A stretch of 64,000 nt of DNA from Acidobacteriota bacterium (GTDB lineage Bacteria > Acidobacteriota > Blastocatellia > Pyrinomonadales > Pyrinomonadaceae): NCBI GenBank assembly GCA_025463135.1, contig JAOAPY010000048.1:1-64000 (forward strand). Direction: 5' to 3'. The notes below the pieces were generated by a model. The model ran no database searches and was not told the DNA's origin. It saw only the letters and a list, made by a program, of their open reading frames with translations. The first letter of the stretch is position 1. Each line of letters begins with the position of its first letter. The translations under genes and the position numbers were made by a program. This document shows, piece by piece, positions 1 to 64,000 of the stretch.

Positions 1-8
1 CCCCAAAA

Positions 9-123
9 GTGTTCACCTTCCCGTGAAATAGGTGTTCACCTTCCCGTGAAACAGGTGTTCATCATCGCGTGAAACAGGTGTTCAGCTTCCCGTGAAATGG
101 GTGTTCAACTTGGTGTGAAATAC
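9..123. repeat. Five tandem 23-bp repeat units
   Basis: Units start at 9, 32, 55, 78 and 101, an exact 23-bp period. The first two are nearly identical and the last is the most diverged. Each unit carries a short dyad, TTCAC then six bases then GTGAA. Tandem dyad-containing repeats of this general look occur at the ends of IS21-family elements, so this may be the end of an insertion sequence whose body lies outside the window. No transposase gene is visible, so that identity is only a suggestion. An operator array is the alternative. Confidence 0.75.
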
Positions 124-127
124 GCAC

Positions 128-948
128 TCAGCCATAGTCCAGCCGTGATTGCCGCCGAAACCAGTCATGATGTTGCTCTGAGAAGTCGACAAAACGGAGC
201 GTTCGCGCGTAGTAGTCGGAAAAGTTTGGATCGCGATCAAGAATCCTGAGCGCTGCTCGCGGGTCCGACTCCCGGCTTTCACGCCATCGCCTTGGCCAGT
301 CCACCGTCATACCAATTGCATAGGCGCTGTCACGATCCTTGTAATGCTCTTGAACGGCAGGACCGTGTGAAGCTGGAAACCCTCGTTGAGACCGGGCTTG
401 CTAAATGACGGACCAAAGGACACGCCAATCCACTGCTGTTCCCGTTCGGTTCGCGCAACTTCAACGAGTGGCTGCCCAAGGAACATTCCGCTGGTACTGT
501 CGAACAGGGCTTCTCCTACCGCTATTGCACCACGGAACGGTAGCTCTGTTTCAAGACCGAAGCAGATTGCTTCAGCAACTAGATGGGTGAAGCTAGGCAA
601 GGCCATCTTGCTGTACTTCGTCCAGAAGAGCACAGTATCGCTGAAATAAGCGTTGCCGACTACGAGCCAGCCAACTCCTACATGTCCGCCTGGCGTCGGC
701 ACGATGTCAACGCCGCCGGTCTGTTCTTTGACGTAAGCAACCAACGATGCGTACTTCGCGTGTAGGCCCGTGAGACCCAAGTGTTGCAGAAGACTCTCAA
801 ACCCGAGCACGTCAAGAAGGCAGACTAACTGAAGATCAGGCGTCGAGGTCATTATTCTTACATGGTCCACTGGCGAGTTGTTCGCTTGAACTAACCATCC
901 TAATTGCGTCGCAGGAGAAGAGACCTCGCTACCGAACCGCAAGCTCAT
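128..948 (-). pseudogene. Class III nucleotidyl cyclase-like protein, frameshifted
   Basis: Two minus-strand reading frames, 307-948 (213 codons) and 128-310 (60 codons), together match one continuous stretch of the protein at 8245-10749. The first part has LLDVLGF and YFSDT, corresponding to the two metal-binding Asp motifs of class III cyclases, then RGAIAVGEALF and FLGQPLVEVARTE. The second part has DWPRRW and RFVDFS, which follow the cyclase domain in the larger paralog. Reading the second frame upstream restores a sensible join (KDRDSAYAIGMTVDWPRR), placing the shift between about 340 and 352. The gene overlaps the upstream protease gene by ATGA (945-948). It could be a true disruption, a sequencing error, or less likely two proteins coupled through the ATGA at 307-310. 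Cyclase activity is not demonstrated. Confidence 0.7.
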
Positions 949-1853
949 CGGTTAAGTGACTCGCTCACTATCAGTTGGTTGTGTGAGTAATCGAAAATCA
1001 CCTTGTAGCGCGCCAAAAAAGGAAGGCCTAGCACCGCGTCGAAATTAATAGGCCCTGCCAAGTTACTCTTATTCGAGTCATAGTCCTGGAACCCCAACCT
1101 ACCGAGAGGCCATTCTCGACCGAACTCCCAATGGTCTGGTGAGCGCTTGTTGACCACTTCAAGAATAGGCGCAGTTAGCATTAACGGCAGCCAAGAACCG
1201 GTGTCCACGAGTGCGTCGATCTTACGCCTCGATTCATCGCGAAATACCATTGTCAGATCAATGTGCGGCGTGCCGTTTACAAGTCGGAACGGAACTTCAC
1301 CCATGTAGCCCTCATCTCGGCGATGCTTGAAAGTTGCGGGCTTATGAAGCACGACAATACCGTGGCCATAGTCCACCTCGACGACGAAATTCCTCAAGAA
1401 GTCGTAGCCGAGTAGGGCTTGCACTCTAACTGCACTCCCTGCAACATTGGAATCCATGCCATATCGGAGAGTCGGGCATAGCCTCTGATTTTCGACGGTG
1501 ATCTTCCCAATTTGGATTCTTGCCTCGGCGTACTCGTCAGCGGAACAACCGACATAACGACCCTTTGCTCTTTTGAGTTTTAATTCTTTCGCGAGGGGGG
1601 CAGCGATCAGCGAATAGCTAGCTCCGGTGTCAAGGGCCAATTCGACTGGGGAACCGTTGATGCTACAGGAGACGAGAATAGACGCCCCGAAACGGCTAGG
1701 TGCTGTCACATCGGTCTCCCCGAATCGAACTATGCTTTTGTAGTCCGATCCGGGGAGCATATCGGCTTTCTGTGCCGGACACTCGATTGCAAGTCCGTAT
1801 GACAAGAAAATGGCGATAAGGAATGAGATCCTCATAATTGCTTCATTCTCCAC
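945..1853 (-). CDS. Secreted two-lobed retropepsin-like aspartyl protease
   Basis: The 302-residue product starts with a hydrophobic signal-like segment, best read from the internal Met at 1835 (MRISFLIAIFLSYGLA). It carries two aspartyl protease signatures: DTGAS at residues 75-79 and DTGSW at 217-221. Each is followed by the usual second half of a retropepsin fold (LLGYDFLRNF, then VLGLPFLARY). One chain can therefore supply both catalytic Asp residues. Such proteins cleave peptides outside the cytoplasm; the substrate is unknown. The stop codon overlaps the start of the cyclase-like gene at 945-948, suggesting translational coupling of the pair. Start choice between 1853 and 1835 is uncertain. 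Confidence 0.85.
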   Translation of the reverse strand: MENEAIMRISFLIAIFLSYGLAIECPAQKADMLPGSDYKSIVRFGETDVTAPSRFGASILVSCSINGSPVELALDTGASYSLIAAPLAKELKLKRAKGRYVGCSADEYAEARIQIGKITVENQRLCPTLRYGMDSNVAGSAVRVQALLGYDFLRNFVVEVDYGHGIVVLHKPATFKHRRDEGYMGEVPFRLVNGTPHIDLTMVFRDESRRKIDALVDTGSWLPLMLTAPILEVVNKRSPDHWEFGREWPLGRLGFQDYDSNKSNLAGPINFDAVLGLPFLARYKVIFDYSHNQLIVSESLNR

Positions 1854-2065
1854 TCTCGTCAGACGAACATAAAGCGACGGTAGCCTGGAGAACTCTGCGG
1901 TCCAATTTCCGTTCTAAGCTCCGGCGAGCACTCAAAAGTCCATCGCAGTGGCCAAGCTCACTCCGAAAAATCGATTACAGGTCAATTGTGAAGGCCGGTG
2001 TGGCTGCGATCACCTCACAGCGCGCTGGCGCAGTGGAATTGCTGGGTCATGTGGCTGCGCGAGGG

Positions 2066-2380
2066 TTAATGCTTCTTTCGCGACTTTGACAATCGTCGGA
2101 TTCCTTCACTCTTCTTCGGACTTGGAATGTCTTCCGGCAGGTCCAAGTCATCGTCAATCAGAACTGCGAGATCAACGTTCGCCAGACGCGCATATTCCAG
2201 GAGCACCAACGGGGAGGGCACACGATGTCCACGCTCATACTGCGAAATATTGCTGCGAAAGAGATGCTCGCCGAATCCAAGGCTATCAAGGATCTCATTC
2301 TGAGACAGCTTCAGCTCCAGCCGAATCCTTCTCAGCTTCTTTGCTAGACGGCTCGACCTAGTGGGAGAGGCCTTCTTCAT
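2066..2380 (-). CDS. XRE-family HTH transcriptional regulator
   Basis: A small DNA-binding protein with an N-terminal Cro/C1-type helix-turn-helix (roughly residues 13-75: LRRIRLELKLSQNEI, then NISQYERGHRVPS), followed by a short acidic stretch (DDDLDLPED) and a basic tail (SKSRKKH). I place the start at the ATG at 2378-2380 because a GGGGAGG ribosome binding site lies about 9 nt upstream of it. An in-frame ATG at 2396-2398 would add six residues but would put that site inside the coding sequence. A 9-bp palindrome about 50 bp upstream is a plausible autoregulatory operator. The target genes are unknown; the divergent response regulator at 2623 is one candidate. Confidence 0.85.
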   Translation of the reverse strand: MKKASPTRSSRLAKKLRRIRLELKLSQNEILDSLGFGEHLFRSNISQYERGHRVPSPLVLLEYARLANVDLAVLIDDDLDLPEDIPSPKKSEGIRRLSKSRKKH

Positions 2381-2399
2381 GGGGAGACACCTCCCCATG
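2378..2399 (-). promoter_or_regulatory. Hairpin enclosing RBS and start codon of the XRE gene
   Basis: The segment is a perfect 9-bp inverted repeat (CATGGGGAG / CTCCCCATG) with a 4-nt loop. In the transcript it would pair the GGAGG ribosome binding site and the AUG, so it could hold down translation of the regulator. This is inferred from sequence alone. Confidence 0.6.
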
Positions 2400-2411
2400 A
2401 AGACTCGACCT

Positions 2412-2440
2412 TGACATGCGTTCGGCTGCTAGATACGATG
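2412..2440 (+). promoter_or_regulatory. Candidate sigma-70 promoter overlapping the operator
   Basis: TTGACA at 2412-2417 is followed after 17 bases by TACGAT at 2435-2440 (four of six matches to TATAAT). It would read rightward toward the response regulator at 2623. The proposed -10 lies inside the palindrome at 2429-2450, so a protein bound there would block it. Confidence 0.4.
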
Positions 2441-2450
2441 GTATCTAGCT
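2429..2450. promoter_or_regulatory. Operator-like palindrome between XRE gene and response regulator
   Basis: GCTAGATAC, four bases, then GTATCTAGC: a perfect 9-bp inverted repeat in the divergent promoter region. The adjacent XRE regulator is the natural candidate to bind it. Confidence 0.55.
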
Positions 2451-2622
2451 TGGCATTGCGCTTTCGATTCGCCGTGAGTTGGAACCTTCCATACTTAACG
2501 GCGATGCTCATCACTCGAATTGACGGGATGGTGAGCTACGCATTTGGCCGTTGCAAATTATCAAAGACTAGAGCGCCCAGAGCATACCAGAACGCGCCCC
2601 CTTTGATCATCCGTTTTTCGAG

Positions 2623-3063
2623 ATGTATCCGATTATGGTGCCGACCCACAGGTCATGGCCGGATTCCCAAGAAGCGAACGTTCGGATTCTGTACGTTGGG
2701 CGTGATGAGGGATTGCTGGTCGCGCTAAGAAGGGTCCTCAGAGAACCGCAATACCTCATCGTGTCCTGTATGGATCGCGGCTCGGCGATTCTATTTCTCA
2801 GAGGCGATCCAAAGTATGACCTCTTACTGTTTGATTTTGAATTGCTCTGTAACAAGGGCTTGGAAATTGTCCGCCTGGCCCAATCACTGCCTCATCGCCA
2901 GCGCACACCGATTATTATCACCACCGCAAAAGGAATGACTGGCAACCTGGAAAAACGGGCTCGCAGGGCTGGCGTGAAGGAATGTCTGGTTAAGACGGGC
3001 GAAGTCGTCGAACTATCTCAAGCAATCATGCGCTTCCTCGAAAGGAGTCACCGGGATAGCTGA
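2623..3063 (+). CDS. Stand-alone response regulator receiver protein
   Basis: The 146-residue product is a single receiver domain. The acidic pair is D28-E29 (YVGRDEG), the phospho-acceptor Asp is D71 (LLLFDFEL), the switch Thr is T100/T101 (IIITTAKG) and the conserved Lys is K124 (CLVKTGE). There is no output domain, so it would act by protein contact or in a phosphorelay. No kinase gene is adjacent. Two ATGs (2623 and 2635) could serve as start, and neither has a strong ribosome binding site. It faces away from the XRE gene and may use the promoter at 2412-2440. Confidence 0.8.
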   Translation: MYPIMVPTHRSWPDSQEANVRILYVGRDEGLLVALRRVLREPQYLIVSCMDRGSAILFLRGDPKYDLLLFDFELLCNKGLEIVRLAQSLPHRQRTPIIITTAKGMTGNLEKRARRAGVKECLVKTGEVVELSQAIMRFLERSHRDS

Positions 3064-3587
3064 TTGCTGTCTGGCACGGCCTCCTGCTCAGATACGTGGA
3101 GCAACCAGTGCCGACGGGCCGCCGTGGGGGTGAGGACGCGGCGGCCTCTTTAATGAAAACGCCCGCCAGATTGAAACGCTTGGGGTGTCGCGCAGAAGTC
3201 GCCGACCCGATCCGGGTTTCTTATTTCATGCAGCAAAAGTCTCTTCACTCTACCAATCTAACACTGGATTCATCAATGAACTTACCTGACAAATCGAATT
3301 GTGCAGCGGCCACGCTGTGACTCCATCCATCTTTGGGCGGCCACTGCTTTCGCGGGCACGTCTGAGTCCGACTTTACCGGCTTTCTCTATGGACGCAGCG
3401 TAACACGCAGTTATTTGGTGTTCGGAAGTGATGATCGCCATGTTCCCCGACCCGCGCCGTCCTCGCTTTACAACCTTGAATTGACATAAAGAAGAGATCG
3501 ATCACAGGTGTGGCTTCATTCATATTTGGATCCATGATTGTTCCCTCAGGAATCTGTAAAGACGCTCATTAGGTTGGCGAGCCATTG
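3064..3587. other. Intergenic stretch without recognisable gene
   Basis: This 524-bp stretch lies between the response regulator and the 3' end of the ApeA-like gene. Short open frames exist on both strands, but none shows a recognisable motif or a convincing ribosome binding site. I see no clear terminator or repeat. Confidence 0.5.
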
Positions 3588-5060
3588 CTAAGGGTTTTCT
3601 TGTCGTGTTGATAAAGAAAAGCTTTTACTCCTTGTCCCTTCTGACAAGCCATAAGCAAGTTCGTTGTTGCCGCAGATCGCGTCTCTAATGACAGCCTCGC
3701 TCAAGCCAACTTCCTTGAGCAAAAGTATTATTAATAGTACTCGCAATTTGAAATTCGCGTAATCAAGGTTCTCTCCATCAAATGCGACCTTCTTGAGTTC
3801 CGCTGTGTAGTGTGTGAAGTAATTGCGCGTGTCTACGATTCTGTTTCTGAGGTCGTTCACATTCTGCGTCATCAGTTGAACCGTTTGAACCTCAAGCTCG
3901 TCGAACAGACGCCGAAGTCTTGTTCGTAAGGAGTACTCATACCCGTAACGAATCTTGCTCTTAAGACTCTCTCTGAAGTCGTTGGCTATTTCCTTTGGGA
4001 TCGTCTTTGTGAGGGTCGCTCGGATTTGTTCGAATGCTTCCTGGCTTAGGTACTCACCCTTGCGCATATCGCGATGGAAGCTTTCTATCGCTTGGATCAG
4101 ATTCAGGAAGTGGAACCGAGGGTACATTGTGCTGAAGTACATGGATCCGAAGAATAACGTGTAAACAGCACGTAAAGGATCGGCCTTAGAGAACCAATTG
4201 TCGAGGATCGCCGAGATATGCTCTTTTATGGTTGGGAAAATCAGCAGCATATCGGCAGGATGAATTTCCTTTCCGCTAGCGTCCGACGATTGCATGACGT
4301 AAATGTAAATTCGTTCCTTGGCAAATCGACCCGGCGTCACCTCAACTTCATCACCGTAACCCTCAATCCTCTTTAGATAGGCCGGCTCGTTCATGAGAAG
4401 TGTAAACAGATTCCTGATGTCACCTTGGACTTGCCAGAGCCATTCAAAGCTGGCAGGTTCGTCTGGAACAATGTCAATGTAACCGGTACTCTTCCATTCC
4501 AACTCCCGTATCCCGAGGCTATGCTCAAACGTGAGGTTTCCACGAATCGTTGAGTTCAGCGAAGCAACTCTAGATTCAAACACAGGATAAGGAACGAGAT
4601 GGGAGGCGATGAACTTCAGTGTGCCAGACGATTCATCAGTTTCGTGGCTCTTATCGTAGGGACAATCGGTGATCCATTCTTCCAAGGATGTATAGCTAAT
4701 TGAAAGTGATGCAAGACGTATGTCTTCCACAGAGGCAAAATGCTTACCTTCGAATAGACGGTGCACTATGAACGACGAGCGATGAACGTCGTTTCTGCCG
4801 ATGGACTTAGAGCTAGTGCGGATGATCTTTTGCAGCGTACAGATTCGATTACCTTCGGCGATCCCCAAAATAATGTCGCTATCAAAATCACCTTCAGAGG
4901 CCTCGGAGTCCCCTTGAAGTGAACCTAATAGCTCCAGCGTCATTCGGTCGCCAACCTTGTACCTGAGCGTGCCCGGAACCCTATTTTCGGCGCTGGAGGG
5001 AAGCCACCAAAATCCGCTGTATTCAAAGTCGTCGAACAAACTGTGTGGATCTGTAAGCAT
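3588..5060 (-). CDS. ApeA-like HEPN anti-phage protein
   Basis: The 490-residue protein has the layout of ApeA-type defence proteins. An N-terminal beta-rich domain opens with FDDFEYSGFWWLP, then PGTLRYKVGDRMTLELLG, typical of the ApeA N-terminal domain. A C-terminal helical HEPN domain carries the RNase motif R412-NYFT-H417 (RX4H). HEPN proteins of this type are known or suspected to cleave RNA during infection and stop growth of the infected cell; ApeA has been reported to act on tRNA. The N-terminal domain is presumed to sense the phage or restrain the nuclease. It stands alone, next to SIR2 and restriction genes. The family match is by motif and layout; a search against the ApeA_NTD and HEPN families would settle it. 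Confidence 0.8.
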   Translation of the reverse strand: MLTDPHSLFDDFEYSGFWWLPSSAENRVPGTLRYKVGDRMTLELLGSLQGDSEASEGDFDSDIILGIAEGNRICTLQKIIRTSSKSIGRNDVHRSSFIVHRLFEGKHFASVEDIRLASLSISYTSLEEWITDCPYDKSHETDESSGTLKFIASHLVPYPVFESRVASLNSTIRGNLTFEHSLGIRELEWKSTGYIDIVPDEPASFEWLWQVQGDIRNLFTLLMNEPAYLKRIEGYGDEVEVTPGRFAKERIYIYVMQSSDASGKEIHPADMLLIFPTIKEHISAILDNWFSKADPLRAVYTLFFGSMYFSTMYPRFHFLNLIQAIESFHRDMRKGEYLSQEAFEQIRATLTKTIPKEIANDFRESLKSKIRYGYEYSLRTRLRRLFDELEVQTVQLMTQNVNDLRNRIVDTRNYFTHYTAELKKVAFDGENLDYANFKLRVLLIILLLKEVGLSEAVIRDAICGNNELAYGLSEGTRSKSFSLSTRQENP

Positions 5061-5445
5061 TTTCTAATTGGTCATTCTACCCTGAATCCGACCGCTAGCC
5101 GACTTTTGTCGATTCGCCAACGAACTCGATTTCCACTACTGACAACATTGCTTACCTCAGACTGAGAGCCGGAGAATGAAACAAGGCGCTGCGCACCTGA
5201 AGATTTAGGACATGCCTGCTTTCCTCAAGGCATTAGTTCATGCGAGCGCTGGCTGCCCGAAATCAATTTGCCGGGTCGCATAATGTATAATTTTGCATAA
5301 CTCAAGTACTCTGGAGATGCCAAGCGATGAATTGACGGGGACGTAATGACTACGGAATCCGAGCTGTGAAGACTACCACTCCTGATTTATCCAGTTCGGT
5401 AGTTCTACCGCGCGTATTTTGCAATAGCATACTAAGCACGCTTCT
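5061..5445. other. Divergent intergenic region between ApeA-like and SIR2 genes
   Basis: This 385-bp region should hold promoters for both flanking genes. A TATAAT hexamer lies at 5286-5291 on the plus strand, in an AT-rich block, but I see no good -35 at the right distance. No gene or repeat is evident. Confidence 0.4.
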
Positions 5446-8178
5446 ATGCCTCTTCACCTAACAAAACAATTACAGCGGGCGATTCAAAATGATCCGTCAG
5501 CGTGCGTGCTCTTCGTGGGAGCGGGACTATCAGCGTCTGGCGTTAGACAAAGTGGAGCGGGTCTTCCTACTTGGCACACTTTAGTGCAACACATGATCGA
5601 CGACCTTCGCGACTCAGAAAATGGCGATTCTGCGACCTTGTCAAAACTTGAAGACTCACTAAAAGAAGGGCGCTATCTTGAGGTAGCTCAAACCTTCAAA
5701 CAACAAACCCGTCCCGATCAATTCGTTGCATTCCTTAAGGCCGAACTTGATCGCCCGGACTTGTGTTCGTCAACCTTGCATGAAGTCATCCTCAAGACCG
5801 CGTTTCGCGGCATAATTACGACGAACTTCGACATGATGTTCGAACATCAAAGTAACCGATTACAACCTCTGGTCTATCCGCAATTCTTAGGTGATATTGA
5901 CTCCTTCAGGCGAGCCGGTTTCTTTGCGAAGATACATGGTTGTATCCGCACCACTGGAAACCCGGCAGAAAACTTAGTTCTGACCGAAGAGAGTTATTCC
6001 TTACTTCGGGCTAATCCCAAGTACAAGACGATTCTGCACAGTCTGTTTGTGATGCACCCAGTGTTAACGGTCGGATTCTCTTTGAGAGATCCTGATTTCA
6101 ATGGAATCCTCGCGGATCTTCGTGAAGCTCTTGGTGAAAGTACTCCTACCGTCTATTCGTTAATGTATCGACCAGACGAAGCGGCGAGAGATGAATGGCG
6201 CAAGATGGGAGTAGAAATCATCCCTTATTCGGACCACGATGAATTGCTCCCTTTCTTCCACCAACTCCTGGCTCTCACCGAGTCGAAGCGCGGGACACCG
6301 CAGACACCGCCGCCAACCCAGGAGTCGAAAATAAATTACGAGGACCTTCTTGAGCGTTGGGCCGAAGCGCAGAAGATAGAAGAGGTATTCGAATTAGTCG
6401 ACGAGCAAATACGAGCATTGCCGAACAACACTCAGAAGGAGTCTTTTCTTTTTGAACTCCTAGCATTGATGGATCGGGAAGATCAAATCTGCTTAGCACC
6501 ACATTTGACTGCCCTGCTAAATGAGGAAACAAGCAGAGCGTTGCAGTCACTGTTCAAAGGAGCCTGCAAAGGGAACAAGTGGGAAGCTAAGACTCGACTG
6601 GCGAGTTTGAAACCTCATGCGCTGCACCTAGGTGTGCATAAGTGGGTGACAACTAGCTGGGAGAATATCGTTTCACAATCTTGGCGTGGTGAGCTGGAGG
6701 CGCTCTTCGGTTGGCTACTTAACCCGGAATGGACGCAACACGGCGTCGATCTGTGGAACACATTTCTATCCTTGTTCAACCACATTATGTCGGCCCATCG
6801 CCGAAACTCTCTGTCGGATCTTTACGAGGCTTGCGAGCACCTTGAGGGCGCGCGAGACAAAATTGAGAAGACCGTGCTTGCGCCTACATTCGTGCGAGAA
6901 GATGACTCCCAAAGCGGCCTGCAGCGCCGATGGTACAAGAGTTGGGATGAGGAAGTAGTAAGGCATGTGGATGAGGGACGGTTTCAAAGAATCCTTAATG
7001 AAGCCAAGCCCAACGCAAATTACCATGACCTCGTAGAACTCGGTCAAAGCCAAGGATACTGGCGAACCGTAGTGAAAAGGCTCTTGACCGAATACGTACA
7101 CCGTACCCATCTGACGCTTCACAGCTTTTCTGGCGAGTTTAATCCAGCAAAGGCACAGGAACTCCTCGATGCTCTTGGTTCGGTCATAGATCCACAAAGT
7201 CAGATCGAGGTTCTGTGGGAGATTAGCCATTGGCCTGAGGAGATGCGGGGCCTGGGCTCCCGTGGCGAAGATTTCCAAAGTCTTAGAGAAGGTCTCTTCC
7301 TGCCACTGTGGTGGAGATATTCGAGTGAAACGAGAATAAAGTATCTCGAAGGTGGCGCTAAGCGACGCATGATGGATTTGATGCCAGATGTCGGGCAGGA
7401 GTTCTTGCTCAACAACATGATGGGCCTCCGTTATGACCCCGATCACGATTTTAGGGAAGCATTTCTTGCCTCGTCGGATGCCTACAGGTCGCACCACCGG
7501 GAAGAGGCATACGATCCAAATTTCCTTATGAGGGTATGGGCCGATCGTGAACTTGGCTATGACCTTAGCAAGGATACTCCACCGGAGTTAGTAAGAAGAA
7601 TTGCGACAAATAGATCGGCGTCGGAGGATTTCGAGCAAGAGGTCTGGTGGGAAGAGGCTCAGAGGATGGCTGATTCCGTATTGAGAGAGGGGCAACTTAG
7701 ACCGTATGTGTCTAGTGAACACAACAACTATGTCGTCGACAATCTTCTTGGTGCATACTTCCCAGATAGATCACGAGTCGTTCTCTACGACACAATGATC
7801 GAACTCGCCGCGCAAGACCTCAATGTGGAATGCCAGGCCTTGAGTACAATCGTTTACATGCACGAAACCGTCCATGCGTTCTCGCACTTGGGAAAGGATC
7901 GCGATGGCTTTTCGTGGATCGACTTCAGCATGCCGGCTCCTAGACAGCCAGAGCTTAGCCTTAGCATTGCCCACGAATCCATTGCGCAGTACTACACTTT
8001 CAAGCTGATTGAATATCTAAAGGATGAACGTTTAGAGCGCGCCTTCACGGTTCTCGAAGAACACAGTCAGCCTGCCTATCGGGCTTGGCGCGCTACAGCG
8101 GACTATAGCCTTGAGCAAATGAGGGAGTTACTCATCACCTTGCGAAGGAGAGGCACAGACTGGCCCCCCAAGCTTTAG
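5446..8178 (+). CDS. SIR2-domain protein with C-terminal HExxH metallopeptidase-like domain
   Basis: The 910-residue product has an N-terminal SIR2 domain: GAGLS at 25-29, TTNFD at 125-129, catalytic-type His at H164 (KIHGC), and VGFSLRDPDF near 205. SIR2 domains in defence proteins usually hydrolyse NAD+, starving the infected cell. Residues from about 290 to 760 are mostly helical and unrecognised. The C-terminus has HETVH (806-810) in the context MHETVHAFSHLG, and 34 residues later HESIAQYYT with E844. This is the spacing and context expected of a gluzincin-like zinc peptidase with His, His and Glu ligands. The fusion suggests that proteolysis controls the NADase, or that the protein cleaves a partner. 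A cyclase-like gene follows after 66 bp on the same strand. No strong ribosome binding site precedes the ATG. Confidence 0.85.
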   Translation: MPLHLTKQLQRAIQNDPSACVLFVGAGLSASGVRQSGAGLPTWHTLVQHMIDDLRDSENGDSATLSKLEDSLKEGRYLEVAQTFKQQTRPDQFVAFLKAELDRPDLCSSTLHEVILKTAFRGIITTNFDMMFEHQSNRLQPLVYPQFLGDIDSFRRAGFFAKIHGCIRTTGNPAENLVLTEESYSLLRANPKYKTILHSLFVMHPVLTVGFSLRDPDFNGILADLREALGESTPTVYSLMYRPDEAARDEWRKMGVEIIPYSDHDELLPFFHQLLALTESKRGTPQTPPPTQESKINYEDLLERWAEAQKIEEVFELVDEQIRALPNNTQKESFLFELLALMDREDQICLAPHLTALLNEETSRALQSLFKGACKGNKWEAKTRLASLKPHALHLGVHKWVTTSWENIVSQSWRGELEALFGWLLNPEWTQHGVDLWNTFLSLFNHIMSAHRRNSLSDLYEACEHLEGARDKIEKTVLAPTFVREDDSQSGLQRRWYKSWDEEVVRHVDEGRFQRILNEAKPNANYHDLVELGQSQGYWRTVVKRLLTEYVHRTHLTLHSFSGEFNPAKAQELLDALGSVIDPQSQIEVLWEISHWPEEMRGLGSRGEDFQSLREGLFLPLWWRYSSETRIKYLEGGAKRRMMDLMPDVGQEFLLNNMMGLRYDPDHDFREAFLASSDAYRSHHREEAYDPNFLMRVWADRELGYDLSKDTPPELVRRIATNRSASEDFEQEVWWEEAQRMADSVLREGQLRPYVSSEHNNYVVDNLLGAYFPDRSRVVLYDTMIELAAQDLNVECQALSTIVYMHETVHAFSHLGKDRDGFSWIDFSMPAPRQPELSLSIAHESIAQYYTFKLIEYLKDERLERAFTVLEEHSQPAYRAWRATADYSLEQMRELLITLRRRGTDWPPKL

Positions 8179-8244
8179 AGGAAACCGGAAGTTGACCGCG
8201 AGCGGACGAAGCTAGCTCCAAATGGATGAAGGCGCCCGACTCTA

Positions 8245-10749
8245 ATGTCTGGTTCCAGCGTCTACGCGGCGGATACTGAAAGGACCGCGCCGAGTATGGT
8301 CGATGATAATAAGGCGCAAAGAATTTCAAACGACGGTGTCTTCGAACGGTCCGTCCTTGAACTAATTAACCAGGGATTGCACACTCGCCGCGGCCTGACG
8401 GCCGAGGAATATATCGCGCTTTGCAAGAAAGCCTGGGATGCTTGCCAAGCCTCCTCGGACTTCCCCTTCAAGATTCTGATCGATCCACTTCAATCCGCAG
8501 AGAATGCCATCGCGAATAGTAACCAGGACTATATCCACTCCCGTACAGCTAAGGCCATCCGAACCATACCTTTTGACACAACAGAAGTTCGATGTGATGC
8601 CATCGGACTTGTCACACCGGATCTCTCAAGAGAGAGAGAAGGCGAGAGCGAGGAAGACAGCCCGGTAACTACCGAAGAACCCGACGTGCGCGAACGCCGG
8701 AGGTACATTCTGGGTGTGTTTGACGTTCTTGGGTTTTCTGCGCTGCTCGAATCAATAGGTCTCAAGGATCTCACCGCGCTCTACGACAAGCTAATTGCCG
8801 ATGCTGTAACGAAAGATGCTATGCGAACCTTCGGTGCCATTCGACTAAACGACAAAGAAGTCGCAGGCACGCTTTTCGCATTACCGGTGCGGCACACTCA
8901 CTTCAGTGACACAATCATCCTTTGGGTCCCACTAATCCAGCACTTCATTGCGCCATTTATCGCCCGCTGTGCAGACTTGATCGGTGATGCGTTGAAGCTT
9001 GGCCTACCCCTTAGAGGTGCGCTCGCCAGCGGGATGGCGGTTTTACACTCGCGAAGCGGTACTTTTATCGGCGAGCCAATCGTTGAAGCCGCGCGGTTGG
9101 AACAGGCTCAGAATTGGCTTGGTGTATCGCTCGGATTATCCATGCTAGCGTCGGACATTACTCGAGAATACGATCCTAATCTCATCCTTCCTTACGAGGC
9201 ACCGACTAAGCCAAACAAGAAGCATCTTTTGTCAGGGTTGGCGCTAGATTGGCCTCGGAGATTTCTCTCTCGACACGGCGGCGATCCTCAGGAACTCTTG
9301 CAAGCGCTCAATAAGTCGCCAGCTCATCGCCGCTACTATGAAAACGCGACCAAGTTTGTTGAATTCTCTCGTGGTCCGATTATTCGACGAGAGGGAATGC
9401 AACCACTTCACCTAACCGAACTTGCGGCGGCTGCCGTTGAGGCGCGAACTGGAGACTCGCATTTAACTGAGGAGCAAAAATCAGAACTATATGATCTCCA
9501 GCAAGTTGGTTCTATCGGGCCATCAGTGGCTGGATTCCTGGATGCAATCGCCCAGGGTGATGATCCGCAAGTTCCCGCCGACTTGCCATCTGGACTCCGA
9601 CGCTACCTGAAGGAGCTTTCGCTCGCATCCAAAGGTTCGGCTAAGTACTTCAAGCTTAGCGAAATCGTAATTAAGGCGCTCAATGCCCGCTTTAGAGGCA
9701 ATGAACTGGACAACGACACGCTTGAGGTTTTAGACGATCTTGAGAAATTTGGTCGTCGAGGTTCGCTGGCCGCAAAATTCATTCGTGAACTCGCAGCCGG
9801 TGATGCGGTAGTCGTCCCGAAAGGTCTGCAACCAGAATGGCGCAGATTCTTGCGCCAAGCCTTAGACTGGGCGACTGGGAAAGTACCGAGCGGTCCGTTG
9901 CAACACTTGGCTAATGAGTGCCTCCAAGTTCGATTTCTCGGCGGAGCGCTGAGCCAACATGACGAGACGATGCTTAGCTTGTTGGAGGTGAGCGGTCAAC
10001 CTTGGTTGTTGGTGGCTACTTTTCTTTGGGACGTTGCGGATGCGAGTAAGACTCCTATCATTCCGAGCGGTCTTTCTCGCAGCATTGAGCAGCAGTTAAT
10101 AAGGATTCGTCAGGCCGCATCCCTTGCAAAGGTGCAGTCGCCTCGGATTATAGAGTTGATGAGCATCGGCATCGGCGACCCATGCACCCGGATCGATCTT
10201 TTCGCGTTAGCGCACCACCTTGCCAAACTCAGAGGACAAGTTGAAGTGATACCACCGGAGTTGGAGGCGTTCATTGCTAGATTTGAGGCTGCCGCTCCGG
10301 AGAGAGCGACTGCCGGTCAATACCTTCGAGCCTTGACCACCGGTTGTCCAACGACGGATATGCCGTCCCCGCTTCCAGCAGCGATAGAGATGCTCGTCTC
10401 CCAACTTCGTGCGCTCGCAAACGGTGAGCCGCTACCACTCACTCCACAATACGTTGGTTGGGGAGCGATCCGATCACGACATGGAGGAGCCGAGATCGGT
10501 GACTGTTTGCGATTCTCACTGCAAGCAATGTTAAATTCAAGCACCGAACTCAGGTCTTTAGCCCAATACTTCTGTAATCTCGCGAACGGCGGACCCGCTG
10601 CGCCGATGCCTAAATTTTCAACGCCGCAGTTAATTGAAGTCGCAGAAGAAATGAGATGTCTTGCAGATCGTGAGGTTGGCGGCTTTCGGCTTGGCGTAAC
10701 TCAGGCAAGTCCCCCGCAGCCCCAAGCCGAGGATAACGAAGGGGCTTAG
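8245..10749 (+). CDS. Large protein with central class III cyclase-like domain
   Basis: The 834-residue product has a charged N-terminal region (1-150), then a domain resembling class III adenylate/guanylate cyclases (about 152-335): FDVLGFS with D160, FSDT with D222 (the two expected metal-binding Asp), RGALASG at 257-263 and IGEPIVEAARLE with R284. The ribose-contacting Asn usual three residues before that Arg is Glu (E281), so nucleotide specificity or activity may be altered. The remaining 500 residues are mainly helical with no motif I recognise. It lies 66 bp after the SIR2-HExxH gene, probably in one operon. Pycsar cyclases are also class III-related, so a signalling role in defence is plausible but unproven. 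An ATG at 8296 is a possible alternative start. The cyclase part is shared with the broken gene at 128-948. Confidence 0.75.
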   Translation: MSGSSVYAADTERTAPSMVDDNKAQRISNDGVFERSVLELINQGLHTRRGLTAEEYIALCKKAWDACQASSDFPFKILIDPLQSAENAIANSNQDYIHSRTAKAIRTIPFDTTEVRCDAIGLVTPDLSREREGESEEDSPVTTEEPDVRERRRYILGVFDVLGFSALLESIGLKDLTALYDKLIADAVTKDAMRTFGAIRLNDKEVAGTLFALPVRHTHFSDTIILWVPLIQHFIAPFIARCADLIGDALKLGLPLRGALASGMAVLHSRSGTFIGEPIVEAARLEQAQNWLGVSLGLSMLASDITREYDPNLILPYEAPTKPNKKHLLSGLALDWPRRFLSRHGGDPQELLQALNKSPAHRRYYENATKFVEFSRGPIIRREGMQPLHLTELAAAAVEARTGDSHLTEEQKSELYDLQQVGSIGPSVAGFLDAIAQGDDPQVPADLPSGLRRYLKELSLASKGSAKYFKLSEIVIKALNARFRGNELDNDTLEVLDDLEKFGRRGSLAAKFIRELAAGDAVVVPKGLQPEWRRFLRQALDWATGKVPSGPLQHLANECLQVRFLGGALSQHDETMLSLLEVSGQPWLLVATFLWDVADASKTPIIPSGLSRSIEQQLIRIRQAASLAKVQSPRIIELMSIGIGDPCTRIDLFALAHHLAKLRGQVEVIPPELEAFIARFEAAAPERATAGQYLRALTTGCPTTDMPSPLPAAIEMLVSQLRALANGEPLPLTPQYVGWGAIRSRHGGAEIGDCLRFSLQAMLNSSTELRSLAQYFCNLANGGPAAPMPKFSTPQLIEVAEEMRCLADREVGGFRLGVTQASPPQPQAEDNEGA

Positions 10750-10990
10750 AAGCACACTGATTACCAGCGGCATCCTGTAATAACACTTCGGGCGCGCGAG
10801 AGCACAATCATTGTCCGAGCAGTTACGGCGCGTGTTGAGGTTAATTGCAATTGCCGCTACTCCTGCGGGAGGGGATAAGGTCACGTTGAATTGCGACAGG
10901 CCTTGTAGCCCTCCTTTGCAAGCTGCAGCGCAGCCAAAGTCTGAACTCATTGTTCTCTGGATTTGCATGACTGAGAAAGAATAGGTGCTT

Positions 10991-13900
10991 TTAGAGCATC
11001 CGCGTGAGGCGGTCTTCAATTGCTGACGACTCGGCTTCCGATAATCCAGCCATCACATAAAACAGTCGGTCAATGAGGTCCTGATAGGGCTGTGCTTTTG
11101 GGTCAAGAGTAGACCGCGCAGATCGTGGGATATCACCCCGCTCGACCTCAACCTCAATGATCATCTTTGACGCTTCGCTAATCACGTTTTGAATAACAAT
11201 GCTGTATGGATGCTTCGCCAACATCGGTTCGACTACCTTGAAAACACGGCTCAAATCACCTCGACTGAGAGCATCCATCGCATCGTCTTCAAGCGAGCGC
11301 TCCGCGCTTACAAGCGTTGAGGCAAATCTAGGACAAGGCAAATTGTAGAGTTGATAATGACTCACAGCGGCGTTAGTGCTTCCAAGTCGGAAGTACCAAT
11401 CGACCATTTTGGAGTTTAGTAGAGCGAGCAGGAAATAGATCGAGATTCGCGATTTTGGCTCTGGTACATAATTGACTTTGTGATTGCAGAACTCTCCGCG
11501 TGGTATGTAGGAAGCGATAATCCGGCGAAAGTTGTTTTGAGGGCTACTTTCCTGCACGCCCACACGGGAAAAGCGATGATGAAACGCTTTCGTTTCGGAG
11601 CCCTTGCCAGCCAGGAATTTGTCAACATTCAATAGCAGGTCATTTCCCTGGGAGGCCTGTCTCGTGACGTACAAACAGATGGAAGCACCTCTTGTTACGA
11701 GCTTGCCGGCAGATGTGTCGTCTGTGAGATTGCCCTTAGCGCGTTCATTCGTCTCGTTAACCTCACCTTGAGAGAACTCGACAAACTCCCTAAGCCTCGT
11801 CATTCGCCCCGTGCGCATGATCCGTGTAGCCAAATCCCAATCGTCTTGAGAGCAACTAACAATCGTGAAGTTCTCTGGATCGTACAACGGTATGCTCTGT
11901 GTTGTTAGTTGCAGGCTTGGTGATGCTGAATTAATTACTCTTCCGGGGTGTACGCGCGCGGTGAAGGGTCGCGAATTGATTCCCTGCGAATTATCTTTCT
12001 GGACCGTAAAAACGGTAGTGGACAGTTTTGCTTCTGGAAAGATTCGATTTGCCGGATTGTCCTTCTGGGGAAATGCTTCGATTCCAGTGAACGCTCCAAC
12101 TTCAACAATGCGCCGACGAATATCGGCGGCTTGGTCGTCTCCTAAGACGGCCATTGGGGTAATGAAGCCTAACCGCCCACCGTCTGCGAGGACATCAATC
12201 GCACGACAAATGAACAGCTTGTAAAGATTGTTCTTCCCGCGTCTGGTCGGTTCATAAACAGCATCGTTCTCTACAAAGGCGCGAAGCGCAGAAAGATCTC
12301 TGCCGGTTTCTCTCTCAGACAAGACATCGTAGGGAGGGTTGCCGATGATCGCTTCGAAGCCTGGGGTGCCGCGCCGCCCCACTTCGGCGAAGAAGACTTC
12401 CGGGAATTCAAGTTCCCAATGAAAGCACTCAACGTCCGGTCTTGAAGCTATTGCCCTAGTGTTTTTGAACCAGGTTTCCTTCTCGATTTTGCGAAACTCT
12501 TTCGCTTTGCTGACTAATTTAACGGCCTCTTGGTACTGTTCCGAAGTTAATTCACTATTTGAATCTACTAGATTTACAGTCCAAAGATCGGCAAGCGCCC
12601 GAAATGGTTCGCGCGCCGTTTCGAAGCCTTCCAGAAGTCTTTGCTTCTCTTTTACCTGTTCGGTGGTGTCTGAGGATGCATCTCGAATAGCAACTAGAGG
12701 GTTCAGCAAGGCATGAAGTTGATCTTCAAGTTGAGTGATGAACTCCCGGCTGACCATCCCAAATTCATTGTGTAGAAGGCCAAGGTTAGCGACTTTCGCA
12801 CCGATCAAGCTATTGCCGCAACGCAAATGGTGATCGAGGAAAGTCAGCGGACGATCGGCTGCGACGGTTTCTAGCCAAAGAGCCAGCTTAGCTAGTTCTA
12901 CGGCTAACGGGTTCATATCAACCCCATAGAGGCAATGCTCCACAACTTTGCGCTTCCAAAATGTGAGAGAAGATTCATCACCTTGAAGCTGATCACCGTC
13001 ATCATCTTGCGTGTAAGGATTCGTTGCAATCTCCTCGGCTAAGTACTGGCAAGCACGGAGCAAGAAGTGACCCGAACCCATTGCCGGATCGAGCACGCGC
13101 AATCTAAGGATTCGGTCGTCAAAATCAGAAGTAAGCTGCGCTAGTTGACCCGCCAACTGATCAAGATCCCCGGTCGCGGTCGCAAATGATTTTTCCGTCG
13201 CGAGTATCTCGTCAGTTAACTGTTCCGATACGGAGTTACAAAGAGGGCCTAACGTATTCTCGACGATGTAATCAACGATATGATCCGGTGTGTAGTAGCT
13301 GCCAGTGGCGCGGCGTTCACCTTTGTCCGTCAGAAGGTAGACCGAGCCTGGAGGATATCTTATGGCCGTTAAGCTAAAGCCTAACTCGAGCGCTTTGTTC
13401 AAGGGTTGTACTTTTTCTTCCGTGCGGCCCTGCACCCGCCGGTTGATCACAACCATAGTCTCTGCCGCATGGTGCGGCTGAAGTTCGAGGAGACCCTCGT
13501 AGATTGAACCTAGATGCTGAATCGACAAATCATGATAATCAACCCGCGAGCGTCCCAGATGCGAATAATCAGGATCAAAAGCCCGTCCAATTTCATCGAC
13601 GATCTGTGCCAAATACCGATCAGACATTACATTCTTGGACAGGAAAGGGTGTGCTCCACTATCAAACAAGCCGCCGTTGTAAGCGGGAACCCCATAGGTT
13701 CTATGTCCTCGGTCCACTAGATCGAAGAGTTCCATCAAATAGGCCCATATCCCGTTCTCGCTCAAAGAATACTCAGTTTCTCGCTTCATCCTGACGTTAT
13801 CGAGACGGGACGCAACATCGTCCCGTAGACGTCCGAGGGAACGATTATTTGTATAGGTACGGTTAACCTTATATGGAAGTAATTGACGGTCTTCTGCGTA

Positions 13901-14815
13901 CATTATGAAGAGAAGCCGGTACAACAATATGAAACTCTGTTCCCGTACAGTCTGAAGGTCCCGAACCGGATCAAGTCCGTTTGATGACCAAGCAAGAAAT
14001 CCCTCGATGCAAAGACGAAGTGCTTCAAACGCATTCTCTTTTAATCTGTCGCCAACGCCAATTCGATATTCCGTGCTGCCTTCGATAGCGCGAACGATAA
14101 GTGGGCGTCTCGCATCGGTCCCGACATAGGCAGCGGGACTAAAGAACAAATAGAAATACAGAAACTCATCAATCAGATGTGACTGGTCTGTTAGGTTCGG
14201 CGAATCAGTCCAGGAGTTAAGAAGACTTTCCAAATCAAATTCAAGATATGTTTCGAACCTTCTCTGCTGTAGCTTGAGTTCTCGTGGAATCAATCTCCAT
14301 CGTCTTCCATTCGTGAGAATGCCATAGGATAAGTTGCTACTATTGAGATACCACTCCATTTGCTCAGGTGGATATTCGCGTTTTGATTGATTCTTGGTGG
14401 GTCGATCTAAGCGTATGTGCCAAGCCTTTGCGTCGGCGACCACAGTCGCAAAGTTCCAAAACTCTGGCGCGGTGCGGGACTCTTGAAGTGCAGTTTCCAG
14501 CGAAGTTTCATCTACAAACAGCGCATAGTCGGGATCACGCCCTTTGAGATGCGGCTGATACTTTATTTTCCATCCGAGAGCTCTTAGAACAGGTTGAATG
14601 AATGCCTCTTCGAGTCCTTGTTCATCCCCATATTGACCTACTCTATCGCGTTGCACCCTCCACAGGTCGTCGAGGCGCCCGAGAATGCGCCCAGCCTCTT
14701 CTTTGTGTTGAGCCCAATCTGGTTCCATGGGCAGCCGCGTCTTCAGCCAATGATTCGAAAAAAGATCGCGATTGACCAATGGGCCGAACGGTAGAAAATC
14801 TTGGGTATCCGCCAT
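10991..14815 (-). CDS. Type IIG restriction-modification enzyme (Eco57I-like)
   Basis: This single 1274-residue chain joins a nuclease and an adenine methyltransferase. Near the N-terminus are E69/E70, DPDYALF (94-100) and VADAK (126-130), a PD-(D/E)xK-type catalytic set. The methyltransferase has motif I DPAMGSGHFL from residue 576 and motif IV NPPY at 826, typical of N6-adenine methylation. The last 300 residues are expected to hold the target-recognition domain. Such enzymes methylate one strand of an asymmetric site and cut unmodified DNA nearby. BREX PglX proteins have a similar methyltransferase, but no other BREX gene is present and PglX lacks the N-terminal nuclease. It converges on the cyclase-like gene across a 241-bp gap with no clear terminator. 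Confidence 0.88.
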   Translation of the reverse strand: MADTQDFLPFGPLVNRDLFSNHWLKTRLPMEPDWAQHKEEAGRILGRLDDLWRVQRDRVGQYGDEQGLEEAFIQPVLRALGWKIKYQPHLKGRDPDYALFVDETSLETALQESRTAPEFWNFATVVADAKAWHIRLDRPTKNQSKREYPPEQMEWYLNSSNLSYGILTNGRRWRLIPRELKLQQRRFETYLEFDLESLLNSWTDSPNLTDQSHLIDEFLYFYLFFSPAAYVGTDARRPLIVRAIEGSTEYRIGVGDRLKENAFEALRLCIEGFLAWSSNGLDPVRDLQTVREQSFILLYRLLFIMYAEDRQLLPYKVNRTYTNNRSLGRLRDDVASRLDNVRMKRETEYSLSENGIWAYLMELFDLVDRGHRTYGVPAYNGGLFDSGAHPFLSKNVMSDRYLAQIVDEIGRAFDPDYSHLGRSRVDYHDLSIQHLGSIYEGLLELQPHHAAETMVVINRRVQGRTEEKVQPLNKALELGFSLTAIRYPPGSVYLLTDKGERRATGSYYTPDHIVDYIVENTLGPLCNSVSEQLTDEILATEKSFATATGDLDQLAGQLAQLTSDFDDRILRLRVLDPAMGSGHFLLRACQYLAEEIATNPYTQDDDGDQLQGDESSLTFWKRKVVEHCLYGVDMNPLAVELAKLALWLETVAADRPLTFLDHHLRCGNSLIGAKVANLGLLHNEFGMVSREFITQLEDQLHALLNPLVAIRDASSDTTEQVKEKQRLLEGFETAREPFRALADLWTVNLVDSNSELTSEQYQEAVKLVSKAKEFRKIEKETWFKNTRAIASRPDVECFHWELEFPEVFFAEVGRRGTPGFEAIIGNPPYDVLSERETGRDLSALRAFVENDAVYEPTRRGKNNLYKLFICRAIDVLADGGRLGFITPMAVLGDDQAADIRRRIVEVGAFTGIEAFPQKDNPANRIFPEAKLSTTVFTVQKDNSQGINSRPFTARVHPGRVINSASPSLQLTTQSIPLYDPENFTIVSCSQDDWDLATRIMRTGRMTRLREFVEFSQGEVNETNERAKGNLTDDTSAGKLVTRGASICLYVTRQASQGNDLLLNVDKFLAGKGSETKAFHHRFSRVGVQESSPQNNFRRIIASYIPRGEFCNHKVNYVPEPKSRISIYFLLALLNSKMVDWYFRLGSTNAAVSHYQLYNLPCPRFASTLVSAERSLEDDAMDALSRGDLSRVFKVVEPMLAKHPYSIVIQNVISEASKMIIEVEVERGDIPRSARSTLDPKAQPYQDLIDRLFYVMAGLSEAESSAIEDRLTRML

Positions 14816-15030
14816 TGTCGAGTTCGGGGCTGGCTCGCCGAAAGGATCGAGAACGTGCCTAGATTAACAGAAGTCGCTCAGAAATTGAGGAAATTGAGGA
14901 TAAGACGGCGGCGCGATGACCCAGAAAGAGTAAATACCGACTTGGAGAAACTCTATCCAAGGATCTTAAGATCCGTTCCCTAAGAGCATCCAAGTTTTGA
15001 CTACTCGACTTCAAACCATTCACGTCGTCC

Positions 15031-16194
15031 TTAATTCCGGTCTTTAATCACTTTTCTGCAAAGTTTTTGGATTCGCATGTGGAGTGTAGTTCGGTTGATC
15101 TTTAATTGTCGCGCGGCCTCAGCGAGATTGCCTCCGACCGCTTGAACTTGCTGAAGATATATTTCTAGCTCTTGACGTTCATATTGGTCCACAGGCGCGA
15201 TCTTCACGTTGAGACGTTTGAGTCGTCTCGAAATGAGGACCTCTTTAAGCTCGTCCGAAACTGCGGGTTCTACTTTTTGACAACGTGGGGCGTCGGTAAG
15301 GCCATTGAATTCGAGGTCAAAGCGCACGTCTGCACCGGATATAACTCCCTTCTCTCCGACCGTGAGGGCCAGTCTTTCGATAACGTTTTCGAGTTCCCGG
15401 ACGTTTCCTGGCCAACGGTGATTGCTTAATAGTTTCAGCGCCTCTGAATTAAACCTGAGTGGGCCTTTTAGCTTCGTTTCATCTGACAGTTTCCTGAGTA
15501 GGATATTGACGAGAATCGGCAAGTCGTCAATCCTATCTCGCAAAGCTGGCGATCGGATCGGAAGCACATTGACGCGGTAATACAGATCCGCCCGGAACTT
15601 CCCCTCTGAAACGTCGCGCCTTAAGTCACGATTTGTGGCCACTACCACTCGCGCGTTTAATTCGATTTCTTTTGAGTCTGCCAAGCCTACGGGGCGAATT
15701 CTGCGTTCCTGGAGAACGCGCAATAGTCTCACTTGCATGGCCGATGACATTTCTGCGAATTCATCCAAAAAGATCGTTCCGGCACACGCTGACTCAAACA
15801 TTCCTTTCTTGTAAGCAGTCGCGCCCGTGAACGCTCCTTTGACATGGCCAAACAGTTCAGACTCGAGGAGTGATTCCGTTAGAGCGCCGCAGTTGATAGC
15901 GACGAACGGTTCGCCTCGACGTGGACTGAGATCGTGGATTGAGCGAGCGATCAACTCTTTGCCCGTCCCGGATTCCCCGGTAATTAGTACGGTCGAGCCA
16001 CAACTCGCTGCAGTGAGAATGGATTTCTTGAGAGCCCGCATGACTGTGGACTCGCCAATCAGCTTTTCGTCCAGCTCCTCTAGTCGAGGATCGGTGCTTT
16101 CAATATGTCTAGCAGCGCGTGATACTCGAACGGCGACAATTCGCGATACCGGCATCCGGTTAGAGTCAATTGAACTTTCTTGAGTAGATGCCAT
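15031..16194 (-). CDS. Sigma-54 dependent transcriptional activator (AAA+ / Fis HTH)
   Basis: The 387-residue activator has a short N-terminus without a receiver or GAF sensor, an AAA+ domain with Walker A GESGTGKE (73-80), the sigma-54 contact loop GAFTGA (120-125) and Walker B IFLDEF (141-146), and a C-terminal Fis-type helix-turn-helix (about 350-385; NLAEAARQLKINRTTLHMRI). It would hydrolyse ATP to open promoters bound by sigma-54 RNA polymerase. With no sensor domain, control must come from its own level or a partner protein. Three dyad repeats lie 37-92 bp upstream of its start and are likely binding sites for itself or another regulator. No typical sigma-54 promoter was found nearby, so its targets are not known. 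Confidence 0.92.
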   Translation of the reverse strand: MASTQESSIDSNRMPVSRIVAVRVSRAARHIESTDPRLEELDEKLIGESTVMRALKKSILTAASCGSTVLITGESGTGKELIARSIHDLSPRRGEPFVAINCGALTESLLESELFGHVKGAFTGATAYKKGMFESACAGTIFLDEFAEMSSAMQVRLLRVLQERRIRPVGLADSKEIELNARVVVATNRDLRRDVSEGKFRADLYYRVNVLPIRSPALRDRIDDLPILVNILLRKLSDETKLKGPLRFNSEALKLLSNHRWPGNVRELENVIERLALTVGEKGVISGADVRFDLEFNGLTDAPRCQKVEPAVSDELKEVLISRRLKRLNVKIAPVDQYERQELEIYLQQVQAVGGNLAEAARQLKINRTTLHMRIQKLCRKVIKDRN

Positions 16195-16230
16195 TTCTTA
16201 CCAAATCCACAAACTCACATCACTTACAAT

Positions 16231-16285
16231 GGTTCGTATTTGAACCATTTGGTTCGTATTTGAATCACTGGTTCGTATTTGAACC
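16231..16285. promoter_or_regulatory. Three direct copies of a GGTTC-N6-GAACC dyad
   Basis: Copies start at 16231, 16251 and 16270, a spacing of 19-20 bp, roughly two helical turns. Two copies are GGTTCGTATTTGAACC; the middle one has a single change (GAATC). Each is an imperfect palindrome with GGTTC/GAACC arms. They lie just upstream of the sigma-54 activator gene on its promoter side. The regular phasing fits cooperative binding of a dimeric regulator. Confidence 0.7.
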
Positions 16286-16592
16286 GATTCGATTCAGACG
16301 GGAAGTCGGAAACGAAACCAGTTGCGCGTTGTTCGCCGCTATGAATTTGCAGAAGCACTCTTAGGTTCTCCGCAAAGGTTGCAGTTTACGGCTGCCTTCT
16401 CTTCTTGATTCCTTCAAGTATATCCATACATTCGAACAGCGCACCGATGTGCAAGACAGATGCCATCCCTGACTTCGATAGTTCGCTCTGAGCCAGATCC
16501 GTGGCACTGACGTTGCTGTCGAAGAGTCACAAACGAGGTTATGAAGGGGCAAGCGTTGAAAGAGACTCGGGATATTCGCACGCGAGAGAAGT

Positions 16593-16823
16593 ATGGAAGA
16601 GAAGGTATCGAAGCAATTGGAGACTAGCCCGACGCTGGAGCGCAAGCGAGCGAAGTACACCGTTGAGCATGTCAGGCAGCTTTGTGGTGGCATCTCCCGC
16701 TCTACAGTGATGCGTGAGATTCGACGCAAGCGCTTGGCCTGTTATCGCGCCCGTCGAACGTTGCGCTTCTCTGAGGAACACATCGCCAAGTATTTGGAAA
16801 GGGTTGAACAAGGAGGAAAATGA
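16593..16823 (+). CDS. Excisionase-like helix-turn-helix protein
   Basis: This 76-residue protein resembles the MerR-like HTH_17 excisionase family: YTVEHVRQLCGGISRSTVMR forms the helix-turn-helix and the following segment ends in FSEEHIAKYLE. Such proteins direct excision of integrated elements or act as small regulators. Its position about 1.5 kb from tRNA-Arg suits a mobile-island role, but no integrase gene is visible in the window. The upstream region also serves the divergent sigma-54 activator. Confidence 0.7.
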   Translation: MEEKVSKQLETSPTLERKRAKYTVEHVRQLCGGISRSTVMREIRRKRLACYRARRTLRFSEEHIAKYLERVEQGGK

Positions 16824-16895
16824 AGATTTGCAGTTGACGTTCCACCATCGAATAATCCTCGCGCTAGATCTGGTCCCCTGCTATGATTCGCCGCG

Positions 16896-17363
16896 ATGAC
16901 CAACATTCAACGCATCAGAACAGTCCTTGAGGATGCTGCCGCCTACGAAAATGCAACCCGGTACGGCGGGAAGCCTCAACTTGAAGTGGAAGCGCCGAAA
17001 CTTCAACCTTACGAATTTCAAGGCCAACCTCGCATCGCTTGGCATTCCGGCATTCAAAATAACTTTTGCGCCTTCAGTTATAGTTTCGATGACAACCACT
17101 GCGCGGCCTACGTTTATGTTTGCGAACAGGCTGACGAACTCAAGTGCACGTTGCGTGTTTCAAACTGCGATGGCGCACATTACGCGGATCTTCACCCTCT
17201 CCCAAAATCACTAACCGATAATGAAATCGCGCATTCCATCATCGAAACTCTTATTACCGCCACCGAAGGTCTGAAAGCGCGAGGCAGCATCGAACAATTC
17301 GTCGCACCGCCGCAAGGACCTCTCGGTTCTCAACTTCATTGGTACAACACTGGCGGTCTTTAG
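16896..17363 (+). CDS. Hypothetical protein
   Basis: A 155-residue soluble protein with no family I recognise. It has mixed composition with several aromatic residues (QPRIAWHSGIQNNFCAFSYSF) and no signal peptide or membrane segment. Its codon pattern is regular and the frame is uninterrupted, supporting a real gene. It follows the excisionase-like gene by 72 bp on the same strand. Confidence 0.55.
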   Translation: MTNIQRIRTVLEDAAAYENATRYGGKPQLEVEAPKLQPYEFQGQPRIAWHSGIQNNFCAFSYSFDDNHCAAYVYVCEQADELKCTLRVSNCDGAHYADLHPLPKSLTDNEIAHSIIETLITATEGLKARGSIEQFVAPPQGPLGSQLHWYNTGGL

Positions 17364-17698
17364 GTGCGGCATCAAAACGATAGGAAATCAATCAGCCACA
17401 GCTACCACCCTCTAGGACAAGCTGACCAAGTGCCTTAAGAATCTCCTCAGAGTCTGATGGGTGCAGATCGCTCGGCAGCATGCTGGCCTAATATTGCACA
17501 TTGTGGGGAACGTCTTGCGACTGCTAGTCTCAGTTATTATTTCGGAGAGTTCCACACGACCAGGCAAGCGGTTACGAGGAACAGAGGTATTTAGGTCTTA
17601 TTCTCTACTCTGCAACCTGAGTTCGCTGAACCGATTTCCATGCCGTCATTGGCACCAGTTGTGGATTCCTATGTTTCGCTTCGGTTGGGTGCTTTGGT
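17364..17698. other. Intergenic stretch without recognisable gene
   Basis: This 335-bp stretch separates two small unknown genes. One short open frame is present but has no motif or convincing start. I see no terminator or repeat. Confidence 0.4.
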
Positions 17699-18094
17699 GT
17701 GAACGCGCATGAAGCGCGGCGAAACAAGAAGGACCGCATTGACGATCCGCTTGGGCTTGGAAATGATAGGATTACGCTCATGGCAATGATGGTCTGGAGG
17801 GACGCGGATTGGATTTATCGCACGCTAGAAAAAGCGTTGACCGATGAAATAGGGCAAGCCCCGGCAGACCGGCGCATCGAACTCAGAAGCCTTACTGGTG
17901 AGCAGCATGATTGCGAGCTAATTATGCAGGTGCACTCTATCCAGTTCATGATCGATCACAGTATTCCGCATGTGTTTGAACAGCTTGTATATGCTGACTT
18001 CGACCAGTTATTCGACGAGCCTGGACCGAGGCCGATTGACCGCTGTCGTTCTTGCGGCGAGTTCCGATCACATCCACTTCATCTGAAGCAATGA
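17699..18094 (+). CDS. Hypothetical protein with C-terminal CxxC motif
   Basis: Up to 131 residues. The GTG at 17699 has weak support; the ATG at 17780 is preceded by an AGGA-like sequence and may be the true start, giving about 104 residues. The C-terminus has CRSCGEFRSHPLHL, a possible half metal site. The family is not recognised. It lies between the excisionase-like region and tRNA-Arg, within the presumed island. Confidence 0.5.
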   Translation: MNAHEARRNKKDRIDDPLGLGNDRITLMAMMVWRDADWIYRTLEKALTDEIGQAPADRRIELRSLTGEQHDCELIMQVHSIQFMIDHSIPHVFEQLVYADFDQLFDEPGPRPIDRCRSCGEFRSHPLHLKQ

Positions 18095-18182
18095 ACCTCT
18101 AAAAAGACTTCGAGGCCCAAACAAACCTTTCAAAGACCAACACAGATTTACCCCACTACCGAAAGCCGCCCATATTGACGAG

Positions 18183-18238
18183 AGGTACAAAAAAGGGGTA
18201 CAAAAAAGGGGTACAAAAAAGGGGACAGAAAAGGGGAC
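18183..18238. repeat. Short tandem repeats of GGGGTAC plus A-run
   Basis: Three near-identical 13-bp units (GGGGTACAAAAAA, the first with fewer G) are followed by GGGGACAGAAAA and GGGGAC. The array ends about 40 bp before tRNA-Arg. Its origin is unclear: it may be slippage-derived, or the edge of a small mobile repeat. Confidence 0.7.
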
Positions 18239-18278
18239 GTTCCTGATCCTTCTCTTTGAAACCCGCTATTTTATTCAG

Positions 18279-18355
18279 GCCCGCGTAGCTCAGTGGATTA
18301 GAGCGTTCGCCTCCGGAGCGAAAGGTCGCAGGTTCGACCCCTGCCGCGGGTACCA
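18279..18355 (+). tRNA. tRNA-Arg (anticodon CCG)
   Basis: A 77-nt cloverleaf with a 7-bp acceptor stem (one G-U pair), TAGCTCAGTGG in the D arm, the anticodon loop CTCCGGA giving CCG, GGTTCGACCCC in the T arm and an encoded CCA at the 3' end. tRNA-Arg genes are common integration sites, and this one sits at the boundary between the defence-type genes and the two-component genes. Confidence 0.95.
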
Positions 18356-18371
18356 ACTCTTTCAATAAATT

Positions 18372-18407
18372 ACGGGCAATGCTGATGATTTTGGCGTCGC
18401 CCGTTTT
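18372..18407 (+). terminator. Possible terminator of tRNA-Arg
   Basis: ACGGGC pairs with GCCCGT across a 21-nt loop and is followed by TTTT. The stem is short and the loop long, so support is modest. Confidence 0.35.
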
Positions 18408-18692
18408 GCTTCGCACAAACTTTCGCACACACTTTAGATCGAAAAATGTGCGAAGGTCGTCCTTTAACACCCGCGATTTGCAAGTTGTCCCTAAGTTGTC
18501 CCTGTAAAGCCTCGACAAGAAGACAATACCGTTTTACCGTATAGCCATTCGCCTCCCATCGTCCCGCAGCAGCTTTGTTAAGCGTGTCATGATTGCCCCG
18601 GGGCTAAACAGAGCACACGCACGTCGGCTAAATTCTTTGAACCTCGATCCACTTTCGTGGAAGGCCGCTCCGAACGATTGGAGGTGTGCGTC

Positions 18693-21600
18693 ATGGAAAC
18701 AGAGTTACGGAAGACCGGCATCGGCACCGTGGGCGACGTGCCCTGGGGCTCACACTTCAGGCGCGAGCCGCCGGCAATTTTGAGGTACGCAGTCGCTGTT
18801 GTGTCGGTGTCCGTAGCGCTGCTCATCACACTGTGGCTGCGGATGGAGCTCGGCCAGCAAGCTACGCCCATTGTGGCGCTGTTTCTTTGCGCCGTTATCT
18901 TGAGTGGCTGGTTTGCTGGAATTGGGCCTGGCTTGCTCACAATTGCGCTCTCCCTGCTGGCTATCAAGTACTACTTCGCTGCTCCGATCTATTCGTGGGC
19001 CGTGGATATCAAGGAGATACCGCGTCTTGGTGTTTTTACATTGTCAGCCTTTCTTGTCGGGTCACTGAGCACCGCGCAAAGGAGCAAAACAGAGTCGCTC
19101 AGGCGCGCGCGCGATGTCCTGGACGAAACAGTTCAGGCCCTCAAGCGAACTAACGAGTCGTTGCACGCGAGCATCGCCGAGCGCAAGCGGGCCGAGGCTT
19201 TGCTGCACGCTAAGGAGCAGGAGTTTCGGGCCATCGTCGAGAACGCACCCGATCAGATCATCAGATACGACAGAAAGTTTCGCCGGATCTACGTCAATCC
19301 TGCGGTTGCGAAGTTCCACGGCAAGCCGGCGGACACTTTGATCGGCAAGCCCCTGGGCATGGGCATCCGCGAGGCTGGGCTGGATGTTAAAGAAGACGAA
19401 GAAGCGCAAATCCGCGAACGAATCGCCACCGTCTTCAGCACCGGAAAATTCTGCGACTATGAATTGAAGTGGACAATGCCTACGGGCCTCAGTTACTTCA
19501 GCGTTCGTTTGTTTCCTGAACTTGATCTCAGCGGGTCGGTCGTCAACGTTCTGGGAATTTCGCGAGACATTACCAAGCGCAAGGTCGCTGAAGACGAACT
19601 AAAAAAGGAGAAGGAGATCCTGGAGAAGATCTTCGACAATATTCCGGTGATGGTTGGCTTCGTTGGCGACGACGGCGTCAAGCTGGTCAATCCGGAATGG
19701 GAGCGCACAATAGGATGGACGCTGAAAGAGTTACGGGAACAAAACGTGGACATATTTGCTGAAGCGTATCCTGACCCGCGGTATCGACAGGAGGTTTTGG
19801 ACTTTGTTGCCGCGGCAACTGGTGAATGGATCGATCTCAAAATTAGGGTAAGGGACAGGCGCGTGATTGATGCGGCCTGTGCTGTCGTCCGCCTATCCGA
19901 CGGGACGAAAGTTGCGATTGCCCAGGACATCACCGAGCGCAAGCGTGCGGAGGATGCATTGCGCTTAAGCGAAGATCGCGTTCGACTTATCATCGACACC
20001 ATTCCCACGATGACCTGGACCACTCGGCCTGACGGCACCCTTGATTTCGTCAATCAGCGTTGGCTGGACTATACGGGCCTTACTTTGGAAGAGGCAATTG
20101 AAGAGCCGACGCGCACAGTCCATCCCGAAGATCTTCCCAGGGCCATGGAAAACTGGCTCGTGGTAAAGGCCAGCTGTGAAGCTTACGAAGATGAAATGCG
20201 CTTGCGGCGGTCTGACGGCGAGTATCGCTGGTTCCTGGTTCGCATCGCACCGCTTCTCGACGAGTTAGGAAATCTCCTTGAGCGGTACGGAGTGGCGATC
20301 GATATTGAGGAGCGCAAGCGGGCCGAAGCCTTGCTCTATGCTAAGGAGCAGGAGTTTCGGGCCATCGTCGAAAACGCGCCCGATCACATTGCCAGATACG
20401 ATAGAGAATTCCGGCGCACTTACGTCAATCCCGCGTTGGCTAAGGCATACGATCTGTCGGCGGAAGCGATGATCGGCAAGCCCATGTTCTCGATCATCCG
20501 CGAGACCCGGCTCGACATCAAAGAGGAGGAACTGGCGCAGATCCGCCAACGGTTCGCGGCCGTCTTCGAAACGGGTAAATCCTATGAGTTTGAAATCAAC
20601 TTGCCAATGCCTGCGGGCCGCAGGGATTACAATGTTCGCTTGTTTCCTGAACTTGATCTCGCTGGTTCGGTAATCAATGTTCTGTCAATTGCGCGAGACA
20701 TTACAGAGAGTAAGGATGCGGAATATGCCCTCGGGGAAAGCGAGCGTAGGCTGGCCGAAGCGCAGCAGGTCGCGCACATCGGCTACTGGGAGAGCAATCT
20801 CGACACCGGCAAGGTCATCTGGTCGGCGGAAACCTTCAGAATCTTTGGCCTGCAACCGCAGAACTCGATCGAAAATTTCCAGGAATTTATCCACGCGGAG
20901 GATCGTCCGCGGCAGGCCGAGGCGATGGCCAGGTTGGAGCTTGGCGAACATTATGACGTGGAATATCGCGTGGTTCGGCCTGACGGTGAGGTCAGGCTTG
21001 TCCACAGCCATGGCGACGCCATTCGTGATGAATCGGGAGGGCAGCGCCGGGTGTTCGGAACTCTACAGGATGTGACGGAGATCAAGCGCGCTGAGGAGAA
21101 ACTCAAAGCTACAACCGAACAGTTGCGCTCTCTTTCCGCCAGCCTTCAATCCGCCAGAGAAGAGGAAGGCATACGCATTGCGCGTGAGCTTCATGATGAG
21201 CTCGGAGCAGCACTGTCGAGTTTGAGATGGGACCTGGAAGAGGTTCTTGAAGTCATGTCTGAGTCCACCGATCTATCTCAAGTTGTCGGGCTGCGAAAAC
21301 GAATCGAAGACATGATTGAGCTAACTGATACCACGGTTAATGCCGTCAGGCGGATTGCCTCGGAACTCAGGCCAATTGCTTTGGATGAGTTGGGTCTGGG
21401 CGAAGCGATTGAATGGCAGGCACAACAGTTTCAAGAGCGCACGGGCATCATCGTCCAGTGCAATTGCGCTCTGGAGGATATTTATTTGAGTTCGGATCAG
21501 TCAATAGCCGTCTTCCGCATCTTTCAGGAAGCGTTGACCAACATCCTTCGTCACGCGCAAGCGAGCACCGTGAACATTCAACTGAAGGAGGAGGCCGGCG

Positions 21601-21782
21601 AATTTACTTTGACGATTAGTGACAACGGACGTGGAATTACAGACGATGAGAAGTCGGGCCAACGCACGCTGGGCCTCCTCGGAATGCGAGAGCGAACCCA
21701 CCTCATCGGAGGGAAGATTGATATCACCGGGTCGGATGGAGGAGGTACGGCGGTTATCCTGCGAATCCCAATCACGGGCTAA
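18693..21782 (+). CDS. Membrane PAS histidine kinase (DUF4118-like, HisKA_3)
   Basis: Start chosen at the ATG at 18693 because GGAGG (18680-18684) sits 8 nt before it; an upstream GTG at 18657 lacks such a site. The 1029-residue protein begins with about four membrane segments like the KdpD DUF4118 region (residues 20-130), then a coiled coil and five PAS domains (about 165, 310, 430, 555 and 690 onward). Two of the PAS domains are close copies (EFRAIVENAPD). The C-terminus is a NarX/DegS-type HisKA_3 dimerisation domain with H834 (IARELHDELG) and an HATPase domain (DNGRGI). It would phosphorylate a NarL-type regulator, almost certainly the product of the next gene 81 bp downstream. Confidence 0.92.
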   Translation: METELRKTGIGTVGDVPWGSHFRREPPAILRYAVAVVSVSVALLITLWLRMELGQQATPIVALFLCAVILSGWFAGIGPGLLTIALSLLAIKYYFAAPIYSWAVDIKEIPRLGVFTLSAFLVGSLSTAQRSKTESLRRARDVLDETVQALKRTNESLHASIAERKRAEALLHAKEQEFRAIVENAPDQIIRYDRKFRRIYVNPAVAKFHGKPADTLIGKPLGMGIREAGLDVKEDEEAQIRERIATVFSTGKFCDYELKWTMPTGLSYFSVRLFPELDLSGSVVNVLGISRDITKRKVAEDELKKEKEILEKIFDNIPVMVGFVGDDGVKLVNPEWERTIGWTLKELREQNVDIFAEAYPDPRYRQEVLDFVAAATGEWIDLKIRVRDRRVIDAACAVVRLSDGTKVAIAQDITERKRAEDALRLSEDRVRLIIDTIPTMTWTTRPDGTLDFVNQRWLDYTGLTLEEAIEEPTRTVHPEDLPRAMENWLVVKASCEAYEDEMRLRRSDGEYRWFLVRIAPLLDELGNLLERYGVAIDIEERKRAEALLYAKEQEFRAIVENAPDHIARYDREFRRTYVNPALAKAYDLSAEAMIGKPMFSIIRETRLDIKEEELAQIRQRFAAVFETGKSYEFEINLPMPAGRRDYNVRLFPELDLAGSVINVLSIARDITESKDAEYALGESERRLAEAQQVAHIGYWESNLDTGKVIWSAETFRIFGLQPQNSIENFQEFIHAEDRPRQAEAMARLELGEHYDVEYRVVRPDGEVRLVHSHGDAIRDESGGQRRVFGTLQDVTEIKRAEEKLKATTEQLRSLSASLQSAREEEGIRIARELHDELGAALSSLRWDLEEVLEVMSESTDLSQVVGLRKRIEDMIELTDTTVNAVRRIASELRPIALDELGLGEAIEWQAQQFQERTGIIVQCNCALEDIYLSSDQSIAVFRIFQEALTNILRHAQASTVNIQLKEEAGEFTLTISDNGRGITDDEKSGQRTLGLLGMRERTHLIGGKIDITGSDGGGTAVILRIPITG

Positions 21783-21863
21783 ATAGTAACCGTCAGCGTC
21801 GCCTCCAATAAGTAACGGCGATCCCAGGACACCCACCCACGAGCGCGCATGTGGGGCTAAGCA

Positions 21864-22496
21864 ATGAAGAAAATCCTCATAGTTGATGACCATGAAGTTC
21901 TCAGAGAGGGCGTGAAGCGCGTCTTTGATAAACAACCTGGTCCGATAACTTTCGGCGAGGCCAGCACTGTTCAGGAAGCGCTCAGACTGGTGCGCGAGCA
22001 GGATTGGGATATCGTGGTATTGGATATTTCCCTGGGCGATCGAAGCGGCCTGGAAGTCCTGAAAGAATTGAAACAGATTCGTCCTCAGCTTCCCGTGCTC
22101 ATCCTCACCATGCACTCGGGAGAACAGTTTGCACGGCGTGCACTGAAAGCAGGGGCATCAGGTTTTATCACCAAGGACAGTCCGCGGGCGGAGTTGGTCA
22201 AGGCAGTCAACAAAGTCATGAGCGGGGGCAGGTATATCAGCACGGCCGTCGCCGAAAACTTCATCTTTAATATCGCGAGCGATACGGGCCGCACGAAGCA
22301 CGAGGCCCTGTCTGACCGTGAGTTCGAGGTCCTGCGTCTGATCGCTTCCGGTAAAACCCTTAGTGAGATTGCCAATACACTGTCGCTTAGTGATAGCACG
22401 ATCAGTACCTACCGGGGACGGATTCTGGAAAAGATGGGAATGAAGACCAACGCGGAACTAATCCACTATGCCATCCAAAGCAAGTTAGTCGAGTAA
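21864..22496 (+). CDS. NarL/LuxR-type response regulator
   Basis: The 210-residue regulator has a complete receiver domain (D8-D9 acidic pair in IVDDHE, phospho-acceptor D54 in VLDISLGD, Thr in LTMHSG, Lys in ITKDSP) and a C-terminal LuxR helix-turn-helix (LSDREFEVLRLIASGKTLSE, then SDSTISTYRGRI). It follows the HisKA_3 kinase by 81 bp and is its likely partner, since that kinase class pairs with NarL-type regulators. Target promoters are unknown. Confidence 0.95.
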   Translation: MKKILIVDDHEVLREGVKRVFDKQPGPITFGEASTVQEALRLVREQDWDIVVLDISLGDRSGLEVLKELKQIRPQLPVLILTMHSGEQFARRALKAGASGFITKDSPRAELVKAVNKVMSGGRYISTAVAENFIFNIASDTGRTKHEALSDREFEVLRLIASGKTLSEIANTLSLSDSTISTYRGRILEKMGMKTNAELIHYAIQSKLVE

Positions 22497-22550
22497 GAAT
22501 GAGCATGCAAACCTGCCGTCTCAGCCATCACACATCATTTGTGCTGGAAG

Positions 22551-22609
22551 CTGCCAGCCTGCAGATCCCGCGCATGTAGCATGCTGCCCGGACCTCGACA
22601 GGCTGGCAG
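22551..22609. repeat. Long inverted repeat with CTGCCAGCCTG arms
   Basis: CTGCCAGCCTG (22551-22561) and CAGGCTGGCAG (22599-22609) are perfect 11-bp arms with 37 nt between them. The spacer contains its own GCATG/CATGC dyad. It lies about 55 bp after the NarL-type gene, and could act as a terminator or be a REP-like element. A related GCTGCCAGC dyad occurs near 56670. The rest of 22497-22863 holds only the promoter at 22729. Confidence 0.6.
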
Positions 22610-22728
22610 ACTGTCGGACAAGGTTCGAAGTTTGTAGCTCGAATACCGACATGGATGTAAAGAGAACAAGGACAAAAGAATCATAGTTAACCCGATATTC
22701 GCCTCGCCACCGAGCTTGTAGTCTTAAT

Positions 22729-22756
22729 TTGACTCAAAATTCTGTTTTTAAATAAT
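22729..22756 (+). promoter_or_regulatory. Candidate sigma-70 promoter for second NarL-type gene
   Basis: TTGACT (22729-22734), 16 bases, then AATAAT (22751-22756), each matching five of six consensus positions. Transcription would start near 22763, leaving about a 100-nt leader before the gene at 22864. Confidence 0.5.
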
Positions 22757-22863
22757 TAAGCGAGTGAGTCCCGACAGGGTCCCAAGGTGCGAATACGCGT
22801 CGGCCCTCGCGAAATAGTTTATCCCCATGTCAATTCTCCCACGCGGCCAGGTATTAATTCACC

Positions 22864-23505
22864 ATGAAGCAAATTCGCGTTTTGGTCGCGGGCCATTACG
22901 CCATAATACGTAGCGGAATTCGATCAGTACTCGAGAAACTGCCAGACCTACAGATTGTCGCCGAAGCCGATGATGGCGCCGAGGCGCTGGAACTGATCAG
23001 ACAGCATCAGCCTGCTGTTGCGCTGATAGAAAACGCCATGTCCAGGCTGAACGGTTTCGAGGTGACTGCGCGCATCTCGAGGGAATCTCCGGACGTGCGC
23101 GTCATCATCCTCTCACAGCACGCCGATGGCGAATGCCTGAGGGAGGCCCTGTGTTGTGGCGCGGCCGGTTATCTGACAATGAACGCCTCCGCTTCGGAAC
23201 TGGAATTGGCGATTAGAACTGTCGCGAACGGGAAAACACATATCAGTTTCTCCGCGACCGAACCGCTAATGAATTTTGTCCGACCCACCAATGAAGCCTT
23301 CGAACCTTTGACTCCACGCCAGCGCGAAGTATTGCAGTTAACGGCTGAGGGTATTTCGACAAAACAAATCGCCCTGCGTCTGAACATCAGTGTCAAGACC
23401 GTTGAGACGCATCGGCGGCTGTTAATGAAGCGTCTGGGTATTCACCACACTCCAGGGCTGGTGCATTATGCGATCAAAGTCGGGCTCATACGATTGGAGG
23501 ATTAG
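22864..23505 (+). CDS. NarL/LuxR-type regulator with degenerate pseudo-receiver
   Basis: The 213-residue protein has the receiver plus LuxR helix-turn-helix layout, and its DNA-binding part is intact (LTPRQREVLQLTAEGISTKQ, then SVKTVETHRRL). The receiver has lost its chemistry: the acidic pair is G10-H11 (LVAGHYAIIR), the phospho-acceptor Asp is Glu (E56 in ALIENAM), and the conserved Lys is Met (M106 in YLTMNAS). Glu at the acceptor position can mimic the phosphorylated state, so the protein is probably active without phosphorylation or controlled by another ligand. It lies near a complete NarL-type regulator and may compete with it. The promoter candidate at 22729-22756 would serve it. Confidence 0.93.
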   Translation: MKQIRVLVAGHYAIIRSGIRSVLEKLPDLQIVAEADDGAEALELIRQHQPAVALIENAMSRLNGFEVTARISRESPDVRVIILSQHADGECLREALCCGAAGYLTMNASASELELAIRTVANGKTHISFSATEPLMNFVRPTNEAFEPLTPRQREVLQLTAEGISTKQIALRLNISVKTVETHRRLLMKRLGIHHTPGLVHYAIKVGLIRLED

Positions 23506-23616
23506 GGAACCGCTTCAGCCCAAAACGCTTCCGCCCGGTCCACTCGTCAACGCGCAAGCATCCGCATCAGTTGCACAATCGGCTTGGCGGCGAACGGCGC
23601 ATGAAGCTAATTTGCC

Positions 23617-24702
23617 ATGACCAGCAACAACGCCGGAAAAGTCCTCGTCGTCGACGATGAAGTCGAGTTGAAGAACAGCATCGTAGAGGCGCTGACTTCA
23701 CAGGGATACGAAACGTCGGGCTTTACGAGCGGTAAAGAAGCGCTCGCCGCGTTGCGCGTGCTTGCTTTTGATGTATTGCTTACCGACTTGATGATGCCGG
23801 AGATGGACGGAATCAAACTGATCCGAGAGTGTCTGAAGGTCGATCCGCATCTCGTCTGCGTGATAATGACCGGACAGGGAACAATTCAGACTGCGGTCGA
23901 TGCCATGAAAGGCGGCGCATTCGACTATGTGCTCAAGCCGTTTCGACTGCAAACCGTGCGGCCCGCGTTTATCCGGGCGCTGAACGCTCGCCGCCTGCGG
24001 CTGGAGAATCTGGAGCTGCGCGAGACGGTTGCGATTTATGAATTGGCCCAGACGATTGCCCTTGTGCTCGATCCACAAACCGTCGTCCGCAAGCTCGCGG
24101 ATGCCGTAGCGCAACAGATGGATGCCGACGAGGTCTCAGTCCTCTTGCCAGTGAATGGGGACAGCGACGGACTATATATCGCGGCGGTGCGCGGAGGAAA
24201 CCGACAACACCTGCTCGGAGAGCGCGTTCCCCTGGCAGGCAGTATATCGGGCTGGGTGGCACGCACTCGTGAGCCGCTGATTCTGGAGGGCGAAGTGAAC
24301 GACGCGCGTTTTCGCTCGTTGTGGCCTCGGCTTGAGATTCGTTCCGCCATTTCAATTCCCATGCAGGTGGCCGACAAGCTGATCGGTGTAATCAATATCA
24401 ATGCGCTCTCGCGCCCGCGCACTTCCACGCTAGGACAGTTGAAGGCGCTGACGATTCTCGCGAGCAGTGCGGCGGCGGCGCTCGAGAACTCCTCGCTTTA
24501 CGGGCAGATGCGTCGGACCGAAGAGAAGTATCGGTCGATTTTTGAAAGTGTGGTTGAGGGAATCTTTCAGGCCGGCCCCGAAGGCCAATTCCTCACGGTA
24601 AACCCGGCGATGGCGCGCATCCTTGGATACGACTCGCCCGCGGAAGCTATCGAGAAGATCACAAAGTTACAGAACCGGGAGGGGTACAGCTCGCGGTACT
24701 GA
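23617..24702 (+). CDS. REC-GAF-PAS protein, truncated at a repeat element
   Basis: The 361-residue product has a full receiver (VVDDE near residue 10, phospho-acceptor Asp in LLTDLMMPEMDG, Lys in YVLKPF), a GAF domain (about 150-290) and the start of a PAS domain (YRSIFESVVEGIFQAGPEG). It stops inside that PAS domain: after ILGYDSPAEAIEKI the last dozen residues no longer look like PAS, and the DNA passes into repeat ends (GGTACTGACCTCATT at 24696). The ancestor probably continued through PAS into a histidine kinase. The remaining receiver and GAF could still function, but no output domain is left. The start ATG at 23617 lacks a strong ribosome binding site. Confidence 0.8.
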   Translation: MTSNNAGKVLVVDDEVELKNSIVEALTSQGYETSGFTSGKEALAALRVLAFDVLLTDLMMPEMDGIKLIRECLKVDPHLVCVIMTGQGTIQTAVDAMKGGAFDYVLKPFRLQTVRPAFIRALNARRLRLENLELRETVAIYELAQTIALVLDPQTVVRKLADAVAQQMDADEVSVLLPVNGDSDGLYIAAVRGGNRQHLLGERVPLAGSISGWVARTREPLILEGEVNDARFRSLWPRLEIRSAISIPMQVADKLIGVININALSRPRTSTLGQLKALTILASSAAAALENSSLYGQMRRTEEKYRSIFESVVEGIFQAGPEGQFLTVNPAMARILGYDSPAEAIEKITKLQNREGYSSRY

Positions 24703-24784
24703 CCTCATTACTCAACTCGCACCTCTTCGAAGGCAATGAGGTCAGCACCACCACGCGGGTCGTGAGGTCCGTCGGATCGCCAGT

Positions 24785-24918
24785 ATGAGGTCAGTACCAC
24801 CACGCGGTGGCGGGTGGGTCTGCTCCCAACAAGATTGCTGGGCACAACCAGATCCTCTCGGCGTTATAGCTGCTCCATCACTTACCCACCGGCTACCGCG
24901 AGGTGGTACTGACTTCAT
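24785..24918. mobile_element. MITE-like element with imperfect 34-bp terminal inverted repeats
   Basis: The left end reads ATGAGGTCAGTACCACC and the right end, reversed, ATGAAGTCAGTACCACC. The match continues for about 34 bp with roughly five differences (CGCGGTnGCnGGTGGGT). No coding capacity lies between. Two further end-like sequences precede it, GGTACTGACCTCATT at 24696-24710 and AATGAGGTCAGCACCACC at 24735-24752, suggesting nested or tandem insertions. They mark the point where the upstream gene is cut short. The rest of 24703-25087 holds no gene. Confidence 0.7.
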
Positions 24919-25051
24919 AACACGGTAGTCGGAGTTTCCACACAGTCTCGGTAGCGACCGGATCCTGCACTCAATGCGATGTTTCCAGGAGTCTTGTGTA
25001 GCTGATGGCTTTTTCCAAGTCCGAAGAAAGCCAATTGCACCAGCACCTGCT

Positions 25052-25079
25052 CTCCGACTTCTGACCTCCGACTTCTGAC
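25052..25079. repeat. Two tandem copies of a 14-bp repeat
   Basis: CTCCGACTTCTGAC occurs twice in direct succession (25052-25065 and 25066-25079), just after the 3' end of the aminotransferase gene, which lies on the other strand. Confidence 0.8.
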
Positions 25080-25087
25080 CTCCAGTC

Positions 25088-26416
25088 TTACACAACCGCT
25101 CTATCCGTGATCTCCAGACCTTTGTCGATGATCGCAAACGCATCGCGCAGCTCTGCTTCGTTTATACACAGTGGCGGGTTCGTGAAAAACGTATTCCAAC
25201 GCACGAACGTGTAGAGTCCTTCCTGTCTGAAGTACTTACTCAGCGCCTGCATCTCGGGCGATGTGCCGTTGAAAGGCGCCATTGGTTCGCGAGTTTCGCG
25301 GTTGCGCACCAGCTCGACAATACCGAAGAGACCGATGTTTCGCGTCGCACCCACCGAAGGATGCCGGCCTTCGAGGTCCTCGAGCAGGCCGCGCATCACC
25401 TGGCCCAGACGCCGCGCATTCTCGATAAGACCATCCTCTTCGTACACCGCGATCGTCGCCAGTGCGCCGGCGCAGGCAAGAGGATGGCTGTTGTAAGTGA
25501 GGCCGCCATAGAAGACATTCTTCTGAAAGTGATCGGCGATATATCGACGCATGCCCACCGCACCCAGTTGCACGTAAGCACTAGTCAAGCCTTTGGCCAT
25601 CGAAATCAGATCGGGCACGACTTTCCAATGATCGACTGAGAACCATTCTCCGGTGCGGCCGAATCCGGCCATCACTTCGTCGGCGATCAGAAGGATGCCG
25701 TATCTGTCGCACAGGGACCGTAACCCCTGCATGTAACCATCAGGTGGAACAAGAATTCCGTTGGTCCCCACGACCGGTTCAATAATGATCGCCGCAATAG
25801 TCTGGGGACCCTCGAGTTCGAGAATCTCCGCGGTCCGCGCCAGCACTTCCTCCGTCGTGTCCCAGCCTTTTTGAATGCCATGATAAAAGTCAGGAATGCG
25901 AATGACACCGGGGATGCCTGGCTCCGCCGCCCAGCGGCGTGGATCACCAGTTAGCGTGAGAGCGCCGGCCGTTCCGCCGTGGTACGAGCGATAACGGGCC
26001 GCGATTTTATGTCGGCCGGTGAACATCCTGGCGATGCGAATCGCGTTCTCGTTAGCCTCGGCGCCGCCGTTTGTAAAAAAGAATGCGTCGATGTCTCCGG
26101 GTGTGATCTCCGCCAGCTTGGCGCCCAGTCGTGCGCGCACGTCGGTGGCCATGAAGGGGTTGGCATAAGCCAGGGTCGCCGCCTGTTCGCTGATAGCGCG
26201 AATCACTCGCTCGTCGCCGTGCCCGATGTTCACACACATCAGCTGACTGTTGAAGTCGGTGAAACGCTTCCCTTCCGGTGTCCAGAAATAGATCCCTTTG
26301 GCCCGCGCCACAGGAATCGGATCGACCGCGGCCTGGGCGGACCATTCAAAAAGCGTGTGCCGGCGGCAGAGATCGACGATCTCCTCACCGGTCATGGTTT
26401 CGGCAATGGTAGTCAT
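25088..26416 (-). CDS. Class III PLP-dependent aminotransferase
   Basis: About 442 residues from the ATG at 26416; a TTG at 26452 would add 12. It has the features of fold-type I class III aminotransferases: FFFTNGGAEANENAIR (cofactor phosphate binding), YHGGTAGALTLTGD, LIADEVMAGFGRTGE with the Asp contacting the PLP ring, and SMAKGLTSAY with the Schiff-base Lys. The family transfers an omega-amino group, for example from taurine, beta-alanine or diamines, to pyruvate or 2-oxoglutarate. The sequence here does not fix the substrate. The gene stands alone between the MITE-like region and the phosphorelay cluster, and no pathway partner is adjacent. Confidence 0.92.
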   Translation of the reverse strand: MTTIAETMTGEEIVDLCRRHTLFEWSAQAAVDPIPVARAKGIYFWTPEGKRFTDFNSQLMCVNIGHGDERVIRAISEQAATLAYANPFMATDVRARLGAKLAEITPGDIDAFFFTNGGAEANENAIRIARMFTGRHKIAARYRSYHGGTAGALTLTGDPRRWAAEPGIPGVIRIPDFYHGIQKGWDTTEEVLARTAEILELEGPQTIAAIIIEPVVGTNGILVPPDGYMQGLRSLCDRYGILLIADEVMAGFGRTGEWFSVDHWKVVPDLISMAKGLTSAYVQLGAVGMRRYIADHFQKNVFYGGLTYNSHPLACAGALATIAVYEEDGLIENARRLGQVMRGLLEDLEGRHPSVGATRNIGLFGIVELVRNRETREPMAPFNGTSPEMQALSKYFRQEGLYTFVRWNTFFTNPPLCINEAELRDAFAIIDKGLEITDRAVV

Positions 26417-26541
26417 GGGCGCGATGCTACTCAAATCACCACTGATTGACAAATGAGGTGCTGCAGTTTGAATCCGTTCAAAACCTCAGCGCGCTGGAGA
26501 AGAATGTTAAATCCTTAGGCGGACTTTTCGCTCGGGAAAGA

Positions 26542-26572
26542 CCCGACTGAAGTCGGTACTCTGAACGCCTGT
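26542..26572 (-). repeat. Dispersed 31-bp repeat (family C), copy 1
   Basis: An exact reverse complement of 61974-62004 over 31 bp, containing the dyad CCGACTTCAGTCGG. It lies 11 bp after the stop codon of the hybrid kinase gene at 26584, in the same orientation relative to its gene as copy 2. A second short dyad (CGGGTCTTTCCCG) follows, so it may help end transcription. Confidence 0.85.
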
Positions 26573-26583
26573 CGTCAAACCAG

Positions 26584-29535
26584 TTATTTTGAGCTGCCAA
26601 CTAACTCCGGTTCATTCTCTTCTTTACCGTCCGCTGGTGTCGGAGGATCTATTTCTTCCAGCGATTGACTGGGACATACTTTTTGTTTGAGCACTTCCGC
26701 CACCTTAAGCGCCAGTGCGTCGGGCGTAAACGGCTTGCCGATGAAGGCGACATTTCCGTCCAGGATCCCGTTCAACACGATGGCCCGGTCGGCATAGCCT
26801 GACATATAAAGAACACGAGTGTCGGGACGCAACTTCAACAGCTGCTCCGCTAACTCCTTGCCGCTCATCCGCGGCATCACCACGTCAGTTAACAGCAGAT
26901 GGATCGTCCCCTCCTGCTGCTTAACGATCAATAAGGCCTCCTCGCCATTCGCAGCTTCCAGGACTCTGTACCCGTGCAGCTTGAGACTTTCTCGCACCAG
27001 ATTTCGCACCATCTCTTCGTCTTCCGCCAGCAATATCGTCTCTGTGCCCGGCGCGTTAAACTGGCACACAGGGCTCTTTTCTGGTTGCGTAACTTGTTCG
27101 TCAACCAGCGGCAAATAAATCTTGAAGCTCGTGCCTATGCCGACCTCCGAGTAAACCCAAATGTTACCGCCCGACTGTTTGACAATTCCGTACGCGGTGG
27201 AGAGGCCAAGTCCCGTCCCCTTACCCTGTTCCTTGGTGGTGAAGAAAGGTTCGAAGATATGCTTCTGTATCTCTGCGTCCATACCTTGCCCGGTGTCGGA
27301 AACACTCAACATTACATACCAGCCCGGCTGAACAGAGATGTGCTGGCGCGTATATGCTTCATCCAAATGGATGTTCGCAGTCTCGATGATGATCTTTCCG
27401 CCTTCGGGCATGGCGTCTCTGGCATTGACGACCAGATTTAATATGACCTGTTCGATCTGCCCGGGATCTGCTTTGATCTGGCCCAACCCAACGCCGGGAA
27501 ACGTGCGTAGATCCATGTCTTCGCCAACCAACCGTCCGAGCATTTTCTCGATGTTCGCGATGACAGTGTTGAGGTCGAAGACTCTGGGCTGGAGCAGTTG
27601 CTTACGGCTAAAGGCGAGTAGCTGGCGCGTCAAAGAAGTTGCCCTCTCCGAGGCCTTATTAATCTCTTCGACATAGCGCGCCAGCGGATCGGCCTTGTCC
27701 AGGTGCGTCAGCGTCAGGTCAGAGTAGCCAGTGATGACTGTCAAGAGATTATTGAAGTCGTGCGCAATACCGCCGGCCAACATCCCCACCGATTCCAGCT
27801 TCTGCGATTGGCGAAGCTGATTTTCGCTCTCTTGCAGCAAGCGCCGCGAAAGCACCTGCTCAGTAACATCAACCCCGTGGGAGATAATGCCCGAGACAGT
27901 ACCGTTAACATCAGTCATCGGCTGACAGACAAAGTTGAGGTAATGCAGCTCGAGCGGCCCGCCCTTCCCGTCCGAAATTTTCAGTGAAACTTCGTTGCCG
28001 ACGAATGGGACACCCGTCAGGTAAACCTGGTCAAGCACTTCCAGGTAACCCTGGCCCTGCGCTTCCGGCACAGCCTCACGCACTCGCCTGCCGATGAGGT
28101 CGCGCGGGCCGACGAGTTTGTAATAATGGGCATTCGCCAACTCGTAAATGTGCTCTGGCCCTCGGGTCGAACAGATAAAAGCCGGTGCATGCGTGAAGAT
28201 ATCCGCGAGTCGCATCCGCTCCGACTCCAGTTCCGAAAGCAGGCGGATGCGCTCAACATCCGTCCGCTTGCGTTCGGTGATGTCGCGTAGTATCGAGAGG
28301 TGGCGACCGGGGAGGAAGTTGGCGGTGGCGGTAAAATCAATCTCCACTATTTTTCCATCGGCTCGTCGCAAGCGAAACTCACCGCGCATCGTTCCTTCTT
28401 TCAGCAATTGCGCCCAGGAGCCCAGGGCTTCAGCCTTGTCGTCCTCTTCCGTAAAGTCACCGTTAGTGCGTCCGATGAGTTCGTCGTGAGAGACTGCCAG
28501 GAGATTGCAGGCGGCCGGATTGGCGTCCACAAAAGCGCCGCGGTCGTCGGCGATTAGCACCGCATCAAGCGCGTTTTCAAAGAGCGCCCGGAACTGCGAC
28601 TCCGACTGTCTTAGCTCGTGTTCAGCCTGCTTACGCCCAATTGCCTCAGCCAGCACGTGTGCGACGGCACGTAGAAAGTTGACTTCATCAATTTCAAAAG
28701 CACGCTCAGATACGGTGTGCACACCCAGGACACCGTAGGGTTTCTCTTGTCCGCGTATGAGGACGCTAACGCCGCTCACGACTCCGTGTTCGTGCAGCAT
28801 CGAAGAGTTGCGGAAGCGCGTCTCAGTCCGCAAATCCCTGACTACCACCGCTTCATTTGAAAGCAGAGTGAATCCAGCCTGGGACTCTCTACCAGCCGTG
28901 ACTGTGGCCTGCTCAAACGTATATTCCTCTTTCCAACCCACTCCTGCTCTTAGCACGAGTGAATTACCGTCTGGGAGTAATTCCAAAATCTTGCAATATT
29001 CCACGCCGAGCGTTCGCGCGACCAACGAGACAACCTCGGAAAATAAATCTTTGAGTTCGCCGCCTGACAATGCCAGGCGTCCTATTTCCGCAACTGCAGC
29101 TTGCCTTTGGGCGTAGGCCCCGAGCGCTTCCTCGGCGCGGGTCCGCTCAGTATTGAGTTCAACTGCGTATCTGATGGTTCGTTCCAGGAGTGCAGTGGGT
29201 GTCTCATCTTTGACCAGGTAGTCGGTCGCCCCGGCTTGCATCGCCGCCACGTCCAACTCGCGGCTACCATGACCGGTCAGAAGGATCATCGGGGTCCTGA
29301 GCCGGGCTTCCCAAGCCTCACGAATCAGCTGCACGCCGCTGCGGTCCGCGAGCCGATAGTCAACCAAACACACGTGATGCTCGCGACGCCTGATTACTCT
29401 CAAGCCTTCTTCGTAGGAAGAGGCCCAATCAAGGGCATAGCTGCCGACCTTGACGTCGGCGAGCAGGTCGCGGGTGAGTATGTAATCGTCCTCATCATCG
29501 TCGATAAGGAGCACTTTGATCTGTTCACCAGTCAT
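26584..29535 (-). CDS. Hybrid histidine kinase REC-GAF-PAS-PAS-HisKA-HATPase-REC
   Basis: About 983 residues from the ATG at 29535; a TTG at 29565 is the other option. In order: receiver ([11 protein letters not shown], acceptor Asp in CLVDYRLAD), GAF (about 140-295), PAS (about 315-430), PAS (about 445-570), HisKA with His in [11 protein letters not shown], HATPase ([16 protein letters not shown]), and a C-terminal receiver (ILLAEDEE, acceptor Asp in [13 protein letters not shown]). It has no membrane segment, so it is a cytoplasmic sensor. It is the last gene of the minus-strand phosphorelay run, 56 bp after the REC-REC gene. Its N-terminal receiver closely resembles that of the kinase at 30432-32483, indicating duplication. 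Confidence 0.93.
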
Positions 29536-29591
29536 TTCGGTATTCTTCTTAAGGTGAGAGCTCAACGATCTCGATGCGGCGGGCCTCCGAT

Positions 29592-30416
29592 CTAGATCAC
29601 CGATGGTTGCGGTACTTCGGTCGCCTTTCTTGAAACCAGCGCGCGGAACATTCTCTGCAAGGTTACGCGTGTGAATGGCTTTGGCATGAATATCGCCGCG
29701 CCTGCGGCGATGCTTTCGGAGTGGACTGCGATGCTTTGCTCGCTGGTCATGACTAGTACCGGTATTTTGACAAGTCGTTTTTCGGTTTGCATATGACGGA
29801 GGAGATCGGTTCCCAGTATCAAGGGCACTTTTACATCAAAGATTCCGGCGACAAAGTTGTTATCCTTTGCGAGAATTCTGTAAGCTTCGCCTCCGTCTCG
29901 AGCCGTCACCGCGCAGTAGCCCTCATCGTCCACCATGTCCTTCACAAGCTGCATGATGACTGGATCATCTTCAACGATAAGCACCCGTCCTACAGGAGGG
30001 ACCCAATCCGCGAGTGTATGTAGATATACAGCCTCAGACTCCCCCACCTTTCGTTGTGCGGCAATCACTTGCGTAATCCTTGCGACGATTTGATTAGGCA
30101 GGAGCTCGCCTTTGCACAGCACGAGAGTCGCTCCCAGCTGTTTGGCTTCGGCAAGCAATTCAGTGGAACCCGAAAAGGCAATAATGGGAAAGTATTTTAA
30201 GGCGTCCTCTCCGCGCAGTCTTCTAATTATGGCAAGACCCGACAGTTCCGGGACCATCATGTCCAGCAGCAATAGATCGGGCTCGAATGCCTCTAACATG
30301 AGATATCCGCTCTGACCGTCGTGGGCAACCTCAACGTTATAGCCCTCGCCTTCGAGTCTATGTTTGTAAATTTCAGCCACGATTTCGTCGTCTTCGATGA
30401 TGAAGATCTTATACAT
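29592..30416 (-). CDS. Tandem receiver protein (REC-REC)
   Basis: The 274-residue protein has two receiver domains and no output domain. The first has FIIEDDE and acceptor Asp in LLLLDMMVPELSG; the second has LIVEDDP, acceptor Asp in GIFDVKVP and Lys in FMPKPF. It probably passes or stores phosphoryl groups between kinases of the cluster. It lies 15 bp after the REC-HisKA-REC-Hpt kinase gene, likely on the same transcript. Confidence 0.92.
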   Translation of the reverse strand: MYKIFIIEDDEIVAEIYKHRLEGEGYNVEVAHDGQSGYLMLEAFEPDLLLLDMMVPELSGLAIIRRLRGEDALKYFPIIAFSGSTELLAEAKQLGATLVLCKGELLPNQIVARITQVIAAQRKVGESEAVYLHTLADWVPPVGRVLIVEDDPVIMQLVKDMVDDEGYCAVTARDGGEAYRILAKDNNFVAGIFDVKVPLILGTDLLRHMQTEKRLVKIPVLVMTSEQSIAVHSESIAAGAAIFMPKPFTRVTLQRMFRALVSRKATEVPQPSVI

Positions 30417-30431
30417 GCAACTCTCCTCCGT

Positions 30432-32483
30432 TTATGCAGGTAACTGTTCGAGATATAGTTCCAGGAAGGGCTTCAGTACCATAAATGCGCCCTGGGCGGC
30501 GTTGAATTCATCTGCTGCACCGTAAAGGTCGCCGGCTTTGCCCATGCGTTGCAGTTGCCTCAGCGACGGTACGATGGCCGTCATTCCGCAAGTGAGACTG
30601 CTGCCCAGGCATTTATGTGCGATCTCGTAAACGTCGCTGGCGGAATCCAGCTTGACGGCGGCCTTCAATTCTTCCAATCGATCTGCAGTGTGGTGCAGAT
30701 AAAGCCCAATTATGCGTTTCAACTTTTCGGGAGTTGAGGCTGTCTCCGTCAAGCACTCGACGTCGACAATCGAAGACTCGAATATCACAGGAGGGTCATT
30801 TGGTAGCGAGGGAACAGGTTGGGCGGTAGGGGTGTCGCCGTTTCCTGCCAACGTCGCAAAAATTGCCTCCAGCGATTTTCTCTTTACCGGCTTAGCTATG
30901 TAGGCATCCATTCCGGCTGCCAGGCACTTTGCTCGGTCGCCATCGAATGCATTTGCCGTCATGGCCACAATTGTTGTGTGCCGCGCGGTCCCTTCCCGTC
31001 GACGGATCTCGGCGGTGGCTGCAAAGCCGTCCATCTCTGGCATCTGACAATCCATCAGGATAATGTCGACTTGCTTGTTCTCGAGGACCCGGAGCAATTC
31101 GCGTCCGTTGGAAACGGCCTCAGCTTGATAGCCAAGATTGTAGAGCTGGCCCAGCGCCACTTCTTGATTCACCAGGTTATCTTCGGCAATGAGAATTCGG
31201 AGGTTGGAAAAGCCTTTGTCACTGTCTTGAGCTTCCAACTTATCGACAGCAAGCACCCTGGCTGCGGAAATGATCGGTGGAGACATTGACACTGTTGCTG
31301 GTGTTAGTTGTTTATCGAATTTGGCAGTAAACCAGAAGATAGAACCGCGACCCGCCGTACTCTCGATGCCGATTTCGCCGCCCATTAGAGCGACGAGTTG
31401 CTTTGAAATCGCCAGTCCCAATCCAGTCCCGCCATACTTACGCGTGATGGAGCCGTCCGCTTGGATGAACGCCTGGAATAATCCGCGCTGGGCCTCGGGC
31501 GTAATGCCGATCCCGGTGTCCTGAACCTCGAACCGCAATGTTGCCTCTGACGCAGTGTCACTAACCTTCCTTACGCTAACGGTAACTTCGCCACGCTCCG
31601 TAAATTTGATTGCGTTGCTAATCAAGTTAGTCAATACCTGCCGCAATCGACCAGCATCGCCGCACAGCGCGGTTGACACATCACGGTAAACGAGAGAAGC
31701 CAGTTCCAGGCCTTTCGCCTGGGCTCTTTCCGCGAGTAATCCGACTGCGTCGGCAACCGTCTCTCCTAATTCGAAGTCAACTTTCTCGAAACGCATGAGA
31801 CCGGCTTCGATCTTCGAGAAGTCCAGAATATCGTCGATGATTGTCAGGAGCGCGTCGGCGCTCGATTGAATAGTGTCGGTATACTTCCTCTGCCGGGCCG
31901 TTAAATCGGTCTCCAGAAGCAGGCCGGTCATGCCGATGACGCCGTTCATGGGCGTGCGAATCTCATGACTCATGTTGGCGAGGAACTCTGATTTGAGCCG
32001 CACTGATTCCAACGCAGCATCGCGCGTCTTTTCGAGTTCTGCCTCGATCAGCTTCCGCTCCGCAAGTTTTTCTTCGGCACAGCGGCGCTCGATGTTCAGT
32101 TCCACCGCATATCTGATGGTCCGTTCCAGGCGTCCCGCCGGCGTCTCGTCTTTGACCAGATAGTCGGTCGCGCCGGCCTCAATAGCTTCCACGTCCACGT
32201 CGTGGTTTCCCTGTCCGGTGAGCAGAATCATCGGCGTAGTCAGCCCAAATTGCCGGGCCTCGCGAATCAACTGCACGCCGCTGCGCTCGCCCAGGCGATA
32301 ATCCACCAGGCAAACATGATGTTCCCGTCGCGCCGCTATTTCCAGGCCTTGCTCGTAAGACGACGCCCAATCAAGGGCATAGTTGCCGCCCCTCACTTCA
32401 GAAAGCAGCTCGCGAGTGAGGATGTAGTCGTCTTCGTCGTCCTCAATGAGGAGGACTTTGATCGTCTCAATCTTCATTTCCAT
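30432..32483 (-). CDS. Multistep hybrid kinase REC-HisKA-HATPase-REC-Hpt
   Basis: The 683-residue protein has an N-terminal receiver ([11 protein letters not shown], Asp in CLVDYRLGE), HisKA with His in [14 protein letters not shown], HATPase ([16 protein letters not shown]), a second receiver (ILIAEDN, Asp in [13 protein letters not shown], Lys in YIAKPV) and a C-terminal Hpt domain with phospho-His in AHKCLGSS. This is a complete internal phosphorelay like BarA or ArcB, but with an extra receiver at the front and no membrane segment. The Hpt could phosphorylate the single receivers nearby. Its start overlaps the end of the receiver gene at 32474 by 10 bp. Confidence 0.95.
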
Positions 32484-32944
32484 GCCCCTTGCTCGCGCTG
32501 GCGGGGAAGATCGACAATCTCGAACCAGTACCGGCCCAGTCCTTTCATGACATCGACCAGGCCTTCGAAAGTCACGGGCTTGCTGACGAACGAACTCGCG
32601 CCTGAGTCGTAGCTGCTGTATATGTCCTCCTCGGCCTTCGAGGTAGTAAGGACCACTATGGAGATCTGCCGCAGTTCGGGGTCAGACTTTATTTCGCGCA
32701 AGGCCTCGCGCCCGTCCTTTTTCGGCATATTCAAGTCGAGCAGGATCAAACCCGGGCGGGGCGCTTCGACGGGTGGAGCATACTTGCCCACGCGATGCAG
32801 GTAGTCCATTAAATCCTCGCCGTCGGTGACACAATTTATTTCATTCGACAGGCGGCTCTCAGCGAGAGCGTCGCAAGCCAGCATGCGGTCTTCCTCGTCG
32901 TCATCGGCGAGCAGAATAACGATCGGATTGTGTTCGTTTCTCAT
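32474..32944 (-). CDS. Single-domain response regulator (Rcp1-like)
   Basis: The 156-residue receiver resembles the Rcp1 type: LLADDDEED, acceptor D70 ([13 protein letters not shown]), TTS switch residues and Lys in FVSKPV. The long insertion between strands two and three ([11 protein letters not shown]) is typical of that group. It overlaps the upstream kinase gene by ATGA (32941-32944) and the downstream kinase by 10 bp, so it should be made together with both. It probably carries phosphate from the PAS kinase to another component. Confidence 0.95.
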
Positions 32945-35900
32945 GACATTTCCACTTCCTTTGGTTGTATGACTGGCAGGCTCACCAGAAAGGTCGCGCC
33001 CTGCCCTGGCGTACTGCGAGCTGTAATAGTTCCACCGTGGCGATCTACTATCTTGCGGCAGATGGCCAGGCCTATTCCGGTCCCTTCGTACTCACCTTTC
33101 TTATGAAGGCGCTGGAAAACGGTGAAGATGCGATCCAGGTACTTCTCGTCAAACCCGATTCCGTTATCGCTTACTGAGATTTGACAACTTTGCCGGGCCC
33201 GACCACTCTCGTCCAGCAACTCGGGGCGCCTTGCGTCCGGCTTTTGACAGGAGATCCGGACGATGGGCGGCAGGCCGGCGCGAAAATATTTGAGTGAATT
33301 GCCGATCAGATTCTGTAGCAGTTGCCGCATCTGCATGGGGTCGGCATCTATGGTTGGAAGTTCTCCGATCTCGACGCGCCCGCCGGCCTGCTCGATCCGA
33401 GTCTCTAAATCGGCGGTGACTTCTCTGGCGATCATAGCCAGGTCTGTCGGGACGAAAGCCTGACCCTTGATTTCGACCCGAGAGAAAGACATCAGGTCGG
33501 TGATCAGGGTCTGCATCCTGGCCGCGGCATTGCACATGCGCTGCAGGTAATCGTGGGAATCCTCATCGAGCGATGCGCTCACCTTTGTTTTGAGCCGGTC
33601 ACCGAAGGACAAAATCTTTCGCAGCGGCTCCTGGAGATCGTGGGACGCAACCTGCGCGAAATCCTGTAACTCGCGGTTGCTGCGTTCCAACTTATCTGAG
33701 TAGAGTTTTAACTTTTCCTCGACCCGTTTACGGTCGGTAACATCGCGCGCGGCCGCGAACACGCCTTGCAGTCTCCGATCTCGATCGTAAAAGGTGGTCG
33801 CGTTGTAAGACACCACGGTTTCTTTCCCGTCCCTGTCGCGCGCGGTGAGCTCGTAGTTGGTGACCTTCTTGTTGCTCAGCACCAGCTTGATGCCCGCCTC
33901 GGCGCGGTCCTCATCGGTGAAGTAGTTCTTGAATGGCGCTCCGATCAACTCGTCACGCGTGCACCCGGTAAGCGCCTCCATTGGTTTGTTGATGTCGGTG
34001 ATGATCCCGGCCGGATCGGTGGTCATCAACGCGTCTATGTTGGCTTCGAACAACGAGCGCGTGTAGAACTGATGGTCGCGCAGGCGCTGGCCGAGTTGCC
34101 TCTGCTCTGCTTCGATCTGCTTGCGCGCGGTGTTGTCGGTGCCGATCAGCAGATAGCCGATGATTCCACCCTGGGGATCGCGCAGGGCGGTGACCGACAC
34201 GACCGCCGGGAAGCGACTCCCATCCTTGCGAATGTAAGTCAACTCGTAAATGTCCTCGATCCCCCGCGAGGCTTTGAACACCAATGCTTCGAAGCCCGGC
34301 GCAATCGGGGTTCCCAACTCCACGCTGAGCGCCTTGGCCCGAGCGATCACTTCCTGCGGATCGGAAATGTCGGCCGGCGTGATCTTGTTCGTCACCTCGG
34401 CGGCGGTATAGCCCAACATGCGTTCAGCGCCCACGTTGAAGATCTGAATAACTCCTTTCGCATCGGTGGCAATGCTCGAGAAATTAGCGCTGTTGAAGAT
34501 CGCGCTCTGCAAGGCGCCGGCTTTGAGCAACGCCTCTTCCGCCTGCTTGCGCGCGGTGTTGTCGGTGCCAATCAGCAGATAGCCGATGATGGCGTCCTGC
34601 GCGTCGCGCAGGGCCGTGATCGATACGACCGCCGGGAAGCGACTACCGTCCTTGCGAAAGTAAGTCAGCTCGTAAATGTCTTCGATTCCGCGTGAGGCCT
34701 TGAACACCAGGGCTTCGAAGCCCGGTGCAATCTGGGTTCCCAGCTCGATGCTAAGGGCTTCGGCGCGCACGATTACTTCCTGTGGATCTGAAATATCGGC
34801 CGGAGTGATTTTGTTCACCACCTCGTCGGCGGCGTAGCCCAGCATCCGCTCAGCGCCCACGTTGAAGATCTGGATGACACCCTTCGCATCAGTAGCGATG
34901 CTCGAAAAATTAGCGCTGTTAAATATGGCGTTCTGCAAAGCGCCGGCTTTGAGCAGCGCTTCTTCCGCCTGCTTGCGCGCGGTGTTGTCGGTGCCAATCA
35001 GCAGATAGCCGATGATTGCATCCTGCGCGTCGCGCAGTGCCGTGACCGACACTACCGCGGGGAACCGGCTCCCGTCCTTGCGGAAGTAAGTCAGCTCGTA
35101 GATGTCCTCGATCCCGCGCGAAGCCTTAAACACCAGGGCCTCGAAGCCCGGTGTAATCGGAGTTCCCAGTTCGATGCTCAGTTCTTTAGCGCGCGCGATC
35201 ACTTCCTGTGGATCGGAAATGTCAGCCGGCGTGATCTTGTTCATCACTTCGGCGGCGGTGTAGCCCAACATTCGTTCGGCGCCGACGTTGAAGATCTGAA
35301 TCACACCCTTCGCGTCAGTAGCGATGCTCGAAAAATTGGCGCTGTTGAAAATCGCGTTCTGCAAGGCCCCCGCCTTGAGCAGCGCTTCTTCAGCCTGCTT
35401 GCGCGCCGTGATGTCGGTACGGACCGAAATGTACCTCTTCGTTTGCCCATCCTCACCCATGAAAGGCGCGATGATGCTGTCCACCCAATACAGCGCGCCA
35501 TCCTTGTTGCGGTTGCAGATCTCACCGCGCCAGGGCTGGCCGGCGGCGATGTTGTTCCACATGTCAGTCCAGAACGCACGGTCCTGCACACCCGAGTTGA
35601 CGATGCGGTGGGTCTGCCCCAGCAACTCTTCTCGGCTGTAGCCTGATATTTTGCAGAAGCCATCGTTGGCGTCGACAATGCGCCCCGCCTGATCGGTAAC
35701 TGAGACGATGGAGTGCACGTGGATCGTGCGCAGCAGCGCGTAGTTCTCGCGCAGCGCTTCTTCCGCCTGCTTGCGCGCGGTGTTGTCGGTGCCGATTAGC
35801 AGATAGCCAATGATGACATCCTGCTCGTCGCGCAGTGCCGTGACCGACACGACCGCCGGAAAGCGGCTCCCGTCCTCGCGAATGTAGGTCAGCTCGTAGA

Positions 35901-36276
35901 TGTCTTCGATCCCGCGCGAGGCCTTGAATACCAACGCCTCAAAGCCGGGCGTAATCGCAGTTCCAAGCTCGACGCTCAGTTCCTTGGCGCGCGCGATCAC
36001 TTCCTGCGGATCTGAAATATCGGCGGGTGTGATCTTGTTAACAACATCAGCAGCGGCGTAGCCCAACATGCGTTCGGCGCCGACGTTGAATATTTGAATC
36101 ACACCCTTCGCGTCGGTAGCAATGCTCGAAAAATTGGCGCTGTTGAAAATTGCGTTCTGCAGCGCTCCAGCTTTCAGCAGAGCTTCTTCGCGCCGGACTT
36201 TGGTGACAATCTCCACTGCGATAGGGTCGCACAGGAGGGTCGTCTCTAGTCCCCGGTTTGTTCCGTTGTTTTTCAT
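32941..36276 (-). CDS. Multi-PAS histidine kinase with four near-identical PAS repeats
   Basis: The 1111-residue protein consists of PAS copy A1 (33-174), a different PAS (175-298), PAS copies A2-A4 in tandem (299-440, 441-582, 583-722), a further PAS (about 725-850), HisKA with His in ASHDLQEPLRKIL and HATPase (DNGIGFDEKYL, GTGIGLAICR). The A copies are 142-residue units differing at only a few positions. The HisKA type is that of bacteriophytochrome-like kinases, which usually phosphorylate Rcp1-like receivers, and such a gene overlaps its end by 4 bp. No membrane segment is present. Its start overlaps a 32-codon receiver relic by ATGA. Confidence 0.95.
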   Translation of the reverse strand: MKNNGTNRGLETTLLCDPIAVEIVTKVRREEALLKAGALQNAIFNSANFSSIATDAKGVIQIFNVGAERMLGYAAADVVNKITPADISDPQEVIARAKELSVELGTAITPGFEALVFKASRGIEDIYELTYIREDGSRFPAVVSVTALRDEQDVIIGYLLIGTDNTARKQAEEALRENYALLRTIHVHSIVSVTDQAGRIVDANDGFCKISGYSREELLGQTHRIVNSGVQDRAFWTDMWNNIAAGQPWRGEICNRNKDGALYWVDSIIAPFMGEDGQTKRYISVRTDITARKQAEEALLKAGALQNAIFNSANFSSIATDAKGVIQIFNVGAERMLGYTAAEVMNKITPADISDPQEVIARAKELSIELGTPITPGFEALVFKASRGIEDIYELTYFRKDGSRFPAVVSVTALRDAQDAIIGYLLIGTDNTARKQAEEALLKAGALQNAIFNSANFSSIATDAKGVIQIFNVGAERMLGYAADEVVNKITPADISDPQEVIVRAEALSIELGTQIAPGFEALVFKASRGIEDIYELTYFRKDGSRFPAVVSITALRDAQDAIIGYLLIGTDNTARKQAEEALLKAGALQSAIFNSANFSSIATDAKGVIQIFNVGAERMLGYTAAEVTNKITPADISDPQEVIARAKALSVELGTPIAPGFEALVFKASRGIEDIYELTYIRKDGSRFPAVVSVTALRDPQGGIIGYLLIGTDNTARKQIEAEQRQLGQRLRDHQFYTRSLFEANIDALMTTDPAGIITDINKPMEALTGCTRDELIGAPFKNYFTDEDRAEAGIKLVLSNKKVTNYELTARDRDGKETVVSYNATTFYDRDRRLQGVFAAARDVTDRKRVEEKLKLYSDKLERSNRELQDFAQVASHDLQEPLRKILSFGDRLKTKVSASLDEDSHDYLQRMCNAAARMQTLITDLMSFSRVEIKGQAFVPTDLAMIAREVTADLETRIEQAGGRVEIGELPTIDADPMQMRQLLQNLIGNSLKYFRAGLPPIVRISCQKPDARRPELLDESGRARQSCQISVSDNGIGFDEKYLDRIFTVFQRLHKKGEYEGTGIGLAICRKIVDRHGGTITARSTPGQGATFLVSLPVIQPKEVEMS
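34105..35382 (-). repeat. Three tandem 426-bp PAS-coding repeats
   Basis: Units at 34957-35382, 34531-34956 and 34105-34530 each encode one PAS plus linker. A fourth copy at 35755-36180 is separated by a different PAS, and a more diverged copy lies in the kinase gene at 36368-38365. The close identity points to recent duplication or ongoing gene conversion. Confidence 0.9.
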
Positions 36277-36371
36277 AGGATTGAAACCGTTCGGGATATC
36301 GCTGGCCGGCAGATGGCTTTACTTCCCTCAGCGGCGGGCGGAATAGCTATCGGATTGCGTTCGCTTCTCAT
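36273..36371 (-). pseudogene. Relic of a receiver gene, 32 codons
   Basis: A minus-strand frame starts MRSERNPIAIPPA, clearly like the start of the intact receiver at 32474-32944 ([13 protein letters not shown]), then loses similarity and stops after 32 codons. Its start overlaps the stop of the upstream kinase gene (36368), and its stop overlaps the start of the next kinase gene (36276), both as ATGA. It looks like a receiver gene deleted internally, with the overlapping ends kept. It may be kept only to couple translation of the two kinases. Confidence 0.65.
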
Positions 36372-38365
36372 GACACCGCCACTTCCTTTGGTTGCGTGAC
36401 CGGGATAGTGACCACGAAGGTAGTGCCCTCGCCCGGAGTACTGCGAGCGGTGATATTTCCACCGTGGCGGTCCATTATCTTGCGGCAGATGGCGAGACCT
36501 ACTCCGGTCCCCTCGTATTCACCCTTCTTGTGCAGGCGCTGGAACATGGCGAAGATGCGATCGAGATACTTTTCGTCAAAGCCGATGCCGTTATCCTTTA
36601 CCATGATTTGAGTGAGTTGGCCGGCCGGAATGCCGGTTTTGCTCAGGGACTGGCGGCGTCGTTCGTCAAGCTTTTCACTGTAGATGCGAACCACGGGAGG
36701 AACGCCTGCGCGGTAATATTTGAGTGAGTTCCCGATCAGATTCTGTAGCAGTTGCCGCATCTGCACGGGGTCGGCATCGATGATGGGGAGTTCCTCAATC
36801 TCGACGCGCCCGCCGGTCTGCTCGATCAGTGTCTCTAAGTCAGCGCTGACCTCCCTGGCGATCACACCCAGATCTGCGGCGACGAAAGTCTGCGTTTTGG
36901 TCTCAACTCTGGAAAATGTCATCAGGTCGGTGATCAGGATCTGCATCCTGCCCGCAGCATTAAACATCCGTTCAAGATAATCTCGACACTCCTCATCGAG
37001 CGATTCACCGGCTTTTGCTTTGAGCCGATCACCGAAAGCCAGAATCTTACGCAGCGGCTCCTGGAGATCATGCGAAGCAATCTGCGCAAAATCCTGTAAC
37101 TCGGCGTTGCTGCGCACCAACTTGTCGGAGTAGAGTTTTAACTGCTCTTCGGCCCCTTTGCGGTCAGTAATGTCACGCGCCGCGGCGAACACGCCTTGTA
37201 GTCTCCTGTCTCGATCGTAGAAGGTAGTCGCGTTGTAAGACACTACGGTTTCGTTCCCATCTCTGGCGCGCGCGGTGAGCTCATAGTTTGTGACTTTGCC
37301 CTCGTTGAGCACGCGGTGGATGCCCGCCTCAGCTTGACCGGGATCAGTGAAATAGTTTTTGAATGGCGCGCCGATCAACTCGTCACGCGTGGATCCGGTC
37401 AGCGCCTCCGTTTGCTTGTTGACGTCAGTGATGATGCCGCGGGGATCGGTGGCCATCAGAGCGTCGATGTTGGATTCAATGAGTGAACGCGTATAGAACT
37501 GCTGATCGCGCAGCCGCTGATCGAGCGTCTTCCTCTCCTCTTCAGCCTCATGGCGCGCGGTGTTGTCGGTGCCGATCAGGAGGTAGCCGATGATGACGTC
37601 TTGGGCATCGCGCAGCGCGGTGACCGACAGCACTGCCGGAAATCGACTCCTATCCTTGCGGACTTTGGTCAGTTCGTAGATGTCTTCAATTCCGCGGGCG
37701 GCCTTGAACACCAGGGCCTCAAATCCGGGCGCGATTGGGGTGGCAAATTCGCGGCTCAGGGCGGTGGCGCGCTCGATCAATTCAAGGGGATCGTGAATGT
37801 CGACTGCCGTGATTATGTTCACGACTTCGGCAGCCGTGTAGCCCAGCATCCGCTCGGCACCGACGTTGAAAATCTGGATCACGCCATTCGCGTCGGTGGC
37901 GATGCTCGAAAAGTTGACGCTGCTGAAAATGGCGCGCTGTAAAGCCCCTGCTTTGAACAGATCCTCTTCCGCCTGGTCGCGCTCATTGCGCAGACGTGTC
38001 TGTTCCAACGCGCGCTCAACCGCGATTCCCAAGCGCCCAAGCCTGTCTTTAAGCAGATAGTCCGTCGCGCCGTGCTGCATGGCTTCGACGGCGACATCTT
38101 CACCCATTGTTCCAGAAATGAGAATGAAAGGGATATGCAGGCCACTCTTCTGTAAGAGTTCCGCCGCACGCAATCCGGAGAATTGCGGCATCGAATAATC
38201 GGAAAGGATGATGTCAGGCAGGTTTTGTATTTCCGCCAGGAAGTCCACTTCCGTTTCCACACGCTTCCACTCCAGTGAAAATCCGGCGCGCCGTAATTCG
38301 CGGATCATGATCTCTGCGTCCCTCGCCCGGTCTTCCAGGAGGAGAACGTTAATGGGTTTGTTCAT
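36368..38365 (-). CDS. REC-PAS-PAS histidine kinase
   Basis: The 665-residue protein has an N-terminal receiver (LLLEDRARDAE, acceptor D56 in LSDYSMPQFSG, Lys in YLLKDR), a PAS domain of the same type as the repeats in the next kinase (about 135-275), a second PAS (about 285-405), HisKA with His in ASHDLQEPLRKIL and HATPase (DNGIGFDEKYL). The C-terminal half is nearly the same as that of the kinase at 32941-36276, so the two are recent paralogs. It follows the receiver gene at 38388 by 22 bp and overlaps the receiver relic by 4 bp. Confidence 0.95.
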   Translation of the reverse strand: MNKPINVLLLEDRARDAEIMIRELRRAGFSLEWKRVETEVDFLAEIQNLPDIILSDYSMPQFSGLRAAELLQKSGLHIPFILISGTMGEDVAVEAMQHGATDYLLKDRLGRLGIAVERALEQTRLRNERDQAEEDLFKAGALQRAIFSSVNFSSIATDANGVIQIFNVGAERMLGYTAAEVVNIITAVDIHDPLELIERATALSREFATPIAPGFEALVFKAARGIEDIYELTKVRKDRSRFPAVLSVTALRDAQDVIIGYLLIGTDNTARHEAEEERKTLDQRLRDQQFYTRSLIESNIDALMATDPRGIITDVNKQTEALTGSTRDELIGAPFKNYFTDPGQAEAGIHRVLNEGKVTNYELTARARDGNETVVSYNATTFYDRDRRLQGVFAAARDITDRKGAEEQLKLYSDKLVRSNAELQDFAQIASHDLQEPLRKILAFGDRLKAKAGESLDEECRDYLERMFNAAGRMQILITDLMTFSRVETKTQTFVAADLGVIAREVSADLETLIEQTGGRVEIEELPIIDADPVQMRQLLQNLIGNSLKYYRAGVPPVVRIYSEKLDERRRQSLSKTGIPAGQLTQIMVKDNGIGFDEKYLDRIFAMFQRLHKKGEYEGTGVGLAICRKIMDRHGGNITARSTPGEGTTFVVTIPVTQPKEVAVS

Positions 38366-38387
38366 AGGTTGCCTTGGAACGGTCCCG

Positions 38388-38831
38388 TCACTTCGGCTCC
38401 TGGTTGACGAGCAGCCAGTAATGGCCCAACTCGGCCACGGCGGCTGAGAAACCCTCGAAATCCATCGGCTTGACTACGTAGCTGTTGACGCCCAGCTTGT
38501 AGCTTTCGATTACGTCTTGTTCCTCGCGCGATGAAGTCATCACCACCACCGGAATGAGTTTGGTGCGCTCATCGCTGCGGACGGCGCGGAGCACTTCCAG
38601 GCCGTCCACTTTCGGGAGTTTCAGATCCAGCAGTACGACTTTTGGATGGTTGCTCGGGTCGCGGTCAGCGTAAGCGCCAATCCCAAAGATCCAGTTCAGC
38701 GCCTCCTCGCCATCCTTCACGTGAACCACGTTGTTGGCCAGGTTTCGTTTGCGCAGCGTGCGCAACGCCATCTCCGCATCGCGCGGGTTGTCCTCAACCA
38801 GAAGGACTTCAACTTCAGTGTGATTGCTCAT
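38388..38831 (-). CDS. Single-domain response regulator (Rcp1-like)
   Basis: The 147-residue receiver has [12 protein letters not shown], acceptor D69 ([13 protein letters not shown]), TSS switch and Lys in YVVKPM, with the Rcp1-type insertion ([11 protein letters not shown]). It overlaps the upstream membrane kinase gene by ATGA (38828-38831), so the two are translationally coupled and are likely partners. No output domain is present. Confidence 0.95.
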
Positions 38832-41410
38832 CTGTCGGTTCCTTTTTTTATTGGCAGGGTGAAATAAAAAGTTGCTCCCTGATTGGGTCTTCCTTCGGCC
38901 CAGACTTTACCCCCGTGACGATGGATAACGCGTTGAACCAGCGCTAGCCCCACACCCGTGCCTTCGAATTCCGCCTCGCCGTGCAGCCGCTGGAAGACGC
39001 CAAAAAGTTTGTGACTGTATTTCTCATCGAAGCCGACTCCGTTGTCCTTGACGTAGTAGGTCGTCTCGCCGCCGGCACTCCCACCGCCCACTTCGATGAC
39101 TGGGGACGATTGGTGGCGGGTAAATTTGCCGGCATTGCCGATGAGATTGACAAAAACCTGGCGCAACATGCTTAGGTCACCCTGCGTGGGCGGAAGCGCC
39201 TTCAGTTCGAAGAGCGCGGCAGACTCCGGCGCAGCGCGGTTCAGCTTCTCAAAGACGTCACCCGCCAACGAGGTCATGTCAACAATCTGGCTGTCCATCT
39301 GTTCGCGACCCAGGCGTGAAAATTTCAACAGGTCGTCAATCAACTGGCCCATGCGTGTGGCCTCGCTGCTCACCACATCGAGCAGGCGATTGCCCTCGGC
39401 ATTCAACCGGCCGGCGCAGTCATCCTTGAGCATGCGGACATAGCCGATCACACCGCGCAGCGGGGCGCGCAGGTCGTGGGAGACGGAATAGCTGAACGCC
39501 TCCAGTTCCTTGTTGGCAGCTTCGAGTTGCGAGGTGCGTTCGGCGACACGCTGTTCCAACTCGGCATTGAGTTGGTGGATTTGTGCTTCCGTCCGCTTGC
39601 GTTCTGTGATGTCGTTGAACAGGATGGCGACTTTTCGACTTTCTGGCCCGCCGACCCGGTATGCACACACATCGTAGTGACGACCGAGCGCCTTTGCTTC
39701 GTTCTCAAAGTGCCTCGGCTCACCTGTCAGTGCAATTTCTCCGTAAATTTCAAACCAGTGCTCCTCAAGGTTCGGAGCAAGGTCGCGCATTAATCTCCCT
39801 TGCGCGTTCTGCAACCCGGTTTGCTTTTCAAACGCTGGATTGATTTCCAGGAAGCGGTAATCCACCGGTTTGCCGCCGGCGTCAAAAATCATTTCGATAG
39901 TACAAAACCCTTCAATCAACGTGTCGAACAGGGTTCGATACCGCGCTTCCGACTGGCGGGTTGCCGCTTCCGCCTGCTTGCGCCCGGTGCTGTCGCGCGC
40001 GACTCCATACATCACCAATTCCTCGATGACCGGCGTGACGCTCCACTGGAAAGATCGGTAGGAGCCGTCCTTGCAACGGTAGCGGTTCTCAAACGCAATC
40101 AGCGCCTGGCCGCCGGCAACCTTCTCCGACTCGCGTAGCGAGGCGTCCCGGTCGTCCGGGTGGATGAACTCGATGAATGGTGTGGCCAAAAGCTCCGCCC
40201 TCGTATAGCCGAGTGTTTTCTGCCAGGCCGGGTTCACATCCCTGAAGTAGCCGTCAAAGCCGAGGATGCAGAGCATGTCCTGAGAGAGTGCGAAGAATCG
40301 TTCGCGATCTTCCGCCGCTCGCTTGCGCGCGGTAACCATCGCATTGAATGCGTTTGCGAGCGCACCGAGTTCATCCTCCCGATGAATGTCAACCGTGTCT
40401 AAGTAGTCTCCGGCGCCGATTGCTGAGGCAGCTTGTGTGAGCACTTGGAGTGGTTGGGTGATGCCCCGACTAAGGACGAACGCGCCTGCCATACCAATCA
40501 TGAACACCACGAGATCAGCCAATAGAATGCGTTGCAGGAAGCGGTGGGCCGGAACCAGCAGCGGAAGTTCAGGAAACTCTATTGCCAGGTACCAGGGGGT
40601 CCCAACTATTGGCCGGCCCAGAGCCAGAACTCTATTGCCGTCTCTTGAATATTGCATAACCGCGCTGCTTGACCCCAGATCTGCCCGCGGCTTGGACGTG
40701 ATTCGCTCCAGATCGGTTAAGAGATCTCCGTGAATGTTGCCAATGTACAGGGTGGACTCGCTGCCGAGCAGATCCGTTAACACTTTTGGCGTGGGACTGA
40801 TTTGTATTCGCCGCCACCTGACGAGATAACCGATCGGCTTTCCCGAATCGTCTTGCACGGCGACTACCATTGGAGCTGTGATGACATCTTTAATCACACG
40901 CATCGGACCGGTGATCTTGAATGGATGGATATCAGTGCCTTTGAACTCGGCCTCCAGATTTAGCGGCACCGGCGAAGCACCGTCAGGCACAGTCAAAACG
41001 AGCGCGTGGCTTGTATTCCATAGTTCGATTTGCAGATTATTCTTATCCTGCGGCGTCTCAAGTTGCTGAAGACTCAGTGAAGCGCCGCCTTTTGTCGCCG
41101 CGGAGGGAGATTGAAGGAAGGCCTTAATGGCGGGGTCGTTGGCAGCCGTGACAGTCATAGTAAGCAAGAGATGATTCGACTGCTGAAACAAGATTGCCAA
41201 CTGTTTAGTGAGGTTTTGCAGCCGCTCGCGGCCGACGTCAAGCGAGGACTCCTTCACTCCCATATACGATGCCCCGGTGGTAGCCAGGATGATTCCAAGC
41301 AGTAAGGCGCCGATCAGCAACGGCAAGCGATGCTTTATAGAAATAGCAGATATCGAAAACCGGCTTGGTCGCCTCTTGAATTCAGCGGAAATATTGTGGG
41401 CAATGTTCAT
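38828..41410 (-). CDS. Membrane histidine kinase: sensor, HAMP, PAS, PAS, HisKA, HATPase
   Basis: The 860-residue kinase has a first membrane segment near residues 30-52 ([14 protein letters not shown]), an extracytoplasmic region to about 290 that resembles a double-Cache sensor, a second membrane segment ([18 protein letters not shown]), HAMP ([20 protein letters not shown]), two PAS domains, a coiled coil, HisKA with His in [14 protein letters not shown], and HATPase ([11 protein letters not shown]). It is the only membrane sensor of the minus-strand run and its first intact gene, so it may bring an external signal to the cluster. It overlaps the receiver gene by 4 bp. Confidence 0.94.
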
Positions 41411-41430
41411 TATTTCTTTTCAAGGGATTT

Positions 41431-41680
41431 TCAATGTGCGGAAAAAGAAAGAACATGTGGACGAAAAGGGCGGAAGGAACCTAAGTGACCCGGGCATAAG
41501 ACCGCGATCCCGCTCGAAACCGTGAGCTTACGCTCGCCAGTTGTCATCAGAGCATTCGTTGTGCCAAAGGAAGAGTGACCGGCGAGCGCGATGAGAATCT
41601 GCTCCCTTTCATTTCTCATAACAGCTCAACTTCTTTTAGTTGTATGAAGGGCAGGGCCGCCATGAAGGTCGGGCCTTCAT
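41431..41680 (-). pseudogene. Relic of a kinase 3' end joined to a receiver start
   Basis: On the minus strand, about 41680-41616 encodes GPTFMAALPFIQLKEVELL and a stop, matching the end of the nearby kinases ([18 protein letters not shown]). The stop overlaps an ATG by ATGA, and the new frame begins MRNEREQILIALAGHS, like the intact receiver start [16 protein letters not shown]. It then loses similarity and ends at 41431. This is a decayed copy of the kinase/receiver junction seen at 32941-32944, and implies that the cluster was once longer on its upstream side. The rest of 41411-42083 holds only the family A repeat. Confidence 0.65.
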
Positions 41681-41913
41681 CATCCCGCAATCTGAAAGAC
41701 TGTGCAGTCATCATTCCTGGCCCGCTCTGAATGGCCCACGAGGCACACGCAGTGGCGGACTAGGCGGATTTATGATTTGGGCGATTAGGCGATGTGGGCT
41801 CAGAGTTCGGGAAGTGACAAAATCTAAGTGCAAATATTCTTATGTACTTTCCTTAGGCCGTCTGTGCGTTTGCGCACATATGCCAGCAGGAAGATCATAG
41901 GTGCCGGTAGCGT

Positions 41914-41996
41914 GTCAGTTTCGCGGCAAATGTCCGACAAACTTGAGTTTGTCGCGGCGTTACGACAAGCTAAAGCTCATCGGACATCAAACTGAC
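41914..41996. repeat. Nested palindromic repeat (family A), copy 1
   Basis: The outer arms are GTCAGTTT (41914-41921) and AAACTGAC (41989-41996). Inside lie TGTCCGA/TCGGACA and a perfect CGACAAACT-TG-AGTTTGTCG hairpin. A 31-bp stretch (41946-41976) is the exact reverse complement of 54869-54899. It is intergenic, upstream of the relic and about 90 bp from the 3' end of the DUF3494 gene. Confidence 0.8.
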
Positions 41997-42083
41997 CCAC
42001 TACCAGATGAGGGAAGCTCACCGCGCGTTTGGGCCAGGAATTGACCAGCATCACAATCGCCCTCAAGGTTGCTGAACCCGCGG

Positions 42084-43982
42084 CTATTGACACTCAGAGT
42101 TTGAGTGCGTGACTACCGCGCTAAACCTTTGTTGATACTCAGCAGCAGTAATAAACGCGCAGACCATGGAGTGCTGTTTCGTTACATCGCGCAATGGTGC
42201 GCCGTTCACCTGGCCCAGCCAAAAAAGAAAGCCGGCAATGTCTGAGTCACGCCTGAGGTAACCCGCGTATTGTGTAAAGACAAAAGCGCGGTTGTACTCT
42301 GCATTGATGAAGGCAGCGTTGTTGATGGGATTCGTCACGACGTTGTCGTCCGCCAGACGATAAACCACCTTCCCACGTCCGCCGGAAGTGAATAGATCGA
42401 TCAGCGCCTGACGTTGAAAGGTCAGGTTAACGCCAATGTCATTAGTCACCGTTGCCAGTAACGCATCGACGAATGTCGGACCATCACTGGCCGGGTACTT
42501 CGCCAGGAACTCCGGCCGCAAGACGAATGCGTTGGCCAGATCCAACTGCAACTGCGCCAGTTGTGAGCCACCACGAACATGGGCCCGGTCCTTCATGAAC
42601 ACTGAATAGAGAGGAACTTTGTTTTCCTCGCCGGGGTGCAGGGGATCAGGATGAGGGTTAGCCAACGGCTGGCTATTGCCGAATGATTCGCGGTACAGCC
42701 GGTAGACATAAGCTCCCGTTTGCTGGAACTCCTGTTCAAAATAGAAAGCGTTTGAGACGTCAATTCGTTTGGTGTTGATGCACGCCTGGTCATTGCCGCA
42801 CTGGGTTATCTGCCCGGTCCAGAAGGTCGCACCGTTAGCATCCGCGGAACGAGCGAGAAAGTCATGATAGTGCTGGCAAACAAATGTACTGGCATCGTCG
42901 ATAGGTTGCGAGCTTGCCAACACACTGGTGTCGTCGACGATATTCGAAGTCGCAGTACTTTGACTGCCCAGCGCCGCACCAGTGGGATTAACTAAAGTCA
43001 GGTTGACAGCTTCCATGCCTTCGCTGTTATAAGCGTCCTTTGAGTCCAGCACAGTGAATGTCTTACTCACTTCACCGGCCGCGAATGTTACTGTTCCCGC
43101 CCCCAGCGTGTAGTCCGTACGTTGGCGGCCCGTGCCGTCACTGGTCGCAAAATCGACAGTGGCAACACCACTGGTGTCTCCTGTGCGCGTTACCGTAATT
43201 ATGGTAGCTGCACACCCTTCGTCCCCGTTGAAATTCGCCGTGCTGAACTGAATGGTCGTGGGCACTGCATTGACAGCCGTAGAGTCAATGGTCGCAGCGC
43301 CATCGAGCGCAAAGATTCTGCCGGTCGTACTCGCACTGGTAGTCAGCGTAATACTCGTGTCGGCGATAATGTGGCCGCGGAAAACAGTTGATGTACCAAT
43401 CGTCGCAGACGTCCCGACCTGCCAATAGACGTTGTTACCGCGTCCCCCACTACTCATCAGGACTTGGGAACTGCTGGCGGTCGTGAGCGTCGTCCCAATC
43501 TGGAAAACAAAGATCGCGTTCGGATCGCCGCCATCGTTGAGAGTGAGTGTTGCGTTGAGCTGCGCCGAAGTATCAAAACAATAGACGCCCGGACTAAGCG
43601 TGAGAAATCCCGGAGTCTCTCCCAGAATCTTGCCGGTCAAATTATTCGACGAAGGACACGCTTGTCCTTTCAGATTGTTGTAGGCATTACGGGCGCTGGT
43701 TTGGGCCGGCCCGGCAAGAGATCCCACGCCGGAGTATATCTGGCCGTTCTGTACCACGGCCGGCGGAAATCCAGTCACAGCACTGCCGGGGCTGACTCCC
43801 ACATTTCCGGAGATCACGGCCGAGCCGGTAGCGGTTACCGCTGTGCCGCCAAGCACCGCAAAGCTTTGTGCGTTGCCCAGCGGTGGCACGCTTTGAGCGA
43901 GAGCCGGCTGGGATGAGGCGGCAAACAAGAACGCGGCAATCGCAAGGCAGATTGCGGAGAGATACTCATTAAAGCGAATCAT
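42084..43982 (-). CDS. Secreted ice-binding-like protein with Calx-beta and DUF4214 regions
   Basis: The 632-residue protein has a signal peptide (cleavage likely after QPALAQ near residue 30), a DUF3494 ice-binding-like beta-solenoid (about 35-235; FAVLGGTAVTATGSAVISGN, GVYCFDTSAQLNATLTL), a Calx-beta domain (about 245-345; FATSDGTGRQRTDYTLGAGT) and a DUF4214 region (about 365-630; HYHDFLARSADANGATFWTG). DUF3494 proteins bind ice or serve as adhesins; Calx-beta domains bind calcium in some proteins. The combination is typical of surface or exported proteins in Acidobacteriota. AAGGAA precedes the start. It interrupts the run of two-component genes and is not obviously related to them. Confidence 0.9.
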   Translation of the reverse strand: MIRFNEYLSAICLAIAAFLFAASSQPALAQSVPPLGNAQSFAVLGGTAVTATGSAVISGNVGVSPGSAVTGFPPAVVQNGQIYSGVGSLAGPAQTSARNAYNNLKGQACPSSNNLTGKILGETPGFLTLSPGVYCFDTSAQLNATLTLNDGGDPNAIFVFQIGTTLTTASSSQVLMSSGGRGNNVYWQVGTSATIGTSTVFRGHIIADTSITLTTSASTTGRIFALDGAATIDSTAVNAVPTTIQFSTANFNGDEGCAATIITVTRTGDTSGVATVDFATSDGTGRQRTDYTLGAGTVTFAAGEVSKTFTVLDSKDAYNSEGMEAVNLTLVNPTGAALGSQSTATSNIVDDTSVLASSQPIDDASTFVCQHYHDFLARSADANGATFWTGQITQCGNDQACINTKRIDVSNAFYFEQEFQQTGAYVYRLYRESFGNSQPLANPHPDPLHPGEENKVPLYSVFMKDRAHVRGGSQLAQLQLDLANAFVLRPEFLAKYPASDGPTFVDALLATVTNDIGVNLTFQRQALIDLFTSGGRGKVVYRLADDNVVTNPINNAAFINAEYNRAFVFTQYAGYLRRDSDIAGFLFWLGQVNGAPLRDVTKQHSMVCAFITAAEYQQRFSAVVTHSNSECQ

Positions 43983-44276
43983 ACGGGTTTCCTTCTTTTC
44001 GTTAGGACGTTATGACGAGAAAAAAAAGAACAACCCGTTCGGAGTGCGCACTTTGAGGGCGGCACACAAGGTCTAAGGCATTGAGATTCTTTTTAGCGGC
44101 TGCGGCGAACTCTCAGATTGATTTTCTGAAGCTACTTGTCGCGAAGATACAATACGCTTTCAGCAAAAGCCTGTCTGTGCGCATTCACACTTATAGGTCC
44201 TGGTGGACCGCAGCCTCCGGCGTGCCTGGTTGCCGGAGAAGAATCTGAAAGATAATAAATAGTCAGCGCAACGCCT
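43983..44276. other. Upstream region of the DUF3494 gene
   Basis: No gene is apparent. A short dyad (CTCCGGC, ten bases, GCCGGAG) lies near 44214-44237. The promoter of the secreted protein should be here, but I cannot pick a confident one. Confidence 0.4.
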
Positions 44277-44300
44277 GCACGCAGGATGCGTGCGGTCCCA
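44277..44300 (-). repeat. Dispersed hairpin repeat (family B), copy 1
   Basis: On the minus strand it reads TGGGACCGCACGCATCCTGCGTGC, with a GCACGCA/TGCGTGC hairpin. It begins 7 bp after the stop codon of the hybrid kinase gene at 44308. The same sequence follows the stops at 53328 and 61204. Confidence 0.85.
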
Positions 44301-44307
44301 GTGGTTG

Positions 44308-46524
44308 CTAGGTCTTGCGACCGCTTGCCTCAGCCACGCACTTTACCAGCGCCTCAGGTTCTATGGGTTTTGGCAGATGGGCCTGGAATCCGGCCGCGAG
44401 CGCGCGTGCTTTGTCCTGTTGATTGACATAGGCGGTGAGGGCCACGGCCGGAATTTCTTTCGCGCGTTTTGATCTCAGCTTCCTTACTTTCTTTATGAGG
44501 GTGTAACCGTCTTCGTCCGGCATGCCGATATCACTTATGAGCACGTCCGGCTGCCATTCCTTGAACGCCAGCATCGCCGCAGCCGCCGATTCGCTGCAGC
44601 GAACTTCGCCGCCGCAACGCGTCAGTATGGCGCTCACCAAATCACGCGCATCGGATTCATCATCAACCACCAGCACGCGCACGCCCTCGAGTATTTTCGG
44701 GGCATTCAAAGCCTGCCCATTACTTGCCAACTCGCAGTCCGAATTCCCACCCTCTGGAACTACGACTGTCGCGGTGACCGGGAGGTGAACGGTAAAGGTC
44801 GAGCCCTGATCTTTGCCTGGACTCTCAACCGCGACGCTGCCGTTGTGGAGTTCTACCAGATGTCTGACGATGGCCAGTCCCAGGCCCAATCCGCCATGGT
44901 TTCTGGTAGTCGAACCATCGGCCTGACGAAAGCGATCAAAGATGTACGGGATAAATTCCGTGCTGATGCCAACGCCGGTATCACTAACGGCAATGGTAAA
45001 CTCGGGACCAGAGCGTTCAAGTTCGACACGTACGTTGCCTTTCTGAGGCGTAAATTTCATGGCATTGCTGAAAAGGTTCCAGAAGATTTGCTGCAAACGC
45101 GTGGCGTCGCCCTGGATGAAACAATCCTTCGCATGCAAAATCGTTTCGAACTGAATGTCCTTTGTTTCAAACGATGGGCGAAGTGCCTCGACCGCTGCTT
45201 CAATCACCGAGCACAGATTCACCTGACGGTACTCTATCTCGAGTTTGCCGGTGATGATGCGCGAGACGTCCAGCAGATCGTCGATCAGTTGCGACTGTGA
45301 GCGGGCATTGCGCTCGATGGTCTCGAAGGCGCGGGCCATTTGCGAGTCGTCCAGTTTTGAGGTGCGCACCAGGTGACTCCAACCCAGGATCGCCGACAAT
45401 GGCGTGCGCAGTTCATGCGAAAGCACTGCCAGAAACTCGTCCTTGGTCCGGTTAGCCAATTCCGCCTCGGCACGCGCTGCCTGTTCGCGAACCAGCAACT
45501 CGGCACGCTCTCCTTCCGCCTGTTGACGTTCAGATATTTCCAACTGCAATTCGTCGGCATGCTTTTGTGATTTGCTGTAGAGCCTGGCATTCTCGTAGGC
45601 GCTGGCCACCTGGGTCGCCAGCGTCGCCGCCAATCGTTCGTCCGCCTCGGTGAAGTCATCGGCGTTGACTTTATTGAGTAGATAGACCCATCCCCGTACC
45701 CGGCTGGCGGTGACGATCGGGGCACCGAGAAACGAATGGGCCGAATCGGAATTAGATCCGTTATCCGCATTATCATGAAGCAGCGCGTCGGATTCATTCA
45801 GCCGCAGTGGGCGACGTTCGCTAATCAATGAGTTAAGCGCTCGCCACGGAACGGTCTGATCTCCCTTGCCCGTCGGCGTTTCGTCTTCGCCGCAGCGGAA
45901 GAAGTAGCGCAGCGATCGTCCATCGCGGCCCAGAATTCCAATGCCCGCTTCCTGGGCCTCTACAATTCGTCTGGCTGAGCGACAGAAGTTTCTCAACACC
46001 TGTTCCGGATCATGTTCCGAGGTTAACTCTTGTCCGAGGTCTATCAGCATGCCCAGGCGGGCCAGGTTGGCATTCTCAATCTCCAGGTTCTTTTCGCGCA
46101 GCAATTCAGCTTGCCGCTGTACCTCGCGGGTCTTCTTGAACAACTCCACAAACACGGCCACCTTGGAACGCAGCACATCCGGTTCGATCGGCTTCACGAT
46201 ATAGTCGACCGCTCCCAGGGAATACCCCCGGCTCACAAGACGGCCGCCGGTACTGTCCGCCGTCAGAAAAATAATTGGCGTGTTACGCGACTTGTCGCGG
46301 CTGCGAATCAGCGCGGCGGTATCCAGGCCGTCAATACCGGGCATAAAGACGTCAAGCAGGATGACAGCCACCTCGTTGCCTAACAGAAAGCGCAGAGCAT
46401 CATCGCCTGATTCAGCTCTGATAAGGTTCCGATCAGGACCCTGCAGTACTGTCTCCAGCGCCAACAGATTTGTTGGACTGTCGTCAACAATCAGGATATT
46501 AATCTTGTCTTCAGATTCCATCAT
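44308..46524 (-). CDS. Hybrid kinase REC-GAF-HisKA-HATPase-REC
   Basis: The 738-residue protein has an N-terminal receiver (LIVDDSPTN, Asp in ILLDVFMPGIDG, Lys in YIVKPI), a coiled coil, a GAF domain (about 165-315), HisKA with His in [14 protein letters not shown], HATPase (DTGVGIS, GLGLGLAIVR) and a C-terminal receiver (LVVDDESD, Asp in LISDIGMPDEDG, Lys in HLPKPI). It has no membrane segment. It lies 32 bp after the poly-HAMP kinase gene and is probably co-transcribed, so its N-terminal receiver could take phosphate from that kinase. Confidence 0.95.
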   Translation of the reverse strand: MMESEDKINILIVDDSPTNLLALETVLQGPDRNLIRAESGDDALRFLLGNEVAVILLDVFMPGIDGLDTAALIRSRDKSRNTPIIFLTADSTGGRLVSRGYSLGAVDYIVKPIEPDVLRSKVAVFVELFKKTREVQRQAELLREKNLEIENANLARLGMLIDLGQELTSEHDPEQVLRNFCRSARRIVEAQEAGIGILGRDGRSLRYFFRCGEDETPTGKGDQTVPWRALNSLISERRPLRLNESDALLHDNADNGSNSDSAHSFLGAPIVTASRVRGWVYLLNKVNADDFTEADERLAATLATQVASAYENARLYSKSQKHADELQLEISERQQAEGERAELLVREQAARAEAELANRTKDEFLAVLSHELRTPLSAILGWSHLVRTSKLDDSQMARAFETIERNARSQSQLIDDLLDVSRIITGKLEIEYRQVNLCSVIEAAVEALRPSFETKDIQFETILHAKDCFIQGDATRLQQIFWNLFSNAMKFTPQKGNVRVELERSGPEFTIAVSDTGVGISTEFIPYIFDRFRQADGSTTRNHGGLGLGLAIVRHLVELHNGSVAVESPGKDQGSTFTVHLPVTATVVVPEGGNSDCELASNGQALNAPKILEGVRVLVVDDESDARDLVSAILTRCGGEVRCSESAAAAMLAFKEWQPDVLISDIGMPDEDGYTLIKKVRKLRSKRAKEIPAVALTAYVNQQDKARALAAGFQAHLPKPIEPEALVKCVAEASGRKT

Positions 46525-46556
46525 GAAGGTCCATAGCCTGGCGGTTTACAAATGGT

Positions 46557-49500
46557 TCAGTTCAAATTTGCTTCATCCTCGACCGTCCCTTTGCTTTCAT
46601 CCTGTTTGTAGAGCCAGACACGCAACAGGGAGAGCAGTTGCTCAATATCCAGGGGTTTGGAGATATAGTCCGAAGCGCCGACGTCCAGGCAGTGGTCGCG
46701 GTCCGCTTTCATCGCCTTGGCGGTAAGCGCGATGATCGGAAGTTGCCTGAACTCTTCCATCTGCCGGATGGCCGTGATGGCCTCATAGCCATCCATTTCG
46801 GGCATCATGATATCCATCAATACCGCTTCGATGCCAGGGGTTGCTTTCAACAGCTCGATGCCCTTGTAACCGTTTTCCGCGTGGACCACGTTCATCTTGT
46901 GGACTTCGAGCGCGCTGGTCAGCGCAAAAATATTTCGCACGTCATCATCGACTATCAATACCTTGCGTCCGGCGAGCACGGGGTCGCTGCGGTGAAACTT
47001 CTCGAGCATGCGGCGCTTCGATTCCGGCAGATTCTCTTCGATCCGATGCAGGAACAGAGCAGTCTCGGCCAGCAATCGTTCCGGAGAGTTGGCCTCCTTA
47101 ATGATGACCGCATCGGCCACTTTCTTCAGATGTGATTCCTCTTTTCGCGTCAAGTCTTTGCCCGTGTAAACAATGATCGGCAAATCGCGTTGTCCCAGGT
47201 CCTTCTGCAGTTTCTCGATCAATTCAAAGCCACTCATGTCAGGGAGTCTGAGATCGAGGACCATGCAGTCAAATCTCTCGTCCTTAAGCAGGTCCAACGC
47301 TTCCTGCCCAGTGGCTACGGCTGTCGTCTTTACGTCGCCATTGCCGATTAACTCCACCACACTGAGGCGTTGTACGTCGTCATCTTCGACCAGCAATAAC
47401 TTTCGTACAGAGCGCTCCGTAAAGTCACGAATACCATCAAAGGCTTTTACCAACTCTTCCTGAGTCACAGGCTTTTGCAGATGGTTGAGTGCACCCTGCT
47501 GCAGGGCCCGTTGGCGTTGTTCCTCGACGCTGATGATGTGCACGGGAATGTGGGAGGTAGCGGCATCATGCTTTAAGCGATCAAGCACATTCCAACCATC
47601 GCGATCCGGCAATTGAATATCGAGCGTGATCGCGGCAGGCTTGTAGCGCTGGACCAGGGCCAGCGCCATCGTGCCGCTGGTCGCGACCAACGCCTTGAAG
47701 CCCTTTTCCCGCGCCATATCTAAAAGAATGCCGGCAAAGCTCATGTCGTCTTCGACGATCAGGACAACGCGGTCACCGTTTTGGATGTCATCACGGTCGT
47801 CCAGGATCGGATTGCCGTCACTGGAGAGCGTGTTTTCACTGCGGACGGTTTCGACCGGCGTCCACGCTGCCTCGATTTCCCGAGCTCGCGACTTGCTGAT
47901 GCGCGTGGTGGACGGCGCAGTGGTTGCTCCGGCGGGCACATAGTTGCGCGGCAGGTAGAAGGTGAACGTGCTTCCCTTGCCTGGCGTGCTGACGACCCGA
48001 ATCTCGCCACCGAGCAAGCGGGCAATCTCGCGGCTGATGGAAAGCCCCAGACCGGTTCCGCCGTACTTTCGACTGGTGGTACCGTCGGCCTGTTGAAAGG
48101 CCTCAAAGATGATCCGCTGTTTGTCGGTGGGAATGCCGATGCCCGTGTCGATCACAGAGAATGCCACTACCTCGCCCGCGCGATTCAATGAGTCGAGATG
48201 ATAGGTTTCATCCACCGGCGCCGGTGCGATGTTCAGGACGACCTTTCCTTCTTCAGTAAACTTGAACGCATTCGAAAGCAGATTCATTAATATCTGCTGC
48301 AAGCGCTTGTCATCGGTGCGAACGGCCTCAGGCAGTGCCTCAGAGCGTTCGATATCAAACTCGAGATCCTTGTCCTGGGCCAACTGGTGAAAGCTTCGTT
48401 CCAATTGCTCAGTGACATCGGAAATCGAAACCTCGGACACTTCGATGCCCATCATTCCGGATTCAATCTTGGACAAATCGAGAATGTCATTAATCAGCGA
48501 CAGCAGATCCGATCCGGATGAGTGGATGGTCTCTGCAAACCGGACTTGCTTAAGCGTAAGATTCTCGTCGTTGTTTTCCGCGAGCTGCCGCGAAAGAATC
48601 AACATACTGTTGAGCGGCGTGCGCAGTTCGTGCGACATGTTGGCGAAAAACTCTGACTTGTATTTCGAGGTCAGGGCCAGCTGTTCCGCCTTTTCTTCCA
48701 TCTCCCAGCGCGCCTCTTCGACCTCGCGGTTCTTGGCTTCCACTTCCGCTTTCTGTCGCGCCAGCAGTGCTGCCTTCTCCTGCAGCTGTTCATTGGTTTG
48801 CTGCAATTCTTCCTGCTGACTCTTCAATAATTCTTCGGACTCGCGCAGCGATTCGGCCTGCTGCTCGAGCTGTTCGTTGGTTTTCTTCAGCTCGTCCTGC
48901 TGGCTCTGCAGTTCCGCGGCCAGCGACTGGGACTGTTGCAGAAGATCTTCTGTACGCGTGTTGGCGGCAATCGTGTTCAGCACGATACCGATACTCTCAG
49001 TCAGTTGATCGAGGAACGTTAAGTGTGTATCGCTGAACGTCTGGAAGGTGGAAAGTTCGATCACGGCTTTCACGTCACCTTCGAACAGCACCGGCAGTAC
49101 CACGATATTGTTCGGCGGCGCTTCGCCCAGTCCTGAAGAAACATACACGTAATTGTTGGGAACATTCGTTACCAGAATCCTTTCGCGTTCTACCGTGCAT
49201 TGTCCCACCAGGCCTTCGCCCGCATGGAATTCGTTGGCCAGGTTCTTGCGCTTTTTGTAGGCATAACCCCCAAGCAATTTCATCAGTGGTTGTGCATCGG
49301 CGCTCGAGTTTACATAGAAGACCCCCTGCTGGGCATCCACCAGTGGCGCAAGTTCAGAGAGCACCATTTGCGCAACGGTGGTCATGTCGCGCTGGCCCTG
49401 CAGCATGCGTGTAAAGCGGGCCAGATTGGTTTTCAACCAATCCTGTTCCATGTTCTTCTGTGTGGTGTCCTTGAGATTCAAAATCATCTCGTTGATGTTG

Positions 49501-52409
49501 TCCTTCAGCGCCGCAACTTCGCCCTGCGCTTCGACCGTAATTGATCGAGTCAGGTCTCCCTTAGTCACAGCGGTGGAAACTTCGGCGATTGCGCGTACCT
49601 GCGTGGTCAGATTGGCCGCCAGCCCATTCACGTTATCGGTCAGGTCGCGCCACGTTCCCGCCGCGCCGGGGACGTTGGCCTGGCCTCCCAGCTTACCTTC
49701 GACGCCCACCTCGCGGGCCACCGATGTAACCTGGTCGGCAAAGGTCGCGAGCGTATCGGTCATGTTGTTAATGGTGTCGGCGAGCTCGGCGATTTCACCC
49801 TTCGCTTCCACGGTCAGTTTGCGCTCAAGGTCGCCGTTGGCCACGGCGGTAACCACGCGGGCGATACCGCGCACCTGGTCGGTCAGGTTGCTGGCCATCG
49901 AGTTCACGTTGTCGGTTAAGTCTTTCCACGTTCCCGCGACTCCGCGCACGTCCGCCTGGCCGCCGAGTTTTCCTTCCGTACCTACTTCGCGCGCCACGCG
50001 CGTTACTTCCGACGCGAACGAATTCAATTGATCCACCATCGTGTTGATGGTGTTTTTCAGTTCCAGAATTTCGCCTTTCACGTCCACCGTGATCTTCTTC
50101 GAAAGATCGCCGTTGGCCACCGCCGTCGTTACGTCGGCGATGTTTCGCACCTGACCTGTCAGGTTGCTGGCCATCGAGTTCACGTTGTCCGTTAGATCCT
50201 TCCACGTGCCGGCCACACCGCGTACGTCCGCCTGCCCACCCAGTTTTCCTTCCGTGCCTACTTCGCGCGCTACGCGCGTTACTTCCGAGGCGAACGAGTT
50301 CAATTGATCCACCATCGTATTGATGGTGTTCTTCAGTTCCAGAATCTCGCCCTTTACGTCCACCGTGATCTTCTTCGAAAGGTCGCCGTTGGCCACCGCC
50401 GTCGTCACTTCGGCGATGTTACGCACCTGTCCCGTCAGATTGCCGGCCATGAAATTCACGTTGTCAGTCAGATCTTTCCACGTGCCGGCGACGCCCATCA
50501 CCTGCGCCTGGCCGCCGAGTCGTCCTTCCGTACCTACCTCGCGGGCCACGCGCGTAACTTCCGAAGCAAACGAGCTGAGCTGGTCCACCATCGTGTTGAT
50601 GGTATTTTTTAGTTCCAGGATTTCACCCTTCACGTCGACCGTGATCTTTTTCGAAAGGTCACCGTTAGCTACTGCCGTGGTCACTTCCGCGATGTTGCGC
50701 ACCTGACTGGTCAGGTTGCCGGCCATGAAATTCACGCTGTCAGTAAGATCCTTCCAGGTACCAGCCACGCCGCGCACATCGGCCTGGCCACCCAGCTCAC
50801 CTTCAGTTCCCACTTCGCGAGCCACGCGCGTCACTTCCGAGGCAAATCCGTTGAGCTGGTCCACCATGGTGTTGATAGTGTTTTTTAGTTCGAGAATCTC
50901 CCCGCGCACATCCACTGTAATCTTCTTGGATAAGTCACCATTGGCCACTGCGGTGGTCACTTCGGCGATGTTGCGCACCTGCCCGGTAAGATTTCCGGCC
51001 ATCAGGTTCACGCTGTCAGTGAGATCCTTCCAGGTTCCCGCCACGCCCTTCACATCCGCCTGGCCGCCGAGTTTTCCTTCCGATCCGACTTCGCGCGCCA
51101 CGCGCGTTACTTCCGACGCGAAACCGTTCAGCTGGTCCACCATCGTGTTGATCGTATCTTTGAGTTCCAGGATCTCGCCCTTCACGTCGACTGTGATTTT
51201 TTTGGAAAGGTCGCCATTGGCCACTGCCGTAGTCACCTCAGCGATGTTGCGTACCTGACCGGTAAGATTGCCGGCCATGAAATTTACGTTGTCAGTCAGA
51301 TCTTTCCACGTTCCCGCTACACCGATCACCTGTGCCTGACCGCCGAGTTTTCCTTCCGTACCAACCTCGCGCGCCACGCGCGTTACTTCCGACGCGAACG
51401 AATTCAATTGATCCACCATCGTGTTGATGGTGTTCTTCAGTTCCAGAATCTCGCCCTTCACGTCCACCGTGATCTTCTTCGAAAGGTCGCCGTTGGCCAC
51501 CGCCGTCGTTACGTCGGCGATGTTTCGCACCTGCCCCGTCAGGTTGCTGGCCATCGAGTTCACGTTGTCTGTTAGATCCTTCCAGGTGCCGGCCACACCG
51601 CGTACGTCGGCCTGGCCACCCAGCTTGCCCTCAGTACCCACCTCTCTCGCTACGCGTGTTACTTCCGAGGCGAACGAGTTCAACTGGTCCACCATCGTGT
51701 TGATGGTGTTCTTCAGTTCCAGAATCTCGCCTTTCACGTCCACCGTGATCTTCTTCGAGAGGTCGCCGTTGGCCACCGCCGTCGTCACTTCCGCGATGTT
51801 GCGCACCTGGCTGGTCAGGTTGCTGGCCATGGAGTTGACGCTGTCGGTGAGGTCTTTCCAGGTGCCGGCAACCCCTTTGACCTGGGCCTCGCCGCCCAGT
51901 TTGCCTTCCGTACCTACTTCGCGCGCCACGCGCGTAACTTCCGAGGCAAACGAGCTAAGCTGGTCCACCATCGCATTAACGATTTTAACCGTGCGCAGGA
52001 ACTCGCCCTTCAGCGGTCTTTCATCAACTTGTAGCGCCATGCGCTCCGAAAGATCGCCGTTGGCTACTGCTCCAATCACGCGCGCCATTTCGCTGGTCGG
52101 GCGCGCCATGTCGTCGATGAGCAGGTTCGTCGAGTCAACCAGACGAAGCCATGATCCTGACGCCGCCGGCACAGCCGCGCGGTGCATGATCTTTCCTTCT
52201 TTGCCGACCACGCGGCTGACGCGTTCTATTTCTTTCGCGGTCCTATCGCTCAACTCAATAATGTCGTTGAGCGTGTCGGCGATTTTGCCCGCCTCGCCCG
52301 TCCACTCGCCAGGCAATCTGACGGAAAAGTCGCCCTTCTTAAATGCTACCAGAGCCTTCAGCAGCAACTTTGTATTCAAAGAGTCGGATGTCAGGTTTTG
52401 AGTTCGCAT
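46557..52409 (-). CDS. Giant poly-HAMP hybrid histidine kinase (Nik1-like)
   Basis: The 1950-residue soluble kinase starts with eleven HAMP-type repeat units: unit 1 (1-113), unit 2 (114-210), eight 92-residue units (211-946) built on [20 protein letters not shown], and a last partial unit (from 947). Then follow a GAF domain (about 1010-1150), a long coiled coil, HisKA with His in [14 protein letters not shown], HATPase ([16 protein letters not shown]) and three receivers (acceptor Asp in [23 protein letters not shown] and [12 protein letters not shown]). No membrane segment is present. The layout resembles fungal group III kinases (Nik1/Os-1), whose HAMP arrays sense osmotic stress, but with about twice as many units. 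AAGGAA precedes the start. It is likely the first gene of a pair with the hybrid kinase at 44308. Confidence 0.95.
49572..51779 (-). repeat. Eight tandem 276-bp HAMP-coding repeats
   Basis: Eight in-frame units of 92 codons encode residues 211-946 of the poly-HAMP kinase. Seven are nearly identical and the eighth has diverged. At this level of DNA identity the array is prone to expansion or contraction by recombination, and to collapse in assembly from short reads. Confidence 0.92.
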
Positions 52410-52926
52410 GTTTCCTTCCCCGTTTGTATTGAAGATGTGAAAAAGTTGGGCCCGAAGTCACGGAAAAACGGCCGCGAATGTAAGTCCGAACGGTCCACTC
52501 CCAAGACGGGAAGAGACTGCGGTCTACAAGAGACCGCTTAAAAGCAGTTTGGGGGAAAATCCGAATTGGGGGATGGCGTACGGTAACGTACCGTCTGCAG
52601 AACTAGTTTATACAGAGCTTGGGTTCAGTTGTAAACATTCTTTCCCGGGCAGCGGTCGCCCAGGAGCAATAGCGCCCGTGAGTCTTGCGAGTAGGAGGGC
52701 CAGCGTCTACAACCAGGATGTGCGGCTTGGGTTGTATTTTCGTTATGATTCTCTCGCCCGGGCTCGTATCTGTTGACCAAGTCCGTTATCTCGTCTAGTG
52801 TCGCCAACGTTGGGTGATTTTCCGATTATCCAACCTGGATGTCCACCCGCGGTCGCGGGTTGAAGACCGATTTTTATAGCTTTTAGTACTTTGAGGTCGA
52901 TAGCCCCTAATCTGAGAATTCACGAG
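52410..52926. other. Divergent intergenic region
   Basis: This 517-bp region lies between the start of the poly-HAMP kinase and the receiver gene at 52927. It must hold both promoters, but none stands out. A 7-bp hairpin (ACCCGCG-GT-CGCGGGT) lies at 52845-52860. Short open frames show no recognisable motif. Confidence 0.45.
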
Positions 52927-53328
52927 ATGTCGACAGAACTCACCGCGCCGCTGTCAATCACTGTCCGTCCGACGATACTGGTGGTCGATGACTTTGACGA
53001 TACTCGCTGGCTTCTAAGAACCTGGCTCGAGCGACGAGGCTTTCGAGTCATTGAAGCTGAAAACGGTCTCGAAGCTGTCAGCGAAGCTCAAAGCGGATCT
53101 CCCGACCTGATTATTATGGATTTGGAAATGCCGGAGCTCGATGGACTGGGGGCCACCCGCCAAATTCGCGAGCTTGCGGAACTGGCGGGCGTGCCAATCG
53201 TTGCCGTCTCGGCCTACGGTGCGGAACAGTTTCGTGGACTGGCACTGCAGGCCGGCTGCAATGAATATGTTTCCACACCATTTGAACCGGCGGAACTCGA
53301 ACGTCTCATTCGTTCGTACGTGCATTGA
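52927..53328 (+). CDS. Single receiver protein with altered conserved Lys
   Basis: Start placed at the ATG at 52927; a TTG at 52891 would add 12 residues that do not resemble a receiver. The 133-residue domain has ILVVDDFDD, acceptor D65 (LIIMDLEMPELDG) and Ser in VSAYG. The conserved Lys before Pro is replaced by Thr (EYVSTPFEP), which normally weakens phosphorylation-driven switching. No output domain is present. The family B hairpin repeat begins immediately after the stop codon. Confidence 0.9.
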   Translation: MSTELTAPLSITVRPTILVVDDFDDTRWLLRTWLERRGFRVIEAENGLEAVSEAQSGSPDLIIMDLEMPELDGLGATRQIRELAELAGVPIVAVSAYGAEQFRGLALQAGCNEYVSTPFEPAELERLIRSYVH

Positions 53329-53358
53329 CTTCCTGGGACCGCACGCATCCTGCGTGCT
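53329..53358 (+). repeat. Dispersed hairpin repeat (family B), copy 2
   Basis: Identical over 30 bp to 61206-61235 and sharing the core of 44277-44300. It has a GCACGCA-TCC-TGCGTGC hairpin and starts at the base after the receiver gene's stop codon. Confidence 0.9.
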
Positions 53359-53510
53359 TCCACTTAACCAGCCGCTCATCTGACATGGACTTCTCAAGCT
53401 GCGATGTTTATTGACATCAACTCCTTTATCTCTTAAGTTCGCCCTGCACAAATTAGCTGATTCTCCCCTGGCCAACATTCGGAGTAATCCGGAGTATTCC
53501 AAAGACCTCG

Positions 53511-54239
53511 ATGATTAACCGGAAAACTTTTGCCGTATTGTTTCTAGTCCTGGCCCAGGCAGCACTATCAAGCGCCCAGGAACGGACTTGTAAAGCAAAA
53601 CTGGCGGACCTACCCAACGCTCCGGAACTGAGTGGCTTTCGTTTGGGTATGACGCCCGATCAGGTCAAGGCCCGCGTGCCCCAGGTAAAGTTTGGCCACG
53701 CCAATGAATTCGGTGTGTCCAAAACCAGTATCAATCCCGACTTTGATCCACGGATCGACAAGACCAACTTCACAGATGTTCGCACTGTTTCGCTGGATTT
53801 TCTTGACGGCCAGCTGACTTCGCTTTGGATTGGTTACGAGGGCACCTTTAAATGGAAAACCGCCGAGGAATTCGTCAAAGGTGTCTCGCACGATCTGGCG
53901 CTACCGGATGAATGGACCACCAGGGGCCGGAATCAACTGCTCACGTGTGGCGATTTTCAGTTAAGTGTGAGCACGATCGCCGGCGGCCCAAGCCTGCGAA
54001 TCGTTGATCTGCAGGCCGAGGAGACAATAGCGGCGCGGCGGCAGGCCAAAGAGGACGAGGTCGAAGCTACACCAGCCGCAGACGAGGCGGTACCAGTCGT
54101 CGGTGACACACGCAAAAAGGTCTATTATCAGAAAGACTGCGAAGCATTGAAAACTATTCCAGAGAAGAGTCGAATCGCATTTGATAGCGACAAGGAAGCA
54201 GAGAAAGCAGGCTTCAAACGAGCCGAGAGTTGCCAGTAG
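53511..54239 (+). CDS. Exported protein of unknown function with C-terminal Cys motif
   Basis: The 242-residue protein has a signal peptide (FAVLFLVLAQAALSSAQ, cleavage near residue 23) and a middle domain containing FRLGMTPDQVKARVP, a pattern common in exported proteins of this phylum. Its C-terminal segment, YYQKDCEALKTIPEKSRIAF then AEKAGFKRAESC, matches the small Cys motif found in Ada-like metal-binding and nuclease tails. The function is unknown. A TTGACA hexamer at 53411 could be part of its promoter, but the matching -10 is weak. Confidence 0.75.
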   Translation: MINRKTFAVLFLVLAQAALSSAQERTCKAKLADLPNAPELSGFRLGMTPDQVKARVPQVKFGHANEFGVSKTSINPDFDPRIDKTNFTDVRTVSLDFLDGQLTSLWIGYEGTFKWKTAEEFVKGVSHDLALPDEWTTRGRNQLLTCGDFQLSVSTIAGGPSLRIVDLQAEETIAARRQAKEDEVEATPAADEAVPVVGDTRKKVYYQKDCEALKTIPEKSRIAFDSDKEAEKAGFKRAESCQ

Positions 54240-54419
54240 GAATACTCTGGGTAATTGGCTCGAGATTGTTTGGGCATGGATATCAGTCGATTCTCCCTTT
54301 CAATGTTTGCCTTTGCACCGAAGGGGCAGGCAAAGTTGAGTGAGCCACGTATGTCACCACCCCTTCAATCGTTTGCTAGACAGTCTGCGCAGTGCTAGAT
54401 CCAAAAAGGAGTGCCCTAA

Positions 54420-54851
54420 ATGCTCAAAGAGTTTCGTGACTTTATCGCCCGCGGCAATGTGATCGATCTGGCCGTCGCCGTCGTCATCGGAGCGGCATTT
54501 GGCAGGATTGTCACTTCCCTGGTCGAGGGAGTCATTATGCCGCCCATTGGTTTGCTGCTGGGAAACGTCGACTTTGCCAATTTGTTCATTGACCTTTCAG
54601 GCACCCATCCAGCTACCCTGGCCGATGCGCAAATAAAAGGTCTGCCAGTAATCACCTATGGCGTTTTCCTTAACGACGTGCTCAGCTTTCTGATAATTGC
54701 ATTTGTAGTCTTTCTGGTCATCAAACAACTGAACAAGCGGAAGAAAGTCGAGGCCGCGCCGCTAACCAAAGCATGCCCACACTGCCTCAGCACGATCCCC
54801 TTGGCCGCTACTCGCTGCTCTGGTTGTTGTGGCGAATTACAAAGCGCTTAG
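54420..54851 (+). CDS. mscL: Large-conductance mechanosensitive channel MscL
   Basis: The 143-residue protein starts with [20 protein letters not shown], the amphipathic helix and first membrane segment of MscL ([20 protein letters not shown]), followed by a periplasmic loop and a second membrane segment ([14 protein letters not shown]). The C-terminus adds a zinc-ribbon-like CPHC...CSGCC in place of the usual cytoplasmic helix bundle, as in several other phyla. MscL opens under hypo-osmotic shock to release solutes. AAGGAG (54406-54411) lies 8 nt before the ATG. Confidence 0.96.
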
Positions 54852-54868
54852 GCCCGAGTGTACGACAT

Positions 54869-54944
54869 GCTTTAGCTTGTCGTAACGCCGCGACAAACTA
54901 AATTAGCTTGTCGATGGAGTAGGCGACAAACTGAAGTTTGTCGG
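54869..54944. repeat. Nested palindromic repeat (family A), copy 2
   Basis: The segment 54869-54899 is the exact reverse complement of 41946-41976 (31 bp). It is followed by a second GACAAACT-GA-AGTTTGTC hairpin. The copy differs from copy 1 by an insertion between the two hairpins. It lies between mscL and the kinase gene at 54979. Confidence 0.8.
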
Positions 54945-54978
54945 ACCGTTCCTGTCGATCGAGCTTCCAAAACAAACT

Positions 54979-56610
54979 ATGCGCGAGTGTCCCCGCTGCG
55001 AAACCTGTTACGAAGACAACACCATGGTATGCCCTCAGGACGAAGGCAACACCAAGAGTACCCTGCCGGGCTCGTGCCTGCTTTCCCACCGCTATCTACT
55101 CGAGAAACGTTTGGGGCGCGGCGCCATGGGTCAGGTCTATCTCGCTCGAGACCAGAACCTGCTGACCCGACAAGTCGCCGTCAAGACTGTGCGCCCGGAC
55201 GTACTTGTTGACGAGGACCTTCAGGAAGGCGAAGCCGTCGCTCGCTTTGAACGCGAGGCGCGCGCGGCTGCTTCGATTCGACATCCGAACGTGGTGGACG
55301 TGACGGATTTTGGACAAAGCAGCGAAGGAGTCTTGTTCCTGGTGATGGAGTATGTCGAGGGAGAAACGTTGTATCAATTGCTGAGACGTGAAGGCACGCT
55401 CGGCTTACAACGCACCGCCGGCATCATGCAACAAGTCGTCGCGGGCGTCGATGCGGCCCATGACGCCGGCATTCTGCATCGGGATCTTAAGCCGGCCAAT
55501 ATCTTCATCATGCATGCGCGCAAGAAAGCTTCGGGCAGCAGTCTGGGCGGAACGGAAGACGGATTCATTAAGGTCGGTGATTTTGGCCTGGCCAAGATCG
55601 TGAACGTCGACGATTCCGAAAGCACCGCGGGCGGACCGGCCTCGCGCGGAATACTGGGAACACCGGAATATATGGCGCCTGAGCAGATGCAGCCGGGCTT
55701 CAAGCTGGACGCTCGCGCTGATGTCTATGCGCTTGCCTCGATTGCTTATCACATGCTGGGCGGCCGGCCGCCATTTCGCGGTGACATCACGCAGTTGATC
55801 GCTCAGAAACTTACACAGGCGGCGCCGCCACTGACAGGTTTGCGCTCTGATATCTCGGCCGAAGTTGAACGCGCTGTAATGCGCGGACTCGCGCGGGACT
55901 TGAATGATCGTCCGGCCACCGCCGTCGACTGGTTTGAAGAATTTCGCGAGGCCATAGGCGACGTATCGTCGCGTCATGCGGAGGCTGAGTCCCGCCTTGT
56001 CATTCTGGCTCCGGCGGGCTCCGAAGTATACGTCGATGACGAGCGTCATGGCAGCGTCGGTCGTTCCGGTCGAGTGATCCTCACCGCTATGGCGCCTGGC
56101 CGCCACGTTCTGCGCGTGGCACGGTCCGGGGAAAACGACGACGAGCGAGTGATTGAGGTCAGACCTGATGGCGCCGAACAGATCATCCAGGCACAGTTTA
56201 AGAGCGACGTTCCAGGCAACCAGCTCACGCCGTCACAAGGCGGCAGTCTCGACAGTCGCACGGGTGCTCATTCAAGTGTGCCGGAGATTGTTATGTGTAC
56301 ACGCTGTCACGCGCGCTTCGCCGCCGGAGCGAAATTTTGTGGACGCTGCGGTAACACCAGCTTCGAACGTCTTAACACTGCGGCGTCTGTTCCACCAACG
56401 GCCGCGGGGCAGATCGTAACTTGTACGCGCTGCGGCTCTCGCTACCCACCTGCAACAAAGTTTTGCGGCAAGTGCGGTATTCCTATTGGAACGGTTCCAA
56501 TTGATTGGAAGACGCCCAAACCCGTTGAGGTGTTTTGCAAAACTTGCGGCAACAGTTACAACGCCACGACGAAATTCTGCGGTCGCTGCGGCACGGCGAT
56601 AAAGCCGTGA
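54979..56610 (+). CDS. Ser/Thr protein kinase with PEGA domain and zinc ribbons
   Basis: The 543-residue protein opens with a zinc ribbon (CPRCETCYEDNTMVCPQDEG), then a complete eukaryotic-type kinase domain: glycine loop GRGAMG (46-51), K69 in VAVKT, HRDLKPANI, DFGLAK and APEQ. A PEGA domain follows (about 340-400), then three zinc ribbons with the pattern CTRCxxxx...KFCGRCG. No membrane segment is present. Such kinases phosphorylate cytoplasmic proteins; the ribbons probably mediate protein contacts. The family A repeat lies just upstream. With the FHA-kinase at 57965 it forms a small signalling group. Confidence 0.95.
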   Translation: MRECPRCETCYEDNTMVCPQDEGNTKSTLPGSCLLSHRYLLEKRLGRGAMGQVYLARDQNLLTRQVAVKTVRPDVLVDEDLQEGEAVARFEREARAAASIRHPNVVDVTDFGQSSEGVLFLVMEYVEGETLYQLLRREGTLGLQRTAGIMQQVVAGVDAAHDAGILHRDLKPANIFIMHARKKASGSSLGGTEDGFIKVGDFGLAKIVNVDDSESTAGGPASRGILGTPEYMAPEQMQPGFKLDARADVYALASIAYHMLGGRPPFRGDITQLIAQKLTQAAPPLTGLRSDISAEVERAVMRGLARDLNDRPATAVDWFEEFREAIGDVSSRHAEAESRLVILAPAGSEVYVDDERHGSVGRSGRVILTAMAPGRHVLRVARSGENDDERVIEVRPDGAEQIIQAQFKSDVPGNQLTPSQGGSLDSRTGAHSSVPEIVMCTRCHARFAAGAKFCGRCGNTSFERLNTAASVPPTAAGQIVTCTRCGSRYPPATKFCGKCGIPIGTVPIDWKTPKPVEVFCKTCGNSYNATTKFCGRCGTAIKP

Positions 56611-56624
56611 AGAACGGACACGGA

Positions 56625-56765
56625 GAAGGAGAGACACGGAGACGCGGGATTTGCACCACAAGCTGCCAGCTTGTGACCCGTCGCCATGGCGTTCAGCGAA
56701 ATCGCAAGCTGGCAGTTTGCAGTACAAGTCTCCGCGTCGCCCCTTCAGCGCGTCTCCGCGTCTCT
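56625..56765. repeat. Nested inverted repeat element (family E)
   Basis: Outer arms related to GGAGAGACACGGAGACGCGG and its complement (near 56730-56765) enclose ACAAGCTGCCAGCTTGTG and CGCAAGCTGGCAGTTTGC. The GCTGCCAGC core is shared with the dyad at 22551-22609. It lies between two signalling genes and has no coding capacity. Confidence 0.55.
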
Positions 56766-56859
56766 TCGTTCTCCCGGCGCACATCTCGTATAATGCCGCC
56801 GTCACTTTTCGTAGAGCTGCAAACTGATCCTTCCTGCAAACTAGAGTGAACTGATTTCT

Positions 56860-57882
56860 ATGAAACGCTGCCCCAACTGCAACCGCACCTACACAGACGA
56901 GGCGTTGAACTTTTGCCTTGAAGACGGCACACCACTGCTCGGGGCCACAGAAAATAATGAGACGATGCGCTATGGCGCGCCCCGGTCCACAAATCCGCCT
57001 CCCACTGAGATCTATCGACCAGCGCAAGCTCCAACGCCGCCGCCGCCTGTGGTCAATCGCGCGCCGCATTTTCAACCTCAATGGTCGCCAGGGCCCGTGG
57101 TTCAGCCAAGAAAGTCGCATGCGGTTTGGTGGGTTCTGGGCGGCCTGGCAGTATTGGTAATCCTCGGTATTGGGATAGGGGTCATACTGCTCGCCATTGC
57201 CAGCATCAACTCGGCATCGAACAGCAATAGGGTCATCGTCGCCAACAGCAACACGAATCGCAATGCGAACAGCAACCGCTTGAGTAACACGAACTCCGCG
57301 CGCGCGAACACGAACTCAACCCCATCTTTGCCCTCTTCGTTCAGCGACGATTTCTCAGAGCAGAAATGGACCGTCGCCAGTTCGGACTTTGGCAACCTCT
57401 GGTACGTCAATGACGAGTACCACATGCGCTCAAAGGATCAAACATACGTTGTGATGTATGGACCAAGCGCCGATTACGGTACCGAGAATGCGACCGTGCA
57501 AGTGACGGCACGCAATGTGGACGGGATCTCGCCGGCTTCCGGCTACGGCCTGACAGTCCATGGAGAAAAATCCAAAGACGATAAGCTCGAGGACTACACC
57601 TTTCTCATCTTTACGGGTCCGGAGCCCAAATATAAAGTCCTGCTGCACAAAGGGGGAACGGAAACGTCATTGGTTCCCTGGACCCCGTCGACGGTAATTC
57701 GCAAGGGTACCGCCACGAATCAACTCGAGGTGCGGATCAAGGGGCCGCAACTCAGCTTCTACATCAACGACCAATTCATCACGGACGTTACCGATACTGC
57801 GAACTACAAACGTGGCCGCGCCGGACTTTATACCAGCGACGTGCACGAAGTTGCCTTTGACGATATGGAAATTACTCGTTAG
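56860..57882 (+). CDS. Membrane-anchored zinc-ribbon protein with LamG/DUF1080-like domain
   Basis: The 340-residue protein has an N-terminal zinc ribbon (MKRCPNCNRTYTDEALNFCL), a Pro-rich linker, one membrane segment (VLGGLAVLVILGIGIGVILL, about 92-113), an Asn/Ser-rich spacer and an outer beta-sandwich domain like DUF1080/concanavalin folds (FSDDFSEQKWTV, GYGLTVHG, LEVRIKGPQLSFYIN). The ribbon would be cytoplasmic and the sandwich outside, perhaps binding a sugar. It sits between two Ser/Thr kinases whose ribbons are similar, so it may be one of their targets or partners. Confidence 0.8.
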   Translation: MKRCPNCNRTYTDEALNFCLEDGTPLLGATENNETMRYGAPRSTNPPPTEIYRPAQAPTPPPPVVNRAPHFQPQWSPGPVVQPRKSHAVWWVLGGLAVLVILGIGIGVILLAIASINSASNSNRVIVANSNTNRNANSNRLSNTNSARANTNSTPSLPSSFSDDFSEQKWTVASSDFGNLWYVNDEYHMRSKDQTYVVMYGPSADYGTENATVQVTARNVDGISPASGYGLTVHGEKSKDDKLEDYTFLIFTGPEPKYKVLLHKGGTETSLVPWTPSTVIRKGTATNQLEVRIKGPQLSFYINDQFITDVTDTANYKRGRAGLYTSDVHEVAFDDMEITR

Positions 57883-57964
57883 AGAGAGCCCACGTGTTAG
57901 CTTGCAGTCATCCGGAATGCTAAACGCTTGCCCGCAAACTAACAGTTTGCGTGACATCATCTAA

Positions 57965-59290
57965 ATGCAAGTTAACCTTAAAGTCCTGGCTGGTCCATAT
58001 GCAGGCCGTGCGTTCTCGTTCGATCAGCATGACACTTTTTTGATTGGGCGCAATCCTGAGGCGCATCTGTGCCTGCCTAACGATCGGTTTTTCTCGCGCA
58101 ACCATTGCCTGCTCGAGATTTCTCCGCCGCGATGCTTTTTGCGTGATCTGGGATCGACCAATGGCACCTTCGTCAATGGTCAACGGCTTCAGGGAGCCTT
58201 TCTCAAGAACGGTGATCGCATTCAGGGAGGAGAGACCGTCCTGCTGGTCGAAGTCGGCGTCGAAATGTCAGAAGCAGAGCAGCAAAGCCGGCTCACCAGT
58301 GATGTTACTCTCGAGCAGCCCACGGCCCGGCGCCCTGCGATTATTGAAGTTGCATGCTTGAACTGCGGTCGGCGCGATCAGGCTGAGGCCTCGGCCCCTG
58401 ACGATCGCCTGACTTTCCTGTGTGAAGACTGTCGCCAGGAATTGCGTCGCCAACCACAGCCCGTGCCCGGCTATGACATGGTCAAGGTTTTGGGCCGTGG
58501 CGGCATGGGCTGTGTCATGTTAGCGCGGCAACAAAGCACCGGGCGCGCAGTGGCAATCAAGACCCTGCTGCCGGAAGTCGCAGTGAGCGAAAAAGCCGTC
58601 AAGCGATTTCTGCGCGAGATTGATGTGGCAGCGGTATTGAAACATCCAAACATCGTAGAGTTTCTTGACCGCGGGACCAGCAATGGCGTCCTCTATCTGG
58701 TCACTGAATTTGTCGAAGGACCTGATGCCGCGAAGCTCGCTGACTCGCGCGGCGGACGATTGCCCTGCGCGGAGACGGTTGCGATTATCACGCAGGTGCT
58801 CGACGCGCTGACCCACGCGCATGCCGGTGGCTATATCCATCGCGATATCAAGGACCAAAACATTTTGATTGCAGGCAGCTGGCCCAACCTCACGGCAAAA
58901 CTCACGGACTTTGGCCTGGCCAAGAGCTTTGCACAATCCGGCATGAGTGGCATGACCATGGCGGGTGAGATGGCCGGTACAATTTCCTATATGCCGCCCG
59001 AACAGATCAGAAATTTTCGTGACGTAAAGCCAACCTCGGACATCTACAGCGTCGGCATGACGGCCTACAGTCTGGTGACAGGTGACACTGCGCTGAACCT
59101 GAGTCCCAAAGCCAGCATCGCCGACACCATCCGCGCAATTTTCGATCAACCCACCATCCCTGTCCGAGAACGGCTTCCCGAAATTTCAAAGCAGGTGGCG
59201 GAGATCATCGACCTGGCCCTGCACAAAGATCCGGCTGAGCGCTGGCAGTCCGCCAAAGCGATGCGCAATGCGCTGATGCATGCGCAGTAG
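57965..59290 (+). CDS. FHA domain Ser/Thr protein kinase
   Basis: The 441-residue protein has an N-terminal FHA domain (FLIGRNPEAHLCLPNDRFFS, LRDLGSTNGTFVNG), which binds phosphothreonine peptides, a zinc-ribbon-like CLNCGRR...FLCEDC, then a kinase domain with GRGGMG, AIKTLL, HRDIKDQNIL, DFGLAK and PPEQ. The catalytic loop is complete. The FHA domain probably directs the kinase to a phosphorylated partner or to its own phosphosites. No membrane segment is present. Confidence 0.95.
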   Translation: MQVNLKVLAGPYAGRAFSFDQHDTFLIGRNPEAHLCLPNDRFFSRNHCLLEISPPRCFLRDLGSTNGTFVNGQRLQGAFLKNGDRIQGGETVLLVEVGVEMSEAEQQSRLTSDVTLEQPTARRPAIIEVACLNCGRRDQAEASAPDDRLTFLCEDCRQELRRQPQPVPGYDMVKVLGRGGMGCVMLARQQSTGRAVAIKTLLPEVAVSEKAVKRFLREIDVAAVLKHPNIVEFLDRGTSNGVLYLVTEFVEGPDAAKLADSRGGRLPCAETVAIITQVLDALTHAHAGGYIHRDIKDQNILIAGSWPNLTAKLTDFGLAKSFAQSGMSGMTMAGEMAGTISYMPPEQIRNFRDVKPTSDIYSVGMTAYSLVTGDTALNLSPKASIADTIRAIFDQPTIPVRERLPEISKQVAEIIDLALHKDPAERWQSAKAMRNALMHAQ

Positions 59291-59505
59291 CTTCCCGGCG
59301 CCTCGCCTTGGCGCTCCGCCGCCTATCCTAACCGTATACTCCTCAGCAACTTAATCCCAGCGAGTTAAATTACTTGTTTACTTCATACCTGAAGTGGCCG
59401 CATAATACGGCGCCTCGTTTTCGAGGGAGATTAGGCTGAACCAGGCAGTGGGGGACAACTTTCGAAACCCGGCAGGCGTGATGCCCGGTCCCAGGAGAGT
59501 TTAGA

Positions 59506-60375
59506 ATGAGATCGATTTGGAAAGGTCACATAAGATTTCTGCTGGTTGCCATTCCGGTCCGTGTATACAACGCTATTGAAGCGTCGGAAAAGATTCAGTT
59601 CAACCAGCTGCATCGCGAAGACTATGGGCCGATCGGCTATGACAAGCGCTGTAAAAAGTGCAATCAGATTGTCACGGGTGATCAGATCACCAAAGGCTAT
59701 CAATACGAGCCGGATCGTTTTGCCATCGTCGAGCCTGAAGACATCGCCAAGATAAAAATCAAAACAACCAAAGCCGTGGACATAATCGGCTTTGTCGACG
59801 CCGATCAAATTCCCACGACCTTCTATGATGCTCCCTATTTCGCCGGCCCCGATGGTCCGGTCTCCGAAAAGCCCTACGCCCTGTTACGCGAAGTGATGAA
59901 GCAAACGGGAAAGATTGGACTGGGAAAAGTGGTCTTGCGCGATCGCGAAGATTTGGTCGCCCTGTTTCCCCAGGATAACGGTCTCGTCATTCAGAAGTTA
60001 CGTTACCCGCACGAAGTCCGGAGCATGAGCCAGGTGCCCGACGTCGACAGCGCCAGGACCCTGGACAAAAAAGAATTACAACTGGCGACCACTCTCGTTG
60101 AACAGATGACGACCACGCTTGAAGAAATCGATATGAGCGATCAGTATCACGAGGCGCTCAAGAAGCTGATCGAATCAAAGGTGCGAGGCAAAAAGACGGT
60201 CGAGTTCGAACCGGTTGAAGACCTGCCGCGTCTGGATATCATGAGCGCATTGAAAAAGAGTTTGCAGGCTTCGGCACGCAAACCGATGGTTAAAGCAACG
60301 ACGGCCACCGCGAAAAAGAAGCCGGCGATAACCCTGGTCAAGTCAAAGCCAATTAAGAAGCGGAAAGCTTCGTAA
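59506..60375 (+). CDS. ku: Non-homologous end joining protein Ku
   Basis: The 289-residue protein matches bacterial Ku from its start (MRSIWKGHIRFLLVAIPVRV) through KRCKKCNQIV, FVDADQIPTTFYDAPYF and LRYPHEVRSM, and ends in a Lys-rich tail (KSKPIKKRKAS) as in many Ku proteins. Ku binds DNA ends and recruits LigD for non-homologous end joining. No ligase D gene lies in the window, so the partner must be elsewhere. AGGAG at 59493-59497 sits 8 nt before the ATG. Confidence 0.96.
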   Translation: MRSIWKGHIRFLLVAIPVRVYNAIEASEKIQFNQLHREDYGPIGYDKRCKKCNQIVTGDQITKGYQYEPDRFAIVEPEDIAKIKIKTTKAVDIIGFVDADQIPTTFYDAPYFAGPDGPVSEKPYALLREVMKQTGKIGLGKVVLRDREDLVALFPQDNGLVIQKLRYPHEVRSMSQVPDVDSARTLDKKELQLATTLVEQMTTTLEEIDMSDQYHEALKKLIESKVRGKKTVEFEPVEDLPRLDIMSALKKSLQASARKPMVKATTATAKKKPAITLVKSKPIKKRKAS

Positions 60376-60397
60376 GCGCTGCTATTTGGGCTTACAC

Positions 60398-61204
60398 ATG
60401 AACGAACAAAGTAAGAAGGTCCTGTCGTTTCCCTCACCTGTCCGCCCCAAGGCGGATTATCAGCGCGTCAAATCCGTCTACACGATCCGCGAAATAAAAC
60501 AACTCTTCGGTTTGAGCGAACGCACGATTCGCCGCTGGACTGAGCAGGGCATCATACCTGCTTCTTCGTCGGCGCCGGATCAGGAAGCGACTTACGGGTT
60601 TCAGGCACTGACGCAGTTTCGTCGCGTGCGCGACATGCGCTCGCAGGGTCAGACGATTCGGCAAATTGAAGCCGAACTCCAGGGTCAGTTAAGTTTGTTC
60701 CGGATCGAAGAAGGACGAGTAGCGCGGCTGCTGACGCCGTTCGAAGAGGCCCTGATGCTGCACGAGCAGGGTGACGTCAGAGCCACTGAGTATTATCTCG
60801 ACGCGGTCAGTGAAGGTGACAATGTCGCTGAAGCCTATTGCAATCTGGCCATCATAAATTTGGAGCGGGGCAATGCAGCCAAGGCCCTGGACCAGCTCAC
60901 CCTATCGCTAAAGCACGAACCGCGTCACGTTGAGGCGCATTACAATCTTGCCAACCTCTACTACGATCACGGTAACTATCACCTCGCGCGACTGCACTAT
61001 GAAGCGGCCACACAAATTGAGCCGGGCTTCTCGCTTGTGTACTTCAACCTTGCTTTGGTCTATCACCGGCTGAATGACTGGTCCAGCGCCGCAGCTGCGC
61101 TGGAACGCTATCGCGAACTTGAACCTCAGGACAAAGACATCGAAGCCCTCGGCGACCTGCTAAAGGCGATGGCCGAAACTTCCGGCCGTTCCCAAAAATC
61201 CTAA
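60398..61204 (+). CDS. MerR-type HTH protein with TPR repeats
   Basis: About 268 residues from the ATG at 60398; a TTG at 60386 is the alternative. The N-terminus carries a MerR-like helix-turn-helix (VYTIREIKQLFGLSERTIRR, then TYGFQALTQFRRVRDM). The rest is tetratricopeptide repeats (EAYCNLAIINLERGNAAKAL, HYNLANLYYDHGNYHLARLH). The combination suggests a DNA-binding regulator whose TPR part binds another protein. It follows ku by 22 bp and may be co-transcribed with it, but a role in repair is not established. A family B hairpin follows its stop codon. Confidence 0.88.
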   Translation: MNEQSKKVLSFPSPVRPKADYQRVKSVYTIREIKQLFGLSERTIRRWTEQGIIPASSSAPDQEATYGFQALTQFRRVRDMRSQGQTIRQIEAELQGQLSLFRIEEGRVARLLTPFEEALMLHEQGDVRATEYYLDAVSEGDNVAEAYCNLAIINLERGNAAKALDQLTLSLKHEPRHVEAHYNLANLYYDHGNYHLARLHYEAATQIEPGFSLVYFNLALVYHRLNDWSSAAAALERYRELEPQDKDIEALGDLLKAMAETSGRSQKS

Positions 61205-61205
61205 G

Positions 61206-61235
61206 CTTCCTGGGACCGCACGCATCCTGCGTGCT
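61206..61235 (+). repeat. Dispersed hairpin repeat (family B), copy 3
   Basis: Identical over 30 bp to 53329-53358. It starts 1 bp after the stop codon of the MerR-TPR gene, in the same orientation as the other copies relative to the gene it follows. The rest of 61236-61569 holds no gene apart from the hairpin at 61334. Confidence 0.9.
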
Positions 61236-61333
61236 GTCCGGTGCGCCATTTACTCCTTTACCGGAGCAAATCCCTCTTGAGCGATTCCCAATTTGTGGTG
61301 TGTTGCTTCAATTAAATCTCGAAGGAAGTTGGC

Positions 61334-61357
61334 GGTGGGCAGCAGGTGCTGCCCACC
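61334..61357. repeat. Perfect 11-bp hairpin
   Basis: GGTGGGCAGCA and TGCTGCCCACC are perfect 11-bp arms around GG. It lies about 210 bp upstream of the receiver gene at 61570. There is no T-run, so a terminator is unlikely; a REP-like element or a protein site is possible. Confidence 0.75.
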
Positions 61358-61569
61358 TGCTAGTCGGGGATCGCAGCAAACTGTGATTCGATCCCTGAAG
61401 CGTAGGTTCCTATTTGAAACCGCGAATCGCGCGCCAGTTCCAGAATGATTGATTGGCTTGATGGACCAACGAAAGGCTGGTCAACCCATCACGAAACAGT
61501 TTACAATCCAGCTCTCCCTCGTCCCGCGACGAACTGTCAGAAAACCTGTTCATCAAGCGGAGGTTCCCC

Positions 61570-61959
61570 ATGTCGGATACCAAGTGTCGCATCCTTTGTA
61601 TCGATGACCATCACGACTCAGCTGAAATGTTGCGGCTTTTATTGTCGCATGAAGACTATGACGTAGTGATAGCTACGAGTATTGCAGAGGCCCTGGAGCT
61701 CACCCGGACTGAGAGTTTCGATCTTTATGTTCTTGATCGCCGCCTGCCCGACGGCACCGGCATTGAGCTATGTCAGAAGCTGGCCCAAGTGGCCCCGGGC
61801 GTTCCCTGCATTTTCTATACAGGTGATGCTTATGAATTGCACCGGCAACAGGCCATGGCCGCCGGCGCGCATGGCTATGTGGCAAAGCCCCATGTCGAGG
61901 CGCTGATTGAGGCCGTCGGTAAACTGCTCGCCGACAATGAGTGCACCACTGCGAGCTGA
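61570..61959 (+). CDS. Single-domain response regulator
   Basis: The 129-residue receiver has CIDDHHD at 10-16, acceptor D56 (LYVLDRRLPDGTG), Thr in FYTGD and Lys in YVAKPH. GGAGG (61559-61563) lies 6 nt before the ATG, supporting this start. There is no output domain and no adjacent kinase; it may serve the phosphorelay kinases of the window. A family C repeat follows 14 bp after the stop codon. Confidence 0.93.
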   Translation: MSDTKCRILCIDDHHDSAEMLRLLLSHEDYDVVIATSIAEALELTRTESFDLYVLDRRLPDGTGIELCQKLAQVAPGVPCIFYTGDAYELHRQQAMAAGAHGYVAKPHVEALIEAVGKLLADNECTTAS

Positions 61960-61973
61960 GATCCCCGTTTGTA

Positions 61974-62004
61974 ACAGGCGTTCAGAGTACCGACTTCAGT
62001 CGGG
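61974..62004 (+). repeat. Dispersed 31-bp repeat (family C), copy 2
   Basis: Exact reverse complement of 26542-26572, with the CCGACTTCAGTCGG dyad. It is followed by a second, related half (CCGCCGAAAGGCGG region to about 62050). Confidence 0.88.
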
Positions 62005-62082
62005 CTTTGGCCCGCCGAAAGAACCCGCCGAAAGGCGGTACTCTAACACCTCTGAAATAGGTACCTCCATTCAGCCCCTCGC

Positions 62083-62110
62083 TTGACACGCTTTTTTGCG
62101 CACGTATAAT
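62083..62110 (+). promoter_or_regulatory. Sigma-70 promoter of tRNA-Lys
   Basis: TTGACA (62083-62088), 16 bases, then TATAAT (62105-62110): both hexamers are perfect. It ends 12 bp before the tRNA. Confidence 0.92.
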
Positions 62111-62122
62111 TCACTCTCTCGT

Positions 62123-62198
<76 letters not shown>

Positions 62199-62214
62199 CA
62201 ACATCAAGTACGTT

Positions 62215-62241
62215 ACGGACGACTGTCGAGTCGTCCGTTTG
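62215..62241 (+). terminator. Terminator of tRNA-Lys
   Basis: ACGGACGACT and AGTCGTCCGT form a perfect 10-bp stem around GTCG, followed by a short T-rich tail. It starts 17 bp after the tRNA. Confidence 0.8.
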
Positions 62242-62316
62242 AACTTAAGAAGTAGCTACTAACGGCTACTTGTAGCTGCAGTGATGAAACGCGCGACAGC
62301 GATTGCTCACTCATCA

Positions 62317-62718
62317 TTAATCGTAGCGCTGTACATATAACCTGCCTTCGTAATCGACCAAGCCGAGGACGACGCGATCCAGCCAGCCAAAGCGCCCGAG
62401 CACGTTACGGCCAATTTCATAATCGAACGGGAAGAACACGATCGTGTCGAATTCATACTCAGCCACGCTCAAGGTAACTTCGTGACCAAAGGCGACAAAA
62501 GCTCCCGTGGCCGTACCAAATGATTGTCGCATTCCGCGATCGATATCAAGGCCAAGTTGTTCACCAAGGCGGCGCTCGAAGATACAACAACTCGCTCCGG
62601 TATCAACCTTTACCGGAACGTCGAGGATTTGGTCTCTTAGCCTGAGATTAGCGTGAAGAGTGATACCCGGTTCGCCAACGTCATAATTCAGTAGTTTCTC
62701 AAACTCCAACTGATACAC
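62317..62718 (-). CDS. Retropepsin-like aspartic protease
   Basis: The 133-residue protein has one retropepsin signature (VKVDTGASCCIFERRLGEQL) and the closing strand GRNVLGRFGWLDRVVLGLVD. It must dimerise to form an active site. There is no signal peptide. The start is GTG at 62718, with AGGATGG upstream, inside the end of the preceding gene. Only 6 bp separate it from the DUF5678-like gene, so the two form a tight pair. Confidence 0.85.
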   Translation of the reverse strand: MYQLEFEKLLNYDVGEPGITLHANLRLRDQILDVPVKVDTGASCCIFERRLGEQLGLDIDRGMRQSFGTATGAFVAFGHEVTLSVAEYEFDTIVFFPFDYEIGRNVLGRFGWLDRVVLGLVDYEGRLYVQRYD

Positions 62719-62724
62719 GATTGG

Positions 62725-63081
62725 CTACCATCCTGCGAATAGGGTTTCGCTCTCGGAGGTTAAGCGCACCAGAAAAGGATTCTCTATGCCCTGGTGCTTA
62801 GCTTGTTCGTGAGCCTCGCGAATTGTGGGACCGTGCCCGACCAGGACATCTCCAAGTAACGCCACGTACTGGCCGGCGTACTCTTCGCGATGGGACTTCA
62901 GCCACTCGAGCCGCCGTTCGCGCGTCTCCTGGTTGCCATTGTCACTGGGCATCCGTTGGGCGCGGTCCGGCACTTTCACCTGGTCCAATTCGAGGTCAAG
63001 GACCTCTCGAAGTTTTCGCTTTTCTGCGGGCGAGAGCGACCGTGCTTCGTCGATGATCTGTTCCAGTGTTGCCATACTCAT
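62725..63081 (-). CDS. DUF5678-like small protein
   Basis: The 118-residue protein has an N-terminal helix like small addiction-module or regulatory proteins (LEQIIDEARSLSPAEKRKLR) and a DUF5678-type core (WLKSHREEYAGQYVALLGDV, then NPFLVRLT). It is followed after 6 bp by the retropepsin-like gene. The pair recurs in related bacteria from what I recall of the family; the function is unknown. A second Met at 63075 could be the start. Confidence 0.8.
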   Translation of the reverse strand: MSMATLEQIIDEARSLSPAEKRKLREVLDLELDQVKVPDRAQRMPSDNGNQETRERRLEWLKSHREEYAGQYVALLGDVLVGHGPTIREAHEQAKHQGIENPFLVRLTSESETLFAGW

Positions 63082-63275
63082 CTTATGCGGTTAGCCTGAG
63101 AGCAGTTTACCATCTCGGCCGCTTCTTAGTTTCTACTATTCGATTTCCAGGGCATTTGATTCTTCCCCTTTTGTCGCTCAGTTTACCATCTCAGCCAGCC
63201 CCCTGTAACATTTGTGCTCTAATAACGCATGAAACCCAAGGCTTCGTTACTGCTGACCACCCTTCCCGGTGCCCT

Positions 63276-64000
63276 CTACTTCGCGGGTCGTTTGCTCAGG
63301 AAAACATCCGTTCGTCTCGGAGTGAAGTCGAACAGAGATGGTTGTTGATATCGCTTACCCTGCGTGATCGCAAACGCGTTAACGGCTTTTAGTTTTCCAT
63401 TCTGCGCCTCGCGGTTGAGTTGCGGCACTCGTCCCACCGCGTATCTCAGCCATTCCTTCAGAGTCAATTGATTGTTCTTTGGTTTGTAGTCCGCCAAACC
63501 ACTTTCCAATCCATCATGGACCAGGGCATAGCTGAGCAGACCCTGCTGGATCACACCTCCGGTTTCGATGGCTGCTTCTGACGCCTGGGTGGCCGCCAGG
63601 ACCAGCATCCCTTTGTCAAAGGCCAGTTGCCCCAGGCCGCGACTGCCCATCGGTCCCGGCTTGAAACCGGCACCGGTGAAAGCGGCGGCGTGACAGGCAT
63701 CGATAATCAACGCCATGTCGCCGGCGTCCACGTCGCGCAACCATAGCGAAAGTTCGTCGGACGAAACTGCTGTCTGCCAGTCGGGCAGATTGTCCTTCCC
63801 CGCCCGAATGTCATAGGGCAAAAGATAAAAACCGCCATTGCGATCGGCATAGCCGTGACAAGAGAAGGAGATCAAGACCAGATCGTCGGGAGTTGCTTTG
63901 CGAAGCTGCGCTCCGTTCGGTAAGAGTTTTCTAATCTCTTCGCCGATAGGTTTCCCGGCCAGTATATCCAGGACGGCATGAATCTTCGCTTTGGTCGCAT
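63276..64000 (-). CDS. Caspase-family (peptidase C14) protein, 5' part outside window
   Basis: The frame is open to the right edge of the window, so the start lies beyond 64000. The visible part has the caspase p20 motifs: SFSCHGYA with the catalytic His and LIIDACHAA with the catalytic Cys, then a segment matching the end of the caspase fold (LSYALVHDGL, LTLKEWLRYAV). Bacterial caspase-like proteins (metacaspases and orthocaspases) cleave proteins after basic or acidic residues; some act in stress or defence. The C-terminus ends at FLSKRPAK with no further domain. Confidence 0.9.
   Translation of the reverse strand, partial: ATKAKIHAVLDILAGKPIGEEIRKLLPNGAQLRKATPDDLVLISFSCHGYADRNGGFYLLPYDIRAGKDNLPDWQTAVSSDELSLWLRDVDAGDMALIIDACHAAAFTGAGFKPGPMGSRGLGQLAFDKGMLVLAATQASEAAIETGGVIQQGLLSYALVHDGLESGLADYKPKNNQLTLKEWLRYAVGRVPQLNREAQNGKLKAVNAFAITQGKRYQQPSLFDFTPRRTDVFLSKRPAK

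Follow-up and report, generated by a model that had tools for sequence, protein, structure and literature searches.

The SIR2-zincin gene and its setting

The DNA analysed here, called the window, comprises positions 1 to 64,000 of the forward strand of contig JAOAPY010000048.1 (assembly GCA_025463135.1), from an Acidobacteriota bacterium. On its + strand lies a gene for a protein of 910 amino acids, P0001 (5446..8178), which has four full-length orthologues (41-55% identical) and is made up of three parts: a SIR2 domain (about residues 1-285, 5446..6300), a middle part that is predicted to form an alpha-helical solenoid and is the least conserved of the three (about residues 286-690, 6301..7515), and a C-terminal domain with an invariant HExxH and Glu that is predicted to be a gluzincin-like zincin (residues 697-910, 7534..8175). 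It is followed on the same strand, after a gap of 66 bp, by a cyclase-like gene, P0002 (8245..10749, + strand, 834 residues). An earlier note on this DNA, made from the letters and their open reading frames, gave coordinates and motif positions for both genes that were all correct on re-check.

At the level of sequence there is no doubt about the SIR2 domain. Pfam SIR2_2 matches residues 122-259 (E 4.1e-25), a PDB profile search with the domain returned DSR2 (2e-12), KomC and ThsA, and all three motifs of the superfamily are present: GAG(L)S as GAGLS from residue 25 (5518-5532), TTN(F)D as TTNFD with N127 (codon 5824-5826), and IHG with H164 (codon 5935-5937). All five orthologues (P0001 included) keep the residues of GAG(L)S as well as N127, D129 and H164 unchanged, which bears out the complete NADase-type motif set that had been read from the letters. 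The remaining 625 residues have no Pfam match, and NCBIfam and PADLOC gave only partial matches to P0001, all in the SIR2 part, so that the C-terminal domain is covered by no model of these three collections. In an AlphaFold2 model of residues 286-910 an alpha-helical solenoid precedes the C-terminal domain, with solenoid pLDDT values of about 80-95 over much of residues 296-485 and lower values beyond. Foldseek with this long model matched generic HEAT/ARM-type helical-repeat proteins only, and kinship with them was not accepted because the matches are generic.

The surroundings described in the earlier note as a defence neighbourhood hold up, as P0001 has an ApeA family gene (Pfam E 2.5e-47) and a gene for a type IIG-like enzyme among its neighbours in the window. 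In window 1-125, at the end of the contig, a sequence of the type GTGAACACCTATTTCACGGGAAG, about 24 bases long, recurs several times with hardly any change. At the two verrucomicrobial orthologue loci (L044 and L045) there are same-strand genes for a D12 methyltransferase and a NotI- or SacI-like enzyme, together with pieces of type I restriction genes. The fragment at L044 (424-1134) is an hsdM gene without its 3' part that ends 17 bp upstream of the SIR2-zincin gene, and the one at L045 (4559-6601) is an hsdR gene without its 5' part that comes directly after it; these broken genes possibly mark an insertion hot spot or an assembly junction. At L046 the contig ends just past the SIR2-zincin gene, and at L043 no classical restriction system adjoins it.

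The C-terminal domain and its relatives

The putative zinc site consists of HETVH at residues 806-810 (codons 7861-7875) and E844 (codon 7975-7977) within HESIAQ, which starts at residue 843. The motif alone is weak evidence, since a lone HExxH occurs in about 10% of shuffled P0001 sequences. However, a chance origin is ruled out by the conservation of the motif and the Glu across relatives: none of the five orthologues and none of the eight relatives of the domain, down to about 30% identity, has lost H806, E807, H810 or E844. The AlphaFold2 model of residues 697-910, built from an alignment of seven sequences, has a pTM of 0.79 and places the helix with HExxH next to the one that bears the Glu, both with pLDDT of about 95. 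Foldseek with this model gave nothing significant (best E 0.53), and a PDB profile search with the zincin sequence gave a weak match to the putative hydrolase 3cmn (E 0.24). In VIA-align, by contrast, the best rows were nearly all zincins, led by dipeptidyl-peptidase III (DPP III, M49; Z 8.8, rmsd 3.9 A over 156 residues) and followed by 3cmn (Z 8.3), YbeY (6.4), the Zn-dependent peptidase 3c37 (5.8) and ArdC (4.9), with collagenase, neprilysin and minigluzincins at Z 4.5-4.8. Among the minigluzincins are the zymogens abylysin, jannalysin and selecase (Z 4.5-4.7). The zincin reading thus comes from the VIA-align scores and the ligand residues and not from Foldseek, and the site is judged real because its ligands are conserved and the predicted fold is zincin-like. 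The domain most likely has a zincin fold of the gluzincin-like kind, as the model indicates, and it would bind zinc and cleave protein. The gluzincin-like HETVH...HESIAQ pattern that had been noticed in the SIR2 chain is therefore genuine and conserved.

A profile of the C-terminal domain was scanned over about 85,000 species genomes, in a pattern-based scan that can miss members, and it found seven loci, four with full-length orthologues of P0001 and three with stand-alone copies of the domain. The orthologues are 55, 46, 45 and 41% identical to P0001, all have the order SIR2, middle, HExxH, and they come from a small phylum with only 7 genomes in the searched set (L043), from Verrucomicrobia (L044 and L045) and from Bryobacterales (L046), so that the family spans at least three phyla. 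Invariant columns among the five proteins make up 29% and 33% of the two ends and 13% of the middle. A sample of 396 genomes from the phylum of P0001 gave fragment matches only (the SIR2 parts of other proteins and one stand-alone C-terminal domain), and surveys of 289 verrucomicrobial, 296 Bacteroidetes and 7 small-phylum genomes gave no copies beyond those already known; from these surveys the family appears to be rare and scattered. The window copy resembles the small-phylum and verrucomicrobial copies (55, 46 and 45%) more than the one from Bryobacterales (41%), which shares its phylum, and this suggests horizontal transfer of the gene. Scans of viral contigs for the zincin domain and for full-length P0001 found no relatives, and a tblastn search of phages with the C-terminal domain had no match. 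Matches in three further genomes (G037, G258 and G274) were set aside; the one inspected (G037, L040) was a false positive, a glutamate-synthase-like protein.

The zincin domain also stands alone, without SIR2, in four other genomes: in Acidobacteria (L047, on the same contig as G307), in Bacteroidetes (L048 and L049, with an identical protein) and on the Salinibacter plasmid pSR76, the single match of a plasmid tblastn search with the domain. The stand-alone genes at L030 (7563-8561), L048 (355-1290) and L049 (4896-5831) lie beside GmrSD and a PLD-SNF2 helicase, as in Salinibacter, or beside a RecD-like helicase gene, 9 bp downstream of it in Bacteroidetes. Stand-alone zincins are possibly an uncatalogued, defence-associated family. 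The SIR2 domain likewise occurs with another partner, in a gene (L035 of genome G064, 280-2137, - strand) known from a single metagenome contig that is frameshifted between two frames and partly masked. Its SIR2 domain is 52% identical to P0001 over residues 16-229, and the end of that domain and a set of ankyrin-type repeats follow in the shifted frame, in place of the solenoid and zincin. An effector that takes different C-termini and a zincin that takes different partners are what effector-sensor proteins would be expected to show, and the ankyrin swap fits a C-terminal part of P0001 that is an exchangeable sensor.

Proposed mechanism and alternatives

SIR2 NADases are an established bacterial route to abort infection, and the activating cue is known for few of them. 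On balance, we favour the view that P0001 works alone as an abortive-infection protein of the DSR type, in which a SIR2 NADase is the effector, a solenoid follows, and a zincin is the sensor or trigger; its NADase activity, the direction of control and its anti-phage role are presumptive parts of this view. The N-terminal SIR2 domain would be a latent NADase that is held in check, and the helical solenoid would connect it to the predicted gluzincin-fold domain, which would bind zinc and act as the recognition or trigger module. The cue would probably be a phage protein that is bound or cleaved; once it is met, the chain would rearrange, SIR2 would destroy NAD+, and with the loss of NAD+ the infected cell would no longer support the phage. 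Triggering by cleavage is favoured over triggering by binding because the catalytic Glu807 is retained. A more specific version, in which the cue, be it a phage protein or P0001 itself, is cut by the gluzincin, and this proteolysis turns on the destruction of NAD+ by SIR2 within a single chain, is put forward as a tentative suggestion. If the proposal is true, a conserved predicted zincin in the sensor position would tie proteolysis to the depletion of NAD+ in a single chain. Since the same zincin also stands by itself next to restriction or helicase genes, it may well be a defence-associated domain that has not been catalogued.

The zincin could, on the other hand, be a second effector or a regulator and not a sensor. 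In a zymogen-like arrangement, an active gluzincin would cut its own or a partner chain on infection and so free or assemble the SIR2 NADase. The full HExxH and Glu set is invariant while the middle region drifts, and minigluzincin zymogens are among the fold matches, as this arrangement would have it. However, the stretch that links SIR2 to the zincin is the least conserved and shows no evident conserved cut site. Zincins also occur without SIR2, so that the domain must have a general role other than cutting a SIR2 chain of its own; overall this arrangement is rather unlikely. Still less probable is that the two ends are separate effectors, with SIR2 depleting NAD+ and the zincin cleaving a phage or host protein on its own account. 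Both active sites are invariant, and the occurrence of zincins without SIR2 near restriction or helicase genes suggests that the domain can work alone, but the analogy with DSR2 places a sensor at the C-terminus.

The earlier note had proposed a two-gene system instead, in which P0001 is switched on by P0002, either as the sensor of infection or as the maker of a nucleotide signal. The two genes share a strand, and the 66-bp gap between them holds no promoter- or terminator-like site above chance. P0002 has two Asp motifs, with D160 in FDVLGFS (from residue 159) and D222 in FSDT (from residue 220), and these metal Asp motifs (the D of FDVLGF and the D of FSDT) are invariant in six relatives. 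In this respect the class III cyclase-like domain that had been described stands, but other marks of such a domain are missing. Pfam Guanylate_cyc had no match at E<1 in P0002 or P0003, nor at E<5 in three relatives, whereas the same model found three true cyclases in the genome of P0002 itself. A profile-profile comparison of P0002 with these class III cyclases was weak (probability 10.7%, E 0.003), though the first Asp motif lined up in register and so did the segment RGA...G...AARLE, and a PDB profile search with the cyclase-like domain found nothing up to E 10. Where class III enzymes have their transition-state Asn, all the sequences compared have a hydrophobic or acidic residue, and the position of the transition-state Arg holds Arg in most and Ser in one. 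The label cyclase is, as judged from these sequences, a motif-level resemblance only.

The pairing of the two genes did not survive a survey either. P0002 has no homologue adjoining the SIR2-zincin gene at any of the four orthologue loci, and none was found elsewhere in the four genomes, which are metagenome-assembled, so that this absence is not absolute. Conversely, three genomes that encode P0002 relatives (G005, G074 and G121) gave no match to P0001, and the relatives, none of which adjoins a SIR2-zincin gene, are found next to DUF4145 genes (G074 and G005), alone (G121) or on a phage contig (L050). No cyclic-nucleotide-binding domain was recognised in P0001. Since conserved pairing is lacking, the finding that the earlier note itself had named as telling against its idea, the two-gene system is unsupported and very improbable, and P0002 is probably just a neighbour of P0001. 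The weakest alternative, in which the zincin has lost catalysis and serves as a binding domain stabilised by zinc, is scarcely credible: regulatory domains often have enzyme ancestry, but every relative, the stand-alone ones included, keeps Glu807, for which a zinc site with a structural role only would have no need.

Several features of the cyclase-like genes can be described in their own right. At L032 (1911-3540, - strand) and L034 (204-1769, - strand) a cyclase-like gene adjoins a DUF4145 gene, the one at L032 with a PADLOC match to PD-T7-4 (39.5 bits), and the two kinds of gene are possibly a separate pair. On the phage contig a gene set among tail genes (L050 2897-4588, + strand) encodes a cyclase-like protein of 563 residues, the first 380 of which are 33% identical to P0002. 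A second cyclase-like gene lies in the window itself about 7 kb from P0002 (307-948, - strand, continuing at about 131-319); it is 35% identical to residues 155-322 of P0002, is probably a frameshifted copy with its C-terminal part in another frame, and overlaps by 4 bp with a gene for a retropepsin-like aspartyl protease (945-1853).

Comparison with known systems

The closest parallels to the favoured reading, that of a single-gene NADase with a C-terminal trigger, are DSR2 and DSR1. DSR2 has the catalytic residues N133 and H171 and the order SIR2 effector, MID, C-terminal sensor (PMC10981675). P0001 is likewise a single large protein with an N-terminal SIR2 domain, a predicted helical middle and a C-terminal part that would have a comparable recognition role, and its N127 and H164 are in register with the DSR2 motifs in a profile alignment. 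However, the C-terminus of P0001 has a different fold, a predicted zincin, and the NCBIfam Dsr2 equivalog gives it 15.6 bits against a cut-off of 1400, over residues 22-237 only. ThsA of Thoeris and KomC have a SIR2 NADase domain of the same broad group as P0001. Thoeris combines a ThsA made of SIR2 (or TM) and SLOG with a TIR gene, ThsB; P0001 has no recognised SLOG domain, and no TIR/ThsB gene or other signalling partner is present among the adjacent genes scanned (ApeA-like, cyclase-like and IIG-like). The best PADLOC match of P0001 is to PDC-S25, a single-gene candidate (67.7 bits, SIR2 region), but the best stretch covers only residues 117-231 and the rest is unmatched. Pycsar, in which the PycC cyclase is joined by an effector that binds cyclic nucleotides, differs in that P0002 has no PADLOC match and Pfam recognises no cyclic-nucleotide-binding domain in P0001.

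An HExxH-type peptidase inside an anti-phage system has a precedent in PD-lambda-2, with its ImmA/IrrE peptidase (PMC9519451). There the peptidase is tied to a toxin-antitoxin-like unit, whereas the predicted zincin of P0001 is tied to a putative NADase. With the gluzincins (DPP III of M49, minigluzincins and M48-type enzymes, and among wider zincins ArdC) the modelled domain shares an HExxH helix followed by a Glu-bearing helix; it differs from them in having no sequence-family match and in being joined to a SIR2 NADase. The earlier remark that no named defence system joins these two activities in one chain agrees with the named-system models searched, as a SIR2-metallopeptidase fusion was found neither in the open-access papers searched nor in Pfam, NCBIfam or PADLOC (2023). 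The SIR2-zincin architecture is new among SIR2 NADase defence proteins, while the kind of system to which it would belong is already known.
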